From the NCBI RefSeq assembly GCF_000018865.1, contig NC_010175.1:3720001-3784000 (forward strand): DNA of 64,000 bases. The letters are read 5' to 3'. Within the stretch, counting starts at the first letter, position 1. The number at the start of each line of letters is the position of its first letter. The position numbers were made by a program, and so were the translations under genes. Below are positions 1 to 64,000 of this stretch, one piece after another. This DNA is from Chloroflexus aurantiacus J-10-fl (GTDB lineage: Bacteria > Chloroflexota > Chloroflexia > Chloroflexales > Chloroflexaceae). The notes below the pieces were generated by a model, which worked only from the letters and a program-made list of their open reading frames with translations, ran no database searches and was not told the origin of the DNA.

Positions 1-1782
1 CTCACCCGGCGCAAATACATCTAACAGCCCATTTGCAATGACAAACCCGTTATTCGTTCCCAGGGTTCGTTCGGCAAATCGTAAATCCAACACAAAGATA
101 CCATTCTCACCAAGGACACGCGCACCTTCTGCATGAACTTCAAGCGCAGTATTAGCATTGAGCGCAATCGCCAGTTGATCCGGGTGATTATAAGCCAGCG
201 AGAAGAGCCGTCCAAAACGTTTATCTGCCAATACCTGTGGTTGCAGGGTAACAGGTAGCAAATTCAGACCTTCTTTAATCTCAGTCTTCCCTTGCACGAA
301 GGATCGCTGTACTGCAATCTCTTCTTGTTCTGCATCGCCTGTCGGCGTTGGCCCGTGGGCGGCGTAGAAGCTGCCGAGGAGAGTTGCCGCAGCATTATCG
401 GCAAGAACAGGCGTCCCGGTCAGCCAGGCCGAACGCAACCATGCAGGGGGAGTCATGTTAGACGCATCCCGTCCAACAAACACAATGCCGTCAATATTAT
501 CAGGCACCGCTTCCCCGTCGCCTACAGTTACCTGAGCTCCGAGAGCACTCAGAGCATTGGCATAGCGTTGAGCGGTGCGCTGGTTCGCTGCTGGGGAAGC
601 ACCTCCATCGGCAACCACGAGAATACTGGCATTTGCCTTGCCTGTAATATCAAGAAACCGGCGCAGAATACCATTGTTGTTTAAGGTGTCGGAAATATCT
701 CCGGCGAGAATAAGGGTACCTGCGCCTGAAGGAATACGTAATGAATCGAACGTGCGCTCTAGTATTGGTGGAGGTTCATAGGCAGTTTGACCGAAATAGG
801 GCACCCGAGTCTGTAGATTGTATGAAAAATCACCCGGTGACAGCACAGTAAGCAAGACATTTCTTACACTAATGAGGGGAGGCTGCCCGTCGGCAATCGT
901 TACATAGCGCACAGAATCGGCGGCATGGTAAGTTTCGGCATCTAACACAGTAACCGTATACAATCCAAACACATCGCGAATCCAGTTTCCGTCGGCCACA
1001 ACACCGGTATAGGCATCAACACCTATCCCAACATGAGGTAGATCGGGTTGCGTAATGACGCTGATCAGTCGCCCCATACGCGCTCGTTGCTGAAAATGTT
1101 GGTCGACGATTGCGTCCTGAATCCCGAAAGGTAACCCTCGACGTTCATCGGTATTCCATACCTCGACCGCACCGAAGAATAGTGCATTTTCGGGTGCGAA
1201 ATTTGGACGGTAGGCTGCGAGCATTGTTCTGGATTGCACAGCGCCGCCGGCACTGGTTCCGCCAATAATGGTACCGTTTGCATACAGTTCAGTAAGCCGT
1301 TGCTCAGCAGGTGTATCTATCAAAGCCTGCATTGCCACAGCCTGATCGCCACCCAGAATATAGATAGCGGCAACATCATGGCTGAACAGCTCAAGAATCG
1401 CCGGATCGGAAGCATCAGAACGAGTAAATAGAGGGACTAATACCACCTCGCAAGACGTATCAGCCGGTACATTGCGCAGACACGCCCCCTCGATTTGCAG
1501 GCGCCGCTCCTCGGCATCTTTCAAGTTCTGATTTCGTTCAGCCTGGGTAATGGTTTCGGCATTAGTTGCATACGGTACCGGCAGCACCAGAATCTTCACC
1601 AACCCGTTGCGTGCATTCGCGATGGCGTATTGCATAAAACCGTTATACGTATCGGTATATCCACCGCCGATGATCAAAAGTAATCCTGGTGTTGATTGTG
1701 CCTGCACCGATATGATAAAAAAGAAAGCGAGAAGTAACGCGAGAAGATTCCTGGTCAGCAAAGAACGAAAGACCTGCATCAT
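1..1782 (-). CDS. Secreted tandem S51 (cyanophycinase-like) protein, 3' end outside window
   Basis: The reading frame is open from the ATG at 1782 to the window edge (594 codons), so the C-terminus is missing. Residues 1-29 form a signal peptide (FFIISVQAQS at its end). Residues 34-300 are a peptidase S51/cyanophycinase module with a GGG start, an ILGGDQ strand, the nucleophile motif GTSAGG (Ser177) and DQHFQQRARMGRL. Residues of about 345-590 repeat the same order of elements (ILAGDIS, IVFVGRD, a glycine-alanine turn, LADKRFGRLF) but the serine motif has become ADNAAA, so the second module looks inactive. The family cuts cyanophycin or beta-aspartyl bonds as a serine hydrolase. The gene starts 10 bases after the permease stop behind an AGGAAA ribosome site and closes the peptide-transport operon. 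An extracellular peptidase feeding the transporter is an inference. Confidence 0.82.
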   Translation of the reverse strand, partial: MMQVFRSLLTRNLLALLLAFFFIISVQAQSTPGLLLIIGGGYTDTYNGFMQYAIANARNGLVKILVLPVPYATNAETITQAERNQNLKDAEERRLQIEGACLRNVPADTSCEVVLVPLFTRSDASDPAILELFSHDVAAIYILGGDQAVAMQALIDTPAEQRLTELYANGTIIGGTSAGGAVQSRTMLAAYRPNFAPENALFFGAVEVWNTDERRGLPFGIQDAIVDQHFQQRARMGRLISVITQPDLPHVGIGVDAYTGVVADGNWIRDVFGLYTVTVLDAETYHAADSVRYVTIADGQPPLISVRNVLLTVLSPGDFSYNLQTRVPYFGQTAYEPPPILERTFDSLRIPSGAGTLILAGDISDTLNNNGILRRFLDITGKANASILVVADGGASPAANQRTAQRYANALSALGAQVTVGDGEAVPDNIDGIVFVGRDASNMTPPAWLRSAWLTGTPVLADNAAATLLGSFYAAHGPTPTGDAEQEEIAVQRSFVQGKTEIKEGLNLLPVTLQPQVLADKRFGRLFSLAYNHPDQLAIALNANTALEVHAEGARVLGENGIFVLDLRFAERTLGTNNGFVIANGLLDVFAPGE

Positions 1783-1792
1783 ACGTTATTTC

Positions 1793-2674
1793 CTAGCGTG
1801 AATGGTGGCGCGGATCGAGTGCATCACGCAAACCATCACCAATATAATTAATTGAAATAACTACCAGGAAGATCATGAAACCGGGAAAAATGGCCGCCCA
1901 GGGTGCTGTTGTAATCTGACTTTGGGTATTAGAGAGCATATTCCCCCAGGTAGGTGTGGGAAGCTGTACGCCAAAGCCAAGATAAGAAAGACCACTCTCA
2001 CTGATAATGGCACCAGAGAGTCCAAGCGTTGCTGAAACGATGATCGGACTGGCAATGTTTGGCAAAATGTGACGAAGTAGAATCCGGCGATGTGAACCTC
2101 CCAGTGCCCGACATGCCTGGACGTATTCGCGTTCGCGCACCGTGAGGGTAGAAGCGCGTACCATGCGTGCAGTTCCCATCCAGGAAAGCAAACCGATGAC
2201 TAGCGCGATAGGTATGAACGAACCGGCCTGAAACATTGACAGGTCGAGAGAACGGAGAAACATGCCCAATGCGATGAGTACAAATAATCGCGGAATAGAA
2301 AGAAAAATCTCTGTTGTCCTCATCAGCACGCTATCAACCCATCCGCCAAAATATCCCGCAAGTAATCCGATGAGAGAACCAAGTGTAATCGACACAGCCA
2401 TTGCCAGCAGACCAACGCTCAACGAAATACGTCCACCATACAGGATGCGTGCCCATAAATCACGTCCCAGATCATCAGTGCCGAGCCAGTGCGTTGCTGA
2501 TGGTGGCTGAAAGCGATTGAGCAGATTCTGTTGCATCGGATCATGAGTCGTGAAGAAGGGCGCAAATGCAACCAGTATGGTAATACTTACCAGAATGACC
2601 ATACCGACAAGTGCCATAGTATGCTTGCGAAAGCGTTGTACGAACAAGAACCAGGGTGATTGTGAGTCTTTCAT
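1793..2674 (-). CDS. Peptide/nickel ABC transporter permease, DppC/OppC type
   Basis: This 293-residue inner-membrane protein is the second permease of an Opp/Dpp-type ABC importer. An N-terminal membrane segment lies at about 17-40 with the family's OppC N-terminal domain. It is followed by the GTDDLGRDLWAR motif typical of DppC/OppC and a five-helix permease domain at about 90-285. The ATPase-contacting EAA loop is visible as ACRALGGSHRRILLRHILPN. Its start overlaps the stop of the first permease by 4 bases (ATGA), which implies translational coupling. The substrate cannot be read from the permease. The two S51 proteins in the same operon suggest dipeptides such as beta-Asp-Arg. No ATPase subunit is seen in the window; it may lie beyond the left edge or be shared. 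Confidence 0.93.
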   Translation of the reverse strand: MKDSQSPWFLFVQRFRKHTMALVGMVILVSITILVAFAPFFTTHDPMQQNLLNRFQPPSATHWLGTDDLGRDLWARILYGGRISLSVGLLAMAVSITLGSLIGLLAGYFGGWVDSVLMRTTEIFLSIPRLFVLIALGMFLRSLDLSMFQAGSFIPIALVIGLLSWMGTARMVRASTLTVREREYVQACRALGGSHRRILLRHILPNIASPIIVSATLGLSGAIISESGLSYLGFGVQLPTPTWGNMLSNTQSQITTAPWAAIFPGFMIFLVVISINYIGDGLRDALDPRHHSR

Positions 2675-3642
2675 GACAGTCGAATGCGTGGATCAAGCAT
2701 GGCATAGATCAGATCAACCAATAAGTTGGAAAGGATTATCAGAGCAGAATAGATTGTAAGAATAGCCATAACCAGGGGGTAGTCATTTTTGAGGGCGGCT
2801 GTGAAGTAGAGCCGCCCGATACCCGGCCACGCAAAGATCGTCTCGGTAAATAGTGCTCCGGCAAATAGTGATGGTAGATCGAGGCTGAGCAGGGTGACCA
2901 GCGGAATAATCGCATTGCGTAAGGCATGTTTATAAATAACGACCCATTCTTGAATACCTTTCGCACGGGCCGTGCGAATGTAGTCCTCGTGAATGACGTC
3001 CAGCATCGCCGAACGCATATAGCGCATATATTCGGCAGCGGAGACAAAGGTGAGCATGGTCACCGGTAAAATTAAATGACGGATACGATCCCACAGAGAG
3101 AATGGCTCACCGAGAGTGTACATACCTGATCCCGGTAGAAGAGGCTTTCCGTCTGGACCTCGTAAAAGCACCGAGAAGACAATAATCAGAAGTAGCCCAA
3201 ACCAGAAGACCGGCAGCGATTGCCCGGCAAACGCAATCGTGGTGAGTACGTTGTCCAGCCATGAGTATTGTCTGATTGCCGATAGGATTCCCAGCGGAAT
3301 AGCGACCAGTAGTGTGCATATCAGCATCAAACTCATCAGCAATAGGGTGTTGGGTAATCGACTGCCGATCTCTTCCAATACCGGGCGCTTTGACGTTAAG
3401 GAGCGACCCCAATCCCCTTTGAGCAGATTTCCGAGCCATTTCACGTAACGTATTGGTACCGGATCGTCTAATCCTAAATTTGCCCGGATGCGCGCCAGGT
3501 CTGCTGCCGTCATGTCTGATTTTTCAGCATACACGGTCATGAAACCACCCGGCGTTACTGAAATCAGCCCAAAGAGGATCAGGCTGACTACAAAGAGTGT
3601 CAGTACTGCCTGTAGCAGTCGTCGTAGCAGATAGGTAGTCAT
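2671..3642 (-). CDS. Peptide/nickel ABC transporter permease, DppB/OppB type
   Basis: This 323-residue membrane protein is the first permease of the same importer. I chose the ATG at 3642 (MTTYLLRRLLQAV) because it gives the normal DppB N-terminus and has an AGGG ribosome site in front. An upstream in-frame start would add 20 residues inside the binding-protein gene. An N-terminal helix (about 8-30) is followed by the LGLDDPVPIRYVKWL segment and a permease domain with the EAA loop TARAKGIQEWVVIYKHALRN at about 218-240. The gene begins 22 bases after the stop of the binding-protein gene. Confidence 0.93.
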   Translation of the reverse strand: MTTYLLRRLLQAVLTLFVVSLILFGLISVTPGGFMTVYAEKSDMTAADLARIRANLGLDDPVPIRYVKWLGNLLKGDWGRSLTSKRPVLEEIGSRLPNTLLLMSLMLICTLLVAIPLGILSAIRQYSWLDNVLTTIAFAGQSLPVFWFGLLLIIVFSVLLRGPDGKPLLPGSGMYTLGEPFSLWDRIRHLILPVTMLTFVSAAEYMRYMRSAMLDVIHEDYIRTARAKGIQEWVVIYKHALRNAIIPLVTLLSLDLPSLFAGALFTETIFAWPGIGRLYFTAALKNDYPLVMAILTIYSALIILSNLLVDLIYAMLDPRIRLS

Positions 3643-3664
3643 AGCACCCTGGTAAGCAATATAA

Positions 3665-5395
3665 TCACTGATCGAGCCACCAATCCTGTGCGGCCCATGC
3701 AAAATCGACGAAACTGGGTGAAATGGTCAAGTTGTGAAATTCCTGTCGGTGTGCAGTGATTGATAGCCGCTCGTACAGAAAGATGCGTGGCAAGTCCTGG
3801 TTAATCTGGGTTGCTACCTTGCAGTAAAGTTCTTTGCGGACATCCTGGTCCATAACGATAGCAGCCTCATCAATCCATGCATCTACATCGGGGTTAATAT
3901 AGCGGCTGAAATTTGCACCTGCCCAATCATTTTCAGCAGTCGGAATACGAGCACTGCTGTAGTTGCTGAACAGATGGCTGTCTGGATCAAGCCCTGGCCC
4001 GGTTGTGTAGAGAATAATATCGAACTTGCCTGTGTCGCGAATGCCGTCACTTTCCCCACCGGCGAAGAAGACGTCTGATGGCATATTTTCAATCGTGAGT
4101 TCAATCCCCACTTGTTTCAACATCTCGGCAAGTACCTGTTCGGTTTGCTCGCGCAGCAAGTTGCCGCTCGTTGAGTTTATTTTCAGGCTCAGGCGCATAC
4201 CGTCTTTTTCCCGAATGCCATCGGCGCCAACTTGCCAGCCCGCTTCTTCGAGCAATGCCTTTGCCCGCTCAGGATTGTATTCGCTGGCTGGTTGAGGGCA
4301 GGCAAACGGACCGGCAGGAAGGACGGTACTACCCGGTTTGACCTTTCCATACAAGAGGGTGTCAGCAATCATTTGTTTATTGATGGCGTATTGAATCGCC
4401 TGCCGCACGCGCAGGTCGTAGAGAATGGGATGCGGATTCGTGGCAGGATCGGCCGGAGCACTGCCATCATTATTGCCAAAGTTCAGGACAAGCAGCTCGT
4501 TCTCGCCGGTTACCGTCGCTTTATAGGTTACATTCTGACCAGCAGACTGTTCGATAGTGGCCAGATCAGCTTCGGTAATGTCCCACAAGGCATGAATCTC
4601 ACCGGTTCCTAACAATTGAATGCCCACTTCGCGTGACGGTAAGACGCGAATAATGACTTTATCCAGGTATGGTTTTCCTTCTTCACGGTAGTATGGATTT
4701 CGCACAAATGTGAGATGATCGCCAGCAACCCATTCTTCAAGGACGAAAGGTCCCGTTCCCCACGGTTTCTGATTGTATGCCCAGGTTTCCATCTGATCGA
4801 GAGGGCCGGCATCATGGGGCACGATGTAAGCAAATAGACGCAGATAAGGTGCGTATACTTCCGAGAAGGTAGCAACGACAGTGTATGGATCAGGGCATTC
4901 CAGTGTTTCGATAGAGCTATACCCGGATGTGCTAACCTGGGAGAGGTCAGACAGAGCACCTTCCATCGTAAATTTCACATCTTCGCATGTGAATTCTAGC
5001 CCGTTTGAGAACCTTACACCCTTGCGTAGCTTCCACGTTACAACCAGCCCATCCTCTGAGACGGTCGGCAGTTCTTCAGCCAGAACTGGTACATATTCAC
5101 CTTTATCATTGACCTGAACCAGTCCTTCAACAAACAGTGAGGTGACAGCATCTTCGATAGACGAGGTTGTCAGTAATGTGTTAAGAATAGCCGGTTCTTG
5201 CGGGGTACCAAAAATTAACGTTCCGCCCTGTTTGGGGGCATTTGGGTCAACAGCAGGCTGGTCGGCCGTGGGTTGAGTGACGGCCGTGGTCGGCATAGTT
5301 TGCGATGAACCGGATGGCGAAGATGAGGGTGAACTGCTACAGGCTGTCAGGACCAAAAGTACGGCGATGATTAACAATGAGTGCGAGGGTTTCAT
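3665..5395 (-). CDS. Family-5 extracellular solute-binding lipoprotein (peptide type)
   Basis: This 576-residue protein is the substrate-binding subunit of the importer. It starts with a lipoprotein signal whose lipobox LTAC puts the lipidated cysteine at residue 19. A Ser/Pro/Thr-rich tether follows to about residue 50, then an SBP_bac_5 domain (GGTLIFGTPQEPAILN, the VTWKLRKGVRFSNG strand, NPYYREEGKPYLDKV) to the end. Family members bind di- and oligopeptides, nickel or other small ligands. The operon context favours peptides released from cyanophycin-like material. AAGGAG precedes the ATG at 5395, and the gene starts 36 bases after the cyanophycinase stop. Confidence 0.92.
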   Translation of the reverse strand: MKPSHSLLIIAVLLVLTACSSSPSSSPSGSSQTMPTTAVTQPTADQPAVDPNAPKQGGTLIFGTPQEPAILNTLLTTSSIEDAVTSLFVEGLVQVNDKGEYVPVLAEELPTVSEDGLVVTWKLRKGVRFSNGLEFTCEDVKFTMEGALSDLSQVSTSGYSSIETLECPDPYTVVATFSEVYAPYLRLFAYIVPHDAGPLDQMETWAYNQKPWGTGPFVLEEWVAGDHLTFVRNPYYREEGKPYLDKVIIRVLPSREVGIQLLGTGEIHALWDITEADLATIEQSAGQNVTYKATVTGENELLVLNFGNNDGSAPADPATNPHPILYDLRVRQAIQYAINKQMIADTLLYGKVKPGSTVLPAGPFACPQPASEYNPERAKALLEEAGWQVGADGIREKDGMRLSLKINSTSGNLLREQTEQVLAEMLKQVGIELTIENMPSDVFFAGGESDGIRDTGKFDIILYTTGPGLDPDSHLFSNYSSARIPTAENDWAGANFSRYINPDVDAWIDEAAIVMDQDVRKELYCKVATQINQDLPRIFLYERLSITAHRQEFHNLTISPSFVDFAWAAQDWWLDQ

Positions 5396-5431
5396 GCAGT
5401 GCTCCTTGTAGATAAATCAGGCGGTCTCTGG

Positions 5432-6241
5432 CTACTCATCGCTAAGCGAGGGCACAACGGTAATATGCGCGTTACCATTCACACAATCGTAGGTGCAGCC
5501 TGCCGTTAATACATGTGCTGTCAGGTGTCCAACGGCCACCGGTCGTCCAGCCTCAACCTCAGCAACATTTGACTCCGAAATGGTTCGTCCGTCTAGTATC
5601 GTAACTGCGCCTTTTCCATATACCCGGATGTGCTGCTCATCCTCAATGATGGCGGCCGTATCTTCATCGATACCGATGCCCAACACACCGGGATGAGTAC
5701 ATACGACGTAAATTAATCTGCCCCAACGATCACGCTGACGAAAATGCTGATCGAAGACAAAGCGGTCGGTGAAGCCTAATCCTGGTGAACATTGCACGAT
5801 CCGCTCGCGTGGGGTAGGGCCACTCTTACCATACGCGATCATCGTTTTGGACAGGACGGAAGCACCAGCGCTCGTCCCTGCAATGACGCAACCTCGTAGA
5901 TATGCCCGATACAGGGCATCGGCCAGACGAGTACCACCGATGAGCTGGGTAATACGCATTTGTGCTCCGCCGGTAAAAAAAATACCGCTGGCTTCTTCAA
6001 TCGCGTCTAAGTTTTCGGTTGTGTCAGCAGCATGCCGTTGGCGAAATTCCAATGAGATAACCTGTCCCGCTCCCAATGACAGGCACTGATGTACGTAGTG
6101 TGAACCGGTTTCGGCTAAAGCTGAAGCCTGGGGCAAAATCACGATCCGCGCTTGCGCTCCGCCTGAACGCTCGACAAATTCACGCATAATATGAGGGTTT
6201 TCGTGATCGAGAGCACCCCCAATGGGCATCAATATCTTCAT
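5432..6241 (-). CDS. cphB: Cyanophycinase (peptidase S51), cytoplasmic
   Basis: This 269-residue protein has the normal length of cyanophycinase and no signal peptide. The sequence shows an N-terminal GGAL, a FFTGGAQMRITQLI strand, the nucleophile elbow GTSAGAS with Ser124, the FDQHFRQRDRWGRL segment and a GIGIDEDTAAI strand, all in the family order. The known reaction is hydrolysis of multi-Arg-poly-Asp (cyanophycin) to beta-Asp-Arg. Some S51 members act on other beta-aspartyl or Asp-X peptides, so the exact substrate is open. The start overlaps the regulator stop by 4 bases, so the two are co-translated. The pairing with a secreted S51 protein and a peptide importer supports a role in using external material rather than turnover of a cell's own polymer. 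No cyanophycin synthetase is present in the window. Confidence 0.9.
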   Translation of the reverse strand: MKILMPIGGALDHENPHIMREFVERSGGAQARIVILPQASALAETGSHYVHQCLSLGAGQVISLEFRQRHAADTTENLDAIEEASGIFFTGGAQMRITQLIGGTRLADALYRAYLRGCVIAGTSAGASVLSKTMIAYGKSGPTPRERIVQCSPGLGFTDRFVFDQHFRQRDRWGRLIYVVCTHPGVLGIGIDEDTAAIIEDEQHIRVYGKGAVTILDGRTISESNVAEVEAGRPVAVGHLTAHVLTAGCTYDCVNGNAHITVVPSLSDE

Positions 6242-6933
6242 GGCTGCTCCAAGTCTGCTTGCCTTTGCAGTGAATCGCGCAGATACCGTACAGTGTTGAG
6301 GATATGAGTGCGCATAGCCTGCTCGGCTGCTTCAGGTTGATGGTTTTTTAACGCCTCAAAGATGGCAAGGTGTTCAAGCGTGTCAGTCTCGTCTCGCTTG
6401 TAGAGGGGGCGCTGGGCGGTAGCGGCAAAGTTGCCGATGAGCATTGTTGGGAAGGTCGCCCACATCTGATTGAGGGTACGAATGAGGTATTCTCGCCCAG
6501 ATGCTGTAAAGATAAGCTGGTGAAATGTGCGATTCAGTTGCCGATATTCATTGACCTGCTCAGGTGCGGAATAGATATTCATTTGCTCCAGCACCTGAGC
6601 AATGTTTGCTAACTCTTCATCACTGATCCGTGCCGCAGCAAATGCCGCAGCTCTACTCTCTAAAAAGGCGCGATGTTCGTATAAATCCTCAATATCAGTC
6701 AGCGAAAAGGCGATCACACGTACTCCGCGGTAGGGTACGTGCTCGATAAGTCCTTCGGCCGTCAGTTCTTTTAAGGCTTCACGAACCGGCATCTGGCTGA
6801 CATTGAGTTCTTGCGCCAGCTTTTCCTGGCGTAGCCACTCGCCAGGTTTGTACCGGCCTTCCAGGATAGCCGCACGTAACTGATCGGCAACCAGTTTACG
6901 CAATTGGCGATGGGGTGATGGATCAGTAGACAT
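6238..6933 (-). CDS. GntR-family transcriptional regulator with FCD (FadR-type) domain
   Basis: This 231-residue protein has an N-terminal winged helix (about 8-75) with the GntR signature LRAAILEGRYKPGEWLRQEKLA and MPVREALKELTAEGLIE. An all-helical FCD ligand domain follows (about 85-215) with ASGREYLIRTLNQMW and metal-site histidines such as HQLIF. FCD regulators usually repress and are released by small acids or amino acids. It is the first gene of the S51/peptide importer operon, so it most likely represses that operon and itself. The inverted repeat between its -35 and -10 elements is the obvious operator. The ATG at 6933 lies only about 7 bases from the predicted transcript start and has no ribosome site. 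Confidence 0.93.
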   Translation of the reverse strand: MSTDPSPHRQLRKLVADQLRAAILEGRYKPGEWLRQEKLAQELNVSQMPVREALKELTAEGLIEHVPYRGVRVIAFSLTDIEDLYEHRAFLESRAAAFAAARISDEELANIAQVLEQMNIYSAPEQVNEYRQLNRTFHQLIFTASGREYLIRTLNQMWATFPTMLIGNFAATAQRPLYKRDETDTLEHLAIFEALKNHQPEAAEQAMRTHILNTVRYLRDSLQRQADLEQP

Positions 6934-6946
6934 AAAATTTAGATAT

Positions 6947-6975
6947 TAGATATTAGATATTTGATCTAATGTCAA
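6947..6975 (-). promoter_or_regulatory. Promoter and operator of the gntR-cphB-peptide importer operon
   Basis: On the minus strand a -35 TTGACA (6970-6975) is separated by 17 bases from a -10 TATCTA (6947-6952). A perfect inverted repeat ATTAGAT-N5-ATCTAAT at 6952-6970 fills the spacer almost exactly, and AGATATT is repeated just downstream. A repressor bound there would block RNA polymerase. That the GntR protein binds it is an inference from position. Confidence 0.7.
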
Positions 6976-7377
6976 TCTTATCAGACTTCCCGGCGCCCGT
7001 CAAGGGGTGTGTTGTATCTTTGAGCGCAAATGACTTTGTGAAGGGTTTAAGATAACGTGTGGTCACTGAATTGGGCGTTTATGTCTGAGGGGTGCTATCC
7101 TCAAGTTGAGGAGCATGTCCGGGACACGATGGCTGGATGTTTAGATGCTTCATTTGTGACAGATAGCCCAGTGCCTTGGCCCTATCACACACCATCATTG
7201 GATTGGTATTATCAGTATCTGTCTATACTGCTACGACGGCGGAGGGGCAGTTTCAGAGTTACAGTAATCGATGTTCGCAAACATGGCGAAACACGGCGCA
7301 GCACTGCTGCGCCGTGTTTGTTTGTCCGCCGTTTGGAAATGTCTGGCAATAAGGGGGAATTCTCTGCGTTGTTACTT
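6976..7377. other. Intergenic region between the peptide operon and glutathione peroxidase
   Basis: I see no convincing gene here. A plus-strand frame from 7057 runs into the peroxidase gene in antisense and has no family resemblance. The only structure is the strong hairpin at 7289-7319, listed separately. Confidence 0.5.
7289..7319. terminator. 15-bp perfect hairpin downstream of glutathione peroxidase
   Basis: The arms AAACACGGCGCAGCA and TGCTGCGCCGTGTTT pair perfectly around a single base. It lies about 60 bases past the stop codon of the minus-strand peroxidase gene. There is only a short T-rich stretch on the plus side and none on the minus side, so it may be a factor-assisted or weak terminator, or a 3'-end stabiliser. 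Confidence 0.5.
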
Positions 7378-7851
7378 CTACAACAACTCAACCAATTCAC
7401 GTTCAATGGCGCCGACCGTATCAGTTGGGGCATACCGCCGAACGACAGTGCCATTCCGATTTACCAGAAACTTGGTGAAATTCCACTTAATCTCGCCATC
7501 GGGGCTAAGTCCTGGCTGCTGCGCCTTGAGATAGGCAAAGAGCGGGTGAGTATTGGGGCCGTTCACCTCAACTTTGGCAAACAGCGGGAATGTCACTGCA
7601 TACGTGCGAGCGCAGAAGGATTTAATCGTCGCCTCATCGTCTGGTTCCTGGTTGAATTGATTACTCGGAAAACCGAGCACGACAAAGCCACGATCTTTGT
7701 AGCGTCGGTAGAGCGACTCAAGATCGCCGTACTGGGGCGTTAACCCGCAATGACTGGCTACATTGACGATTAAGAGCACCTTATTGCGATAGACCGCGAG
7801 GGATTGCTGTTCGCCATCAATGGTTCGTACAGTGAATTGGTAGATGTTCAT
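7378..7851 (-). CDS. Glutathione peroxidase family thiol peroxidase
   Basis: This 157-residue protein has the size and order of the bacterial GPx/BsaA family: a thioredoxin-like fold with NVASHCGLT, where Cys35 takes the place of selenocysteine, then GFPSNQF with the catalytic Gln, FPLFAKVEVNG, and KWNFTKFLV with the catalytic Trp and Asn. A second cysteine in SFCARTY is at the place of the resolving cysteine of thioredoxin-dependent members. It reduces hydrogen peroxide and lipid or organic peroxides in the cytoplasm, more probably with thioredoxin than glutathione (inference from Cys and organism). It stands alone, with the repeat block upstream. Confidence 0.95.
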   Translation of the reverse strand: MNIYQFTVRTIDGEQQSLAVYRNKVLLIVNVASHCGLTPQYGDLESLYRRYKDRGFVVLGFPSNQFNQEPDDEATIKSFCARTYAVTFPLFAKVEVNGPNTHPLFAYLKAQQPGLSPDGEIKWNFTKFLVNRNGTVVRRYAPTDTVGAIERELVELL

Positions 7852-8118
7852 AGGATGATAGTTCGTTGCATAAACATTTAAAACCTCTTCTTTGATTGTA
7901 CCACGGATACGGTCGTTACCTGAACGATGTGCGCCAGATTTAGTTTAGAATCTGTTAAGAAGTGACCCCTCATCACATCTCCGGCTCACGTTCCTCTCCC
8001 GCCGGGGGAGGATGGACTCCAGCCCCCAGCGGGGGCGGGCTGGGGTGGGGGTGTGATCTCGTCCCCCTCCTAACCTCCCCTCGCTGGGGTGAGGAGGTCG
8101 AGCGCGTGCCCCTGCCCT

Positions 8119-8560
8119 CAGCCTATGCATTACCCACATGTCACGCTGCGTTAGGTCGGGCTGCACGTACTCCCCGTGGCGCAGGCTTCCAGCCTGCGTG
8201 GATGCATCCTCACCACCGCCGGCAGGGGCTGGCCGTGGCCGCTGGTACGCAGGCACGAATCTCTTGCAACATAACCGTCTACGCGCAGGTGTCGCATGCA
8301 TGCCTGATCGACTCGATGATCGGCACGAGCACATTCAGCACCCTCGTGACCAGGATGGGTAACGGTATGCCACGCGCCGGATCGTGTGTACGGCTAGCGC
8401 GGCAGCATGGCTGCCGCACTCCACACCGTGCGACACGCGCATGATGCGCGTGTAAGGCAACCCATTCAGCACGTGATAGCACGGCTGGAGCAGCGCACTG
8501 CCACTGGGCCAGTCGCCTAAAACACCACCCATGGCGATCATTCCCGCTGCTACGCACATG
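8119..8560. repeat. Direct repeat, copy 1 (second copy 9585-10026)
   Basis: From CAGCCTATGCATTACCC the sequence matches the copy at 9585 almost base for base over about 440 bases, with an offset of 1466. The last 60 bases are more diverged. It includes one copy of the dispersed hairpin element. Confidence 0.85.
8348..8450 (-). repeat. Dispersed hairpin element, about 100 bp
   Basis: The element has a core AGTGCGGCAGCC-ATGC-type palindrome flanked by CGATCCGGCGCGTGG on one side and a CGCGTGTCGC phrase on the other. Related copies are at 9301-9394, 9813-9916, 19787-19889, 20027-20129, 20268-20370, 23752-23832, 33590-33672 and 58012-58122, with a shorter one at 13691-13785. Confidence 0.8.
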
Positions 8561-8726
8561 GTTAACATCAGTTGTGGGTAATGCATAGCGGCAGCGTTGG
8601 GAGCGCGAGCCTCTGGCTCGCCAAAGCATTGCCTCCGCCTCCAGCGGGGGTGGGGGTGTGATCTCGTCCCTCTCCCAACCTCCCCTCGCTGGGGTGAGGA
8701 GGTCGAGCGCGTGCCCCCGCCCCCAG

Positions 8727-9535
8727 CCTATGCATGACCTATATGTCACGCTGCGTCAGGCAGACTGCAAGCGTTCCCCGTGGCGCAGGCTTCCAGCCTG
8801 CGTGAAGGCATCCTCGCTACCGCCGGCAGGGGCTGGCCCCACTGGCAGGCTTCCAGCCTGCCCCACGGTCGGATACACCGTCTACCGTCGCTACCACTGC
8901 GACCATCCGCTGCCCATGCGTGACGTGAGACTCTCGCGACAGTGATGCAACGCGATAGTACACAGGATCGCGCACAATGAGATAGGTGCTGCTTATGTGC
9001 GAAGAAGGTGACAACCTGGGTATGGGTGATGCATAGCGCTGCGTGGGAGCGGGGAGCGTAGCGGCTGTGATCACCTCTGAACAACCATCCATGGCACGCC
9101 ATGGCACACGATGCAAGACATTCCCATCCACCGCATCCCGTGGATGGTCAGGTGAACGGTACAGGTACCATCCGTAGGGGCGGGTTCTCAACCCGCCCCT
9201 ACGGAACCCGCCTCTACACACCACCGGCACCAGCACGCTGTGGGGCAGGCGATCAATCTGCGTTCAGCCATCTCCATCATCAGAGTCACATACCGGCACG
9301 GGAGTCCGCTGCAATCCGCGCCGGATCGTGTGTACGGCTGGCGCGGCAGCATGGCTGCCGCACTCCAAACTGTTCGACATGCGCATGATGCGCGTGTAAG
9401 GCAACCCATTCAGCACGTGATAGCACGGCTGGAGCGGCGCACTGCCACGGGCCAGTCGCCTAAAACACCACCCATGGCGATCATTCCCGCTGCTACGCAC
9501 ATGGTTAACATCAGTTGTGGGTAATGCATAGCGGC
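8727..9535 (+). repeat. Long repeat cassette, inverted partner of 33440-34246
   Basis: Read on the opposite strand, this stretch follows the same order of phrases as 33440-34246, including GGTTGTCACCTTCTTCG-like text, a GGGGCGGGTT hairpin and the hairpin element, at clearly high but not perfect identity. The partner is in opposite orientation about 24 kb away. Confidence 0.8.
9172..9204. repeat. Perfect 15-bp stem hairpin, GGGGCGGGTT type
   Basis: CCGTAGGGGCGGGTT pairs with AACCCGCCCCTACGG around CTC. An identical palindrome is at 33773-33805. No T tract follows, so it is a repeat element rather than a terminator. Confidence 0.85.
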
Positions 9536-9584
9536 AGCGTTGGGAGCGCGAGCCTCTGGCTCGCCAAAGCATTGCCTCCGCCTC

Positions 9585-10026
9585 CAGCCTATGCATTACC
9601 CACATGTCACGCTGCGTTAGGTCGGGCTGCACGTACTCCCCGTGGCGCAGGCTTCCAGCCTGCGTGGATGCATCCTCACCACCGCCGGCAGGGGCTGGCC
9701 GTGGCCGCTGGTACGCAGGCACGAATCTCTTGCAACATAACCGTCTACGCGCAGGTGTCGCATGCATGCCTGACCGACTCGATGATCGAAACGAGCACAT
9801 CCAGCATCCCCGTGACCAGGATGGGTAACGGTATGCCACGCGCCGGATCGTGTGTACGGCTGGCGCGGCAGCATGGCTGCCGCACGCCAAACTGCGCGAC
9901 ACGCACATGAGGCGCGTGTAAGGCAACCCATTCAGCACGTGATACCACGGCTGGAGCGGCGCACTGCCACTGGGCCAGTCGTTCAAAACAACACCAATAG
10001 CGATCATGCCCGCTGATACGCACGTG
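9585..10026. repeat. Direct repeat, copy 2 (first copy 8119-8560)
   Basis: It matches the first copy from CAGCCTATGCATTACCC onward. The two copies differ by scattered substitutions and in the final part. The hairpin element lies at 9813-9916. Confidence 0.85.
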
Positions 10027-10167
10027 GTTGACACCAGGTATGGGTTGTGCATAGCCGGGCGGGAGAGGGGAGGGTAGACGTGTGATCCAGAGCTTCCTGA
10101 TAGGGTAGACGTTGGGTTCGATCATCTGTCCTGGCCGTCCGTGAATGCCGCCAGGGGCGGGAGCTTG

Positions 10168-10356
10168 CTCCTGGCTCCTCCCTCCAGCACTGGTACCGGC
10201 ACCATACGCGCCAGAGGCGTGCGCTCCCAGCTCCTGGCTCCTCCCTCCAGCACTGGTACCGGCACCATACGCGCCAGAGGCGCGCGCTCCCAGCTCCTGG
10301 TTCCTCCCTCCAGCACTGGTACCGGCACCATACGCGCCAGAGGCGCGCGCTCCCAG
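10168..10356. repeat. 63-bp tandem repeat, three units
   Basis: Units begin at 10168, 10231 and 10294, each starting CTCCTGGYTCCTCC and containing CACTGGTACCGGCACC. They differ by only a few bases. Because 63 is divisible by three, frames stay open on both strands here, but no start, ribosome site or family supports a protein. Confidence 0.9.
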
Positions 10357-10514
10357 CGCCTGGCTGGGGAGCACGTCCGTCATCACACCCCCGACCCGCT
10401 CCGGCACACGGGCAATGCAGTATTCGCGTTATGGGTAATGCATAGCGCGCAGCGGGCGAGGGGCCGGGGGTGAGAGCGTTCTCTGTATCATCCGGCACAA
10501 CTACCATTGCCCGA

Positions 10515-12053
10515 TCAATCCTCTTCACCCCGCCCAAATACGAGTCGGCCACCCTGCACCTGTTTGCCGGTTATGCGCTTAATGATGACCGGTACGTAGG
10601 GCAGAAGCAGGGCTGCCAGGGCGGCCAGCAGAAGGCCGAGCGAGAGTGGTCGGGTGATGAAAATGCTTAGATCGCCCTGGCTGATGGCGAGTGCCCGGCG
10701 GAATTGCGATTCGGCCAGGGGAAGGAGAATCAGCCCCAGAATCGCCGGGCCGACCGGTATGCGGAAACGACGCATGAAGAAGCCGATGACACCGATAACG
10801 TACATCAGGACGACATCGACAAAACTATTCGCCATGCTGTAAACACCCAGGGTGCCAAAGACCAGAATCCCACTGTAAAGCAGTGGTCGCGGAATGGTGA
10901 GAATCTTCACCCATATTTGAATGAGAGGGAGATTCAAGATCAGCAGCATGACGTTCCCAATGTACAGACTGGCGATCAGCGTCCAGACCAGATCGGGCGA
11001 GCGCTGAAACAAGAGGGGGCCAGGCTGGAGGTTGTAGATTTGAAAAGCGGCCAGTAAGATTGCTGCGGTTGCCGATGTTGGTAAGCCAAGTGTTAGCAGT
11101 GGTACCAGTACTCCCGAAAAGGCGGCATTGTTAGCTGCTTCCGGTCCGGCCACACCCTCAATTGCGCCCTTCCCCCACTCATCTTTATGGCGAGATAGCC
11201 GCTTTTCGACAGTGTAACTGAGGAAGGTTGGAATTTCGGCACCGCCAGCAGGTAAGGCTCCCAACGGAAAGCCAATGAGTGCACCGCGCAGCCATGCCGG
11301 CCACGAGCGTCGCCACTCGTCACGATTCATCCAGACGGACGAGCGGACGGAGAGTACCTCTTCGCGTTTATGGCGGAGCTGTGAGGCGACGTAGAGCGCT
11401 TCTCCTACGGCAAAAAGACCAACGGCAACCACTACCACATCGATCCCGTCCAGCAATTCGACAATCCCGAAGGTCAGGCGTACCTGACCAGAGAGGATAT
11501 CGATCCCGATTAGCCCGAAAAAGAGACCGATGAAGAGGCTGATCATGCCGCAAATGATTGATGAACCGACCAGCGCTGTAACACTGACAAAGGCCAGCAC
11601 GGTGAGTGCGAAATAATCTGCCGGTTGGAAGAGCAGAGCCACGCGGGCCAGGAGTGGTGCAATAAAGGTGAGGAGGAGTGTCGAGAGGGTGCCGGCCACG
11701 AACGAGCCAATCGCCGCTGTCGCCAGGGCTGCGCCGGCCCGCCCGGCTTTCGCCATTGCAAACCCTTCAAAGGTGGTGGCTACCGATGCCGATTCGCCGG
11801 GTGTGTTGAGCAAGATTGAGGTGGTAGAGCCACCGTACATCCCGCCGTAGTAGATACCGGCAAACATAATCAGGGCACCGGTTGGGTCGAAGTTGTAGGT
11901 TAACGGCAAGAGCAGGGCAACCGTAAGGGCCGGCCCAATGCCCGGCAACACACCGACTGCTGTACCGATGGTGACGCCAATCGCCGCCAGGAAGAGGTAT
12001 TGTGGCGTGAGCGCATTGGCGAACCCGGCCAATAGATAACCGATAACGTCCAC
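10515..12053 (-). CDS. tctA: Tripartite tricarboxylate transporter, large membrane subunit TctA
   Basis: This 512-residue membrane protein is the large, about 12-helix subunit of a TTT-family secondary importer. The family signature is clear near the N-terminus: [21 protein letters not shown] followed by [20 protein letters not shown] at about 65-85. [20 protein letters not shown]-like and NPLVQIW-like segments follow in the second half. It uses an ion gradient with the periplasmic-type binding protein TctC. The start lies 9 bases after the TctB stop. The substrate (citrate, other tricarboxylates, aromatic acids or similar) cannot be told from this subunit. Confidence 0.95.
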
Positions 12054-12062
12054 AGACTATCC

Positions 12063-12554
12063 CTATAGCAAGCCGCTCAGGATACCGGCGGGCAGGCGAA
12101 CACCAAGGAGACGGGTGAAAGCGAGATAGACAATGAGGCCGATCAGAAAGCCGATCAATAGATCACGACGCAGATGCTGGCTTCCCAATATGCGACTGCT
12201 CAGCGGAAAGAAGAGGGTGGTGGCAATCACATATCCGAGTGGCCATAACACAGCCGCGTAGGCGACCAGCAGTACCAGCAGTAATAGCGTTGTTGGCCAA
12301 TCGGTTGTCTGTTCCTCGGCAGCTACTTCAGCCACCAGATCGTGATCTGGTACAACCGTAACCCGCAGGAAGAAGAGGAGACCGAAGATCAAACAACCAC
12401 TGCCAACAATCGTTGGGAAGACACGCGGCCCAACGACAGTGAACCCCGCACTTTCGCTTATCTGAGTGATCTGGGAGAGGATAACCCCTCCCAGACCAAT
12501 CACCGCTAATGCGGCCAGCCGTAACGAAAGCAGTGCCCGTGTGGGTGCATTCAT
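12063..12554 (-). CDS. tctB: Tripartite tricarboxylate transporter, small membrane subunit TctB
   Basis: This 163-residue protein has four predicted membrane helices (about 10-28, 42-60, 85-120 as a pair, 135-155), the length and pattern of TctB. It contains GPRVFPTIVGSGCLI, the typical 'G-x-x-x-F-P' entry to helix 2. Its ATG overlaps the TctC stop by 4 bases, and TctA follows 9 bases later, the usual tctCBA order. It stabilises or assists TctA in the membrane. Confidence 0.93.
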   Translation of the reverse strand: MNAPTRALLSLRLAALAVIGLGGVILSQITQISESAGFTVVGPRVFPTIVGSGCLIFGLLFFLRVTVVPDHDLVAEVAAEEQTTDWPTTLLLLVLLVAYAAVLWPLGYVIATTLFFPLSSRILGSQHLRRDLLIGFLIGLIVYLAFTRLLGVRLPAGILSGLL

Positions 12555-13528
12555 TGCACTAACCCAAGATCGCGCAGGACGCCCCCAATACGAGTGATCT
12601 CATTATTCAAAAATGTGCTGAATTCATCACCGGTGCGGAAGAAGTCAGTCCAGCCATTTTTGCTAAGCGCGTCTTGCCACTCTTTGCTGGCGTGCATCTT
12701 CTCGATGGTGGCGATAACGGCAGCCCGCTGTTCAGGCGTGAGGTCGGGAGCACCAAACACGGCGCGCCAGTTCATTAATGCGACATCGACGCCGGCTTCT
12801 TTCAGGGTTGGTGCATCGATACCGGCAATCCGTTCCTCACTCGATACCGCCAGCATACGCATGGTTCCGGCGGCAACCTGCTCGGCAAACTCTGACACGC
12901 CAGATACACCGGCTGTCACTGCACCGGAGAGAATCGCTGCGGTCGCTTCACCACCACCCGAATAGGCAATGTAGTTGACATTCGCCGGGGCGACGCCGAC
13001 AGCTTTAGCAATCAGACCAACCAGAATGTGATCGGTACCGCCAGCCGATCCGCCACCCCACGAAATGGCTGTCGGATTGGCCTTGAAGTCAGCGATGAGT
13101 TCTTGCAGGGTCTGATACTTCGAGTCGGCAGGCACAACAATTGCCTCTGCTTCGGCAGTGAGCAGCGCAATGGGGGTGACCTGTGACAGATTAACCGGTG
13201 CTTTGTTGGTTTGAATTGCCCCAACCATCACCAGGCCGCCGACCATCAACTCGTGTGGTTTGCCTTTGGCTTCATTCACAAATTGCGCCAGACCAATGGT
13301 ACCGCCGGCGCCGCTCACGTTGTAGACCTGCACAGTCTGACCGGTAGTCGCGGCCAGTGCCGCCTGCATTGCACGAGCAGTACTATCCCAACCACCGCCG
13401 GGGGAGGCCGGCGCCATAATGTTAATCGCCTCAGTTGGATACTCAAACGAAGAGGAAGTGGTAGCCTGGTTGCCACATGCGCTAAGCAGCATTGCTATGA
13501 GCAGAATGACCGGGAGAACGCGACGCAT
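12551..13528 (-). CDS. tctC: Tripartite tricarboxylate transporter substrate-binding lipoprotein TctC
   Basis: This 325-residue binding protein of the TctC/Bug family begins at the ATG at 13528, which has AGGAAAGGAG in front. An earlier frame start at 13570 lacks a ribosome site and would mask the signal peptide. The lipobox LLSAC makes it a surface lipoprotein, as expected in a cell without a conventional periplasm. The mature part shows the Bug signature MAPASPGGGWDSTAR and the GAGGTIG loop, then AISWGGGSAGGTDH. It captures a carboxylate and delivers it to TctAB. Confidence 0.95.
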   Translation of the reverse strand: MRRVLPVILLIAMLLSACGNQATTSSSFEYPTEAINIMAPASPGGGWDSTARAMQAALAATTGQTVQVYNVSGAGGTIGLAQFVNEAKGKPHELMVGGLVMVGAIQTNKAPVNLSQVTPIALLTAEAEAIVVPADSKYQTLQELIADFKANPTAISWGGGSAGGTDHILVGLIAKAVGVAPANVNYIAYSGGGEATAAILSGAVTAGVSGVSEFAEQVAAGTMRMLAVSSEERIAGIDAPTLKEAGVDVALMNWRAVFGAPDLTPEQRAAVIATIEKMHASKEWQDALSKNGWTDFFRTGDEFSTFLNNEITRIGGVLRDLGLVQ

Positions 13529-13912
13529 AGCAACTCCTTTCCTGATAGGTGCATTTGTCTGGGTGCCCAATGGGAAAATAGTTGCCCCATTATATTCTCG
13601 ACGGAGATTGGCGTCAACAGAAAAAGTTATACAGTCACGATCACGCTGCTTTCCGTGTAGACATCACACGCCGAAGTGGGTGCTGTTTACGTTTGCATAG
13701 TTTGGCGTGCGGCAGCCACGCTTCCGTGCTCGATGTGCAGGATGCCATGCGCGTGTCTCACCGGTCACGCTACGGATTGTAAGAACAACGGGCGTGTCTG
13801 GATTGATGGGATGACTTCTACACACCGCACGTTAAATATGAACGCGGCGCTACGCTGCATACGTGGTTCCAACTGTGTCGCGTGGAAACGGGCGCTCTTG
13901 TGGATGCGTCTT
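13529..13912. other. Intergenic region with a partial dispersed hairpin element
   Basis: No gene is supported. At 13691-13785 there is a degenerate copy of the dispersed element (GTGCGGCAGCCACGCTTCC then GCGCGTGTCTCACCGGTCACG). The leader of tctC has no recognisable riboswitch fold by eye. Confidence 0.5.
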
Positions 13913-14842
13913 TCAGGTTAGATTGCTGCTGTGCGACGCACTTGCCAGGAATTGTTCTCTTGTGGTGAGAACAATCCGGTTGTGGAATGGATCATGCAGC
14001 AGCCTTCCTGCCGGATGTGCTTCTTCGGTGATCCCTGCGTCGTGAAGACGGGCAAGGATCGGTGCCAGTGCGTTCTGATCGGGCACAACAATTGAAAACC
14101 ACTGGAGACCGAGGGCATCGGGTGGTGCTGAGGGGGCACCCTCGCCCTGCCAGGTGTTCAGTCCGATATGGTGATGGTAGCCACCGGCTGAGACCATCGC
14201 CATCTGAAAACGGCGCATTACGCCCTGAATATCGAAGCCGATCAGTCGGTGGTAGAAGTCTACTGCAACATCTATATCTGCCACGTGCAAATGAATATGC
14301 CCGATACTGGTTGTCGCTGCCATAGGAGCGGCAAGATCGTCGGTGGGTGAGAGCAGGCGTAATAATGCAGCTACGTCAAGTGGTTCACGCCCGTTGCTCA
14401 GACTGCCGTCTGCACGACGGGCAAAAAAGATGTCATCGTTCATGACAAAGACACCGTCCTCTGGCGACTCGCAATAGATTTCAATCCCATTGCCATCCGG
14501 GTCGTCAAGATAGGTGGCTTTGGTCATGATGTGATCGGTTGGTGCGTTTGGATAACGTGCCCGAAAGAGACGGGCCAGCGCACGAGCCAGTTCATAGCGG
14601 CTTGGAACGAGAATTGCAACGTGGTACAGCCCGCAGACGCCACGGTAGCGGCGGTATGCCGGTTGTTCGTACAAGATCAAGAGATCAGGGCCACCAACGC
14701 CGAGATGAGCCGTCTGTGCAGTACGCTGATGAAGCCGCAGACCAATCAGGTTTTGATAAAATGCCAGTGAGCGTTCAAGGTTGGTGACGGTGAGGGCTAC
14801 AGTACCGATATGCGTGGCGGGGTGAATCGTGCCGGCTATCAT
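13913..14842 (-). CDS. Two-module VOC protein, extradiol (catechol 2,3-) dioxygenase-like
   Basis: This 309-residue protein consists of two glyoxalase/VOC modules, about 9-130 and 180-300. The first contains HIGTVALTV, GLYHVAILV and DPDGNGIEIY, giving the two histidines and the glutamate of a metal site. The second has HIHLHVADID and HHHIGLNTW. This arrangement matches the CatE/YfiE group of iron-dependent extradiol dioxygenases, which open catechol rings. Other VOC activities are possible, so the substrate is uncertain. GGAG lies before the ATG at 14842. It is monocistronic. Confidence 0.85.
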   Translation of the reverse strand: MIAGTIHPATHIGTVALTVTNLERSLAFYQNLIGLRLHQRTAQTAHLGVGGPDLLILYEQPAYRRYRGVCGLYHVAILVPSRYELARALARLFRARYPNAPTDHIMTKATYLDDPDGNGIEIYCESPEDGVFVMNDDIFFARRADGSLSNGREPLDVAALLRLLSPTDDLAAPMAATTSIGHIHLHVADIDVAVDFYHRLIGFDIQGVMRRFQMAMVSAGGYHHHIGLNTWQGEGAPSAPPDALGLQWFSIVVPDQNALAPILARLHDAGITEEAHPAGRLLHDPFHNRIVLTTREQFLASASHSSNLT

Positions 14843-14875
14843 AAGGTCTTCTCCTGGCTGATCTGAAATGTACCT

Positions 14876-16009
14876 CTACTCTTCGCCGCGTAATCGACAT
14901 AATTCGCGTTCCAGCTCGCGTAGTCGTGCTTCAATCGCTTCACGTGCCTCGGCTTCGCGGCGGGCCTGTTCTTCAGCGAGCCGTGCCCGCTCTTCAGCCG
15001 CCGCTCGTTCCTCAGCCTCGCGGCGGGCCTGCTCCTCGGCGGCCGCCCGCGCCTCGGCTTCACGGCGGGCCTGTGCTTCCGCGAGCCGTGCTCGCTCCTC
15101 AGCAGCAGCGCGAGCCTCGGCTTCGCGGTGAGCCTGTTCTTCGGCGGCCGCCCGTGCAGCCGCTTCTGCCGTCCGCGCCTCAGCTTCACGGCGGGCATGC
15201 TCTTCGGCAGCAGCGCGGGCCTCCGCTTCACGCCGCGCCTGTTCCTCAGCCGCTGCCCGTGCCTCGGCTTCGCGCCGGGCCTGGGCCTGCGCCGCTTCCG
15301 CCTGCTCCATCATCGCGGTGTAGTTCCCCATCACCTCGCCCCGTTCGTCGGAGCACACGACGTGGTTGTCCGCGATCCCCAACCACAGTCGGGCACTCTC
15401 CAAATACACCCGTCCGTGCTCGTCCGGCGGGTGCAGCACGTAGTGCTCCCCCACCAGCCGGTAGTCCAGCAACCGCAGCCGGAGCGGCTCTTCCCGTGTC
15501 AGATAATCCACGATCACGTACTGCGCGACCCCCGCCCGTGCGTAGTGTTCAACTTTGCGCACCAGATCGATCTCACGAGTCTCCGGTGAGGTGATTTCGA
15601 TGATCAACGCTGGCCGCTACCCCTCCTGCGCGACATCGAATGTGCTCCAGTTCTCCCGTTTGGTGATGCCGGGAATCACCATCACGTCCGGGCTGTGTGG
15701 CCGTAGTCCGGGCACGTCCCAGGCGATGCGGATATCGCTCATCACGGTGGCTTCGCCGGTGCGTTCGAGCCGCGCCTGGAGCACATCGGTGAGGTAGCGC
15801 TGGTCGGTTTCGTGACGGATGCTATGCACGATGAAATCTCCCACCTCGGGATGAAGGACATCCTCGAGGGTGAGCGGCACCTGCTCGAGATGATGCGGGT
15901 CGTCGGGGGTGGGACGGTGGACAAAGCGCCAGCCGTAGCGAAACGGGTCGTCGGTTGGGGCCGATGGCGGGTCGGGAACCAGCATAGTTTTGGGCGACGG
16001 TTGGCTCAT
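14876..16009 (-). pseudogene. Uma2-family (DUF820) protein with long coiled coil, broken by an in-frame TAG
   Basis: The frame starts at the ATG at 16009 (MSQPSPKTML) behind GGGAGG. Codons 1-130 match the first half of a Uma2/DUF820 domain (DIRIAWDVPG, HSPDVMVIPG). A TAG at 15617-15619 then interrupts it in the conserved glycine/arginine loop. The same frame continues with RPALIIEITSPETREIDLVR, the Uma2 core with its PD-(D/E)XK-like acidic residues, then YVIVDY and a tail of about 145 residues of repeated EARAAAEEQARR type that must form a charged coiled coil. The whole would be 377 residues if TAG were sense. Uma2 proteins are common in Cyanobacteria and Chloroflexota and have a restriction-endonuclease-like fold of unclear role. 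It could be a recent nonsense mutation or a sequence error. Confidence 0.8.
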
Positions 16010-16311
16010 AATGAAACCTCCCTGCTGGGGTGGGTAGCGGTTGGGAAACTGTTCTGGGGTGGTATTGTACCACAGTGGTCGTCTGGCATGCTGGCCAGTG
16101 ATTGGTGATGGGGTGCGCGCAGGGGGCACCGGTACGAGGGAAGCGTGAGCGTGGCATGCTGCACTCCTGGATCAACACGGTGTTCTGATATATAAACCGG
16201 GTCAGGAGTGCAAAGGTAACGCGGATATGTAGAACAAAGGTGACAATAGCCGACTGCGGGTGGCGCACCGGCGGATACGCGACGCAGAAGCTCGGTTATA
16301 CAATCGGCCTG
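16010..16311. other. Intergenic region upstream of the Uma2 pseudogene
   Basis: Three hundred bases without a credible gene. The minus-strand TATAAATCAG-like text around 16185-16200 may hold a promoter for the Uma2 gene, but no clear -35/-10 pair was found. Confidence 0.4.
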
Positions 16312-17484
16312 TCAGCTCCCATCGGCATACTGACGCGCCAATCGCTCACCGGCGTGACGGGCACCGATGATGTTACGTGCTACCGGGCCGATCTCGAGTT
16401 CGGCCAGCGGGCCGCTCACGAATAGCCCTGGTGCCCATTGCAAAGCAGGGCCGATCAGGGGATAGCCGCACGGCGCGGTTGGTAATTCGTTGTAGGCAAT
16501 GGCATCATCGAGCCACGGATGACCGGGACGTTCAGATGTGAAGCCGGTGGCAAGAATAACCGTTGTTACCGCCAGCCGGTGATGCGTAAGCTGCAAGGTG
16601 ATCGCACCATCTGCAATGGTGGCGGCGTGTACTTCATCAATCACGATCTGAAGTTGTTGCTGTTGCGCAGCGGCATGCAGACTCTGGGCCAGTTCAACCG
16701 GCATCGTTCCTGGTAAGCGGGCCGCAGTGATCATCGCACGTCGTCGGGTCGGATCGGGTTCGGCGTGGAAGCGACGAAGCTCTTTCGGCCCCATCCAACC
16801 GGGCGGGCTATCGAACGGGGCGACCTGGATCGGACGACGCATAAGCAACGTTACCTGCGCTTTTCTGCAAAGGTTTAGCGCGAGATGACCGGCACTGATC
16901 CCGCCCCCGATAATCGCGACGGCACTGTGCGCGGCGATCTGATCGAGGGCGAACGTCGGTTCGTAGAGGTGATAAACCGCTGCGTCGGCCTTTCGTAGTT
17001 CACGCGCCCAGGCCGGCCAGCGCAATTGTTCACCACAACTCACTGCCAGCAACACATGTCGTGCTGAGAGCATGCCCTGATCGGTTTCCACATCCCAGAA
17101 CGTTGATCGCCGCCGCAGACCGCATACGCGCCCTTGCAGCGTGTAGTCTGACAATCGGTATTGACGTATGAGCGATTGCGTGTGAGCCTGAAAGATAGCG
17201 AGGGATGGGCGCTGGTACCGACCATGAAAATGGTGATCGTCAGCGTTGATGTGTCGAGCAAATCGTAGCAGATCGTATGGATCAGGCGCGAGGTGATGCA
17301 CAACCGTTGAGCGAAGATAACGCATCCCACAGGCGGTTGTGCAAGACTCCCAGCGCGCGAGCAGATGATCGTAGGGATCGATAATGCGAATGCGGTCGGC
17401 GGCGATTCTACACCGCTCGCGCAGCACGAGTGCCAGATGTACACCGTGAATGCCGCCACCGACAATGAGCCAGTCCAGATGCAT
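16312..17484 (-). CDS. FAD/NAD(P)-binding oxidoreductase of the SidA/flavin-monooxygenase-like group
   Basis: This 390-residue protein has two dinucleotide-binding sites. The N-terminal LIVGGGIHGVHLALVL (about 6-21) binds FAD, and AIIGGGISAGHLALNL (about 190-205) binds NAD(P)H. A further VILATGFTSERPG motif at about 310 is the ATG loop of flavoprotein monooxygenases. The layout resembles lysine/ornithine N-monooxygenases and related FAD-dependent proteins of unknown substrate. It lacks other siderophore genes nearby, so a metabolic assignment is not possible. It is soluble and stands alone on the minus strand. Confidence 0.8.
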   Translation of the reverse strand: MHLDWLIVGGGIHGVHLALVLRERCRIAADRIRIIDPYDHLLARWESCTTACGMRYLRSTVVHHLAPDPYDLLRFARHINADDHHFHGRYQRPSLAIFQAHTQSLIRQYRLSDYTLQGRVCGLRRRSTFWDVETDQGMLSARHVLLAVSCGEQLRWPAWARELRKADAAVYHLYEPTFALDQIAAHSAVAIIGGGISAGHLALNLCRKAQVTLLMRRPIQVAPFDSPPGWMGPKELRRFHAEPDPTRRRAMITAARLPGTMPVELAQSLHAAAQQQQLQIVIDEVHAATIADGAITLQLTHHRLAVTTVILATGFTSERPGHPWLDDAIAYNELPTAPCGYPLIGPALQWAPGLFVSGPLAELEIGPVARNIIGARHAGERLARQYADGS

Positions 17485-17566
17485 ACGAATAAATCCGAAC
17501 CAATCGTTGTATTACAACTGCGGCATTGACTCCGATGAGGTGCCTCTTGTAGCGGTCAAGGAGAGG

Positions 17567-17821
17567 TTATGCGCGTGAACGCCGTTCAACATCTTTTAGG
17601 GTGAGTCCGCGGTCACGTAATGCTTGCAATAAACCTTTCCGCTCGATTTCACGCAGCGCTGCTGCCGAGAGCTTGAGGCGCACAAAGCGCTGTTCTTCCG
17701 GTACCCATATCCGCCGTTTCTGGACATTGGGTAGCCAGCGTCGATTTGTGCGACGCTTGGAAAATGAGACGTTGTATCCAAATGAAGGAGAGCGACCGGT
17801 CAAATCACAACGACGTGACAT
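17567..17821 (-). CDS. rpmB: Ribosomal protein bL28
   Basis: The 84-residue protein from the ATG at 17821 (MSRRCDLTGRSPSFGYNVS) is a clear bL28: the CDLTG start, the SKRRTNRRWLPNVQKRRIWV core and a basic C-terminus. GGAGGAA precedes this start. The frame extends further upstream but those residues have no L28 counterpart. There is only one cysteine, so it cannot form the four-cysteine zinc ribbon seen in C+ forms of L28. It lies downstream of a DsrE-type gene and a CobW-type GTPase, an arrangement known for zinc-starvation paralogues of ribosomal proteins. That link is an inference. Confidence 0.95.
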   Translation of the reverse strand: MSRRCDLTGRSPSFGYNVSFSKRRTNRRWLPNVQKRRIWVPEEQRFVRLKLSAAALREIERKGLLQALRDRGLTLKDVERRSRA

Positions 17822-17889
17822 ATCTGTTCCTCCGTTGTGGCGAGAGGGTGTCAGAACGATATACCCTCTCGCTGCCAGTTTGAGATGCA

Positions 17890-18255
17890 TCAGAGTGTAA
17901 TCACCTGATCCGGTGGGTTACCGGCCAGAGCAGCATACAGGTCGGGGAAGCATCCCACCCGCACGCCGGCCACGGTCCCGTTTGCCCGGCAATTTCCCGG
18001 TTCACCGACAGCCAGCCCGCGTTCAAGCGCGCATTGGTCGCACATCATCAAGAGGATACCCTGCTCGGCAGCGACTTTTGCCAGCCGCTCCCCCATCGGA
18101 TCACCTGCCCGCAGCAGGTAGGTGTTGTCATCGAAGAAGAACATTCCGACAACTTGGGCACCGTGGTTGCCGGCTTCTAACTGTGGCAGAATCATCTTGC
18201 CGAGCTTGTAGCTGGCGGTGTGGCCTGATGTAGCGAAGATGTAGGCAACTTTCAT
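17890..18255 (-). CDS. DsrE-family small sulfur-relay-like protein
   Basis: This 121-residue protein begins at the ATG at 18255 (MKVAYIFATSGHTASYKLG), with AAAGGA about ten bases upstream. An in-frame GTG at 18282 is a weaker alternative. It shows the DsrE/DsrF fold pattern: a beta strand, a glycine/histidine loop, VVGMFFFDDNTYLL, and LLMMCDQCALERGL with a CDQC pair that could carry persulfide or metal. Family members move sulfur or form small trimers/hexamers. The gene lies between cobW-like and rpmB in the same direction, so it may take part in metal or sulfur stress. Confidence 0.8.
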   Translation of the reverse strand: MKVAYIFATSGHTASYKLGKMILPQLEAGNHGAQVVGMFFFDDNTYLLRAGDPMGERLAKVAAEQGILLMMCDQCALERGLAVGEPGNCRANGTVAGVRVGCFPDLYAALAGNPPDQVITL

Positions 18256-18355
18256 CCTTTCCAATCCTTTCGATATGAACACGTTGCGAAATTGGCGACA
18301 CCTATCCTATGCGAGCATGACGGTCGCTGTCAACGCTGAGCGAATGCTGCTGTTG

Positions 18356-19594
18356 TCAGCGGTGGTAATCCTCTTCGTCCAGGATCATAACCGGCTCCCA
18401 GCTTCCGAATGGATCGGTAAACGTTGCCCAGCCGGTTGGACCGGGTCTCATCTCCTCATCGGTCAACAAACACGATGTTATGCGTTTTCGCAGGGCTGCT
18501 TCATCGAGGTCCTGACCGATAAATACCAGCTCTTGCCGACGATCACCCCACTGATCGTCCCAGATTGCCGCCAGTGCCGCTGCTTCGGCGGGATCATCCG
18601 GCTGGTCGGCTACCGCTGCCCACCACCATCCACCCGGTTCAATGCGGCAGGAAGCACCGGCTTGTGACCAGATTCCGCACTGGTGCATACGGGTTGCCAG
18701 CCAAAAAATACCCTTCGAGCGCAGTACTCCCGGCCATTCCTCGTGGAGCAGGTTCCATAATCGCTGCGGATGAAATGGTCGCCGGGCACGGAAGACGAAG
18801 CTGCTAATCCCGTATTCTTCCGTTTCGGGTGTGTGTTCGCCACGCAATTCCTTGAGCCAGCCCGGCATCTGTGCTGCCCGCTCGAAGCTAAACAGTCCGG
18901 TGTTGAGAATGTGGTCGAGAGGAACTTGTCCAAACACGCTGCGGATCAGGCGAGCTTCTGGGTTCAGTTTGCGCAAGAGTGCTTCAAGCCGGATCAGATC
19001 GGCTTCACTCACCAGATCGATCTTGTTCAGGACAATTACATCTGCGAACTCCACCTGATCGATCAGCAGATCAACCACTGTTCGCTCGTCGTCGCCGCTG
19101 ACAGCCAGATCACGGTCACGCAATTCGTCTAGCGAATGCAGGTCACGCGGAAAGGCAAAGGCGTCAACGACCGTAACCATCGTGTCGAGGCGAGCAATCT
19201 CACTCAGGGATGTGCCATCGGGACCAGGAAAGGTAAACGTCTCCGCTATCGGTAAGGGTTCGGCAATGCCGGTCGACTCGATCAGGAGATAGTCGAATCG
19301 GCCTGCAAGGGCCAGGCGGGCAACTTCGATGAGCAAATCCTCGCGGAGGGTACAACAGATACAGCCGTTCGTTAGCTCCACTAATCGTTCCTCTGTGCGA
19401 CTGAGAGCAGCACCGCCAGAACGGATTAAATGCGCATCGATATTGACCTCGCTCATATCGTTGACGATGACTGCTACCCGAAGACCGGCCCGATTGGTCA
19501 GTACGTGGTTGAGTAGGGTCGTCTTGCCGCTACCGAGAAATCCGGATAGGACGGTAACGGGTATTGGTTGTGAGGCGGGCATTTGTTGTTCCAT
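18356..19594 (-). CDS. CobW/COG0523-family GTPase metallochaperone
   Basis: This 412-residue G3E GTPase has Walker [12 protein letters not shown] at about 17-27, the metal-binding CxCC motif in [13 protein letters not shown], Walker B-type [11 protein letters not shown], the base-recognition NKIDLV, and the C-terminal CobW_C domain from about 265 on ([25 protein letters not shown]). COG0523 proteins of the YciC/ZNG1 type deliver zinc to client proteins, usually when zinc is scarce. Others serve cobalt or nitrile hydratase. Two 15-bp palindromes lie directly upstream and the ATG falls about 3 bases after the predicted transcript start. Confidence 0.93.
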
Positions 19595-19596
19595 AT

Positions 19597-19611
19597 TGAT
19601 ACATTATATCA
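19597..19611 (-). promoter_or_regulatory. Palindromic operator-like box with -10 element, at cobW start
   Basis: On the minus strand the 15-mer TGATATAATGTATCA has arms TGATA and TATCA around five bases. It contains TATAAT, a perfect -10 hexamer, and ends 3 bases before the cobW ATG. A repressor here would cover the promoter. The transcript would be nearly leaderless. Confidence 0.6.
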
Positions 19612-19632
19612 TTTTTTGATTGACCAAAAAGG

Positions 19633-19650
19633 TGCCGCTGGATGCGGCAG
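19633..19650 (-). terminator. Possible attenuator hairpin before cobW
   Basis: On the minus strand TGCCGC-ATCCA-GCGGCA is followed by CCTTTTTGG, a short stem with a T run, about 40 bases before the cobW ATG. If transcription also starts at the upstream box it would act as an attenuator. The stem is only 6 bp. Confidence 0.35.
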
Positions 19651-19655
19651 TGAAA

Positions 19656-19670
19656 TGATACCTTATATCA
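19656..19670. promoter_or_regulatory. Second copy of the TGATA-N5-TATCA palindrome
   Basis: TGATACCTTATATCA repeats the arms of the box at 19597-19611, with centres 59 bases apart. On the minus strand it contains TATAAG, a possible second -10. A hairpin lies between the two boxes at about 19633-19650. Confidence 0.55.
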
Positions 19671-19710
19671 ATATGGCTGTCAAGTCGAACGACCGGCGTG
19701 TCGAATACCT

Positions 19711-20395
19711 AACCAACCAGGGCACCGGCAGGATCGCGGCACCGAGACCCAGAGGACACAGTGGTTGGTATGTAGAACCTACCCGTGACCAGCAGGGTCA
19801 ACGGCGTACCACGCGCCGGATCGTGAGTACGGCTGCTGCGGCAGCCATGCTGCCGCACTCCAAACATCGCGACACGCGCATGATGTGCGGGCAAGGCAAC
19901 CAGTCCAACGAGAGATTCTCCTGTGCTCTCTGTGCCTCTGTGGTGCACCTGACCAACCGGGGTGCCCGCAGGATCGCGGCACCGAGACCCAGAGGACACA
20001 GTGGTTGGTATGTAGAACCTACCCGTGACCAGCAGGGTCAACGGCGTACCACGCACCGGATCGTGAGTACGGCTGCTGCGGCAGCATGGCTGCCGCACTC
20101 CAAACATCGCGACACGCGCATGATGTGCGGGCAAGGCAACCAGTCCAACGAGAGATTCTCCGGTGCTCTCTGTGTCTCTGTGGTGCACCTGACCAACCAG
20201 GGCACCGGCAGGATCGCGGCACCGAGACCTGGATGAGACAGCGGTTGGTATTGTAGAACCTACCCGTGACCAGCAGGGTCAACGGCGTACCACGCGCCGG
20301 ATCGTGAGTACGGCTGCTGCGGCAGCCATGCTGCCGCACTCCAAACATCGCGACACGCGCATGATGTGCGGGCAAGGCAACCAATCCAGCGCGTG
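19711..20395. repeat. 240-bp tandem repeat, three units (last incomplete)
   Basis: Units start at 19711, 19951 and 20191 with ACCAACCRGGG, and each holds one dispersed hairpin element (19787, 20027, 20268). The first two are nearly identical. Further fragments of the same text (CTCTGTGCCTCTGTGGTGC, ACCAACCGGGGCACCGG) continue to about 20660. The frames running through it on either strand exist only because 240 is divisible by three. Confidence 0.9.
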
Positions 20396-20690
20396 ATGGC
20401 ACGATCAGAGCTGCTCTCTGCCGACGGTTCAGAAGTATGGTAGGCTGTTGTTGGTCATTGGCAAGCGTTCATGCACCTGTGCGACTGTCTGGGAGCACGA
20501 CCGCACAGCTTTTTTTGCAACTTCCTCTATGCTCTCTGTGCCTCTGTGGTGCGCATCACCAACCGGGGCACCGGCAGGATCGCGTTGCCGAGACCTGGAA
20601 AACACAGCGAAGGTTCACATGAAACTCTCTGTGCCCGCCGTGCCTCGGTGGTGCATCCAAAACAACCGTGGCGCAGGTATCCCGTCACCT

Positions 20691-22325
20691 TCATCCAAGC
20701 AGAATCTGGGCCAGAATGATCTTCACAACCATGGCTGTCGGGAAGACCATCGCGTAGCCGATATTAGGTGCTTCGTTGCCGGCCTGCTCATTGGCGAACG
20801 CCAGCACTGCCGGTTGGGTCTGGAGACCGGCCAGCATCCCGATCAGCAGGCTGAACGGTATCTTGAGCAGTTTATAACCGATAAAGAGGGTTAGTATGGC
20901 AACCGGTATCGTGATCAGCGCACCTCCGATGAAGAGGAACAGGCCATTGCCCTGGGTGATGGTGGTGAAGAAGCTGTAGCCGGCACGGGTGCCAATGCCG
21001 GCCAGGAAGAGGGTCATGCCAACCTGGCGTAATGTGAGATTGGCGCTGTACGGCAGGCTCCAGATAATCGGCCCGGTGCGGCCACGCCAGCCGAGGATGA
21101 GGGCGACAATCAGCGGGCCACCGGCCAGGCCAAGCGAGAAACTTCCCCCACCGGGTAGCGGAATAGGGATCAGTCCCACCAGCATGCCGAGTGCAGTACC
21201 CAAACCCAGCGAAACTACGTCAATTTCGGCCAGCGAACGGTAGGAGTCGCCGAAGAAGGCGCTGACCCGATCCATATTGTCGCGTTGGGTGACAACACGC
21301 ACCCGATCACCGGGTTCAAGCACTGTATCGCCGTGCGGTAAGAGTTCAACATCACCACGGCGAATGCGGGTGATGACCGCTCCGAGGGTGGAGGGCAGGT
21401 TGAGCATGCGCAGTGGCACTCCAATAACCGCCGGATTGGAGACGAAGATACGCCGGAAGTCGAGGGTATGACGGTCGAGCATGAGTTGCTCGTCGGTTGG
21501 CTCACCAAGTACAGCCGTGACCTGGGCCACGGCTTCCGGCGAGCCAACGACACTGATCAGGTCACCGGTATTGAGCCGGGCTGCTCCGGTAGCCAGCTCG
21601 ATCCGGCCATCATGTTGGCGTCGGCTGAAGATGACGTTCCAGCCATTAGCTCTGACCAGTTCGGCAATGCTTTGCCCGTCCACATTGGCGTTGGTCACGC
21701 GAATAGTGCAGTTGATCAGGTGCTCGCCAACTGCCCCGAATTCGCGAAGCTGCTGGCTTTCCTGCGCCAGATCGATCCGCCAGAGCCGGCGCGTCAGGTA
21801 GATGGCAAGGATCATGCCGAGTACACCAACCGGGTAAGCCACCGAGTAGCCGACCACCGGTTCGGTACGGAGCACTTCATCTGCGCCTCGTTGACTCAAC
21901 TGCTCGATGACCGCCGCCAGGGCTGGGGTGTTGGTCAGACTGCCGGCGAAGAGACCGGCGGTTTGCGCGCTGTTGAGACCCAGGATCATGCGCAGCACGA
22001 CAGCAATACCGGCGGCAACGACGATGACTCCACCCACAAACAGGTTGTTACGTAGCCCGCGTCGGCGAAAGGATGCGATAAAACCGGGGCCGCTGCTCAG
22101 GCCAATCGTGTAGACGAAGATGACCAGACCGAGCAGGTAGATGATGTCGGGCAGCCGCAGTCGTTGATCGAGTGCGCCAAAGGCCAGCCCAACGAAGAGT
22201 ACGGCTGCTACTCCAAGACTGATTCCACCGATGTTGATCCTGCCGATCAGGTAGCCGATTGCCGATACTGTAAAGAGTAGCAGGAGGGGGTTGTTGGCTA
22301 ATATATCGATCATGATGGTGTTCAT
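20691..22325 (-). CDS. AspT/YidE-family transporter with two TrkA_C domains
   Basis: This 544-residue membrane protein has the layout of the aspartate:alanine exchanger family: about five helices (1-175), two soluble TrkA_C/RCK_C domains (about 200-285 and 290-370, with VVGSPEAVAQVTAVLG and LEPGDRVRVVTQRDNMDRV), then about six more helices (375-544). Conserved family text includes GLFAGSLTNTPALAAVIE and the GLPGGGSFSLGLAGGPL-like stretch. Known members exchange aspartate for alanine or carry succinate. The substrate here is unknown. Aspartate is attractive because the same window carries cyanophycinases, but that is only inference. Confidence 0.9.
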   Translation of the reverse strand: MNTIMIDILANNPLLLLFTVSAIGYLIGRINIGGISLGVAAVLFVGLAFGALDQRLRLPDIIYLLGLVIFVYTIGLSSGPGFIASFRRRGLRNNLFVGGVIVVAAGIAVVLRMILGLNSAQTAGLFAGSLTNTPALAAVIEQLSQRGADEVLRTEPVVGYSVAYPVGVLGMILAIYLTRRLWRIDLAQESQQLREFGAVGEHLINCTIRVTNANVDGQSIAELVRANGWNVIFSRRQHDGRIELATGAARLNTGDLISVVGSPEAVAQVTAVLGEPTDEQLMLDRHTLDFRRIFVSNPAVIGVPLRMLNLPSTLGAVITRIRRGDVELLPHGDTVLEPGDRVRVVTQRDNMDRVSAFFGDSYRSLAEIDVVSLGLGTALGMLVGLIPIPLPGGGSFSLGLAGGPLIVALILGWRGRTGPIIWSLPYSANLTLRQVGMTLFLAGIGTRAGYSFFTTITQGNGLFLFIGGALITIPVAILTLFIGYKLLKIPFSLLIGMLAGLQTQPAVLAFANEQAGNEAPNIGYAMVFPTAMVVKIILAQILLG

Positions 22326-22404
22326 CCTCTCGTATCATGTCGTTGTTATCCGCCGTGTATGGTATCATGCAAGAGGCAACCCACGGTTAAGAAAGAGGGA
22401 TCGT

Positions 22405-22722
22405 ATGATTACTGAAGATATGGTTCGGGCAGCGTTGAAGAATGTGGTCGATCCGGAGATCGGCCTGGATGTCGTCAATCTCGGTCTGGTGTACCGCATT
22501 GATATTCTCGATGGCGGCAAGACCGTTGATATTGATATGACCCTGACTACACCGGCCTGTCCGGCAGGGCCGCAGATTCTCGAACAGGCTCGCCGGGAAG
22601 TGATGGCGTTGAAAGAAGTCTACAAGGAACTTGAAAACGTCAAAATTAATCTGGTCTGGACGCCGTTCTGGAATCCGTCGATGATGTCAGAAGAGGCGCG
22701 GGAAGAGTTAGGGTTCTTCTAA
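22405..22722 (+). CDS. MIP18/DUF59-family iron-sulfur cluster assembly protein
   Basis: This 105-residue protein starts at the ATG at 22405 (MITEDMVRAALKNVVDPEIG), with AAGAAAGAGGG upstream. An earlier in-frame ATG at 22291 lies inside the divergent transporter's promoter region. It shows the family signatures DPEIGLDVVNLGLVY and TTPACPAGP, whose cysteine is the reactive one, and ends with VWTPFWNPSMMSEEAREELGF. SufT/PaaD-like proteins help mature Fe-S proteins. It is followed after 81 bases by the iron-dependent hydroxylase gene in the same direction. Confidence 0.93.
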   Translation: MITEDMVRAALKNVVDPEIGLDVVNLGLVYRIDILDGGKTVDIDMTLTTPACPAGPQILEQARREVMALKEVYKELENVKINLVWTPFWNPSMMSEEAREELGFF

Positions 22723-22803
22723 GTGGTAAGCGAACGGTGAGTATTGGGCGATACTCGCCGTTCGTTGACGATTCAGTAGCATACAATACAAGGGGGTATT
22801 GTC

Positions 22804-23535
22804 ATGACAACCATTGCTCCGCCCGCGATGCCTGCCTACACTGAAGAAGACCATCTGGTTTGGGCAACACTCTGTGCACGCCAGGTTCCCCGGCTTGATC
22901 GGTACGCCTGTCGGCTCTTCCGCGAAGGGTTTCGTAAACTCAATCTCGATTTGCAGCGTCTCCCCGATCCGGTACAGGTAAGCGAACGGCTGGCCGCGAT
23001 GACCGGCTGGACGTTGTGTGACGCTCAAAACGAGTATCTCAATCCCACCGAATGGTTCGAGCATATCGCCGAACGACGTTTTCCGGTCACCAATTACATT
23101 CGGCGCATGGACGAGCTTGATTTCACACCGCTCCCCGATCTGTTCCACGAGTACATCGGTCATCTGGCGTTTTTCACCGATCAGCGGTTTGCCGATATTG
23201 CCCAGGCGTTTGGGCCGCTCTACTTTGCCGGCGATGAACGGCAGCGGCTCGAAATTGCCCGTCTCTGGTGGTACAGTATCGAGTTTGGCCTGATCCGCGA
23301 AGATGGTGAGTTACGCGCCTTTGGTGCCGGTCTGCTGTCGTCGATTGGTGAACTCGACCACGCCTTCGCCCCCGATACGCCGCGAGTACCCTTCGATATT
23401 CGACGGGTTGCCAATACACCAGGGGCGGCCTATTCGATGCATGAAACCTACTTCATCCTTGAGGATTTAGAGCACGTTGCGGCTATTTTGCGCGATTACG
23501 CTGCAATGGAAGGACTGCCGCCGGTGCAGATCTGA
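22804..23535 (+). CDS. phhA: Biopterin-dependent aromatic amino acid hydroxylase (phenylalanine 4-monooxygenase type)
   Basis: This 243-residue protein has the length of bacterial phenylalanine hydroxylases without a regulatory domain. The iron site is complete: His115 and His120 in HEYIGH and Glu160 in WWYSIEFGL. LPDLFHEYIGHLAFF and the tail AYSMHETYFILEDLEHV also match the family. It would convert phenylalanine to tyrosine with tetrahydropterin and oxygen. A few bacterial homologues use tryptophan or other substrates. GGGGG precedes the ATG. Confidence 0.92.
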   Translation: MTTIAPPAMPAYTEEDHLVWATLCARQVPRLDRYACRLFREGFRKLNLDLQRLPDPVQVSERLAAMTGWTLCDAQNEYLNPTEWFEHIAERRFPVTNYIRRMDELDFTPLPDLFHEYIGHLAFFTDQRFADIAQAFGPLYFAGDERQRLEIARLWWYSIEFGLIREDGELRAFGAGLLSSIGELDHAFAPDTPRVPFDIRRVANTPGAAYSMHETYFILEDLEHVAAILRDYAAMEGLPPVQI

Positions 23536-24006
23536 TACAGGACCGGTGAGGAATCTGTACCGGGGTCTGTCCTCTTAGTTAGTGAAGGTGGTGACTTCGC
23601 CTGCTCCACCTGGAAAGATGGTGTTGGACATGTTACGGCGTGCATACCAGGCCCAAGAGCCTGGTATGCCGGTAGACGGCTGTGTAAGCGATGGAGAAGT
23701 CATCTCCTTGAAACCGGGTGATCGTAGCGAGAATGAACGTCGTGCAGGTCACCGGTGCGACACGCGCCTGATACTGAGTACGGTGAGTGCGGCAGCAGCG
23801 CTGCCGCACTCCACATGACGTGACACGCATATCACCGAGCGTAGAAACCCAATCCGATGCGTGATTGTGTAGAGGACGGTCGCAGTTCTCGCTGCCCTTT
23901 GGTCATGCAGAAAGCAGGCTATGCCGTCTGGTGTCCATTGTCAACGTTCGTGAGCCTGGGCGCCTGTAAGGTGTTACAGCAAGGCGATACAAATAATCAC
24001 GCCCCA
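23536..24006. other. Intergenic region with one dispersed hairpin element
   Basis: No gene is supported. At 23752-23832 there is a copy of the dispersed element with the core GAGTGCGGCAGC-AGC-GCTGCCGCACTC. It may end transcription from both sides, but no T run follows. Confidence 0.5.
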
Positions 24007-24855
24007 TCAACTCCCACTTCCCGTCTGAAATTGCCAGGTGTAGCTAAACGGTTGATTTGCGTATGATCCGTTGACTGAAACCTCGATCAATGTGTTGGGG
24101 GGAAGGCTGAGCGTTGGCGTGATCACGATCCCCTTGTGTCCAACCGGTAATGAGGTTGAGAAGCTATGCGCGAGATTGCCGCCACCCACGACACGTAAAG
24201 CAGTGCTGCTGACAATCGGGGTGTCGCCGAAGTAGCGCCAATGTACGGTGATCGGGAATTGCGTCGGTGGGATGTCGGTCTGATTCGGTGCCGGATAGCG
24301 CACCGGCCAGTTGGGGTAACTGTCGCCATTGTTGAAATACGATAGTACATCCAGTGCTGCCGCGCTTGTATTTCCATTACTGGTTGTGTAGAAGCCGAAA
24401 CCGAATGTAGGAGTCGTCGGGTACAGGAGCCAGATCCGGTGACCGACCGAGCGCATCCAGCCATCAACGGCGTGGGCAGGTTCCCACACAATACCTCCTC
24501 CAATCCAGGCATTGCCTTTTTGGGCGCAGATCTGGCCGGCAGCGGAAGCGAAAGGACGGTTCGGGTCCTGGTTATGCGTCAGGTGATTGTTTTCGGCCAT
24601 ATAGCGGGCGTGTTCAAAGCAATTGCTGTTGAGGGTAGCATCTTCGGTGACCGGAGGAACACCGGCGCGTAGTCGATAGCCGTTCACCCGTTCCAGCCAG
24701 TTGCTAGAAAGTGGTGGCAATGGATTGGCGACCATTGGGATGAAGACAGTGGTGGTTGTTGTCTGCGTAACGGGTTGAGCCAGGGCGTTGGTTGACACGA
24801 TGAGTAGCATCAGAGCGACAACACAATACCGACGGAATGGAAAGTGGTTTGCCAC
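24007..24855 (-). CDS. Secreted CAP-domain (SCP/PR1-like) protein
   Basis: This 282-residue protein has a signal peptide (hydrophobic about 11-26, cleavage near NALAQ) and a Thr-rich stretch to about 40. A CAP domain follows at about 52-170, with WLERVNGYRLRAGVPPV, HARYMAENNHLTHNQD and GWMRSVGHRIWLLYP. The C-terminal part (about 190-280) is a beta-rich domain ending in an Ig-like TLIEVSVNGSYANQPFSYTW strand. Bacterial CAP proteins are exported and of mostly unknown role. The histidines of the CAP cavity are present. No partner gene is evident, and the 116-bp tandem array lies upstream. Confidence 0.88.
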   Translation of the reverse strand: MANHFPFRRYCVVALMLLIVSTNALAQPVTQTTTTTVFIPMVANPLPPLSSNWLERVNGYRLRAGVPPVTEDATLNSNCFEHARYMAENNHLTHNQDPNRPFASAAGQICAQKGNAWIGGGIVWEPAHAVDGWMRSVGHRIWLLYPTTPTFGFGFYTTSNGNTSAAALDVLSYFNNGDSYPNWPVRYPAPNQTDIPPTQFPITVHWRYFGDTPIVSSTALRVVGGGNLAHSFSTSLPVGHKGIVITPTLSLPPNTLIEVSVNGSYANQPFSYTWQFQTGSGS

Positions 24856-25018
24856 GAGCAGCTCCTTACTGAAATCCGTTCCGGTTATCTTGCTCTAGTG
24901 TACATGGTGTTTACCGTGAGAGACAATAGCTCATCCTGGCTATTCTGCGGGTAGGATGCTGTTTATTGACATAATGCGATAGTGTGTAATTTGTGAGTTC
25001 CCTTTGAACGCGGCAGGT

Positions 25019-26125
25019 GCTCTCGCGGGTGGACGGGCGGGTTGAGGACGGGCCTGGCTAGCGCGCCGGGGGTGGCGGGACTGGAGGCGGTGTTATCCAT
25101 ACCATCAGCAAACCGTGCTGCAAGCGCGGCAAGCGCTCTCGCGGGTGGACGGGCGGGTTGAGGACGGGCCTGGCTAGCGCGCCGGGGGTGGCGGGACTGG
25201 AGGCGGTGTTATCCATACCATCAGCAAACCGTGCTGCAAGCGCGGCAAGCGCTCTCGCGGGTGGACGGGCGGGTTGAGGACGGGCCTGGCTAGCGCGCCG
25301 GGGGTGGCGGGACTGGAGGCGGTGTTATCCATACCATCAGCAAACCGTGCTGCAAGCGCGGCAAGCGCTCTCGCGGGTGGACGGGCGGGTTGAGGACGGG
25401 CCTGGCTAGCGCGCCGGGGGTGGCGGGACTGGAGGCGGTGTTATCCATACCATCAGCAAACCGTGCTGCAAGCGCGGCAAGCGCTCTCGCGGGTGGACGG
25501 GCGGGTTGAGGACGGGCCTGGCTAACGCGTCGGGGGTGGCGGGGCTGGTAGATGTGGCATTCATACCATCAACAGACCGTGCTGCAAGCGCGGCAAGCGC
25601 TCTCGCGGGTGGACGGGCGGGTTGAGGACGGGCCTGGCTAGCGCGCCGGGGGTGGCGGGACTGGAGGCGGTGTTATCCATACCATCAGCAAACCGTGCTG
25701 CAAGCGCGGCAAGCGCTCTCGCGGGTGGACGGGCGGGTTGAGGACGGGCCTGGCTAACGCGTCGGGGGTGGCGGGGCTGGTAGATGTGGCATTCATACCA
25801 TCAACAGACCGTGCTGCGAGCGCGGTAAGCGCTCTCGCGGGTGGACGGGCGGGTTGAGGACGGGCCTGGCTAGCGCGCCGGGGGTGGCGGGACTGGAGGC
25901 GGTGTTATCCATACCATCAGCAAACCGTGCTGCAAGCGCGGCAAGCGCTCTCGCGGGTGGACGGGCGGGTTGAGGACGGGCCTGGCTAGCGCGCCGGGGG
26001 TGGCGGGGCTGGAGGCAGTGTTATCAGTACCATCAGCAGACCGTGCTGCGAGCGCGGTAGACACTCTCGCGGGTGGACGGGCGGGTTGAGGACGGGCCTG
26101 GCTAGAGCGCCGGGGGTGTCGGCGC
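25019..26125. repeat. 116-bp tandem array, nine units plus a partial tenth
   Basis: Units begin at 25019, 25135, 25251, 25367, 25483, 25599, 25715, 25831 and 25947, with a partial unit at 26063. Each starts near GCTCTCGCGGG and contains the G-rich GGGTGGACGGGCGGG followed by TTGAGGACGGG. Two unit types exist. Type A has GCTAGCGCGCC and GGAGGCGGTGTTATCC; type B has GCTAACGCGTC and GGTAGATGTGGCATTC. The order is A-A-A-A-B-A-B-A-A'. Within a type, units are nearly identical, which points to recent expansion or gene-conversion-like exchange. There are no unique spacers, so it is not a CRISPR, and no credible reading frame passes through it. Confidence 0.95.
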
Positions 26126-26251
26126 TGGTGTCATGCCGGTTTTACCCATCCTGATCAGTCTTGCTGATAAAACTTGAAATCTGAATTGCCTTCTCTGCCG
26201 CCCTGTGCTACGATGAGCCTTGAGCGTTCGCCACTTGTGACGGAGTAAGCT

Positions 26252-28249
26252 ATGAGCGATGCCGATGGAGAGATTGTCTCGGTTGGAAGACCGGATCGCG
26301 CCGGAAAGAGTCGATTGGGTAGTGCTGTCTCACAGGTGGTTGTCGTTGCCGATGAGCGACCGTTTGCCGTCGCGTTGGCTGCTTACCAGCGGGCAGATAC
26401 GACGTTGTTGCCCCATTTTTACCTGGCTCGCGATGGCACGCGCTATCAATTGTTGACAGCCGGACGTGCCGGTTGGGGGGCCGGGCGGGCGATCTGGCGT
26501 CAGCGCTGGCGTAATCTTGATCGTAGTGCGTTGATTCTCTGCCTCGAAGCGCCTTCGGTCACCGATCTCAGTGAGGCGCAGGCGACAGTTCTGGCAGGCT
26601 GGCTCCCGGCGCTGGTTGCCCAACATCATCTGTCACTGGCCGATGTCGGGATGCTGGTGTCAGCGGCCAATGGTCAGGTGCGGTTGCAGCCGTATATTCC
26701 GCCTGCCCCGCCGGTAGAGCCTGCCCTCGATACGGCGTTCGTGCTGGGGAGTGGCGTGCGGTCGCCAGAGCAGGAGCTTTGGCTGGGTCTGGCTACGATT
26801 ACCTGGCGGCAACGGGGAGCGCAGTTGCGCCTTAATCAAGCCTTTTCGCTGTATTGGGGGAAGGTTGATCTGGGTGCACCGCTGGCACCTAACGAGCCGC
26901 CACCGGTGGCTGTCGATGGCAAGACGTACAATTTTCAGGTCTTTGCCCGCGATACGATCTTTAATGAAGGCACGCAGTACGCCGCTGTTCAGCGTTTGTC
27001 CGATCTGCTCGGCCCCGACATTGGGGCGATTCCGACTGCCGGTGTGAGCCGAGCGTTGATTGAGGCAAGTTATCGTAGTGCGCTCAAAGCCAGTGCCGCT
27101 CGCGCACCACTCGAAGGGAAGACGGAGTTTCGGGCCGATTGGAAATTTCATTTTGTCGCTCTGCAGGCCCGCCTTGGCCCGGCACTCAGTGGCAATTATG
27201 TGACTGCCGACCGCGCCTTTGCAGTGCAGGTCTTTGCCGGTGATACGCTCTATACCCCGATGAGTCAGCAGTCCGGTTGTTTCTTTCTCAGCCTGACCGA
27301 TCCGGCCAGTCCGCAGTACGCTCTCATCTGGGCCGAGACCTGTAAGGTGGCCGGGATTCCGTATCTGCCTACCGATCCGTTTCATCAGCGGGCTATCGAA
27401 TTGAAGTTGGGCACGCCGTTGAGCGGGGTCATGCGTGAGACGATTAACGGGCAGGTCTATGATGTGCAGGTCTTTGCGTATGATACGTTGTACCGGGGCA
27501 GTGATGGGGTCATTCGCCGTATGAGCGAACTGCCGCGTCCGGCTGAGGTGCAGAACTGGCAGCCCAAACCGGTTGCGCAACCGGTACAACCGACGCCGGC
27601 ACCGCAACCTGCACCGGCACCGGCGCCATCGCCATCACCGTCACCATCACCTGCCGTTGATGTGCGCAATGCCCCGGAGGTGGTACGGGCGGGTGAGCCG
27701 CGTCGCGATCCCAACTGGCCACCCAAACCTGATTTCAACATCCTGACCGACCGGAACAATCAGCGTGAGCAGGTGCTGGGGAAGATTGAGTGGGTACGGC
27801 GGAGTGGTGATGATATTACGATCACAAATGATTGGGTTGCCCGTCACATTATCGAGGTGCATATTCCGCAATTGGAGCGTTTTCGGAATACCAACGGTGG
27901 GCGGATTAAGTTTCATCGGGTCGCTGCCGACCAGTTACGGCGGTTGTGGCAGGCATGGGAAGATGCCGGTCTGCTCCATTTGGTGCTAACATTTGACGGG
28001 GCCTGGTGGCCACGGACGATCCGCAGCAATCCGACGACGTTGAGTAATCACGCTTACGGGACGGCGTTTGATATTAATGCGCAGTGGAACGGCTTTTACA
28101 AGCCGGCGGCGCTGGTTGGTGATCGCGGTTCGGTGCGTGAACTGGTACCCATTGCCAATGCCCTCGGTTTCTTCTGGGGTGGTCACTGGAACTACGATGG
28201 CAGGGGAGCCAGTGATGGTATGCATTTTGAGTGGGCAGTTGCCCGTTGA
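26252..28249 (+). CDS. Cell-wall M15 peptidase with degenerate amidase-like N-terminus and central repeats
   Basis: This 665-residue protein starts with ATGAGCGATG behind CGGAG. Residues 25-150 resemble an Amidase_2/PGRP domain (PHFYLARDGTRYQLL, GWGAGRAIWRQRWRN) but the zinc histidines are missing. Three repeated blocks follow with the core QVFAxDTxY at about 228, 325 and 406. A Pro/Ala/Ser-rich linker covers about 440-475. The C-terminal M15/VanY-type domain (about 495-665) keeps its zinc ligands in SNHAYGTAFDIN and GMHFEW and should be an active D-Ala-D-Ala or L,D-type peptidase. No signal peptide is visible, which is odd for a wall enzyme. It heads a tight run with SDR, transaldolase and kinase genes (15 bases to the next). 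Confidence 0.82.
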   Translation: MSDADGEIVSVGRPDRAGKSRLGSAVSQVVVVADERPFAVALAAYQRADTTLLPHFYLARDGTRYQLLTAGRAGWGAGRAIWRQRWRNLDRSALILCLEAPSVTDLSEAQATVLAGWLPALVAQHHLSLADVGMLVSAANGQVRLQPYIPPAPPVEPALDTAFVLGSGVRSPEQELWLGLATITWRQRGAQLRLNQAFSLYWGKVDLGAPLAPNEPPPVAVDGKTYNFQVFARDTIFNEGTQYAAVQRLSDLLGPDIGAIPTAGVSRALIEASYRSALKASAARAPLEGKTEFRADWKFHFVALQARLGPALSGNYVTADRAFAVQVFAGDTLYTPMSQQSGCFFLSLTDPASPQYALIWAETCKVAGIPYLPTDPFHQRAIELKLGTPLSGVMRETINGQVYDVQVFAYDTLYRGSDGVIRRMSELPRPAEVQNWQPKPVAQPVQPTPAPQPAPAPAPSPSPSPSPAVDVRNAPEVVRAGEPRRDPNWPPKPDFNILTDRNNQREQVLGKIEWVRRSGDDITITNDWVARHIIEVHIPQLERFRNTNGGRIKFHRVAADQLRRLWQAWEDAGLLHLVLTFDGAWWPRTIRSNPTTLSNHAYGTAFDINAQWNGFYKPAALVGDRGSVRELVPIANALGFFWGGHWNYDGRGASDGMHFEWAVAR

Positions 28250-28264
28250 GCAAAGGAGCGCATC

Positions 28265-29023
28265 ATGCAACTGCAAGGGTTGAGTGTCCTCGTTACCGGT
28301 GGTGCATCCGGTCTGGGCGCAGCGACGGCTGAGCGATTGGCCGGGGCCGGCGCACGAGTAACGATTGCTGATTTGAACGAAGCTGCCGGTACGGAACTGG
28401 CGGAGCGGATCGGGGGGCAATTTGTGCGCACCGATGTCACCGATCCGGCGCAGTGTGCTGCGGCTGTCAGCGCCGCGGCTGCGCAGCAGGGGCTGCACGT
28501 TCTGGTATGTTGCGCCGGGATCGTGCTGGCCGAGCGGATGCTTGGTCGGGAAGGCGTGCATGATCCGGCGCGTTTCAAGCGGGTGATCGAGGTCAATTTG
28601 ATTGGTACCTTTCAAATGATGCTGTACGCTGCCCAGGCGATGAGTCAGAATCAGCCGAACGATGAGGGCGAGCGTGGTGTTATCATCAATACGGCGTCGA
28701 TTGCGGCCTTCGATGGGCAGATCGGGCAGGTAGCCTACGCTGCTTCAAAGGCGGGGGTGGTTGGGATGGCACTACCGGCAGCGCGGGAGCTGGCCCGCTT
28801 TGGGATTCGGGTGATGACAATCGCGCCGGGTATTTTTGATACGGCCATGATGGCGAGTCTGCCGGCGGCTGCCCGTGAGTCGCTTGGTGCCCAGGTGCCG
28901 TTTCCACCGCGACTGGGGCGACCTGCCGAGTACGCAGCATTGGCCCAACATATCATTGAAAATCCGATGTTGAACGGAGAAGTTATTCGGCTCGATGGCG
29001 CGATTCGGATGGCGCCAAAATAA
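28265..29023 (+). CDS. Short-chain dehydrogenase, 3-hydroxyacyl-CoA dehydrogenase type-2-like
   Basis: This 252-residue classical SDR has the cofactor motif [15 protein letters not shown] (about 11-25), an acidic residue after strand 2 (ADLNEA) that favours NAD, the structural CCAG (NNAG variant) and the catalytic Ser in INTASIAAF followed by YAASK. The C-terminal text [14 protein letters not shown] and [19 protein letters not shown] resembles human HSD17B10 and its bacterial relatives, which oxidise 3-hydroxyacyl-CoA. It lies between the M15 gene and transaldolase with gaps of 15 and 12 bases, so it is co-transcribed, although the pathways are unrelated at first sight. Confidence 0.9.
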
Positions 29024-29035
29024 CGGAGGAGACTA

Positions 29036-29689
29036 ATGCAAATCTATCTCGATACGGCAAATCTGGCCGAGATTCGTGAAGCAGCCAGTTGGGGCATTCT
29101 TAGCGGGGTGACGACGAACCCGACCCTCATTGCTCGTGAAAAAGGAGCTGATTTTAAGGCGATCATCACCGAAATTGCCGAGCTGGTTGATGGGCCGATC
29201 AGTGCCGAGACCATCTCGCTCGATGCCGAGGGAATGGTGCGCGAGGGGCTGGAGTACGCCTCGTGGCATCCGAATGTGATCATCAAGGTACCGAGTACAA
29301 CCGAAGGGTTGCGGGCGGTGAGCCAACTGGCTAAACACGGCATTCGCTGCAATGTGACGCTCTGTTTCAATTCGGTGCAGGCGTTACTGGCGGCGCGGGC
29401 CGGTGCGTTTATCATCAGCCCGTTCGTTGGCCGCGTCGATGATACTGGTGTTGATGGAATGGCGTTGATTCGGGAGATTGCCGGTATTTATCGCCAGGAT
29501 CGTGAAATTACCACCAAAATCCTGGCCGCCTCGATCCGCCATCCGCGGCATATTGTCGAGGCGGCGCTGGCCGGTGCCGATATTGCGACCTGCCCGTTTA
29601 AGGTCTTGCAACAGGCGATGCGCCATCCGTTAACCGACCGCGGCATCGAGCAATTTCTGGCCGATTGGAAATCGCGCATGAGTTCCTGA
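29036..29689 (+). CDS. Transaldolase / fructose-6-phosphate aldolase-type (TalC/FSA group)
   Basis: This 217-residue protein belongs to the short decameric transaldolase group. It shows [16 protein letters not shown], the [10 protein letters not shown] loop, the Schiff-base lysine in NVIIKVPST (about residue 84) and [19 protein letters not shown]. It would transfer dihydroxyacetone units in the pentose phosphate pathway or cleave fructose 6-phosphate. Sequence by eye cannot separate the two. GGAGGAG lies before the ATG. The next gene, a sugar/nucleoside kinase, starts 9 bases on. Confidence 0.93.
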
Positions 29690-29698
29690 GTTTACGCT

Positions 29699-30559
29699 AT
29701 GCGAGAACATCCGCTTATGCTTGGGCTGGTTGGCGCCAGCGGCTCCGGGAAGACAACCCTGACCCAGGGGATTGTGCGTCTGCTCGGTGCCCATGGCGTC
29801 ACACCGGTCAATCTTGATGACTACCTGCGCTACAGTCGGGCTGAGCGTGCCGTGCGCGGTATGACCGACGCCGATCCGGCGGCGATAGATTTGGATCGCA
29901 TGGCGGCTGATCTGGTTGCGCTGCGGGCCGGTCGAACTATCGAGAAGCCGGTCTACGACCATACGATTGGTGCGCCACGGGGAAGTGAACGCGTTGCACC
30001 GACCGGCCTGGTTATTGCCTATGGTGCGCTCACGCTTACCCCACCGGTGCAGGTTGAATTATTCGATTTGACTGTCTATTTTGATCCGCATCCTGCACTA
30101 TACCGTCGCTGGCGGGAAGAGCGAGATGTTCTTCAGCGTGGGTATACGTTGGCTGAGGTGCAGGCCGCATGGCCGGCACGTGAACGTGACATTCAGCAGT
30201 ACATCGTCGTGCAGCGTCCATTGGCCGATGTCGTTGTGCGTTTTGTGCCGGGGGAAACCGGCATTGACCTGCACCTGCTGTTGCGCCGCCGGGCATTGAC
30301 GTTCGAGATGGCAGATGTTGGGCAGGAAACCGGATCATCGGCGGTGCAGATACAGCAGCTTGCGGCTGATGAGGATGGACTGCCGGCTGTGCTGGTCACC
30401 GCCACATCCGATCCCGCCCTGGATCGCCTGAGTGAGGCATTGCGTGCGCGTTTACCGCGCAGTGGTCAGGTAACGGGTGACTCGCTCAACGCTACCCATC
30501 CAACGCTGCGATTTGCCCAAACGCTGATTGCGACGTTGCTCCTGCATAAATCGCTGTGA
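29699..30559 (+). CDS. Phosphoribulokinase/uridine kinase-family P-loop kinase
   Basis: This 286-residue protein has Walker A GASGSGKTTL at residues 13-22, the lid and base region NLDDYLRYSRAERA, a PVYDHTIGAPRGSE segment typical of PRK/URK enzymes (substrate loop), and DLTVYFDPHPALYRRWREERDV with the phosphate-binding arginines. The family includes phosphoribulokinase, uridine kinase and relatives of unknown substrate. There is no RuBisCO nearby, and Chloroflexus-type bacteria fix CO2 by the 3-hydroxypropionate route, so the substrate may be another sugar phosphate or nucleoside. It is co-directional with and 9 bases from the transaldolase gene. Confidence 0.85.
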   Translation: MREHPLMLGLVGASGSGKTTLTQGIVRLLGAHGVTPVNLDDYLRYSRAERAVRGMTDADPAAIDLDRMAADLVALRAGRTIEKPVYDHTIGAPRGSERVAPTGLVIAYGALTLTPPVQVELFDLTVYFDPHPALYRRWREERDVLQRGYTLAEVQAAWPARERDIQQYIVVQRPLADVVVRFVPGETGIDLHLLLRRRALTFEMADVGQETGSSAVQIQQLAADEDGLPAVLVTATSDPALDRLSEALRARLPRSGQVTGDSLNATHPTLRFAQTLIATLLLHKSL

Positions 30560-30590
30560 CGTCAGGAACACGTTGTGGCCGGTATGAATG

Positions 30591-30619
30591 GGTAGGCGAA
30601 GGCATTGTCTTCGCCTACC
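30591..30619. terminator. Hairpin between convergent kinase and E1 genes
   Basis: GGTAGGCGAAG and CTTCGCCTACC form a perfect 11-bp stem around a 7-base loop, about 30 bases after the kinase stop. No clear T run follows. The position between two convergent genes supports a bidirectional terminator. Confidence 0.6.
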
Positions 30620-30749
30620 GTATGCGGTGGTGTAACCGGTAGTTTGTCGAAAAACCGGCGATCCTGCCCATACAGGCCGCAAGCGCTCAGTGTAGAAGCC
30701 ATACTCCCGCATCTGGTGAGCGTATTCAGGTCGTGACCTAACCCCCGCA

Positions 30750-33074
30750 TCAGCCGCTATACACTTCATCTACCAGCTCAAACGCACTCTCGACAATCGA
30801 CATCGAATCGAGATGGAAGGCTCGATAGAGATCATCGCGGCTTCCCGATTGACCAAAACGATCAACTCCGTGCGCTCGCAAGGGCACGCCGAAGACCGAT
30901 CCGAGCCATGCCAGCGCGTGCGACGCAGCGTCATGCACCGTGACGATAGGTGCTTTACGTTCGTCTGGCAGGAAGAGCCAGCTCAAATCGTCGCCATGCC
31001 GCCAGTGTTCGTAAACCCGGCGGGCACTGGTCAGGTTGATGACGTTGACGGCAACCCCTTCCCGCTGCAAATAATGGGCTGCGCTCACCGCTTCGGGAAC
31101 CAGCACACCACTGGTCACAATATGTACGAGTGGGGATCGCGCCTGATCGCGATAGTCTGTACGGTCGATCAGCCGGTAGCCACCACGCAGAACCTGCCGA
31201 CGTAGTTCAGCGGTACCGAACCGATCAAGCGCGGGTTGCAATAAACTCTGGTCGATTGGCCGGGTCGAGAGGCGCAGGTAGCTGGCTGAGCCGTTCGGAT
31301 CGAGACACAGGCGCAGGGCTTCGTGCAGCAGCCAGGCTGTCTCAAGCGCAAAACAGGGTTCAAAACTCGCCAGTTGCGGTAGTTCCATCCCCAACGAAGC
31401 GGTGACCGATGACTGATGGGCGCCACCTTCAGGTGAGAGCGTAATGCCACTCGGTGTGCCGACAACAATAAAGCGTGCACCTGAATACAGGCCGTAAATG
31501 AAGGCATCAAGCCCGCGACAGACAAACGGGTCGTACACCGTACCAATCGGAATCAGCGGCTCCCCAATGAGATCGCCGGCGATACCGAACATGCCCAGCA
31601 GCATAAAGAGATTCATCTCCGAGATGCCCAACTCGATATGCTGCCCACCCGGCCAGCGTCGCCAGCGCAACATACGGTAGGCTTCGGTTTCAAAGTCTGG
31701 TTCTTCGCGCCGGGCAAACACACCGGTCTTGTTGATCCAGCCGGCCAGGTTGGTAGACACCGAAACATCAGGTGATGCGGTGACGATGCGTTCGCGCAGG
31801 CCGGCGATGTCGGCAAGTCGCACCATAAAGCGTCCGAATGTGTCCTGGGTGCTGACTGTACCGCTGGTCGGGACGGTAATCTCATCGGGTAATGGGATGG
31901 CTGGTGGCGAAAGCGGGGGCGTCGCCACACCGTAGAGTCGTTTGGCCGCTTCCGCGCACAATTTCCCGCCCGGCGAATCCTCCGGCAGCCGATCCCATTC
32001 GTGGCCGGGTGGAATGGCAAACTGTTCGCGCAGGGCTTCGATCTGCTCTGGGCTAAGGAGCATCGAGTGGTTGAGCGGATTGCCGGCAATCGGTAAACCC
32101 CACCCTTTGATCGTATAGGCAAAAATGATGGTTGGTCGGCGCGGTTCGGCATCGGCTGCGGCCAGCGTCGCCAGGAGTTCGCTTACATCGTGACCACCCA
32201 GGTTGGCCAGGGTTGCCGGTAACTCATCGTCAGGCACCTGTGCCAACAGACGGGCCAATCGCTCATCGTTATTGATCAGTCGTGGACGTAGATCGCGACC
32301 ATTGAGTCGAATGAGAGCCTGATACTCCTCGTTACTCATCTCGTCAATGCGCGCACGTAGCGCCTCGCCGTCCGGTTGGGCAAAGAGCGCTTGAAGTCGC
32401 CGACCATATTTGGCTTCCAACACCCGCCAGCCGCTCTCGGCAAACAATCGCTTGAGATGGGCAGCGCGAATACCAGGCACTACCCGATCCAGACTCTGAC
32501 GGTTAAGGTCAACGATCCAGAGCAGATTGTCGAGCTGATCGAGCGCCGGATCGATCACCGCCTCCCAAACGTTCCCTTCATCGAGTTCAGCATCACCGAC
32601 CAGCGCGATGAAGCGTTGGGTCGCCGGTTTGCCGAAGTGGGCTTCAATGTAGTGAGCACTGAGCGCGGCGAAGGCCGGGGCTACTGCCCCCAGACCAACC
32701 GATCCGGTTGAGAAATCGGGCGCATCAGGGTCTTTGGTGCGTGACGGATAAGCCTGCAAACCGCCAAATGCCCGCAGTTGCGTGAGATAGCGGGCATCGA
32801 GCCGACCGAGCAAGTACTGGAGCGCATGATAGGCTGGTGAAGCGTGTGGCTTAATCGAGACCCGGTCACCAGGTCGCAGATAACACAAATACAACGTGGT
32901 TAATATCGTCACCATTGACGCAGAAGAAGCCTGATGACCACCCACCTTTACCCCATCCAGATTGGGACGCACATGGTTAGCGTGATGGATCATCAGCGTT
33001 GACAGCCAGAGCACGCGCTGTTGCACCTCTTCAATGGCGCTAATCAGCGCAGGGTTTGGCTCAGTGTGGGGCAT
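30750..33074 (-). CDS. AceE-like homodimeric E1 (thiamine diphosphate) enzyme, transketolase superfamily
   Basis: This 774-residue enzyme follows AceE-type pyruvate dehydrogenase E1 along its length. GGHQASSASM (about 46) and the HASPAYHALQYLLGRL histidine stretch come first. The thiamine diphosphate motif GDAELDEGN continues to NLLWIVDLNRQSL. Then come NLGGHD, IIFAYTIKGWG, the glutamate-bearing ELGISEMNLFMLLG of the pyrimidine domain, and the C-terminal HGVDRFGQSGSRDDLYRAF. The family's roughly 80-residue N-terminal part, which in AceE binds the E2 core, is missing. It may thus be a free 2-oxo acid decarboxylase or a transketolase-type enzyme. No E2 or E3 gene is nearby. It is convergent with the transaldolase/kinase run. 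Confidence 0.82.
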   Translation of the reverse strand: MPHTEPNPALISAIEEVQQRVLWLSTLMIHHANHVRPNLDGVKVGGHQASSASMVTILTTLYLCYLRPGDRVSIKPHASPAYHALQYLLGRLDARYLTQLRAFGGLQAYPSRTKDPDAPDFSTGSVGLGAVAPAFAALSAHYIEAHFGKPATQRFIALVGDAELDEGNVWEAVIDPALDQLDNLLWIVDLNRQSLDRVVPGIRAAHLKRLFAESGWRVLEAKYGRRLQALFAQPDGEALRARIDEMSNEEYQALIRLNGRDLRPRLINNDERLARLLAQVPDDELPATLANLGGHDVSELLATLAAADAEPRRPTIIFAYTIKGWGLPIAGNPLNHSMLLSPEQIEALREQFAIPPGHEWDRLPEDSPGGKLCAEAAKRLYGVATPPLSPPAIPLPDEITVPTSGTVSTQDTFGRFMVRLADIAGLRERIVTASPDVSVSTNLAGWINKTGVFARREEPDFETEAYRMLRWRRWPGGQHIELGISEMNLFMLLGMFGIAGDLIGEPLIPIGTVYDPFVCRGLDAFIYGLYSGARFIVVGTPSGITLSPEGGAHQSSVTASLGMELPQLASFEPCFALETAWLLHEALRLCLDPNGSASYLRLSTRPIDQSLLQPALDRFGTAELRRQVLRGGYRLIDRTDYRDQARSPLVHIVTSGVLVPEAVSAAHYLQREGVAVNVINLTSARRVYEHWRHGDDLSWLFLPDERKAPIVTVHDAASHALAWLGSVFGVPLRAHGVDRFGQSGSRDDLYRAFHLDSMSIVESAFELVDEVYSG

Positions 33075-34392
33075 ACATTGCTCCTCTTCATTTATTGTGC
33101 GGGGCCGAATCTATTATAGCATTCCTCCGCTCTGCTCTCATCGGGAGAGTGGGGAGTGGCGTGCTCCCCTTCCTTCGCCGCGAGCTGGGAGTGCGCGCCT
33201 CCGGTGCGCAGGTACCGGTACCATTCCCGCACGCGCCAGTTGTGCACGTGCTCGCCGGATGGTAGGTCCTCCGTTTGGGCTGGGGAGTGCCTTAGCGGCT
33301 GTGCCTGCCTGAACATCGCCGCAGGTACCGCCCGGCTCCCTGCACTGGTGGTGGCACCCCGCAGAGCATGGAACGTCGCGGCAAGCATTGGTGGCGTGGG
33401 GGCTTACCTCATCCCCCCAGCCTCCGCTCCGCTCCCGTTGCAGGCTATGCATTACCCACAACTGGTGCCAACCACGTGCGTATCAGCGGGGATGATCGCC
33501 ATAAGTGCTGTTGTGGGCGACTGGCTCGGTGGCAGTGCGCCGCTCCAGCCGTGTCAGCATGTGCTGGATGAATTGCCGTACCCGCTCGTTATGCGCGTGT
33601 CGCGCGGTGTGGAGTGCGGCAGCCATGCTGCCGCGCCAGCCGTGCTCACGATCCGGCGCGGATTGTAGCGGACTCTCGTGCCGGTACGTGACTCTGATGA
33701 GGGGGATGGCTGAACGCAGGCCGGCAGCCTGCCCCACAGCGTGCTCGTACCGGTGGTGCATAGGGGCGGGTTCCGTAGGGGCGGGTTCTCAACCCGCCCC
33801 TACGGACGGTATCTGTACCGTTCACCTGACTATCCACGGGATGCGGTCGATGGGCATGTCTTGCACCGCGTGCAATGGATGGTTGTTCAGATGTGATCGC
33901 AGCCGCTACGCTCCCCGCTCCCGCGCAGCGCTATGCCTTACCCATACCCAGGTTGTCACCTTCTTCGCTCATGAGCAGCGCCTATCTCATTGTGCGCGAT
34001 CCTGGGCACTATCGCGTTGCATCGCTGTCACGTGGCTCTCACGTCACGAACGGGCAGCGGATGGTCGCAGTGGTGGCGGCGGTAGCCAGTGTGTCAGACC
34101 GTGGGGCAGGCTGGAAGCCTGTCAGCGGGGTCAGCGCCTGCTGGCGATGGAGAGGATGCCTCTCCACGCGGGCTGGAAGTCCGCGCCACGGGGAGCGCGT
34201 GCAGCCCGGCCTAACGCAGCGTGACATGTGGGTAATGCATAGCCTCGCTGGGGGGAGGAACAGACAAAATATACGAACGAACCCACCGTTTATCGCATCA
34301 GAACGTCCCAGTGCAGCTCGCCGTTCTCCCCGCTCCCGCACTGCGGGAGTGAGGCCGGGGTGGAGGTGAGTCGCATAACCCCTCCATTGGTA
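33075..34392. repeat. Second block of non-coding dispersed repeats
   Basis: The block separates the E1 gene from the HerA-type gene. The part 33440-34246 is the inverted partner of 8727-9535. A hairpin element lies at 33590-33672, and the palindrome CCGTAGGGGCGGGTT-CTC-AACCCGCCCCTACGG, split here as in the first block, is at 33773-33805. No gene is supported. The frame 33505-34224 reads only repeat text. Confidence 0.85.
33440..34246 (-). repeat. Long repeat cassette, inverted partner of 8727-9535
   Basis: Order and text follow the complement of 8727-9535 from GCTATGCATTACCCAC to GCAGCGTGACATGTGGG. Small substitutions and some different short segments are present throughout. Confidence 0.8.
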
Positions 34393-35997
34393 TCAATCTG
34401 GAAATAGCTCATCCACCTCTTGCTGGGCCTGTACCAGATCAACTGCACGCCGGGTGCGTTGCTCGATATAGCGGTAAAACTGTTCATCGTAGGCACGGGT
34501 TTGCACCACGACCGGCATGGGTACTGCGTGGCCAAGCACAAGTGCCTGCTGGCGGGTGTCGAGGTTGGCCAGCACAGCGCGGAGCCGGGCGCTACCGCCG
34601 ACACCGGTGAATACGGCGTCTATATCGTGTTCATCACTCAGGAGAGCGGTGATGCGCGTACCGAGCTGGCTGAGTACCTCGCTGTCGATAGAAGAGGGCC
34701 GCTGATCAACGACCAGCAGGGTGACGCTATACTTGCGCATTTCGCGGGCAATCGTACCGAAGATGGTTTGTCGCGCCAGGCGTGGGTTAAGGAATTTGTG
34801 CGCTTCTTCGATAGTGATCATGAGCGGGCGCGGGCGATCTGCTTCATTTTTAGTCTGAAGATAGCGTTCGGTTTGTTCGCGCCAGCGCTGGTGGATGCGC
34901 CGGGTGAGGATGTTGGCAACCAGCATGTAGGCTAATGGATCATCGTAACGACCAAAACTCAACACTACGTGCCGTCCGGCCATCAGCGCATTAATGAGAT
35001 GATCGACGGGCGATAGATCCGCCTGATCCCGAACAAAGCCGAGACGTTTCAATTGCAAGGTCTTGCGCTTGAGGGCTTGTAGCGAGGCCAGACTGGCGCT
35101 CTTCTGTTCGGCAAATGCCTTCAAGGCTTCCTGATCCATCTCCCACAACGCCGCCAGCCATTGAGCGCGGTACTCGTCAACCAGTAATTCGGCTGTCTCG
35201 GCAGCAGTGGGATTGAGATTCAGCTCTTCGCTCAACAACAGCACATCTTCCGGTTCGATCTGATTGTAGCCGATCACAATCTCGCCATCGATCTGCCCGT
35301 GATTGAACGCGCTATCGGCCAGACTGTACACCAGGACGCGGCTTCCGAAGAGCTGACGCAACCCCTTAACAAAATGACTCCCTTCTGAGCGGGCCGTCCA
35401 TCCATATTCATTGTGCATATCGAAGATCAGATTAGAGGCCACGTCGCTCAGAATCACGCCGCACACCAGCAGGCGGGTCAGAAAGCTCTTGCCGGTACCA
35501 CTCTTCCCAAAGACGCCGTTCGAGCGCTCGACCAGGCGATTCAGGTCGATACATACCGGCACCGCCATATCGAGCGGCGTTCCGATCATAAACCGGCTCC
35601 CCTCTTCCTGGCCAAACACCTGCGTGAAGTCAGCTTCGCTGGCCTCGTAGAGTGGGGCGAAATGAGGTGGCACTGTTTTAACCGGCAATAAATCAGCGTC
35701 TCCGTCGAGAGGCAGCATCAGGCGAAGATCGAGCCGAAGTTCGCCATAGGTCGTGGTACCGCTGAGCACACTGGCAAAAAACTCGTCGGCTGGCGGTGGA
35801 TCGATCATCACCTTTGGTGTGGTTGCCCCAAGCCGGACATCGGTCACCATCGAGAAAAATGTGAAGCGCTGGCCCTTCACGACCACGAACTTACCAACGC
35901 GCATATCTTCAACCGACGTACCGGCATCGAGTCGTACCGTTAAACCCTCTTGAAGCGAACCGCCGGTGACCACACCGAGCCGTTGCCGTTGCTGCAT
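34393..35997 (-). CDS. HerA-type DNA-translocating ATPase (DUF87)
   Basis: This 534-residue protein starts at the ATG at 35997 (MQQRQRLGVVTGGSLQ). A longer frame to 36318 would run under the divergent receiver gene and has no family match. Residues 1-100 form the beta-barrel HAS domain, Walker A is GKSGTGKSFLTRLL at about 160, Walker B is LMITIEEAHKFL at about 395, and an arginine-finger region QRPSSIDSEVLSQLGTR follows. HerA hexamers pump DNA and usually work with the nuclease NurA in end resection or with defence effectors. Neither NurA nor a defence partner is adjacent here. Convergence with the repeat block is on its 3' side. Confidence 0.9.
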   Translation of the reverse strand: MQQRQRLGVVTGGSLQEGLTVRLDAGTSVEDMRVGKFVVVKGQRFTFFSMVTDVRLGATTPKVMIDPPPADEFFASVLSGTTTYGELRLDLRLMLPLDGDADLLPVKTVPPHFAPLYEASEADFTQVFGQEEGSRFMIGTPLDMAVPVCIDLNRLVERSNGVFGKSGTGKSFLTRLLVCGVILSDVASNLIFDMHNEYGWTARSEGSHFVKGLRQLFGSRVLVYSLADSAFNHGQIDGEIVIGYNQIEPEDVLLLSEELNLNPTAAETAELLVDEYRAQWLAALWEMDQEALKAFAEQKSASLASLQALKRKTLQLKRLGFVRDQADLSPVDHLINALMAGRHVVLSFGRYDDPLAYMLVANILTRRIHQRWREQTERYLQTKNEADRPRPLMITIEEAHKFLNPRLARQTIFGTIAREMRKYSVTLLVVDQRPSSIDSEVLSQLGTRITALLSDEHDIDAVFTGVGGSARLRAVLANLDTRQQALVLGHAVPMPVVVQTRAYDEQFYRYIEQRTRRAVDLVQAQQEVDELFPD

Positions 35998-36153
35998 ATG
36001 AACCTCCTTCACCGTATGCCCGTAACTGATCTTAACACAGGTCGGCGTGGGAGAGCTTATTACAAAAAGATGAACCGAATGATGAACGCGGAAATTTGGC
36101 GATCTATCACGTTTTGTATAGTGACGTAAGACACAAAGTGAACGAGAGATACT

Positions 36154-36507
36154 ATGCGCATCCTCATTGTAGAAGACGAAGCCAATGTGCGCTCTTTCTT
36201 GCAAAACGCAATGAAAGCATTGCGACGTGGTGTGAAGGTTGATACGGCGAATCATGGTGCCGATGGCTTGAAACTGGCGCGTCGTCAATGGTACGACCTG
36301 ATCATCACTGATTACCATATGCCAAAGATGGACGGCATCGATCTAACCTTCACCTTGCGCCAGGAAGGGTATACTATGCCGATTGTGATGATCTCTGCTG
36401 ATCCCATTGTTGAGCCGTATGCGTTAAATGCAGGCGCTAACCTCTTTCTGGCAAAGCCGGTAAGCCTGGAAAATCTCCGCTACATGCTTAATGTCTTTGG
36501 TCTGTAG
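36154..36507 (+). CDS. Single-domain response regulator receiver
   Basis: This 117-residue protein is a stand-alone receiver. The acidic pocket is EDE at residues 7-9, the phosphorylated aspartate is in LIITDYHMPKMDG (about Asp49-50), a serine in VMISAD replaces the usual Thr/Ser position, and the lysine is in LFLAKPVS. There is no output domain, so it works as a CheY-like shuttle or phosphate sink. No kinase is adjacent; its partner is unknown. It is divergent from the HerA-type gene. Confidence 0.93.
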   Translation: MRILIVEDEANVRSFLQNAMKALRRGVKVDTANHGADGLKLARRQWYDLIITDYHMPKMDGIDLTFTLRQEGYTMPIVMISADPIVEPYALNAGANLFLAKPVSLENLRYMLNVFGL

Positions 36508-36632
36508 GGTTTCCGAACACCAGATGAGTTCGATGGCAGACGTGCGACGCTTTAAATGTATCGCACGTCTGCTATTTGTGTGATACCATCTCTAGCGGTA
36601 TGGCACGTGGTGAACAAGATACTGGAGCTGGC

Positions 36633-37427
36633 ATGCAAACAATTCCACGTTATGACGGTTATATTTTCGATCTTGATGGTACAATCTATCTGGGTGACAT
36701 TCTCTTGCCCGGTGCTGCTGAACTCTTGCACACGCTACGCCGTGAGGGGCGTCGGGTCACATTTCTCTCGAACAATCCGACGAAGACACGTCGTCAGTAT
36801 GCCGAGCGGTTGCAGCGCCTGGGCATTGCTGCCGATGAGCACGAGATTGTGAACAGTTCCGCAGTTATGGTCGAATGGCTGCTGGCCAATGCGCCCGGTG
36901 CGTCATTGTTCGTCGTTGGCGAAGCACCGCTCATCGGTGAACTGGAGGCAGCCGGTTTTCCCCTGAGTGAAAAACCGGGTGAGATTGCCTTTGTGGTTGC
37001 TTCGTTTGATCGAACTTTCACCTATCGCAAGCTACAAATCGCCTTTGATGCGATTCGGGCGGGTGCACGGTTGGTGGCGACCAATCCCGACCGGTTCTGC
37101 CCGGTGCCCGGTGGCGGCGAGCCGGATGCTGCTGCAATCATTGCCGCTATCGAAGCCTGCACCGATACCCGCTGTGAGGTGATTGTCGGGAAGCCGTCAC
37201 CGATTATGGCCCGTACTGTTACCAATCTGATCGGCCTGCCTCCTGAGCGCTGTATCATCGTCGGCGACCGTCTGATGACCGACATTGCCATGGGGGTGAC
37301 CGCCGGCATGGATACCGCTCTGGTCTTGACCGGTGATAGTCAGCGCGCCGATCTGGAGCGTTCGCCGTATCAGCCAACCTATGTGCTGGAGCGGATTGAT
37401 GAGCTGATTGGTGGGAGCGGCGTTTGA
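36633..37427 (+). CDS. HAD-IIA (NagD/AraL-type) sugar or nucleotide phosphatase
   Basis: This 264-residue protein starts at the ATG at 36633 (MQTIPRYDGYIFDLDGTIYLG), which has GGAG upstream. Earlier in-frame ATGs at 36576 and 36600 have no ribosome site. The motifs are complete: FDLDGTIYLGD (motif I), TFLSNNPTKTR (II), VGKPSPIM (III lysine) and IIVGDRLMTDIAMG (IV). The C2 cap between II and III marks the NagD class, which dephosphorylates sugar phosphates, nucleotides or p-nitrophenyl phosphate. It stands alone after the receiver gene. Confidence 0.93.
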   Translation: MQTIPRYDGYIFDLDGTIYLGDILLPGAAELLHTLRREGRRVTFLSNNPTKTRRQYAERLQRLGIAADEHEIVNSSAVMVEWLLANAPGASLFVVGEAPLIGELEAAGFPLSEKPGEIAFVVASFDRTFTYRKLQIAFDAIRAGARLVATNPDRFCPVPGGGEPDAAAIIAAIEACTDTRCEVIVGKPSPIMARTVTNLIGLPPERCIIVGDRLMTDIAMGVTAGMDTALVLTGDSQRADLERSPYQPTYVLERIDELIGGSGV

Positions 37428-38127
37428 GCGCACACAGTTACCTGATGGCACTTCCATCGCTCGTGCGGCCTGCGCAATACCCATAACCCGGCATTATCTC
37501 CAGATTGCTGAGTCCATCACACTGCTGCTGAAACCCCTTCAACGCAGTACTGTATACATCATATCGCTATAGTGCGGAGGCTATGCTTCCGCACTCGCTA
37601 TCTTTACTCCGCAAGGGTATCATGTCTGTCACGCCACCAGTTTTAGTGCCATCGTGCGACCCATTCACCGTTGCAGTGCTTTGTAGCAATCACTTGGGTG
37701 ATACGAAATACCTTCGCCGCTACACCGCCTTTTGCAAATATATGATATGCCTCTTTGTTCCATCTTAATGACCAGTTTCTGGCGTAACCTGAAAAGATAT
37801 GACAGAAATGTCGCTTTTTTGGGGATTGGCTATATAGATTATTGACATATTGTTGAGTGTATGCTATATTCCGTCATGCATTGTACTACGTCACATCAGT
37901 ATCTTCCCTGTAAACATAAATATAGATATTGCTATTGCAGAAGTTTGGCTTTGCCATTCTTGTTTGTCATTATGTTAACGAAGAATTGCAACATTTGAAG
38001 TATTGATATTTCCTTGTTTTTCTATTGATGGTCAATAAGTTTTTGCTTAAAACAATGACATAAGTTGCCATTTGGGAATACTGGATAGCAATAAGGATAA
38101 CTCAGGTTCACGAGAGGAGGAAGACCA
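37428..38127 (+). promoter_or_regulatory. AT-rich intergenic region and long leader of the alcohol dehydrogenase gene
   Basis: The first 300 bases contain only a hairpin at 37571-37594 (AGTGCGGAGG with CTTCCGCACT). From about 37720 to 38110 the base composition drops sharply in GC compared with everything else in the window. Within it is the promoter listed at 37842, giving a leader of about 250 bases with many T-rich runs and no reading frame. No known riboswitch was recognised. Confidence 0.6.
37842..37870 (+). promoter_or_regulatory. Near-consensus sigma-70-type promoter for adh
   Basis: TTGACA at 37842-37847 is separated by 17 bases from TATATT at 37865-37870. Transcription would start near 37877, about 250 bases before the dehydrogenase ATG. 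It is the best promoter match noticed in the window. Confidence 0.75.
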
Positions 38128-39153
38128 ATGAAAACAATGAAAGCCGCTGTGGTTCACGACTTCCATCAACCATTGCGCATCGAGGAAGTTCCCAAGCCGG
38201 AGCCGGGTTTTGGTGAGATTGTAGTCAAGATCGAGGCATCGGGACTCTGTCATACAGATATACACGCAGCGCATGGTGATTGGCCGGTAAAACCAAAACT
38301 CCCATTCATTCCGGGGCACGAAGGAATAGGCATTGTTGAAAGCGTCGGTGCAGGGGTAACTAACGTAAAGGAAGGTGATCGTGTTGCAATCCCCTGGCTG
38401 GGGTACGCCTGTGGCGAGTGTAAATATTGTGCTTCTGGATGGGAGACGCTTTGTGAGCGTCAACTGAATACTGGCTATTTCCTTGATGGGGCGCATGCTC
38501 AGTATGCAAAAGCGTATGCGAAGTATGTGGGTATTGTTCCGGCTGGGGTTTCTGCCCTTGACGCCGCACCGTTAACCTGTGCTGGCGTTACCACGTACAA
38601 AGCTGTTAAGGTCTCCGGAGCTCGTCCCTCGGAGCTGGTAGCTATCTTTGGTGTTGGTGGATTAGGTCATCTGGCATTGCAGTATGCCAGAATCGCCGGG
38701 GCCACGGTAGCGGCTATTGATCTCCTGGATGAGCGATTACAGACAGCACGCGAACTTGGTGCCGATATTACCATCAATGCCAGCACCCAGGACCCCATTG
38801 AAGAATTGAAGAAGTGGGGCGGTGCTGATGCAGCCATCTGTTTAGCTGTTTCACCGAAGGCTTTTGAGCAGGCTTATCGATCATTGCGACGTGGCGGGCG
38901 ACTGGTTTTCGTTGGGCTTCCGGCTGATAACATGATTCAGTTGCCAATCTTCGAGACAGTGCTCAACGGTATTCATGTCATGGGTTCGATTGTTGGAACC
39001 CGCGCCGACCTGGCAGAAACATTTGCGTTACATGCCGCGGGCAAGACGCGAGTGCTCTTTGAGACGCGAAAGCTGGATCAGGTAAATGAAGCTTTCGAGG
39101 AGGTTGAGCACGGACGTAATAAGGCGCCACGAATCGTCTTCTCCGAATTTTAA
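38128..39153 (+). CDS. adhP: Zinc-dependent alcohol dehydrogenase, AdhP/AdhA type
   Basis: This 341-residue medium-chain dehydrogenase has the catalytic zinc ligands Cys41 (GLCHTD), His64/Glu65 (GHEGIG) and a later cysteine (LTCAG), the structural zinc site with four cysteines in CGECKYCASGWETLC, and the NAD site FGVGGLGHLALQYA. ADLAETFALHAAGKTR is typical of propanol-preferring AdhP. It would oxidise short alcohols or reduce aldehydes in the cytoplasm. GAGAGGAGG precedes the ATG. It has its own strong promoter and AT-rich leader, suggesting tight control, perhaps by oxygen or redox state (inference). Confidence 0.95.
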   Translation: MKTMKAAVVHDFHQPLRIEEVPKPEPGFGEIVVKIEASGLCHTDIHAAHGDWPVKPKLPFIPGHEGIGIVESVGAGVTNVKEGDRVAIPWLGYACGECKYCASGWETLCERQLNTGYFLDGAHAQYAKAYAKYVGIVPAGVSALDAAPLTCAGVTTYKAVKVSGARPSELVAIFGVGGLGHLALQYARIAGATVAAIDLLDERLQTARELGADITINASTQDPIEELKKWGGADAAICLAVSPKAFEQAYRSLRRGGRLVFVGLPADNMIQLPIFETVLNGIHVMGSIVGTRADLAETFALHAAGKTRVLFETRKLDQVNEAFEEVEHGRNKAPRIVFSEF

Positions 39154-39168
39154 TGCAATGCATGGTAT

Positions 39169-39200
39169 GAAGCGGGGCTTTGATGTTCATGTCCCGCTTC
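39169..39200 (+). terminator. Possible terminator hairpin after adhP
   Basis: GAAGCGGG pairs with CCCGCTTC across a 16-base loop, about 15 bases after the stop codon. There is no T run, so it is only a weak candidate. Confidence 0.35.
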
Positions 39201-39281
39201 GACTACGTCTGATGTCGATGTTCAGCCTACCATGATCTCTGTTCTGGTCTCTTCCAATACTCTTCGCACAAACTCACTTCG

Positions 39282-40007
39282 CTACGCTGTAGGATCATGT
39301 TGGCTTCCCGTGCCGGGCCGTGAATGACGGTATCTGACCGAATGTGGATCATCCGCGCTCAATAACTCTCGCAATGTACCCACCGTGCTAGCCAGGGCGA
39401 GCGGGGCGGCAAGGTAGAGATCACGGTACTCCCCATATCCATAGGTCACCGCAATACAGGGCATCCGATGGGCACGTGCGCCGTGGATGTCGAAGATCGT
39501 ATCCCCCACCATCACCGTCCAGGCGCGATCAGCACCGAGCGTTGGTAAGAGGGTGCCGATGACCATTGCCTTGTTGCCATCGCGGTCATCGGGATCGACG
39601 GCAGCGATTGCCTCGAAGAAGGGTTGCAGCCCAAAGTGGGCCAGAATCCGTTCGGTAGGCGGACGAATTTTCGAGGTGGCGACGAAGAGCCGGATGCCTG
39701 CGGCTTTGAGGTCAGACAGGAGTTCGGGAATGCCAGGGAAGACGGTGTTCTCGTACAGGCCGGTTTCCCAATAGCGTTGCCGATAGTGAGCCACCGCCTG
39801 ATCGGCTAACCGTGGGTCGTCAAGCAGTTGCTCGAACGAGGCGTGCAAGGGAGGCCCAATCCAGCGCCGAAGCTCGTCGTCGCTGAGGAGTGGATGCCCT
39901 AGCCGTTGCAGGGCATAATTGACGCTGCGGGCAATACCGGTGAAGGGATCGGTCAGTGTGCCGTCAAGATCGAACAGGATTGCGCGAAAACGGTGTTGTC
40001 TCTTCAT
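39282..40007 (-). CDS. HAD-superfamily phosphatase, phosphoglycolate phosphatase-like
   Basis: This 241-residue protein has HAD motif I LFDLDGTLTDPF at its start, a helical C1 cap with the WIGPPLHASFEQLL signature of the Gph/PpaX group, motif II FVATSK, a lysine in DGNKAMV and motif IV VMVGDTIFDIHGA. It would hydrolyse a small phosphate ester such as phosphoglycolate or pyrophosphate. I set the start at the ATG at 40007 because a -10 element TATACT (40014-40019 on the minus strand) leaves no room for a leader. The ATG at 40013 is the alternative. Confidence 0.88.
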   Translation of the reverse strand: MKRQHRFRAILFDLDGTLTDPFTGIARSVNYALQRLGHPLLSDDELRRWIGPPLHASFEQLLDDPRLADQAVAHYRQRYWETGLYENTVFPGIPELLSDLKAAGIRLFVATSKIRPPTERILAHFGLQPFFEAIAAVDPDDRDGNKAMVIGTLLPTLGADRAWTVMVGDTIFDIHGARAHRMPCIAVTYGYGEYRDLYLAAPLALASTVGTLRELLSADDPHSVRYRHSRPGTGSQHDPTA

Positions 40008-40013
40008 GCCCAT

Positions 40014-40067
40014 AGTATAACGCAAAAACCGTGCTACCCGGCAAACGCCGGGAAACGGTGTTATAAT
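40014..40067. promoter_or_regulatory. Divergent promoter region between the HAD and MoxR genes
   Basis: The minus strand has TATACT at 40014-40019, next to the HAD start. The plus strand has TATAAT at 40062-40067, about 80 bases before moxR. Between them is a palindrome CCCGGC-AAAC-GCCGGG (40037-40052) that could be an operator or a cruciform. No good -35 elements were found. Confidence 0.45.
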
Positions 40068-40147
40068 ACTCTCATCCGGTCTGAATAACCGAGATATGCA
40101 TCTGAGACGCCTGCTACGCGAGTGATCATCACAGAAAGGCCCCGGGA

Positions 40148-41128
40148 ATGTTCAATTCGATGGCCGATGTGCGTGACTTATTGGGGCGACAGAACTATAT
40201 CGCCTCTGACGAGATCAGCACCGCGATTTTTCTTGCCGAGCGTTTGGGGAAGCCGTTGCTGGCCGAAGGCCCCGCCGGAGTAGGGAAGACCGAGCTGGCG
40301 AAGGCCTGGGCAGCAGCGCAGGGACGAGAGCTGATCCGTCTCCAGTGCTACGAAGGGCTTGATGAGACAAAAGCGCTGTACGAGTGGGAATACGCCAAGC
40401 AACTTCTCTACACCCAACTGCTGCGCGAAAAACTGTCTGATCTGCTCGGTGATGCGCAAAGCCTGCGTGAAGCGGCTGATCGGCTCGCTTCGCAAGAGGA
40501 TGTCTTCTTTTCGGAACGGTTTCTGTTACCGCGCCCGCTGTTACGCGCCATTATGAGTGATAAGCCGGTCGTCTTGTTGATCGATGAGATTGATCGGGCT
40601 GATGCCGAGTTTGAGGCGTTTCTGCTCGAAGTTCTCAGCGATTTTCAGGTGTCGGTACCGGAGCTGGGCACGCTGAAGGCGAAGCATGTGCCAACCGTTA
40701 TCCTCACTTCAAATAATACACGCGAATTGAGTGAAGCGCTCAAGCGTCGCTGTCTTTACATTCATATTGATTATCCTGACCTCGAAGCCGAGTTGCGGGT
40801 TGTGCAGTTGAAGGTGCCCGGTCTGGCGCCCAAGCTGGCGCGCGAGGCCGTCGCCCTCGTGCAGCGTCTGCGCACACTCGACCTCAAGAAGCACCCCAGT
40901 GTTTCCGAAACGCTTGATTGGGCGCGGGCATTGGTTGAGCTGAATGCCCGTCAACTCGATAAAGCAACGCTCGATACCACCCTGAACGTCCTGCTCAAAT
41001 ACGAGAGCGATTTACAGCGGGCACGTCGCTTGTTGCAGCAGGGAGATCGGCCCGACCGTCCTGATCGTCCTGACCGCCCTGATCGCCCACGCGGTGGGTA
41101 TCGTGGTAGTGATTGGACAAATAACTAG
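40148..41128 (+). CDS. MoxR-family AAA+ ATPase
   Basis: This 326-residue AAA+ protein has Walker A GPAGVGKTEL at residues 41-50, Walker B VVLLIDEIDRAD at about 141-152, the sensor ILTSNNTREL and an arginine finger in ALKRRCLYI. The C-terminal tail is a perfect repeat of RPD four times followed by GGY and a short basic end, which is unusual for the family. MoxR ATPases work as chaperones with VWA-domain partners, and such a gene follows directly, 10 bases after the stop. The pair resembles CoxD/CoxE, but no CO dehydrogenase genes are present. Confidence 0.92.
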   Translation: MFNSMADVRDLLGRQNYIASDEISTAIFLAERLGKPLLAEGPAGVGKTELAKAWAAAQGRELIRLQCYEGLDETKALYEWEYAKQLLYTQLLREKLSDLLGDAQSLREAADRLASQEDVFFSERFLLPRPLLRAIMSDKPVVLLIDEIDRADAEFEAFLLEVLSDFQVSVPELGTLKAKHVPTVILTSNNTRELSEALKRRCLYIHIDYPDLEAELRVVQLKVPGLAPKLAREAVALVQRLRTLDLKKHPSVSETLDWARALVELNARQLDKATLDTTLNVLLKYESDLQRARRLLQQGDRPDRPDRPDRPDRPRGGYRGSDWTNN

Positions 41129-41138
41129 CGGAGTAGCT

Positions 41139-42569
41139 ATGGATCGACGTATTACCGAGTTCATTGCCGGTCTCCGAGCTGCCGGCGTGCGCATTAGTGT
41201 TGCTGAGTCTGCCGATGCGTTGCGAGCGATTGAACAGGCCGGTATTGCCGACCGCAATATTTTCCGGTTGGCGTTGCAGACAGCGCTGATCAAAGAGCGG
41301 CAGGATCAGACGATCTTCAACGAACTGTTCCCGCTCTATTTTGGCAAAGACGCTCCGCCGGCAATGCAACCGGCTGGTGGTGGACAGCTTTCGCCCTCTG
41401 AACTGCAACAACTGATGCAGCAGTTACAACAACTCCTCTCCCAACTGCCTCCTGGCCCGCTCCGTCAGCTCTTCCAGAGTATGGTGAGCGGTCAGCCACT
41501 CAGTAATCAACAGATTCGCTCGATGCTGGCGAATGCCTCTCCGCCACATATGACCAATCCACGCTATCGTGACTGGATGGCGCGCCAGGCGATGCGTGAG
41601 TTGCAGATGCAGCGGTTGCAGCAGGCGCTCCGTCAGCTCCTTGCCCAGCTCCGCGAGCAAGGGATGCGGGAAGAGGCGTTGCAGGCTATCGAACAGGCCG
41701 CACGGGCTAACCTGCAAGCGCTGGAGCAGCAGATCGGTCAGCAGGTGGCGCAGCAGATGCAGGAACAGGCGCAAGGTCAGGGGCCGCGCCAGAGTCAGGG
41801 CCGTCCCAGTGAGCGAGAGTTACTCGACCTACCGCTGGAACGCCTTGATGAGAGCCTGCTCCCGGAGATGCGAACGCTGGTACGAAAACTGGCTGCCCGT
41901 CTGCGTACACGGCTGGCGCTGCGCCAGCGTCGTGGTAAGACCGGTACCCTCGATGCCAAAGCGACGATCCGCACCAATCAGCGATTTGGTGGCGTGCCGA
42001 TGCTGATCCGTCATCGCAAACGGCATCTCAAACCAAAATTGGTGATCTTGTGTGATCGTAGCGTCAGCACGCAGCACGTCATGTCGTGTATGTTGCTGAT
42101 GATCTATGCCCTGCACGATCAGGTCAGTCGTACCCGCTCGTTTGCATTTATTGACCGCCTGTACGACATGTCGCACTACTTTGCCGAATCACGCCCGGAG
42201 CAGGCGATTACGCAGGTATTGGCTGAGATTCGGCCGACGCGCAGCTACAGTACCGATCTCGGTCATGCACTGGCTGAATTCTGCCGTGATCAGCTTCACC
42301 TAGTTGACCGGCGAACAACGGTGATTGTCCTTGGTGATGGACGCAACAACGACAATGATCCCAACCTGCCGGCATTCGAGCAGATTCGGCGGCGGGCGCG
42401 GCGAATTGTCTGGTTTGCCACTGAAGAGCGCTGGAAGTGGGGAGTCTACGATCCCGGATCGCTGAGCAGCGACATCTACAAATACGCACCGATGTGTGAT
42501 GCGATGCACGAGGTGACAACCCTGCGCCAGTTGGCGAACGCTATTGATCGCCTGTTCTTACACCCGTAG
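41139..42569 (+). CDS. VWA-domain protein, CoxE-like partner of MoxR
   Basis: This 476-residue protein starts at the ATG at 41139 (MDRRITEFIAGLRAAGVR). The longer frame from 41094 would overlap moxR without a ribosome site. Residues 1-70 resemble the CoxE N-terminus, residues of about 90-230 are very rich in Gln and Leu and predicted helical (QQLMQQLQQLL repeats), and the VWA domain from about 295 carries the metal site DRSVST and later STDLGHAL and GDGRNN. With MoxR it probably forms a chaperone pair that inserts a metal or assembles a complex. The client is unknown. Confidence 0.92.
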   Translation: MDRRITEFIAGLRAAGVRISVAESADALRAIEQAGIADRNIFRLALQTALIKERQDQTIFNELFPLYFGKDAPPAMQPAGGGQLSPSELQQLMQQLQQLLSQLPPGPLRQLFQSMVSGQPLSNQQIRSMLANASPPHMTNPRYRDWMARQAMRELQMQRLQQALRQLLAQLREQGMREEALQAIEQAARANLQALEQQIGQQVAQQMQEQAQGQGPRQSQGRPSERELLDLPLERLDESLLPEMRTLVRKLAARLRTRLALRQRRGKTGTLDAKATIRTNQRFGGVPMLIRHRKRHLKPKLVILCDRSVSTQHVMSCMLLMIYALHDQVSRTRSFAFIDRLYDMSHYFAESRPEQAITQVLAEIRPTRSYSTDLGHALAEFCRDQLHLVDRRTTVIVLGDGRNNDNDPNLPAFEQIRRRARRIVWFATEERWKWGVYDPGSLSSDIYKYAPMCDAMHEVTTLRQLANAIDRLFLHP

Positions 42570-42807
42570 ATGCGTCATTAGCGTATGCGGGAATACACGT
42601 ATAACTTAGTGTGGCGTGCGGAAGTCGGGCTTCCGCACAGTTTGTCTTGAGATGATCAGTGTTCGATAGACACCAGGTTGTCTATAGTACTGCCAGATGT
42701 CTTGCGCGATGTTCAACCGGTAAGCCTGACACTCAATGCGGTGTGGTACGGGCTGAAATCTGTACTAACCACTAGAGGTTATTGCGCTGCGGAATGATCA
42801 ATCCTGT
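42570..42807. other. Intergenic region with a hairpin between VWA and PgsA genes
   Basis: GTGCGGAAG and CTTCCGCAC at 42616-42638 form a 9-bp stem around TCGGG, followed by a short AGTTTGTCTT. It belongs to the small GTGCGG hairpins seen elsewhere and may end transcription from both converging genes. Nothing else is seen. Confidence 0.5.
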
Positions 42808-43404
42808 TCACGATGCCTTCGGCGTCCATCCCCGGCGCAACAGCGGCCATGCCTGCCAGAGGTATTCGATCCCTGAACCGACCGTCCAGATCAATGCCAG
42901 CCCCATAACAACCGGCCACAGATTCAGCAGCGGGACAAGACTACCGCCGAAGATAACACCGAGAAAACCACCGATCTCGGCATGGGCAGCCAGTAACCGC
43001 CAGATCAATGCCACGACCGTAATCACCAGCTTCTGCTTCCCAAAGCGACGGGCTGAGATCACAATCCCTTCGGCAGCGGCAAATGAGCGGAGACCGGAAA
43101 CAACAAACTCCCGGATAATGATGGTGAGTGCAATCCAGGCTGGAATCAGCCCGGTTTCAATCATTGGAATGAGAACGCCGGCAACGAAAATCTTATCACT
43201 AATTGTGTCGATAAAAACGCCGAGAGGTGAAACAACCTTCAGATGGCGGGCCAAGCGACCGTCGGCCATATCACTCAACGCCATCAGCAACAGTAGAATG
43301 GCTGCGCCCAGATAGGCGGTCGGCGAGGCAAGCAGTACCATCCAGGCCAGGACAGGTGTAGCAAGAATACGGAAGAGACCTAGCAAATTTGGAAGCTGAC
43401 GCAT
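42808..43404 (-). CDS. pgsA: CDP-diacylglycerol-glycerol-3-phosphate 3-phosphatidyltransferase
   Basis: This 198-residue membrane enzyme has the full CDP-alcohol phosphotransferase motif: DMADGRLARHLKVVSPLG then VFIDTISDK, with the metal-binding aspartates in place. PNLLGLFRILATPVLAWM at the N-terminus and IIREFVVSGLR are typical of PgsA. It makes phosphatidylglycerol phosphate, the first step to phosphatidylglycerol. About six helices are predicted. The gene is monocistronic on the minus strand. Confidence 0.94.
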   Translation of the reverse strand: MRQLPNLLGLFRILATPVLAWMVLLASPTAYLGAAILLLLMALSDMADGRLARHLKVVSPLGVFIDTISDKIFVAGVLIPMIETGLIPAWIALTIIIREFVVSGLRSFAAAEGIVISARRFGKQKLVITVVALIWRLLAAHAEIGGFLGVIFGGSLVPLLNLWPVVMGLALIWTVGSGIEYLWQAWPLLRRGWTPKAS

Positions 43405-43688
43405 GGTAATTTCTCAGTTCTAAGCCTGCTCTGCAACCTCGATTATAGCACAAACTGTCCTTGTTTACTTGACATAAATAACATTTATTCCAGTAGTTGT
43501 GTCTGCTACCTGCCATGGTATAATTCAAACTAACCCTCTGATTGGAATAGTAGTAGTGCAGATATACAGGTCACTTATTACAATTCAGGCTGCTTGTTGC
43601 GGAAGACAGGTATTTGCGCTTAATGCCGCCGGGTTCATGGCATACTGGCAAACTTTCTTGAGCGTATCTGGTTCCTGTACACATTGAT
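43405..43688. promoter_or_regulatory. Divergent intergenic region with promoter for the signalling cluster
   Basis: On the plus strand TTGTGT, 16 bases, TATAAT (43519-43524) could drive the cluster, leaving a leader of about 160 bases. On the minus strand TATAAT at 43442-43447 lies 38 bases before pgsA. The stretch around 43455-43490 is AT-rich. Confidence 0.5.
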
Positions 43689-45626
43689 ATGGTAGCAATT
43701 CTCGAACGAATCAATGAACTTCTCTTCGCTGCGGTATTGATTGTGAGCTTTTCGCTTCTGGCGTATATTGTGTTGCAAAACTGGCGCAGCGATATTGTCA
43801 GATCATTAGGTGTGTTGCTGGCCGGGGTCATCATTGCCTACAGTGGCGATCTCTTGCTGGCTCGTGCGCAGCGTCCGGCCACGATTGAATTTCTGGGTCG
43901 TGCTCAGTGGTTAGGTATTGTGCTGGTACCGGCAGGGTATATCCATTTTGCGAATGCCTTGCTGGCCTTTGGCAGTGCAAATACGATTGCCCAACGTTGG
44001 CGTAGAAGCGTGTATGCTGCGTACATCGGTAGTCTGGCAATCTTTTTGCTGGTTGTCCTCGGCACAAATCTGGTCATCTACACCGGTTCGCCAAGTGGGC
44101 CGGTTGCGCGCTTCAATGCTGGCCCGCTCTTTTGGTTTTACGTCCTCTTTTTCGGTCTGGCCATAGCCTCGGCCCTGATCGCGATTCTGATTGTCCGTCG
44201 CTCGGCCTTGACACCTGCTCAGCGTCGACGCTTAAGTTATCTGGGAGCAACCTTTGCCGCGCCAGGGATCGGTGTCTTTCCGTTTCTGCTGATAGCTTCA
44301 CCGAATGTGATACCACTCACTCTGATTCTGGCGTTACAGGCGGTTGCCAGTCTGATTGTGATCGTGATGCTTACCGTCATGACCTATTCGGTAGCGTTTC
44401 AAGGCATGCTGATCCCGGAACGATTGATTAAACAGGATTTTGTACGGTGGTGGTTATATGGCCCGTTTGTTGGTATTACTACCATCCTGTTTATTCAAGC
44501 GGTGCCGGTCATTGCGCAGTATTTGGGGTTGCCACCAGAGACGCTGATCACCTTCGGTGTGATGGTGATGACGGTGTTGATGCCGATCTTTGTGACGCAG
44601 GCGAAACCCTACCTCGATGCGTTAATCTATCGCCAGGATCATTCTGAGATCGATTATCTGCGCAATTTGCCTCGCAACATGTTCACCCGTGCCGATCTGC
44701 GGGCTTTGCTGGAGAATTCGCTGGTTGCGATCTGTAGTGCATTGCACGTCAAAACCGGTTTTGTGGTCGCACCGGGTGAAGATGGCTTTAGCGTTAAAGC
44801 GGTATGGGGATCGCGCCGTGATGTTCGGCGGTTTGTTACCGATCATCCGGTGATGTCCATCCTCCCTCAGTTGGAGTCCATGCCGTATGACGCTGCTGCA
44901 AGTCTGGATAGCGGTTCGTTTGTGGTGATCGACGACTTTTGCCTGTTTCCACTGCGAAGTCCCGATGGCATTTTTCTCGGCGCAATTGGGCTGGAAGCGA
45001 CTCTCGATCAATTGCGCCGTAATGGTGGTATGTCTGCCGATATGCGTCGTATGGTGACCGGCCTGGCCCATCAGATCGAGCTGGCGCTGACGACTGTGCA
45101 GATGCAACGACAGATTTTCGATGCCTTACGAGAGCTGGCGCCGGAGATGCAATCGTTGCAGCAATTGAGTTCCCGCCTGGAACAGGCAACCCCGCTAACG
45201 TTAAGTAATCTCGATGATGATATTGTCTTGCATCCAGATTTTCCTCAGTTGGTAAAGGATGCGCTTACCCAGTTGTGGGGTGGGCCAAAGCTGGCTGAGA
45301 GTCCGCTCCTTGGTCTACGCAGCGTGCGGCGGATTCTCGCCGAACAGGGTGGAAGCCCAACGCGAGCATTACAGGCCGTACTACGGCAGGCAATCGCTAA
45401 TTTACGTCCTGATGAACAAATTGATCCGTCAGCCCAGGAATGGTTGTTGTACAATTTGTTAGAAGGACGTTTCCTGCGCCGACAGACGGTTCGTGATGTT
45501 GCTCATCGGTTGGCCATGAGTGAGTCTGATTTTTACCGCAAGCAGCGCATAGCAATTGAAGAGGTTGCCCGCCAGATAGTTTTAATGGAAGAGCATGAGT
45601 ACGAAAATTCTTCTGGTCGAAGATGA
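43689..45626 (+). CDS. Membrane sensor with N-terminal 7-8 TM region, GAF-like domain and C-terminal HTH-like module
   Basis: This 645-residue protein starts with a membrane region of about eight helices (8-310) of the kind found at the N-terminus of histidine kinases (His_kinase_N/7TM). A soluble region (about 330-500) looks GAF-like (LRALLENSLVAICSALHVKTGFVV, FPLRSPDGIFLGAIGL). It has no H-box or ATP-binding domain. The last 70 residues (LLEGRFLRRQTVRDVAHRLA then SESDFYRKQRIAIEEVA) form a sigma-70 region 4-like helix-turn-helix module seen in some Chloroflexota regulators. It could pass a signal directly to DNA or to other proteins. Its end overlaps the next receiver gene by 32 bases. Confidence 0.75.
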   Translation: MVAILERINELLFAAVLIVSFSLLAYIVLQNWRSDIVRSLGVLLAGVIIAYSGDLLLARAQRPATIEFLGRAQWLGIVLVPAGYIHFANALLAFGSANTIAQRWRRSVYAAYIGSLAIFLLVVLGTNLVIYTGSPSGPVARFNAGPLFWFYVLFFGLAIASALIAILIVRRSALTPAQRRRLSYLGATFAAPGIGVFPFLLIASPNVIPLTLILALQAVASLIVIVMLTVMTYSVAFQGMLIPERLIKQDFVRWWLYGPFVGITTILFIQAVPVIAQYLGLPPETLITFGVMVMTVLMPIFVTQAKPYLDALIYRQDHSEIDYLRNLPRNMFTRADLRALLENSLVAICSALHVKTGFVVAPGEDGFSVKAVWGSRRDVRRFVTDHPVMSILPQLESMPYDAAASLDSGSFVVIDDFCLFPLRSPDGIFLGAIGLEATLDQLRRNGGMSADMRRMVTGLAHQIELALTTVQMQRQIFDALRELAPEMQSLQQLSSRLEQATPLTLSNLDDDIVLHPDFPQLVKDALTQLWGGPKLAESPLLGLRSVRRILAEQGGSPTRALQAVLRQAIANLRPDEQIDPSAQEWLLYNLLEGRFLRRQTVRDVAHRLAMSESDFYRKQRIAIEEVARQIVLMEEHEYENSSGRR

Positions 45627-45972
45627 GCCTGATTTGCAAGTCATCACCCGCATGGCGCTGGAAGACGCCCAGTATACGGTAGCAGTTGCCGGTAATGGTC
45701 TTGAAGCCCTTTCCATTCTTGATCGCGAGTCGTTTGATCTTTTGTTGATTGACCTGTTAATGCCGAAGATGGATGGTCTTGAATTATGCCAGCATTTGCG
45801 TCAACATCCCGTCTGGCAACATATCCCTGTGTTGTTGCTTACGGCTAACCCCAAGGCACATCTGTCAAATCACGATTTTCATCCGGCTGTGCGAGGATGG
45901 GTCGAAAAGCCATTTAATGTCTTTGAACTGGTCGATTACATTCAGTCTATTCTGAACGATGCGAAGACGTAG
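45595..45972 (+). CDS. Single-domain response regulator receiver
   Basis: This 125-residue receiver has the acidic pair EDE near residue 9, the phosphoacceptor in LLLIDLLMPKMDG (about Asp53), VLLLTAN and the lysine in GWVEKPFN. It has no output domain. Its start lies inside the end of the sensor gene (32-base overlap) and the hybrid kinase starts 20 bases after its stop, so all three are one unit. It probably receives phosphate from the hybrid kinase. Confidence 0.94.
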   Translation: MSTKILLVEDEPDLQVITRMALEDAQYTVAVAGNGLEALSILDRESFDLLLIDLLMPKMDGLELCQHLRQHPVWQHIPVLLLTANPKAHLSNHDFHPAVRGWVEKPFNVFELVDYIQSILNDAKT

Positions 45973-45992
45973 AGCGTTCTATAGACAGGAAG

Positions 45993-48881
45993 GTGGCAGG
46001 GCATATCGTGCAAGTGTCTGAGCGAGCGGTGTTACTGGCTATCTTGTGCCGGCAAATGTATCGCGCAACGTCACGCGATATGGTATGGCAGGTGCTGCTC
46101 GACGGCGCACGCAGTGTGGCAGCAGCCGACATGGCAGTCATTTATCAGTTAGACCCTGAAGCTGATCTGCTTCAACGATTTGTAGATCGTGGGACGACGG
46201 TCTTCCCGGATTACATTACGGTGCCGAACTATCTGCTACACGATTTACGCCTTTTGCGTCAACCGATCAGATTTATTCCAGATCAGCAATCGACCCCCCT
46301 GGCGCTGGCACTTACCTCTGCAATCTGGCCTGATCGACCACCGCGTGAGGTGGTGATTCTGCCGCTCATCGAGCAGGGGCGGCTGGAAGCAGTGTGTGTG
46401 TGCGGTTGGTTGTCACCGGTTTCTGATGAGGAGATCAGCGCATTGCAGTTTCTCGTCGATGATGCCACCTATGCACGGGCAATGCTGGCATCCACCGACA
46501 GGCGACAATCCGATCAAGGAGTAATCTCCGACGCGATCACCAACCTGACCCTGCTTTACACCCATACATTCGATCAATTGATTGAAGCAGCACTTGATCA
46601 GTTAGTGGTGATTGGCGAAGCCGCAGCGGGAGCGCTTTATCTGTACGATGATGAGGCGCAATCGTTGCGCTTGCAAAGCGTCAAAGTCAATGCTCTTGCT
46701 ACGGCCTTTGCGCCTACGTTGCGTCAGTTGTGGCAAAACGATCTGGGGCGGCATTGCCAGGTGCTGGCCGAATCGCTGCTTGAGTCGAGTAACGAAGTCG
46801 TCTATCTGGTTGCCGATCCATCATCGTCACACGAGATTGCCCCTCTACACAGATTTCTTTGTGAGCATGCGATTGATGGCATTCTGTCGTTGACCATTGT
46901 CGCCGGAGGCTGGCAGGCCGGTGTTGTACAGTTGGTGCCGTGGCCAGGAAATGGTTTCAGTGAACGGCAATGGCAATGGTTGCGGTCACTGGTCAGACAG
47001 ATCGGCGTGGCTATCGAGCATTCGCGCCTGTTTGAGCGTCTACGGGCTGAGCTGGATCACGCGCAGGCAGTGGTTGAAACAACGAATGATGGCATTGTGT
47101 TGATCAATGCCCGGCGCCGGGTGGTGATGGTTAATCGCCGTGCCTGCTATTTCTTCGGTGTTGCCGAGCACGATCTGAAAGGCCGGCCATATGACGATCT
47201 GTTGCAGGTCTTCAACCGGGTCTTCGCCCATCCTGCCCGCCTGGGATTGTGGCTCGGGCAACTGCTAGGTTCAGAAACCGACCGGGCAAATGAAGAGTTT
47301 CAGGTGGTCTGGCCACAGGTACGACGTTTGCAATGTTTCTCGGCTCCGGTTGTTGATCGCCGTGAACAGTACCTCGGACGTATCCTGATCTTTCGTGATG
47401 TGACTCGCGAGCGCGAAGTGGAGCAGATGAAAAATGAGTTTGTTTCCATGGTCTCCCACGAACTACGTACACCGCTCGCCAGTACTCAGGGTGCGCTCCA
47501 GTTGTTGTTGGGTGATAGTGAACGAGGTAAGTCCGGTCTGATTCGTGATATGTCGAGTGTCGAGCGTGACTTGCTACAACGGGCACTGACCAATACAAAC
47601 CGCCTGTTGCGACTGGTGAATGATGTTCTGGATATTGCCAAAATTGAACGGGGGCAATTACAATTACAGCGCCATCCCGTCGCTCCCGAAGAGATCTGTC
47701 GGAACGCAATTGATGACCTGGCCAGTTTTGCCCGTCAGCAGCAGGTGACCATTTCACTCGACGTGCCGCCAAATCTTCCGTTGGTGGATGTTGATCGTGA
47801 CCGGATCGTGCAGGTATTGGTGAACCTGCTCTCAAATGCGATCAAATTTTCACCGGCAGGGCAACAGGTTGTTGTGAGTGTTGCCCACGAGCAGGGGATG
47901 GTGCGTTTCAGTGTGCGTGACTGGGGGCCGGGTATTTCTCGAGCTGATCAACTTAAACTGTTTCAGAAGTTCCAGCAGCTTGATCAGTCGAAGAGTAACG
48001 TCAGGGGTGGCTCTGGTCTTGGTTTGGCTATCTCCAGGCAACTGGTTGAGCTGCACGGTGGTCGCATCTGGGTGGATAGCGATGTTGGTTTTGGCAGTAC
48101 GTTCAGCTTTACGGTACCGCTGGCAGCGGTGCAGCGGATTGCGAGTGCCGATCAGCGTCCGCTCATCCTGATCGGTTCTGATGGTCATCCGTTAACAGAT
48201 GTGCTGCACGCCCGGCTCATGGCAAAACCAGATTGGGAAGTTGTCATTACGCCTATCGCCGATCTGCAAACGACGTTGCCGGCACGTCAGCCGGCAGTGA
48301 CCGTTCTGCTGCATCCTGTCAATGCCGAGGAGGTGATTGGACGACTACGCACTCTTGCACTCTACCAGTTGACCTCAATAATTATTGTTAGTGACGAGTC
48401 AGCGGTTAAACTGCCGAAAGACGTGGTTGTCTTTCCAGGAACGATTTCTGTAGATCAGCTTGTAGCAGAAATACATTATCAAACAACCAGGTATAAACCA
48501 CTCATCATGGTTGTGGACGATGATCCGAATGTGCGTCCGGTATTAACGCGCCTTATCCAGCGCCATGGGATGCGTGTGCTGGCTGCGGGTGATGGTGAAG
48601 AGGCATTGGCCATCGTCCAACACGTTCGCCCACAAGCTATTCTGTTAGATTTGCGCATGCCCGGCCTGGATGGGTTTGAAGTGCTGCGCCGGTTGCAGGC
48701 CGATCAGGCGACAGCCTCGATTCCAGTAGTGGTGTTGACGGCAAACGATCTGGCGCCTGATGCACCTTCCCAGGCATTTGCGCTTGGTGCACGTGGTTTT
48801 CTCGAGAAGCCGGTCTCGGCTGAACGACTGATTGCCACGTTGACCTCCGTCATTCCAGCAGATGAGGGCAGTCATGAGTAA
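45993..48881 (+). CDS. Hybrid histidine kinase: GAF-GAF-PAS-HisKA-HATPase-receiver
   Basis: This 962-residue cytoplasmic kinase begins at a GTG codon (GTGGCAGGGC). Two GAF-like regions (about 15-170 and 185-345) are followed by a PAS domain (about 350-470, VVETTNDGIVLINARRRVVM), then a HisKA domain with His489 in VSHELRTPLA and a HATPase_c domain with NLLSNAIKFS, RDWGPGIS and GGSGLGLAIS. A degenerate receiver-like stretch (about 720-825) and a true C-terminal receiver with Asp886 in ILLDLRMPG and the lysine in FLEKPVS complete it. No membrane helix is present. The next gene starts inside its last codons (8-base overlap). Confidence 0.93.
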   Translation: MAGHIVQVSERAVLLAILCRQMYRATSRDMVWQVLLDGARSVAAADMAVIYQLDPEADLLQRFVDRGTTVFPDYITVPNYLLHDLRLLRQPIRFIPDQQSTPLALALTSAIWPDRPPREVVILPLIEQGRLEAVCVCGWLSPVSDEEISALQFLVDDATYARAMLASTDRRQSDQGVISDAITNLTLLYTHTFDQLIEAALDQLVVIGEAAAGALYLYDDEAQSLRLQSVKVNALATAFAPTLRQLWQNDLGRHCQVLAESLLESSNEVVYLVADPSSSHEIAPLHRFLCEHAIDGILSLTIVAGGWQAGVVQLVPWPGNGFSERQWQWLRSLVRQIGVAIEHSRLFERLRAELDHAQAVVETTNDGIVLINARRRVVMVNRRACYFFGVAEHDLKGRPYDDLLQVFNRVFAHPARLGLWLGQLLGSETDRANEEFQVVWPQVRRLQCFSAPVVDRREQYLGRILIFRDVTREREVEQMKNEFVSMVSHELRTPLASTQGALQLLLGDSERGKSGLIRDMSSVERDLLQRALTNTNRLLRLVNDVLDIAKIERGQLQLQRHPVAPEEICRNAIDDLASFARQQQVTISLDVPPNLPLVDVDRDRIVQVLVNLLSNAIKFSPAGQQVVVSVAHEQGMVRFSVRDWGPGISRADQLKLFQKFQQLDQSKSNVRGGSGLGLAISRQLVELHGGRIWVDSDVGFGSTFSFTVPLAAVQRIASADQRPLILIGSDGHPLTDVLHARLMAKPDWEVVITPIADLQTTLPARQPAVTVLLHPVNAEEVIGRLRTLALYQLTSIIIVSDESAVKLPKDVVVFPGTISVDQLVAEIHYQTTRYKPLIMVVDDDPNVRPVLTRLIQRHGMRVLAAGDGEEALAIVQHVRPQAILLDLRMPGLDGFEVLRRLQADQATASIPVVVLTANDLAPDAPSQAFALGARGFLEKPVSAERLIATLTSVIPADEGSHE

Positions 48882-50457
48882 ATTTTCTCCGGAGGTTGAA
48901 CGGTTTATTCATCAGTATGTGTCACCTCTTACGTCGTTGCAGAGTGCTGTTGATCTCCTCGCACACCACTATGGACAGAGTACTGATCAGCGCCTCAACA
49001 ATCTGGTCGCTTCATTACAGCGCTCAACCGTGCGTTTGCGCCAGTTTGCTCAGTTGCTGACAGAACATCTTCAACAAGAGGGCGACGACATCGTTGTCCG
49101 TGTCCCACGGGCCTGGTATTGGCAGGATCAGCACGCTGCACCATCTGCAGGCGCTCCACCGTCTGTATCGCTAGGGTCGGGTTCAGCAGTGCTGGTTGGC
49201 GGAGCAGCCCTCGATGATCTGGCTGATCTGCTCCACAATGCCGGCTGGCAGGTTGAACGGGTGTCATCATGCGCTGCCGGCCTGGATATCGCCCGTTACC
49301 GCCGTCCACGTTTGCTGGTCATTGCCGGCACCACTGCCGACATCGAGCCGGCCTTATGTGCGCAAATTGTGCATACCGATCCAGAGACACGCGGTGTGGT
49401 TGTGGCAATGGCCACCCGTGATCGGTCAGTCCGTCCTGTAACAGGCATTCCCTATATCGACCTGCAACAACCGCTGCTCGAGCAGCTCCATCGCCTGCTG
49501 TCAATGCATCACCAGGCCGGGCAGAGCGTACCGCGGATTTTGCTGGTTGATGATGAACTGGATATTCGGGTTATCCTTAGCCAGCAATTAACGGATGCCG
49601 GTTTTGTGGTGGTCACGGCCCCTGATGCGACAACGGCATTACGGCTGATGCATGAACAATTCTTCGACCTGGTCATCCTGGATCGACTACTGCCCGATAG
49701 TGATGGCTTAAACGTGCTACGGACAATTCGCTCGTCCGGTACGACACGCCTGATCCCGGTGATGCTGCTTTCAGCGGTGAGTTCGTTGGATGAGAAGGTA
49801 CGCAGTCTGCAATTAGGTGCCGATGATTACGTGGTGAAACCATGTAGTGCGGCAGAACTGGCAGCACGTATTCGTTCGATCTTGCGCCGGAGCGAACGTG
49901 AGAGCAGTCTGAATCCAATTTCACGCTTACCCGGCAATACGACGATTGAACAGGTTATTCATGAGCGATTGGTCAAACAGGAACCTTTTGCGGTTGGCTA
50001 TATCGATCTCGACAATTTTAAAGGGTATAATGATCATTACGGCTTCTTCAAAGGTGATGCAGTCATCTTACACGCTGCCCGTTTGTTGTCTGAGGTTGTC
50101 CACTGGCAGGGAACGCCTGACGATTTTCTGGGTCATTTAGGTGGTGATGATTTTGTGCTGGTTTCAACCCTCGAACGGGCGCAGCAGATCGCACAGGCAA
50201 TGATCGAACGATTCGATGCTACTATTCCGTACTTCTATGCACCTGAGGATCGTCAGCGTGGTTATATTGTTGGACACGACCGTCAGGGACGACCGTGCCG
50301 ATATCCACTGTTGAGTGTCTCGATTGCAATTGTACCGGTGACGCCGTCGCGCTATCAGCAGCCATACGAGATTGCAATGCGCGCAGCTATTGTGAAGCGA
50401 CAGTCGAAATCGGTCACTGGGAGTTGTGTGATTGTCGATAATGAAGAAAGAGGATAG
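48874..50457 (+). CDS. Response regulator with degenerate and true receivers and a GGDEF-type domain
   Basis: This 527-residue protein starts at the ATG at 48874 (MSKFSPEVERF), overlapping the kinase stop. Residues 5-65 resemble a HisKA-like helical pair without the histidine motif. Residues 105-210 look like a receiver lacking the phosphoacceptor (LLVIAGTTAD). The true receiver is at about 219-335 with Asp270 in LVILDRLLPDSDG and the lysine in YVVKPCS. The GGDEF domain (about 350-520) has the variant GGDDF at 423-427 and no RxxD inhibitory site. It may be a weak or inactive diguanylate cyclase or a c-di-GMP-related effector. ClpP follows after 2 bases. Confidence 0.9.
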   Translation: MSKFSPEVERFIHQYVSPLTSLQSAVDLLAHHYGQSTDQRLNNLVASLQRSTVRLRQFAQLLTEHLQQEGDDIVVRVPRAWYWQDQHAAPSAGAPPSVSLGSGSAVLVGGAALDDLADLLHNAGWQVERVSSCAAGLDIARYRRPRLLVIAGTTADIEPALCAQIVHTDPETRGVVVAMATRDRSVRPVTGIPYIDLQQPLLEQLHRLLSMHHQAGQSVPRILLVDDELDIRVILSQQLTDAGFVVVTAPDATTALRLMHEQFFDLVILDRLLPDSDGLNVLRTIRSSGTTRLIPVMLLSAVSSLDEKVRSLQLGADDYVVKPCSAAELAARIRSILRRSERESSLNPISRLPGNTTIEQVIHERLVKQEPFAVGYIDLDNFKGYNDHYGFFKGDAVILHAARLLSEVVHWQGTPDDFLGHLGGDDFVLVSTLERAQQIAQAMIERFDATIPYFYAPEDRQRGYIVGHDRQGRPCRYPLLSVSIAIVPVTPSRYQQPYEIAMRAAIVKRQSKSVTGSCVIVDNEERG

Positions 50458-50459
50458 CA

Positions 50460-51053
50460 ATGCCTTCTGTACCGGTACCAACGATTGTAGAACGCACGAG
50501 CCGTGGAGAGCGAAGCTGGGATATTTTTTCGCGCCTGCTGAAAGAGCGAGTGGTGTTGATCGGTGAACCTATCGACGATGAACTGGCTTCATCGGTGATC
50601 GCTCAGTTGCTGGTGTTGCAACAGCAAGACCCTGAACGCGATATCTGGATGTACATTAACAGTCCTGGTGGCGTTATCCGGGCCGGCCTGGCGATCTACG
50701 ACACGATGCAACTGGTTACCCCCGATATTTGCACAGTGTGCGTAGGTCGTGCCGCGAGTATGGCGACTGTCTTGCTCTGTGCTGGCACGAAGGGGAAACG
50801 GTTTGCCCTGCCACACGCCACCATCCACTCGCATCCGGCGGGCGGTGGCGCCGAAGGGTATGCTCCCGATGTCCAGATTGCGGTCGATGAAATGCTGCGT
50901 CTGCAGCGGTTGCTGCGCGAGATCATGGCTAAACATTCCGGGCAACCCGTCGAGCGCCTTGAAGCCGATTTTAGTCGTGATTTCTATATGACCGCACCAC
51001 AGGCGCTGGAGTACGGATTGATCGATGCTATTCTGACACCAAACCGGTCGTGA
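50460..51053 (+). CDS. clpP: ATP-dependent Clp protease proteolytic subunit
   Basis: This 197-residue serine peptidase has the catalytic Ser in GRAASMATVLLCAG, His in ATIHSHPAGG and Asp in SRDFYMTAPQALEYGLID, so the triad is complete. The usual MIHQPLGG text has changed to TIHSHPAGG, which marks it as a divergent paralogue. The N-terminal IVERTSRGERSWDIFSRLL is normal for ClpP. It starts 2 bases after the receiver-GGDEF gene, so it is transcribed with the signalling cluster, an unusual place. No ClpX or ClpA is adjacent. Its end overlaps the convergent hydrolase gene by 26 bases. Confidence 0.94.
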   Translation: MPSVPVPTIVERTSRGERSWDIFSRLLKERVVLIGEPIDDELASSVIAQLLVLQQQDPERDIWMYINSPGGVIRAGLAIYDTMQLVTPDICTVCVGRAASMATVLLCAGTKGKRFALPHATIHSHPAGGGAEGYAPDVQIAVDEMLRLQRLLREIMAKHSGQPVERLEADFSRDFYMTAPQALEYGLIDAILTPNRS

Positions 51054-52113
51054 AGGCAGGTTGGTTTAGGTGTCGCGCGAGCCAGTCAACCGTGAGCGTA
51101 ATGCATTCCAGGTCTATCGGGAGCGAGATATGACTGGCGAACGGCAAGAGATGATACTCAGCCCAGCCGGCTGCCAGCGCTGCAACTTCGGCTGCTGCGG
51201 CCGGCGGTACAATCGCGTCGCGTCCGGCATAGACCAGCAGGGTCGGTAATGGTGGCTCTCGCCGGGCCAGCGTGCGCAGGCTGTCGGGAAAGGCCAGGGC
51301 ATCGAATAAATCCCAGGTACTGATCGTGGCCCGAATCCCACTGGTTTGCCACGCTCTGATCACATGATCAACAGCACCATCGCGGAAGAGGTGTAGCATG
51401 CGCAATTGCAGAATTGCCAGTGCTTCACGGATTTGCACCTGCCGGTATGCCCGTGCATCGAGTCGTAACCGTGGTGGTACTTCCCAGAGCGCCAGCGCAT
51501 CCACGCGGGCGCCGTTCGCAACTGCCCGGGCCAGCACTGCGCCGCCGAGGCTCATTCCAATAGCTCCAACCTGAGTGTAGCGCTGGCGCAGCCAGTCAAT
51601 CGGATCGGCAACACTGTCAACCATGTGTGGAAACGCCTGGGGCCGTGGACTCTCGCCGTGACCGTCGAGATCGATCAAGAGCGCGGCAGCGCCGTGCGCA
51701 ATCAGTCTATCCACCAGGCGCCAGGCGTAAAAGGTCTTATCGCAGCCTGAACCATGGGTGACCAGCACCGCAGTCTTTGACCCACCGTGTGGTACGATGT
51801 GCAGTGCCGGTACCGGCCCATGGCGGGCGGGTAAATCGAGGCGTACAATCTGGCGATCCGGGTAACGTCCTGGCCGTAACTGTTGTTTTGGATCAAGTTG
51901 CCGTCGCCGGAGCGTGGCCAGCCCTATCTGACCAATGAATGCCGGTAATAGCAGGGCCAGATGGCTGCGCCATCCCGAAGCCGGCTGGCTCCAGGCCAGG
52001 GTCAGAAACGGTAATGCCAATCGGTTGCTCCAGCTCAACCCTCGCAGACCACTGAGATGGGCAACTGCGTTACCGAGTGTAATCAGCCGTAAAAAGGTAT
52101 TAAGTAAACGCAC
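51028..52113 (-). CDS. Alpha/beta hydrolase with N-terminal membrane segment
   Basis: This 361-residue protein is predicted to start at the GTG at 52113 (behind CGAGG), divergent from mnmE. The longer frame to 52278 would lie inside mnmE. A hydrophobic N-terminal region (about 10-65) may anchor it. The hydrolase fold follows, with LVTHGSGCD (oxyanion loop), GHGES, the nucleophile elbow GMSLGG, the acid in YAGRDAIVPP and the histidine in FASHISLP. Substrate is unknown; the fold covers esterases, lipases and acyl transferases. It stands alone on the minus strand. Confidence 0.85.
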   Translation of the reverse strand: MRLLNTFLRLITLGNAVAHLSGLRGLSWSNRLALPFLTLAWSQPASGWRSHLALLLPAFIGQIGLATLRRRQLDPKQQLRPGRYPDRQIVRLDLPARHGPVPALHIVPHGGSKTAVLVTHGSGCDKTFYAWRLVDRLIAHGAAALLIDLDGHGESPRPQAFPHMVDSVADPIDWLRQRYTQVGAIGMSLGGAVLARAVANGARVDALALWEVPPRLRLDARAYRQVQIREALAILQLRMLHLFRDGAVDHVIRAWQTSGIRATISTWDLFDALAFPDSLRTLARREPPLPTLLVYAGRDAIVPPAAAAEVAALAAGWAEYHLLPFASHISLPIDLECITLTVDWLARHLNQPAFTTGLVSE

Positions 52114-52122
52114 AGAACCTCG

Positions 52123-53481
52123 ATGAATGACACAATTGCTGCAATTGCCACACCACCCGGAGAAGGTGGCATTGGTATTATACGTCTGAGTGGGCCTGAC
52201 GCTCAATCGATTGCGTTGCGCATTTTTCGCCCCGTGCGGCCAGGACGGTTGCGCAGTCATCGGGTGCGCTATGGGCACGTGATCGGGCCTGATGGCGAAG
52301 TGATCGACGAAGCATTGCTAACGCTGATGGCCGCTCCGCATAGCTTTACCCGTGAGGATGTCGTGGAAATCTCTTGCCATGGTGGGGCGCTTCCAGTCCA
52401 GTTGACGCTCGAAGCGGCCCTGGCTGCCGGTGCCCGCCTGGCGAATCCCGGTGAATTTACCTTACGGGCGTTCCTCAATGGTCGGATCGATCTGAGTCAG
52501 GCCGAAGCCACCCTCGACGTAATTCGGGCGCAGACGAGTGCCGGGCTGGCGATTGCCCAGGCGCAGTTGGGGGGCTGGCTGGCACGCGAAGTACGGGCTG
52601 CCCGCACAGCGATCCTTGAACCGCTGGCCTATATCACTGCGCTGATCGATTTTCCTGAAGAGGGGATTGAACCGCAGACGGTGGCCGGGCCAATTGAACA
52701 GGCACTGGCCACTGTCGAGCGCTTACTGGCCGGGGCCGATCAGGGCATGGTCTTGCGCAACGGCGCGCGCGTCGTGCTGGTTGGCCGCCCAAATGTTGGC
52801 AAGTCAAGCCTGCTTAATGCCCTGCTCCGGGTTGAACGCGCTATAGTTACCCCTATCCCCGGTACAACGCGCGACACCCTGGAAGAGATGGCAAATCTGG
52901 CGGGTGTACCGGTGGTGTTAATCGACACCGCCGGTATGCGCACCAGCACCGATCCGGTCGAACAGATTGGGGTGGAGCGAGCAGCAGCGGCGCTGGCCGG
53001 TGCCGACCTGGCCCTACTTGTCTTCGACTCATCACAACCGTTTACCCCCGAAGATGAAGCGATGCTGGTTGCCACTGCCGACCGACCGACCATCATTGTC
53101 TGGAACAAGTGCGATGATCCGGATGTACCGCCCCCACCCGCTCCGCCGCATCCGAAAGCGATGGCTGTGGTTGCCTGTTCGGCTCGCTATGGCCATGGGA
53201 TCGATACGCTGGCTAAAACAATTGCCACGACCCTGCTCGGTGGTACATTACCGGCTGTTGGCGCAACGCATCTGGTCAGCAATCCGCGTCACCGGGCTGC
53301 CCTGCGGCGAGCCGCCGAGTTTCTGCGTGCAGCTCAAGAAACCCTGGCTGCCGGTGCGGCAACCGATCTCCTGGCAGCCGATTTAACCGGTGCTGCCAAT
53401 GCGTTGGGTGAGATTACCGGCGAAACCGTGGGTGAAGATTTGCTCGACATGATCTTCAGCCGTTTTTGCATCGGCAAATAG
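52123..53481 (+). CDS. mnmE: tRNA modification GTPase MnmE
   Basis: This 452-residue protein has the full MnmE layout: the N-terminal folate-binding domain (IAAIATPPGEGGIGIIRLSG, SCHGGALPVQLTLEAAL), the helical domain, and an inserted G domain with GRPNVGKSSLLNALL, DTAGMRTS and NKCDDP. The C-terminal end is FCIGK, whose cysteine is essential. With MnmG it installs the 5-carboxymethylaminomethyl group on wobble uridine of tRNAs. MnmG is not in the window. The ATG at 52123 lies 9 bases from the divergent hydrolase start, so the promoters must overlap. Pgk follows 54 bases later. Confidence 0.97.
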   Translation: MNDTIAAIATPPGEGGIGIIRLSGPDAQSIALRIFRPVRPGRLRSHRVRYGHVIGPDGEVIDEALLTLMAAPHSFTREDVVEISCHGGALPVQLTLEAALAAGARLANPGEFTLRAFLNGRIDLSQAEATLDVIRAQTSAGLAIAQAQLGGWLAREVRAARTAILEPLAYITALIDFPEEGIEPQTVAGPIEQALATVERLLAGADQGMVLRNGARVVLVGRPNVGKSSLLNALLRVERAIVTPIPGTTRDTLEEMANLAGVPVVLIDTAGMRTSTDPVEQIGVERAAAALAGADLALLVFDSSQPFTPEDEAMLVATADRPTIIVWNKCDDPDVPPPPAPPHPKAMAVVACSARYGHGIDTLAKTIATTLLGGTLPAVGATHLVSNPRHRAALRRAAEFLRAAQETLAAGAATDLLAADLTGAANALGEITGETVGEDLLDMIFSRFCIGK

Positions 53482-53535
53482 CCCCTGTGTTACAATGACA
53501 GCGGGCCGTTATACCGCGAATAAGGAGGAACGCGC

Positions 53536-54738
53536 ATGAACAAGAAGACCATCCGTGATGTGGATTGGGCCGGAAAACGTGCGCTGGTACGAGTTGATTT
53601 CAACGTGCCACTCGATGATCAGGGTCAGATTACCGATGATACCCGGATTCGGGCGGCATTACCGACCATTCGCTATCTGCTGGAACACGGTGCCAGTGTG
53701 GTCTTGATGTCGCACCTGGGGCGTCCGAAGGGTAAACCCAATCCGAAGTACAGTTTACGTCCGGTTGTTGAGCGTTTGTTTGAATTGCTGCCCGAAGCGA
53801 AAGAGGTCAAGAAGACCGAGGCGATCACCGGGCCGGCGGCTGAAGCGGCTGTGGCGATGCTGAAACCAGGGCAGGTCCTGGTACTCGAAAACACCCGCTT
53901 CGATCCCCGTGAAGAGCCAAACGATCCAGCGATGGCCGCTGAACTGGCGAAATTGGGTGATGTTTTCGTTAACGATGCCTTCGGCACCGCTCACCGGGCC
54001 AATGCCAGCACTGAGGGTGTAGCGCACTACCTGCCGGCAGTTGCCGGTTTTCTTATGGAAAAGGAACTGACGTACATCGGTGGCGCCCTGAATAATCCGC
54101 AGCGTCCATTCGTAACCGTCATCGGTGGTGCGAAAATCAGTGACAAGATCGGCGTGATCGAAAATCTGCTGGGTAAGGTCGATGCACTGCTCATTGGTGG
54201 TGGTATGGCCAACACCTTTCTGCTTGCCAAAGGGCTGAATGTTGGTGATTCGCTGGTCGAACCGGACAGTGTACCGGTGGCCCAGCAGTTGATGGCCCGT
54301 GCTGAAGAGCGGGGTGCCCGGCTGCTTTTGCCGGTTGACGTGGTGATTGCCGATGCGTTTAGTGCCGATGCCCAGCGCCAGGTTGTTGATGTAAGTGACA
54401 TTCCTGCCGGCTGGCGTGTGCTCGATATTGGCCCCAAGACCATCGAACGATACAGTGCCGAGATTCGGGCTGCCCGCACGGTTATCTGGAATGGGCCAAT
54501 GGGTGTCTTTGAACTAGAGCCGTTTGCCGTCGGTACACGCGCTATCGCCCAGGCAATGGCCGAAGCGGCTGCCAATGGCGCAATCACAATTGTTGGTGGT
54601 GGCGATAGTGTGGCCGCAGTGGAACAGGCCGGCCTGGCCGATAAGATGTCGCATGTGAGTACCGGCGGTGGTGCCTCACTTGAGTTACTTGAGGGACGAG
54701 TCTTACCCGGTGTGGCTGCGTTGCAAGATGCAGAGTAG
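53536..54738 (+). CDS. pgk: Phosphoglycerate kinase
   Basis: This 400-residue enzyme has all family marks: RVDFNVPLD (substrate-binding Asn), [19 protein letters not shown], the hinge [24 protein letters not shown] and the nucleotide loop [10 protein letters not shown]. It interconverts 1,3-bisphosphoglycerate and 3-phosphoglycerate with ADP/ATP in glycolysis and gluconeogenesis. AAGGAGGA precedes the ATG. A hairpin terminator follows at 54856-54881 after two copies of a 41-bp repeat. Confidence 0.98.
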
Positions 54739-54741
54739 TCT

Positions 54742-54857
54742 GGGTTAAGCAGGATCGTCTTCGGGTGACCTATGGACGTAGTTTGATCCATCCTACGCCC
54801 GCCGCTTTTTTGGTACGGGTTAAGCAGGATCGTCTTCGGGTGACCTATGGACGTAGT
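54742..54857 (+). repeat. 41-bp direct repeat pair after pgk
   Basis: The same 41 bases (from GGGTTAAGCAGGATCG to CTATGGACGTAGT) occur at 54742-54782 and 54817-54857, with a 34-base spacer holding CGCTTTTTTGG. The second copy runs into the terminator hairpin. Confidence 0.9.
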
Positions 54858-54884
54858 AGCACAGGCCAACGCCTGTGCTACTTT
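54856..54884. terminator. Terminator hairpin between pgk and the convergent exoprotein gene
   Basis: GTAGCACAGG and CCTGTGCTAC form a perfect 10-bp stem around CCAACG, followed by TTT on the plus side. It lies 118 bases after the pgk stop and 16 bases past the 3' end of the minus-strand exoprotein gene, so it can serve both. Confidence 0.7.
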
Positions 54885-54899
54885 CCAATCTACCAGCGC

Positions 54900-56246
54900 C
54901 TATGGCACCGCTGTCGTATCTACAACTGCCGCAGTCTCCCACGACTCAACATTCCCTGCCCAATCGCGTGCACGAATCCGGAATTCAAACTGTTTGCCTT
55001 CATGGGGGCCAAACCAGGCACTCAAGTCGGTCGTGCCCAGTTTCCAATCCGTCCAGCCACCGTTCGGCAATAGCCGCACCTGTACGTCGTAACTGGCGAT
55101 ACCGGTCATGTCATCATTGCCGCCCCACTGGAGCTGAAAGCCATTGTCAACCCGTGAGATCGAAATAATCTGCGTATCAGGCGGTGTCGTGTCACTGCGC
55201 GGTTCCCAGGCAATAGCGTCGAAGCGCACTGCCAGGCCGCGATCATCGGTGAGATCGCTCAGAAAGACCTGGGGTACTTCATTGGTAACACCGCCAAAAT
55301 AGTATGTGCCAAGCGAAGCCCATTGCCCGGCAGCGGCCCGTTGGTCGAGTGTTACTTCGGTGATTGCTCCGTCATGGCTGATCCGATAACGGGCACTGGT
55401 CGTTGCCGGATTGCCGCAGACCGGAATGTAGGCTTTTACTTCGTAGAACCCTGGACTGAGATCAGGCGCTTGCCAGCTTGCGGCAGTAGTGGCTTTTGTG
55501 GGATCGGTCGTCGAGTAGGTCCATTGATGTTGCCCGTTTAAGCCACATGTCTCTTCATACCAGTCTTTGCCAACTGGATCAAAAGCGGAATCAGTATTAT
55601 CGATGGTGGTTGCACCTTCTGGAGCAGTTACTGTCGGATCAGGATCATCGGTTATCTGCCCGGAGCTAACATCGATAGCTGAACCGGGGCCGGGGTCTTC
55701 GCCCAGCCAGAGAAATGTGACGTAGACATAATCGCTGCGGGTCATACCCAGGTCATCCCAGAAGGTACCATCAGCGATATCGATCCCATTCGGAAGTGTA
55801 ATGCGTCGCCCCCACTCATCGCGTCCGCCGTTGTAGCCATGATAGTAGGCGGCTTCAGCCATCGGCATACCTACCGGTAAATCGCTGTACCGTCGGTTAG
55901 GATTCCAGTAATCATCGCGGGTGTTCCAGGGGCCGACATCCCAGACCGGTACGACCACTGAACGGCCATTATAGGTGAGACGAACTTTGAATTTGTCAGT
56001 ACCTTTGGGCGAGAGAACACACCAGCACGGGAGAGCGACGAAGCGGTCGCGGGGTTGAATGATATGACCATTTGCGGTTCGGCGACCAACTAAACCTTCG
56101 CGGGTAGCGAAAATACGGTAGGTTGGTGCGAGGTTCGACTGCTGAGACGGTGAAGTCGTTGGGGCAGCCTGAACGTGGGCGATGGCTGTCGAAAGCATGA
56201 CCAGCACAACGACAAGCAGGCCACGACGAACGATCCTTCCTCTCAT
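54900..56246 (-). CDS. Secreted protein with golvesin-like and fibronectin-like beta domains
   Basis: This 448-residue protein starts at the ATG at 56246 (MRGRIVRRGLLVVVLV), behind AGGAGG. Residues 1-28 are a signal peptide. The first domain (about 45-190) has PRDRFVALPCWCVL, VPVWDVGPWNTRDDYW and YVYVTFLWLGED, a beta-fold seen in exported proteins with an RlpA-like GPWN element. Residues of about 215-345 resemble a golvesin C-terminal-like/carbohydrate-binding domain (TTIDNTDSAFDPVG, YEVKAYIPVCGN). The last 90 residues look like a fibronectin type III/Ig domain (YDVQVRLLPNGGWTDW, FRIRARDWAGNVES). It probably binds the cell surface or a polysaccharide. No catalytic site is evident. Confidence 0.78.
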   Translation of the reverse strand: MRGRIVRRGLLVVVLVMLSTAIAHVQAAPTTSPSQQSNLAPTYRIFATREGLVGRRTANGHIIQPRDRFVALPCWCVLSPKGTDKFKVRLTYNGRSVVVPVWDVGPWNTRDDYWNPNRRYSDLPVGMPMAEAAYYHGYNGGRDEWGRRITLPNGIDIADGTFWDDLGMTRSDYVYVTFLWLGEDPGPGSAIDVSSGQITDDPDPTVTAPEGATTIDNTDSAFDPVGKDWYEETCGLNGQHQWTYSTTDPTKATTAASWQAPDLSPGFYEVKAYIPVCGNPATTSARYRISHDGAITEVTLDQRAAAGQWASLGTYYFGGVTNEVPQVFLSDLTDDRGLAVRFDAIAWEPRSDTTPPDTQIISISRVDNGFQLQWGGNDDMTGIASYDVQVRLLPNGGWTDWKLGTTDLSAWFGPHEGKQFEFRIRARDWAGNVESWETAAVVDTTAVP

Positions 56247-56500
56247 AAATTGTTTCCTCCTTTGTGACGGCATACGGCTATTCGCCGGGCAGACGCGAGG
56301 CAGCCGTCATCGGGTGAGGTCCGCCGACGTCAGGGGCGCCATTGGTGCCTCGTAAACATTACTGTGGTTTGCGTCTGCCAGGGCGTCGCACAATGCGCAA
56401 ACAGAGCGCAACAGTGGTAGATAGGAGTGCTGGCAACAGGGCCAGAGCACTGGCGACGCCCGCCTATCGCAGCCGAAGCAACAGGCTTCGGGGTGTAGCG
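56247..56500. other. Intergenic region between two exported-protein genes
   Basis: This stretch of 254 bases has no supported gene. The plus-strand frame starting at 56342 continues antisense through the lipoprotein gene and is a shadow of it. Confidence 0.4.
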
Positions 56501-57661
56501 TTATCGACCGCCTTCGACGGTCAGGTTGGCAAGGTCAGGTATGGCGGCAATCCAGACCGATCCGGGCGCGAGTGGTATTTCGTTCCCATTCGCGTCAACC
56601 AGATACAGTTGTGCATAGCCGGCTGCTTTCTGCCAGGTCGCTTCAATCATGCGACCGTCGCGGAAGATACGGGCCTGACCTTCACCGATCACATCTTGCT
56701 CGATACGACCCTTGGGATCGTTGGGGATAGGTCGTTCGGGCACTTCCAACACGACAACATTCTTAAACTGCAACTGATTACCGGTTGCTGCATCAACGTG
56801 TGGACGATTACCGCGGAAGTAGCGGTAGCTGTTCGTTGCCGGATCGTAGCTCCAGCCTACACTTGCCTCACGGTAAATGAAGAAGTAGCGCAATTCTTGT
56901 TGTGCAGGACGATCTTCCGGCGGAGCTTCGGGCGAGTAGGTAAACCCAATCTCTTCCAATCCTTCAACCGGACGATCATTCGCTGCGGCAAAAGCTGCGA
57001 TGTTTTCACTGTTGGTGTAGAGGTTGTGGGGGGCGCTACGGTCGCGCGTGCGATAGAAATAGCGGCTGGCGTTGCTGCGCAATGCATCCATATTGATCAG
57101 TTCAATCGATGTTTCTGCCAGCAACAACCCTTCTGGCGATCCTCCGGCATGGACATACACTGCCCGTAGCCCTTTTGCCCATTCGACATAATATGGTCGA
57201 GCACTGCGTACCGGGCCAATGACCGGCATGTCGGGTGAAATGCCGGGAATAAAGATCGCCATATAGCGAGTAATCCCAAATTCGGCCAGTGCTTCAAAGA
57301 CAATCGCAGCGCCATCCATACCGGTCTGCGGGTAGGCATTCGGATGGTTGTCATACATCACTGCGAAGGGCCGAGTAGTCACCGAACCACGTGGAACCGC
57401 CAGCGGTGCTGTTATCGGTTCAGGTGAGGGTGTTGGTTCAGGGGTAGCGGTTGGTTCAGGAGTAGCAGTAGCTGCGGGTGTTGCCGTAGGCGGTAGTGTT
57501 GGAACGGTTGTTGGTTGTAGTGTATCCGTTGGTAATCGCGTCTCTAATGCGATGAGGGTTGGGAGTGGAGTAGCTGTTGGCGTATTCGCAACAGCCGATC
57601 CACACGCGCCGATGAGCACGATACTGAGCAACAGGGCTAGCGAAGAAAATCTGCTTATCAT
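56501..57661 (-). CDS. DUF3048 domain lipoprotein
   Basis: This 386-residue protein starts at the ATG at 57661 (MISRFSSLALLLSIV), preceded by AGGAAAGAGG. The lipobox LIGAC puts the lipidated cysteine at residue 20. A Thr/Pro/Ala/Glu-rich tether follows to about 85 (repeats of ATPEP). The rest is a DUF3048 domain with PFAVMYDNHPNAYPQTGM, the VIGPVRSARPYYVEWA motif and HAGGSPEGL, and the C-terminal LQFKNVVVLEV and PGSVWIAAIPD. The family is exported and of unknown function; Bacillus YerB is a member. It is monocistronic. Confidence 0.9.
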   Translation of the reverse strand: MISRFSSLALLLSIVLIGACGSAVANTPTATPLPTLIALETRLPTDTLQPTTVPTLPPTATPAATATPEPTATPEPTPSPEPITAPLAVPRGSVTTRPFAVMYDNHPNAYPQTGMDGAAIVFEALAEFGITRYMAIFIPGISPDMPVIGPVRSARPYYVEWAKGLRAVYVHAGGSPEGLLLAETSIELINMDALRSNASRYFYRTRDRSAPHNLYTNSENIAAFAAANDRPVEGLEEIGFTYSPEAPPEDRPAQQELRYFFIYREASVGWSYDPATNSYRYFRGNRPHVDAATGNQLQFKNVVVLEVPERPIPNDPKGRIEQDVIGEGQARIFRDGRMIEATWQKAAGYAQLYLVDANGNEIPLAPGSVWIAAIPDLANLTVEGGR

Positions 57662-58323
57662 GTTCCTCTTTCCTTGTGCACCGCAGATCATGGCGGATAG
57701 CACGGGCGGCCTATTATACCATGGCTCTGCTATTCGGCAAGCAGCGATCCTTTTGGGTTGCATAGGTTTATCGCGGGAAGCTGTGGCAATTTTGCGCCAA
57801 CGTCTGGAGGCTACCTGATCAATCCCGGCAGCACAGTGGAGAACTTATTTCATAAAAGCTGTGTGGTCGTGCCAGCCGACTACAGCACAGGCACCTGAAC
57901 GCTGACCAATCACCAACGACAGTCTAGCCTGATCCCAGTTTGCCGGTATGGCAGCGCGGAGTGCTGATGACCATCGCTAGTGCCATCACGCGCTGGATTG
58001 GTTGCTTTGCTCGCTCATCAGGTGCGTGTCGCGTCGTTTGGCGTGCGGCAGCCACGCTGCCGCACAGCCGTGCTTCGTGCCAGGCGCGTATCACGCCGTT
58101 GACCCTGCTGGTCACGGTGATGATGTGTGTGCCTGTCACGATCTCAGTAATCAATCAATGAGATAACTTCCCCTTCAGCAGACCCTCGACAAACTCAGTG
58201 ATACACGTGTTTTGTCATTTGGAAGGTGGAATCTAAGCCTGGGCAATATCCGTGCTGTTTACCCATAAACGCGGTACAATACCATCAAATGTTAAATGTT
58301 AGTTGTTGAATGGAGTGTCGATC
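57662..58323. other. Intergenic region with one dispersed hairpin element
   Basis: No gene is supported. A hairpin element at 58012-58122 shows the GTGCGGCAGCCACGCTGCCGC core (in two halves around ACG) and CGTTGACCCTGCTGGTCACG flank. TACAAT at about 58276 may be the -10 of the downstream kinase, but the -35 is unclear. Confidence 0.5.
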
Positions 58324-61300
58324 ATGAGAAAAACCGGACCTGTTGACATGCCGGAATGGTTAACCATTGTTGCAAAAATGATCGACGCCGAGCGATACTC
58401 CGATCTGACTGCTGCTGCCATTGATGTGCTGACCTCGATGTTACCCGGCTATCAGGTAGACATCAAATGGTCGTTCCAGAGTGAGTTCCAGGATGAATCA
58501 GATGCTCTTGTCCATCGTTTGGGGCAGGGTGAAACGTTTGCCCGGCTTGTGATCCGACCTGCTGATCTAACCGATGCCGATCTGGTGATCTTGCAATCAG
58601 TTGAGCAATTAATTATTGCCGGTTATGAGCGTATACGGCAACGGATCGAACGGCAGGGTTGGCGTCGCCGCCTTCAGCTTGAAGTCGACGCTTTGCGCGA
58701 TACACCCCAGCCTGATCTTATTTGTCAGCAGATGGCGCAACTGCTGAGTGATCTGGTCGGGCTTCCGCTCACCATTGGTCTGGCGACACCGATCCAGCAG
58801 AGTGTTTGGCTTCAGCAGATTGTGCATTACGCAGTACAACCAAACCACTATGCCAGTTTTGAACAACGGTGTTGGACGGTGGAGACCGATCTGAGCAGCA
58901 TGGTGATCAAGCTAAGCATGCCATTAAGCTCAGCCGCATACCTGGAAGATTGTGCACGTTATAATGTGCGCCCACATGCGGCGTGGCAGGCGTCGCCCCC
59001 CACCTTCTGGTCAGGTGCACCTGTTCGTTTTGGTGGTAAAACCTTTGGTGTCATTTATGGCTATACATTTGCCTCCGAACCTCTGAATGAAACCCAACAG
59101 CAGATGATCGCAGAAGCGCTTGAGCTGGCTGCCCGCTTACTGCGTATGCCCCTCCTGCAACGTGAAGCCGATCTTGCCAACCAGCAATGCAACATCTGGC
59201 AAAACCTTGTCGCTACCAGTGTACAGCTCCTTGACACTGATCAGGCATTGCAGACGATGCTTGCTCTCAGTTGTCAGTTGCTGGCGGTAGACGGTGGTGG
59301 TCTGTTCATTTTCGACGAACAGCACAATGAGCTGGTGTTTCGCTACGCGGTTGGGCCGCAAGCGTACCGGTTGGTGGGGATGCGTTTGCCGATGACGCAC
59401 GGCATCATCGGTCAGTCATTCGTGCTGGGGAAGCCGGTAATTGTGAACGATGCCAGTGATGATGTGCGACGCAGTCGCGTCATTGATCGGGTAATTGGTT
59501 TGAAGTGCCATAACCTGATCACAGTACCATTTACGTCACCATCTGGTGTGCGTTTCTGTCTGCAATACATTAATCGTCAGGACGAAGTGCCGTTTACTGA
59601 TACTGACATCGATGAGACACATGCTGTTGCCGCTCTGATGAGTCTGGTCATTGATCGTACCCGGCAAATTACCCAGATCGAAACCGGTATCGTCCAACAG
59701 GCACAAGACCTGGATCGAGATAATACCGATCTTCGCTCATTGCTGGCGCTCAATCACAGGTTGCTGGCAGAACAATTGCCTAATCAGCTCTTCCAATTAA
59801 TTATCGACGCGATCACGAAGCGCATGCGGTTTCAATCGGCTGCGCTGTTTGTCAGTCAGCGTGAGCACGCCCTTCATTCGATGCTCGCGTGTGTAGCGAC
59901 AACCGGTACGCTTAGTGGTGAATTTCCTGCCGGCTTGCGTCTGGCTATTGGTCGGTTAGATGCGCTGGTTAATGAGTGGGCATTTGGCGATACTTGCTTT
60001 CTGCTTAATCGCCGTAGTGCCAGTTTTGCCGCCCTATTCGATTTACCGCAACCAGTAGACGAACGACTGATAGATTTTGGTGCAATTCAATGGCAACCCG
60101 ACGATTTGCTGGTGGTGCTCTTGCGCGCACCTGACCATCGGGTGCAGGGGGTCTTGCTCCTTGATCAACCACAGAGCGGTCAACGTCCGGCAATAGCCGA
60201 TCTTCAGGCATTGACATTATATGCCGGTATTGCTGGCTCTGCTATTGATATAGCGCTTTTGCGCTATCGTCAACAGCGTAGCCTCGAACGACTGACGGCG
60301 CTGAATGGGCTGGGAATGGTGATCAATTCGCAGTCGCTCCCTCAGCCGCAGGTACTGGGTATGACTGCTCGCGGCATGTTAGAGATGGTAGAGGGGAACT
60401 GGGCGCAGATCATGTTGTTTGATGCCGAACACGATGAGTTGCACATTGATCAGACCATTGGTGTGAGTCCGCTAGGCAAGGATGTGATGCTGACCCTTGC
60501 CCGCCGGGCACTGCTTCATCGCCGACCGGTCTTCCGCTCGGCAACCACCGTAGCAATACCGCTCCGCAGCACTCAACAACTCATCGGCGTGATTGTTATC
60601 GGTGGTGAACACGCTCTCGAAGCGGCTGATATTGAGATGCTGATGTTGTATGCAAGCCAGACCGCAATTGCTATCGAGAGTATGCGCTTGCTCGGTGCAG
60701 TGCGTCGTGGACGTGATAATCTGGCGCGGGTGATGGCGGCGGTTGAGGATGGTCTTGTCTTATTTGGTGTTGACAGAACAGTTGTGGTTGCGAATGAGGC
60801 GTTTCATCGTCTGGCGCGTACTGGAACCTGGTCGCCACCGTTATCGCGGATTGATGGTCTGAAGTTCGATGATGTCCTGAAACACTGGGCCAGGCAACGA
60901 GCATTGGAACCTGCAACAGTTGCTGAGTTACAACGCTCGCTGACCCACGTCGGAGCACAGCATGAGCTACGTGGGAATGATGGTGTCTTTGCCTGGAAGA
61001 TCATCCAGGCCGGTGATTTAATTGCCGGGCGTACATCTGCCTTTCTGTTGACGATCCGTGATGTGACTGAAGCCAAAAAGGTTGAACAGTTGCGTGAGGA
61101 TTTGATCCGTATGGTAATTCACGATCTGAAAAATCCTCTTGCAGCTATCAAACTTGCGTTTGAGCGACTTGAGAATGAATTGGGCGATCTTTTCACCGAG
61201 CGGCAGCAGCAGGCAATGATGATCGGGCAAAATAATACTAACCGCTTAATCAATCTGGTTAGAGCAATGCTTGATATTGGGCGGTTAGAAAGTGGTCAGA

Positions 61301-61848
61301 TGCCCATCTACAAAGGGCCATTGCCGATTGCCGATTTGATTGAGCACACTGTTGATCGATTGTTGTTCCAGGCTCAAGAGAAACAGGTGCAGATTGTGCA
61401 TAATCTTGATCCAAACGTGCGTTTATTGTTTGCCGATGGTGACATTATTTCCCGCGTATTACAAAATCTCCTCGATAATGCGCTCAAGTTCAGTGAGCCT
61501 GAGAGCCAGATTTCCATTGAAGTACACGTGAAACCTGCTCAGGGTCAGACCCAGATTGTCGCTGTGTCTGATGAGCTAACGATCCTGGTACCCGGTGATC
61601 GAGTTGCGCATATCATTGTTCGTGATCAGGGGCCAGGTATTCCTCCCGAAGATCAGGATATCATTTTCAAGCGGTTCAGCCAGGGCGGTCGTAAGCGGAG
61701 TGAGGGAAGTGGTCTGGGACTGGCGTTCTGTAAGCTGGCGGTTGAGGCTCATCAGGGCACAATCTGGGTCGAGAGTATGCCAGGGCGCGGCAGCGCGTTT
61801 CATTTCACGCTGCCGCTCGCCGAGATTTACGATCCTGAACAGGTGTAA
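58324..61848 (+). CDS. Multi-GAF/PAS sensor histidine kinase
   Basis: This 1174-residue soluble kinase is predicted to start at the ATG at 58324 (MRKTGPVDMPEWL), with GGAG 12 bases upstream. The N-terminal 280 residues contain a GAF-like module. Further GAF domains lie at about 300-450 (SCQLLAVDGGGLFIFD), 480-640 and 655-790, and a PAS domain at about 795-910 (VMAAVEDGLVLFGVDRTVVV). HisKA has His933 in VIHDLKNPLAAIK, and HATPase_c shows NLLDNALKFS, VRDQGPGIPP and GSGLGLAFCK. The variant H-box (HDLKNPL) is typical of the Chloroflexota/cyanobacterial type. It has no receiver and no neighbour regulator; its end abuts the convergent SEC-C gene with no gap. Confidence 0.92.
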   Translation: MRKTGPVDMPEWLTIVAKMIDAERYSDLTAAAIDVLTSMLPGYQVDIKWSFQSEFQDESDALVHRLGQGETFARLVIRPADLTDADLVILQSVEQLIIAGYERIRQRIERQGWRRRLQLEVDALRDTPQPDLICQQMAQLLSDLVGLPLTIGLATPIQQSVWLQQIVHYAVQPNHYASFEQRCWTVETDLSSMVIKLSMPLSSAAYLEDCARYNVRPHAAWQASPPTFWSGAPVRFGGKTFGVIYGYTFASEPLNETQQQMIAEALELAARLLRMPLLQREADLANQQCNIWQNLVATSVQLLDTDQALQTMLALSCQLLAVDGGGLFIFDEQHNELVFRYAVGPQAYRLVGMRLPMTHGIIGQSFVLGKPVIVNDASDDVRRSRVIDRVIGLKCHNLITVPFTSPSGVRFCLQYINRQDEVPFTDTDIDETHAVAALMSLVIDRTRQITQIETGIVQQAQDLDRDNTDLRSLLALNHRLLAEQLPNQLFQLIIDAITKRMRFQSAALFVSQREHALHSMLACVATTGTLSGEFPAGLRLAIGRLDALVNEWAFGDTCFLLNRRSASFAALFDLPQPVDERLIDFGAIQWQPDDLLVVLLRAPDHRVQGVLLLDQPQSGQRPAIADLQALTLYAGIAGSAIDIALLRYRQQRSLERLTALNGLGMVINSQSLPQPQVLGMTARGMLEMVEGNWAQIMLFDAEHDELHIDQTIGVSPLGKDVMLTLARRALLHRRPVFRSATTVAIPLRSTQQLIGVIVIGGEHALEAADIEMLMLYASQTAIAIESMRLLGAVRRGRDNLARVMAAVEDGLVLFGVDRTVVVANEAFHRLARTGTWSPPLSRIDGLKFDDVLKHWARQRALEPATVAELQRSLTHVGAQHELRGNDGVFAWKIIQAGDLIAGRTSAFLLTIRDVTEAKKVEQLREDLIRMVIHDLKNPLAAIKLAFERLENELGDLFTERQQQAMMIGQNNTNRLINLVRAMLDIGRLESGQMPIYKGPLPIADLIEHTVDRLLFQAQEKQVQIVHNLDPNVRLLFADGDIISRVLQNLLDNALKFSEPESQISIEVHVKPAQGQTQIVAVSDELTILVPGDRVAHIIVRDQGPGIPPEDQDIIFKRFSQGGRKRSEGSGLGLAFCKLAVEAHQGTIWVESMPGRGSAFHFTLPLAEIYDPEQV

Positions 61849-62688
61849 TCACTCTCCCAACAAACGCTGCCGAGTCTCTGCGATAAAGTTCTGAATCCGG
61901 TCTGGATCGGGTTTGTCGGTCGGCAAGATCAAAATAAAGTGACTGAAAATCTCCGACCGTTCATTGAGGAGCGTTTGCCAGTCGGCTTCAGGACGTTCAC
62001 GCCGGATTGCTTCCAGATGAACGTCGGCGAAGGTGCGAATTGGCCCGGCGGTGTCGGGTGTCAGGTGGGCGGCTGGGCCGGCGAGGTAGTAGTTCGGCGC
62101 TGTTCGCCCAAGTGGTGTGTCAACTGGCACCAGATGTCCGACGATCACTTCGGCAAGCTCCAGGCGCAATGAGGCATGGCTGTCGGCCAGAATCAGCGCC
62201 TCGCCGGTTAGCAGATCACGTAGGGTCGCACCGGCATTGGGATGTAGTCGCTCAACCTGGTACGGACGTAAGCGAACATTGACCCACGTCGGCAGAAGCT
62301 GTCGTTCGAGCGGTGATAGATCGCTCTCCTGCATCTGATGTACCATCTGCTCAACCAGTGTCTGTCCGTCTGATCGGCGATAGTCGAAGGCAAACCAGAC
62401 CATGAAGCGGTCGGCCCCGTACCCTTCGCGCTGGTTCAGTTCGGCCAACTGGGCAAACTGGTAACGCTGTTGCCAGTATCGATCAAAGGCAGTTTGTAGT
62501 TCCGCTGCTTCAGCCTCAGTGGCTTTGGCCAGAATACGTTGTAAGAGCTGGTCTTGAGCGTTGCGCAGGCGTAATTGCTGACTGCGCCATTCCTCTTCGA
62601 TGCGCAAATGGCAATCCTTGTATTTGCGCCCACTACCACAGTGGCAGGGATCGTTGCGGCCTAATTTAAGCGTTTTGGCTGGGTTCAT
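61849..62688 (-). CDS. SEC-C motif protein of unknown function
   Basis: This 279-residue protein carries an N-terminal SEC-C zinc motif GRNDPCHCGSGRKYKDCH (residues 10-27), the same as at the end of SecA and in many unrelated proteins. The rest is mostly helical with charged segments (RIEEEWRSQQLRLRN, RFMVWFAFDYRRSDGQ) and a C-terminal stretch DKPDPDRIQNFIAETRQRLL. A role in binding zinc and a partner is likely, but the partner is unknown. It is the last gene of a minus-strand trio, 18 bases after the FGE-like gene. Its stop directly abuts the stop of the convergent kinase gene. Confidence 0.85.
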   Translation of the reverse strand: MNPAKTLKLGRNDPCHCGSGRKYKDCHLRIEEEWRSQQLRLRNAQDQLLQRILAKATEAEAAELQTAFDRYWQQRYQFAQLAELNQREGYGADRFMVWFAFDYRRSDGQTLVEQMVHQMQESDLSPLERQLLPTWVNVRLRPYQVERLHPNAGATLRDLLTGEALILADSHASLRLELAEVIVGHLVPVDTPLGRTAPNYYLAGPAAHLTPDTAGPIRTFADVHLEAIRRERPEADWQTLLNERSEIFSHFILILPTDKPDPDRIQNFIAETRQRLLGE

Positions 62689-62706
62689 AAAGCGAATGCT
62701 CCTTAA

Positions 62707-63516
62707 TTATTCCAGGTCTAGTGCAAGGCGCATGCCCAGAAACTGGTTGCGCATCGTCGGTTGTAGTCGAAAACGACAGGCACAGCGTGCATACCCCTGG
62801 GGATTGGCGTAACAACCGCCGCGTAAAATCCGTCTCCCGGTTGCGGTTGGGTCTTCACGTCCATCATCGGGTCGGTAGGGATATTCCCGGTCGAGCGATG
62901 CTGTCCATTCCCATACATTACCGGCCATATCTTCAACACCATACGGACTCTGTCCGGCAGGGTATGTGCCGGGCGGGTTAGGTGCTGATCGTCCCCCCTC
63001 GCGCGTATTGGCGTAATCGGGATGAAATGTCTCGCCCCACGGGAAGCGCCGACCGTCGGTGCCGCGGGCGGCGTGCTCCCATTCCGCTTCGGTTGGCAGG
63101 CGAAAGCGCAACACAGGAGGTGGCGTAACCGGCTGACCGTTCGGGTCGATCAGGCGGAGGGACAGACCGGATTGTTGACTCAGCCAGGCGCAGAAGGCCA
63201 TGGCTTCGTACCAGGTGATGTCGGTGACCGGTAATGCTGCCAGTTTGTCCGGCGGGGTCGTGCCATGCCAGGCGGGAGGTGGTGGCACAGCTCCATCAGC
63301 AACAGCGCAGGCGTAGAGGGCATTGCTCAGCGGATGTTGTGCAATGGCAAATGCCGGAAGCGTCAGTTCGTGTTGTGGTGTCTCTTCACGGTAGCTTTCG
63401 CGAGTGCCGCCATAGTGACGGGCCAGGTCACTGATGTCGCTCACAGGTGTGCCCATGCGAAAGGGACGTGACGGAATGTGTATAAAAACCGGTAATAATT
63501 CAGTAAGCCTGCTCAT
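62707..63516 (-). CDS. Formylglycine-generating-enzyme (FGE-sulfatase/SUMF1) domain protein
   Basis: This 269-residue protein is a single FGE/SUMF1 domain: RPFRMGTPVSDISD, PQHELTLPAFAIAQHPLSNALY, ITWYEAMAFCAWLSQQSG, RFRLPTEAEWEHAARG and the C-terminal NVWEWTASLD and ILRGGCYANPQG. The two redox cysteines of true formylglycine-generating enzymes near the end are not both in place, so it may be one of the many FGE-like proteins with other roles (hydroxylation, binding). No sulfatase is nearby. Its start overlaps the preceding gene by 4 bases. Confidence 0.88.
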   Translation of the reverse strand: MSRLTELLPVFIHIPSRPFRMGTPVSDISDLARHYGGTRESYREETPQHELTLPAFAIAQHPLSNALYACAVADGAVPPPPAWHGTTPPDKLAALPVTDITWYEAMAFCAWLSQQSGLSLRLIDPNGQPVTPPPVLRFRLPTEAEWEHAARGTDGRRFPWGETFHPDYANTREGGRSAPNPPGTYPAGQSPYGVEDMAGNVWEWTASLDREYPYRPDDGREDPTATGRRILRGGCYANPQGYARCACRFRLQPTMRNQFLGMRLALDLE

Positions 63517-63995
63517 CGTTGATAAATCCGATTGAGCCGATCTAGCTCACGCTGGTAGATCGTCTCGGCGAAATGATCGATGGATGTCACGTTCTGTAGG
63601 GCATCATAGCCGCGCCGTAAAAAGGTATGGACATGACCAATACCGGCGAGGCGGGCTATGAAGTGGGAGCGGCGCAGCGCCATCCCCAACACTGCCGAAC
63701 GCGACAGGTGAAAGACATTGTACAACGTTGTTCTGACCAGTGTTAACTGACGATGGCGATCATCATATTTATCGGCCAGCCGGTAGAAGTATTCATACGT
63801 CGGCTCGTCAAAATCGGTGCCTATATTGGCCTGCCACATACGCTGGGCCAGGTCTTCATCGAGTTGATTGGTGAGATCGAGTAATTCCAGTACCTCCTCA
63901 AGGTCGCGCAGGCGTACACCGGGGAGCATGCCGATAAAATGGTGCAGGCGGCGGCCTTCCTGATCGCGCTGGCTGAAATCACGCGGGCCGTACAT
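63513..63995 (-). CDS. Helical protein of unknown function, may continue past the right edge
   Basis: The 160-residue frame begins with ATGTACGGCC at 63995, 5 bases before the edge. The frame may extend further upstream, so the start is uncertain. It is rich in Arg, Leu, His and Asp, predicted all-helical (LRDLEEVLELLDLTNQLDED, YQRELDRLNRIYQR), with no membrane segment and no motif that I recognise. It overlaps the FGE-like gene by 4 bases, so the two products are made together. Confidence 0.7.
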   Translation of the reverse strand: MYGPRDFSQRDQEGRRLHHFIGMLPGVRLRDLEEVLELLDLTNQLDEDLAQRMWQANIGTDFDEPTYEYFYRLADKYDDRHRQLTLVRTTLYNVFHLSRSAVLGMALRRSHFIARLAGIGHVHTFLRRGYDALQNVTSIDHFAETIYQRELDRLNRIYQR

Positions 63996-64000
63996 TTCGT

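Follow-up and report, generated by a model that had tools for sequence, protein, structure and literature searches.

A probable surface cyanophycinase-type protein with a degenerate second module in a putative cyanophycin-scavenging operon of Chloroflexus aurantiacus

Cyanophycin is a bacterial nitrogen-storage polymer that is cut by cyanophycinases, which are dimers. Other enzyme classes include pseudoenzymes that act as fused partners; a search of the open-licence literature found none described for cyanophycinases. CphB of Synechocystis PCC 6803 (PDB 3EN0, 7UQW), a cytoplasmic single-module enzyme, has the fold that is common to both modules of the protein described here, and its Ser132, His174, Q101, R178, R180 and R183 are all retained in module 1. 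In contrast to CphB, our protein is exported and consists of two modules, with the catalytic Glu201 replaced and with a module 2 that has neither Ser nor His. CphE of Pseudomonas anguilliseptica and P. alcaligenes is extracellular, with a mature mass of 43.6 kDa and a proposed triad of Ser171, His224 and Glu251 (PMC3235067). Compared by description only, CphE resembles our protein in being exported with a GXSXG motif and a His. Cyanophycin-scavenging clusters with transporters have also been described (PMC10206079), and the cyanophycin utilization loci of Ben Hania et al., as cited in PMC10206079, likewise combine cyanophycinase genes and a transporter with no cphA1. PDB entry 7UQV (“pseudo-CphB”) was considered as a precedent for a dead cyanophycinase and set aside, as its sequence keeps GTSAG, DQHF and GIDEDT; no paper on it was found in the open-licence literature. 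The parts of the system are known, while a tandem of an active and an inactive module, the occurrence of this tandem in several phyla and the loss of the Glu in the active module appear to be undescribed in that literature.

The window analysed here is a 64,000-nucleotide stretch of the C. aurantiacus J-10-fl genome (5,258,541 bases, a single contig). A minus-strand open reading frame at 1..1782 runs open to the window edge and covers residues 1-594 of a protein of 685 aa. The gene called there by an earlier sequence-only reading is real but was cut by the edge; the full two-module gene lies at L003:9725-11782 on the minus strand. Its single open frame of 685 codons rules out a frameshift or a pseudogene. 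From the N-terminus, a signal peptide precedes modules 1 and 2; a Pro/Thr-rich linker then leads to a C-terminal transmembrane helix, with KARR after it. The signal peptide (residues 1-28; 1699..1782, minus strand) is a hydrophobic stretch ending in ..SVQAQ in the translation, with similar N-termini in homologues and a helix at residues 2-24 in the predicted model. Module 1 (residues 30-330; 793..1695, minus strand), an S51/cyanophycinase module with Ser and His, was delimited by PF03575, TIGR02069 and a structure match, and the degenerate S51/cyanophycinase module 2 (residues 342-600, the last six past the window edge; 1..759, minus strand) by profiles and the model. The membrane anchor sits beyond the edge and was absent from the earlier reading; the protein is predicted to be secreted and is probably held at the cell surface by this C-terminal transmembrane helix. 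A tail of the same kind is found in homologues L116 and L118. The two-module proteins L036, L037 and L050 end instead in ..YLPVLLR or ..YLPLVRxx (..YLPLVRRTN, ..YLPLVRND), an ending that may serve for sorting or attachment in Chloroflexota.

The two-module gene is the last of six on one strand, in the order GntR–CphB–SBP–OppB–OppC–two-module, an operon that the earlier reading had missed. Profile matches and synteny identified an OppC-type ABC permease (1793..2674), an OppB-type ABC permease (2671..3702), a peptide-type solute-binding lipoprotein of the SBP_bac_5 family (3665..5395) and, at the head of the operon, a GntR/FCD regulator (6238..6933), all on the minus strand. Between the binding protein and the regulator lies a canonical cytoplasmic cyanophycinase of CphB type (5432..6241, minus strand; TIGR02069 E 1.6e-74), in which GTSAG, DQHF and GIDEDT are all present. 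The six genes occur in identical order in two other Chloroflexota (G167 and G435), and the neighbourhood of L050 holds GntR, the two-module gene, SBP, OppB and OppC. As in the utilization loci, cyanophycinase genes and a transporter are clustered in a genome where no cyanophycin synthetase was found above cut-off (best TIGR02068 match 109.9 bits, cut-off 850). Compared with those loci as cited in PMC10206079, the operon differs in that none of its six genes encodes an isoaspartyl dipeptidase (IadA or IaaA) and in that the exported cyanophycinase has the two-module form. An IaaA-type gene is present elsewhere in the genome, at 4.71 Mb, and no IadA was found above cut-off in the genome.

SBP and OppB are 83-85% identical between C. 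aurantiacus and G167, as against only 69% for ribosomal protein L2; no match to the two-module protein was found in the seven congeners searched; and GC content is 0.51 in the operon and 0.565-0.60 in the flanks. On these grounds the whole operon (window 1-6933) was probably acquired horizontally; the operons nearest to it belong to a different family within the phylum. Relatives of this filamentous, photosynthetic bacterium share mats with cyanobacteria, and the locus suggests that it may eat cyanobacterial nitrogen reserves by means of an acquired operon. Repeat-like sequence, possibly a dispersed repeat, flanks the operon at window positions of about 7950-10400 and at about 860-1640 of L003, where spurious translations share YALPTCHAALGRAARTPRGAGFQPAW...

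The search for homologues covered the order (82 genomes), the phylum (400 genomes) and a collection of 84,980 species. We identified at least 29 distinct two-module proteins, our protein counted in; this is a lower bound, since the scan of the collection was seeded with short peptide patterns of module 1. Within Chloroflexota they occur in Chloroflexaceae, Herpetosiphonaceae, Ardenticatenaceae and Anaerolineales, within Actinomycetota in Knoellia, Phycicoccus, Janibacter, Tetrasphaera/Nostocoides, Pedococcus and others, and among Proteobacteria in two Burkholderiales MAGs and one Steroidobacteraceae MAG. With the profile, every two-module protein reached 318 bits or more and the next match, a single-module enzyme, reached 136 bits, so that in these data this type of module 1 always came together with module 2.

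The second half of the protein had been proposed to repeat the S51 module with a destroyed nucleophile, as a fused pseudo-enzyme, and both parts of this proposal hold. The roles suggested along with it were those of a dimer partner or a binding domain. TIGR02069 matches module 2 alone with E 1.3e-10 at 41.2 bits, below the equivalog cut-off of 126.6, and PF03575 scores 15.8 against a cut-off of 23.9. A module 2 profile of the 29 sequences matches the operon's own canonical cyanophycinase with 99% probability (E 2e-18), matches module 1 with 98% probability and recovers cyanophycinases of the PDB at E about 1e-19. Predicted alone, module 2 gave a confident model (pLDDT 95, pTM 0.93), whose best solved match is the cyanophycinase 7uqw_B (Z 27.5, rmsd 2.1 Å over 230 residues). 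Profiles and predicted structure together identify module 2 as a genuine S51/cyanophycinase module and exclude an unrelated beta domain; since the homologues also carry both modules, neither an unrelated fold nor a single-module family describes this protein.

At the former nucleophile elbow, module 2 reads ADNAAA (D462-N-A-A-A466; 385..399, minus strand). Ser is absent here from all 29 proteins, which excludes a loss private to this genome, and the catalytic His is kept in one of the 29. The counterpart of the DQH segment is LQPQVLADKRFGRL, which aligns without a gap to DQHFRQRDRWGRL of the canonical cyanophycinase in the profile comparison. Module 2 has a motif of its own, P515-x4-D520-K-R-F-G-R-L526 (205..240, minus strand), corresponding to Q173..R178..R183 of CphB. 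D462 takes the place of T131, beside the nucleophile, P515 that of Q173 and D520 that of Arg178. These positions are nearly constant: Asp or Glu at 462 in 27/29, Pro515 in 28/29, Asp or Glu at 520 in 28/29 and Arg or Lys at the R183 counterpart in 29/29; G524, D566 and Asn577 are conserved as well.

We propose, with a probability of roughly 55%, that the protein is a surface cyanophycinase of a scavenging operon in which module 2 serves as a built-in pseudo-dimer partner; its substrate, activity and location are deduced from family membership and sequence features. It would be an exported cyanophycinase-type serine peptidase in which module 1 performs the putative chemistry, and module 2 would be an old inactivated copy that replaces the second subunit of the homodimer and stabilises or shapes module 1. 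Going by what is known of the family, cyanophycin released by other bacteria would be cut outside the cell, its beta-Asp-Arg (oligo)peptide products would enter through the linked OppB/OppC/SBP system, and the cytoplasmic CphB together with the IaaA-type peptidase encoded elsewhere would complete the breakdown inside. The full-length model has pLDDT 89.7 and pTM 0.85, a value probably too high for freely placed modules, which, with the obligate co-occurrence of the two, points to a defined packing; in the model this is most simply read as module 2 packed on module 1 as a second protomer. Several observations count against parts of this proposal. Module 1 lacks the catalytic Glu of cyanophycinases in 28/29, the cluster itself encodes no isoaspartyl dipeptidase, a pure partner would not require the conserved pocket acids of module 2, and in Knoellia (L042) and in G417 no Opp or other operon neighbours were found beside the two-module gene.

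The conserved acids are, in turn, what a binding role would draw on. Module 2 may be a putative binding domain whose acidic former active site grips either cyanophycin, by the Arg side chains of the polymer, or a cation, so that the insoluble polymer stays close to module 1; we regard this as a serious alternative, at about one chance in four. Besides the acids at 462 and 520 and the Pro at the Q173 position, it is favoured by the basic residue at the R183 counterpart and by Arg at the R180 counterpart in 19/29, a pattern that looks like a specific signature rather than random decay. However, only 13/29 proteins retain Q101 in module 2 and none (0/29) retains D172 there, so the original substrate pocket has not been kept as such.

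That module 2 is a decaying relic without a role is very improbable, even though it does evolve faster than module 1, with 4 invariant columns as against 27. Pairwise dN/dS among close relatives is mostly 0.18-0.28 in module 2 and 0.12-0.25 in module 1, well below 1, which indicates that module 2 is under purifying selection; together with residues conserved in their own right (Pro515, Asp520, Asp462, Asn577), this argues that it is not a relic. All 29 proteins, from several phyla, have moreover retained the fold and length of module 2, and in the lineage of C. aurantiacus module 2 has changed less than module 1, their identities to the closest relative, L116, being 73% and 68%. The outlier is L053, of Knoellia locipacati, whose strongly diverged module 2, with dN/dS of 0.45-0.68, counts in favour of decay. 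L053 and L042 share 54% identity in module 2 and 83% in module 1; such values suggest that module 2 alone was replaced or is changing fast in L053. The relic reading can be taken as largely refuted already by dN/dS and conservation, and the conserved signature of module 2 argues for either a partner role, as we propose, or a re-purposed pocket.

The identity of module 1 is clear from the profiles. TIGR02069 scores 140.8 bits on the full protein, above its curated cut-off of 126.6, and PF03575 scores 41.4 on module 1 (cut-off 23.9), the only module that a Pfam family matches above cut-off. In the full-length model, residues 33-331 align with 7uqv_A (VIA-align Z 25.8, rmsd 2.2, 253 residues), so that both halves resemble solved cyanophycinases. 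Module 1 carries G175-T-S177-A-G179 and DQHFQQRARMGRL; the nucleophile Ser177 (1252..1254, minus strand) and the catalytic His229 (1096..1098, minus strand) are present in 29/29 two-module proteins. Its substrate pocket is likewise kept, with the counterparts of Q101, R178, R180 and R183 in 29/29 and of D172 in 27/29. An insertion holds an invariant pair of cysteines (Cys101..Cys111; 1450..1482, minus strand) that may form a possible disulfide.

The site of module 1 had been described as complete. Its Ser and His are indeed there, but the triad Glu is missing: in Asp256-Ala257 (1012..1017, minus strand) the Asp is invariant and Ala257 occupies the position of the catalytic Glu201 of CphB. Across the 29 proteins this position holds Tyr in 16, Ala in 7, Trp in 4, Phe in 1 and Glu in 1, as against Glu in 86 and Asp in 3 of 92 other S51 modules (the position is not resolved in the remaining 3). 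The acid of the S51 site may be Glu or Asp depending on the enzyme (PMC9239234). With the Glu201 counterpart replaced in 28/29, the site has to be called altered, and activity of module 1 is not a given.

A further alternative follows from this loss, namely that module 2 completes or regulates the site of module 1, the lost Glu being replaced by an acid of module 2 or by Glu160 of module 1 itself (1303..1305, minus strand), which is invariant in the 29 proteins and found in 0/21 single-module cyanophycinases. Together with the conserved acids of module 2 this would fit a compensated site, and the related PepE, according to the title of a paper cited in PMC9239234, has its active site at the dimer interface. 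Yet the acids of both modules are unchanged in L041, the sole protein with Glu201, and Glu201 and the acids thus show no inverse correlation. We consider this completion improbable, as we do, by a hair less, the related idea of an obligate catalytic/pseudo-catalytic tandem peptidase whose modules share one working site, with Ser and His from module 1 and a residue or a substrate surface from module 2. The family makes it possible to ask what a second subunit does for peptidases of S51 and if they can work with the triad Glu lost.

As to the origin of the tandem, a tree of 77 modules placed all module 1 and all module 2 sequences in one group each (SH-aLRT 100 and 95, respectively), and the inner branching of the module 2 clade largely mirrors that of module 1, as judged by a quick tree method that left several forks open. 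Two clades with largely matching branching make one old fusion likely, and the simplest reading of the sequences is that the module 2 site was lost before the proteins spread. A recent doubling of module 2 from module 1 is excluded by the separate clades; against the two-module profile, moreover, the N-terminal part of single-module cyanophycinases matches module 2 positions and their C-terminal part module 1, a split that speaks against such a doubling too.

Planctomycetota MAGs (L070, L081, L094) also encode exported proteins that combine two S51 modules. These fusions differ in that GxSAG and DQH (DQHF) are intact in both modules and in their separate position in the tree, which indicates that tandem cyanophycinase-like proteins arose independently here. 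Single-module enzymes, tandems with two intact sites and tandems with one dead site provide a natural comparison set. As candidates for the same tandem, exported S51 proteins of 665-669 aa with Asp at the triad Glu position were also observed in Bacteroidota (L064:7947-9941, L065:7947-9953 and L067:7671-9665); their C-terminal half is weakly like module 2 (hhalign probability 67%) and showed no match to the canonical enzyme. In all three loci the gene is followed by a second, single S51 gene.

Follow-up and report, generated by a model that had tools for sequence, protein, structure and literature searches.

Between two divergent genes of Chloroflexus aurantiacus J-10-fl, a G-rich segment of 116 bp is repeated over more than one kilobase. 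Does so regular a structure serve the cell, or is it a by-product of the way in which genomes copy themselves? The original prediction, made from the sequence letters of this locus, left three options: a protein-binding array, a nucleoid or partition site, or a simple minisatellite. Here, we compared the units of the array with each other, searched for them elsewhere, and examined the same interval in related genomes. Coordinates refer, where no other sequence is named, to the window, meaning the whole stretch of 64,000 nucleotides that was analysed (NC_010175.1, positions 3,720,001 to 3,784,000).

Results

A head-to-tail array with a period of 116 bp was reported by TRF at 25009-26122 (9.6 copies, 93% matches, 0% indels, score 1948), which is far beyond chance expectation. 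The whole array is somewhat longer, spanning 25009-26128 on the forward strand. It consists of nine full units (U1-U9, 25009-26052), delimited by TRF and unit comparison, and a partial tenth unit of 76 bp (U10, 26053-26128), recovered by motif search and unit comparison, which is the most diverged copy and has 8 differences from the consensus. The nine-unit tandem array originally described was thus correct in its period and its tandem nature, but it missed the tenth unit and the start at 25009. The proposed order of unit types, A-A-A-A-B-A-B-A-A', was confirmed when the units were compared one by one. U2, U3, U4, and U6 are identical in sequence, and may for that reason have been miscounted during genome assembly. 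The remaining type A variants depart from the consensus at two positions (U1) and one position (U8). Type B comprises U5 and U7, with 12 and 13 differences from the consensus and a single one between them, while U9, the A' type, has six. Identical units sit on the left and in the middle of the array, and the most diverged copy forms its right edge.

Superimposed on the 116-bp period is a higher-order period of 232 bp. The self-identity of the array rises from 93.3% at a lag of 116 to 96.1% at 232, and is 92.9% at 348 and 92.5% at 464. Furthermore, the U4U5 and U6U7 blocks differ at only one of 232 bases. Both observations indicate that a two-unit step was copied, in agreement with the duplication of a two-unit block that had been proposed. 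The dimer register may even extend to U8U9, as suggested by bases common to U7 and U9 (column 114), to U8 and U10 (column 6), and to U5, U7, and U9 (columns 72 and 103), although 13 of 232 bases distinguish U6U7 from U8U9.

The array lies between genes. On its left side is a reverse-strand gene for a CAP-domain protein of 282 aa (24007-24855; Pfam PF00188, E 6.5e-19), and on its right side a forward-strand gene for a protein of 665 aa that carries an M15_4 peptidase domain (26252-28249; PF13539, E 8.3e-14) and also has an Amidase_2 match, weak and below the Pfam curated cut-off. The two genes are therefore divergent. Upstream of the M15 gene, at 26186-26219 on the forward strand, a block reading TTGCCT-17-TACGAT plus GAGCC is conserved in all eight genomes of the genus that we searched. 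We call it promoter-like because of this conservation and nothing else, as TTGCCT-17-TACGAT scores 8/12, under the threshold of our promoter scan, and the sigma-70 scan found no site in 24700-26400. The block is probably the promoter of the M15 gene, judging from its sequence and position. The end of the spacer and the GAGCC that follows it are unusually strongly conserved (8/8 genomes). The array ends about 58 bases upstream of this block, which is intact.

Both flanking genes are present in 8/8 genomes of the genus and, by their match coordinates, are divergent neighbours in all of them; in G002, one of the relatives, the CAP gene is matched only in part, and the match stops near the end of a contig. 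The interval between the two gene matches, 1396 bases long in C. aurantiacus J-10-fl, varies widely in the relatives: 1359 in G007, 670 in G005, 661 in G001, 495 in G004, 369 in G003, 264 in G002, and 233 in G006. Neither the 116-bp unit nor the array is found in this interval in any of the seven relatives. Instead, the 233-1359 bp of intervening DNA is unrelated in sequence to the array, and the repeats that TRF detected there are all short or have about two copies. When the C. aurantiacus interval was compared by blastn with those of all seven relatives, each shared one stretch of 34-45 bases, 85-100% identical, located at 26186-26219 or slightly beyond. Joined flanks, aligned with four of the seven relatives, were likewise clearly similar only at the right-hand promoter-like block, and on the left the flanks have diverged too far for the exact insertion point to be placed.

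The 1359-bp interval of G007 (C70:14900-19000, L053) has grown independently. A duplicated block several hundred bases long lies in it, with short motifs, GATTGCTTCGCCTCGC...GCTCGCAATGACA, that resemble ones in G005 and partly in G004. Together, the growth and the duplication suggest that the interval between the CAP and M15 genes may tolerate insertions.

The unit was not found outside the array. Exact copies of GGGTGGACGGGCGGG occur ten times on the forward strand and never on the reverse strand of the 5,258,541-base genome, and all ten lie in the array; the same pattern written backward, used as a control, has no occurrence. At E ≤ 0.001 the unit was found in none of 60 relatives, when up to 14 first-look candidates were scored per genome, and all ten matches in its own genome lie inside the array. 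A second search of the eight genomes of the genus, in which every candidate was scored, returned outside the array itself nothing but matches 14-41 bases long, all with E values of 0.01 or more. With the limit raised to E 10, the best match elsewhere in the own genome had an E value of 0.53, and the best ones in other members of the genus reached 0.01 over 24-35 bases. Such weak matches are at chance level for G-rich sequence. The search for the unit elsewhere in the genome, which the original prediction had recommended, thus came back empty. No plasmid or phage record matched the unit either. An exact 27-base piece of the core had no hit among the genome_contigs records, a result that is silent on other strains, as own or very near genomes were possibly excluded from that scan. 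A dispersed repeat or mobile element was rejected, given the lack of any other copy in the own genome, the 60 relatives, plasmids, and phages.

A coding array was rejected as well. No open reading frame of at least 80 aa lies inside the array, and stop-free runs reach at most 71 codons on the forward and 92 on the reverse strand. Coding had been excluded before on the ground that 116 is not divisible by three; the outcome stands, but the argument is insufficient on its own.

Within the unit, columns 12-52 form a 41-bp G-rich core (25020-25060 in U1, forward strand), which is the same in each of the ten copies; variation falls in 23 other columns. Under uniform placement of the variable columns, an invariant run of this length has a probability of 0.0003. 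In a stricter test, in which linked changes were moved together by circular shifts, the probability was 0.023 for any such run, and 0.0002 for that particular stretch, which was chosen after seeing the data. Selection on the core could account for this pattern, as read from the sequence comparison, and conversion between copies could explain it equally well.

The core carries a loose G-quadruplex motif at columns 19-44, with loops of 5, 1, and 8 bases. The pattern originally described, GGGTGGACGGGCGGG followed 8 bases on by another GGG, is indeed present in each unit and always on the forward strand, but ten times in a row, not nine. There are ten of these patterns because the unit is repeated. 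No canonical motif (G3+ N1-7) occurs in the array on either strand, and allowing loops of up to 12 yields ten, all on the forward strand. The peak G4Hunter score of the unit, 1.72, is reached by 31% of 2000 dinucleotide-preserving shuffles, and 34% of 2000 carry a loose motif. By these measures, the array does not qualify as a G-quadruplex array: its motifs are not canonical and its potential is not above that of shuffled sequence. A G-quadruplex may form in the unit, yet the presence of the motif needs no explanation beyond composition. The loose pattern noted in the original prediction is therefore real, but a quadruplex potential beyond the composition of the unit is not.

How does this array compare with others in the genome? 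In a 400-kb sample (20 stretches of 20 kb) we detected 51 distinct arrays, 26 of them with a period of at least 30 bp, and four of these with at least four copies. The corresponding numbers in a like sample of G006 were 24, 17, and six. The 116-bp array had the top score in the 464 kb of its own genome examined, which places it among the largest of its kind there. In G006, a tandem array with a 135-bp period and 12.7 copies (L093, 3243-4958) has a score of 2705, above that of the 116-bp array; its period is divisible by three. The window itself holds further arrays: an intergenic-looking one at 19707-20388, beside a permease gene (240-bp period, 2.8 copies, 94% matches), and two at 10167-10365 and 14943-15283, whose periods (63 and 105 bp) are multiples of three and which are possibly inside genes.

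Discussion

The array is best read as a species-specific intergenic minisatellite, most likely without a dedicated function, and we hold this with high confidence. It would be young and ordinary in kind, and a function is unlikely. The original prediction had stated that absence from all close relatives and no conservation of the unit would favour a neutral minisatellite. Absence is what we found, with 7/7 genomes of the same genus lacking the array and 0/60 relatives carrying the unit. The second point did not come out as cleanly, as the 41-bp core never varies, at a modest significance.

The identical U2, U3, U4, and U6, the duplicated dimer, and the diverged copy at the edge are the anatomy that would be expected of slippage or unequal exchange. 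In the scenario that we propose, a single G+C-rich segment of 116 bp, situated between the two divergent genes, first doubled and then grew into an array, presumably by replication slippage, unequal RecA-type recombination, or both. The 232-bp A-B step would have been copied as well. The central A units would have been homogenised, and the right-hand end would have kept old, diverged copies. The G-rich strand may raise the proneness to changes in copy number. For the cell, the array would probably have no dedicated function, and at most act as a longer spacer between two divergent promoters.

Among the other explanations, the one with most to recommend it is that the invariant G-rich core has a function of its own, as a target for a protein or as a G-quadruplex, and that its repetition serves to titrate a regulator or to insulate the two divergent promoters. 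The unvarying core in ten copies, the location of the array between divergent genes and close to a conserved promoter-like block, and the G4Hunter peak of the unit are consistent with it. However, no related copy exists elsewhere in the genome or in the 60 relatives, and all seven same-genus relatives keep the neighbour genes and the promoter-like block without this array. The uniformity of the core may be mere conversion between copies, and nearly a third of the shuffled units equal its quadruplex potential. We therefore consider this explanation improbable. Its most specific form is quite improbable, namely that selection maintains the core in each of the ten copies, as a quadruplex or a protein-binding site which insulates or coordinates the two promoters and has arisen anew in this species.

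That the array codes for RNAs, or for a family of small RNAs with one per unit, is very improbable. The unit length is within the range of small RNAs and the position is intergenic, but no Rfam family matched (limit E 1), and a simple scan of 24700-26400 found neither promoter-like nor terminator-like sites. For units A and B, on either strand, the predicted folding was no more stable than that of shuffled sequences (z from -0.29 to 1.80), and with these four folds and the missing Rfam match a structured RNA or RNA family was rejected. A partition, origin, or nucleoid site, whether chromosomal or carried by a mobile element, would fit with tandem units on the same strand, but it deserves next to no credence. 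One would not expect such a site to occur in a single species, at a locus whose neighbours are conserved elsewhere without it. A partition or origin site would be expected either to recur in relatives or to sit near partition or replication genes; here, the array is absent from the interval in 7/7 genomes of the same genus, the neighbours encode CAP and M15 domains, none of the five neighbouring proteins scanned is a partition or replication protein, and plasmids and phages have no match. Thus, among the three options first offered, the minisatellite has the best support.

This genome is rich in tandem arrays. In the passage and table concerned, Subirana and Messeguer 2019 (PMC6749651) count 76 satellites in C. 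aurantiacus NC_010175.1 (5.26 Mb), which is listed first and with the highest number among the bacteria treated there. The Methods of that study require at least four head-to-tail repeats, regular, 10-260 nt long and mostly identical in length, and by these criteria the 116-bp array would qualify, with its nine full units, its partial one and no indels. A prokaryotic minisatellite should also be noncoding or, if it codes, have a period divisible by three; the array is noncoding (116 mod 3 = 2), and in no feature that we tested does it differ from the satellites described there. Human CEB1, a G-rich eukaryotic minisatellite, has a similar G-rich strand bias along the array, which can promote instability (PMC2673046). 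Compared with CEB1, the motif of the 116-bp array, here a predicted quadruplex, is looser, with its loops of 5-1-8.

Intergenic VNTR loci are used in bacterial strain typing (MLVA). The 116-bp array resembles them in that it lies between genes and its central units are nearly identical in the one genome examined here. Because such units usually mean a fast-changing copy number, it could serve as a strain-typing marker. According to our main reading, the array adds one private minisatellite to a genome already rich in satellites, and is of little consequence. If the core were nevertheless selected, the locus would show a regulatory array that has emerged anew in a single species, in an interval that all sampled relatives have kept free of it.
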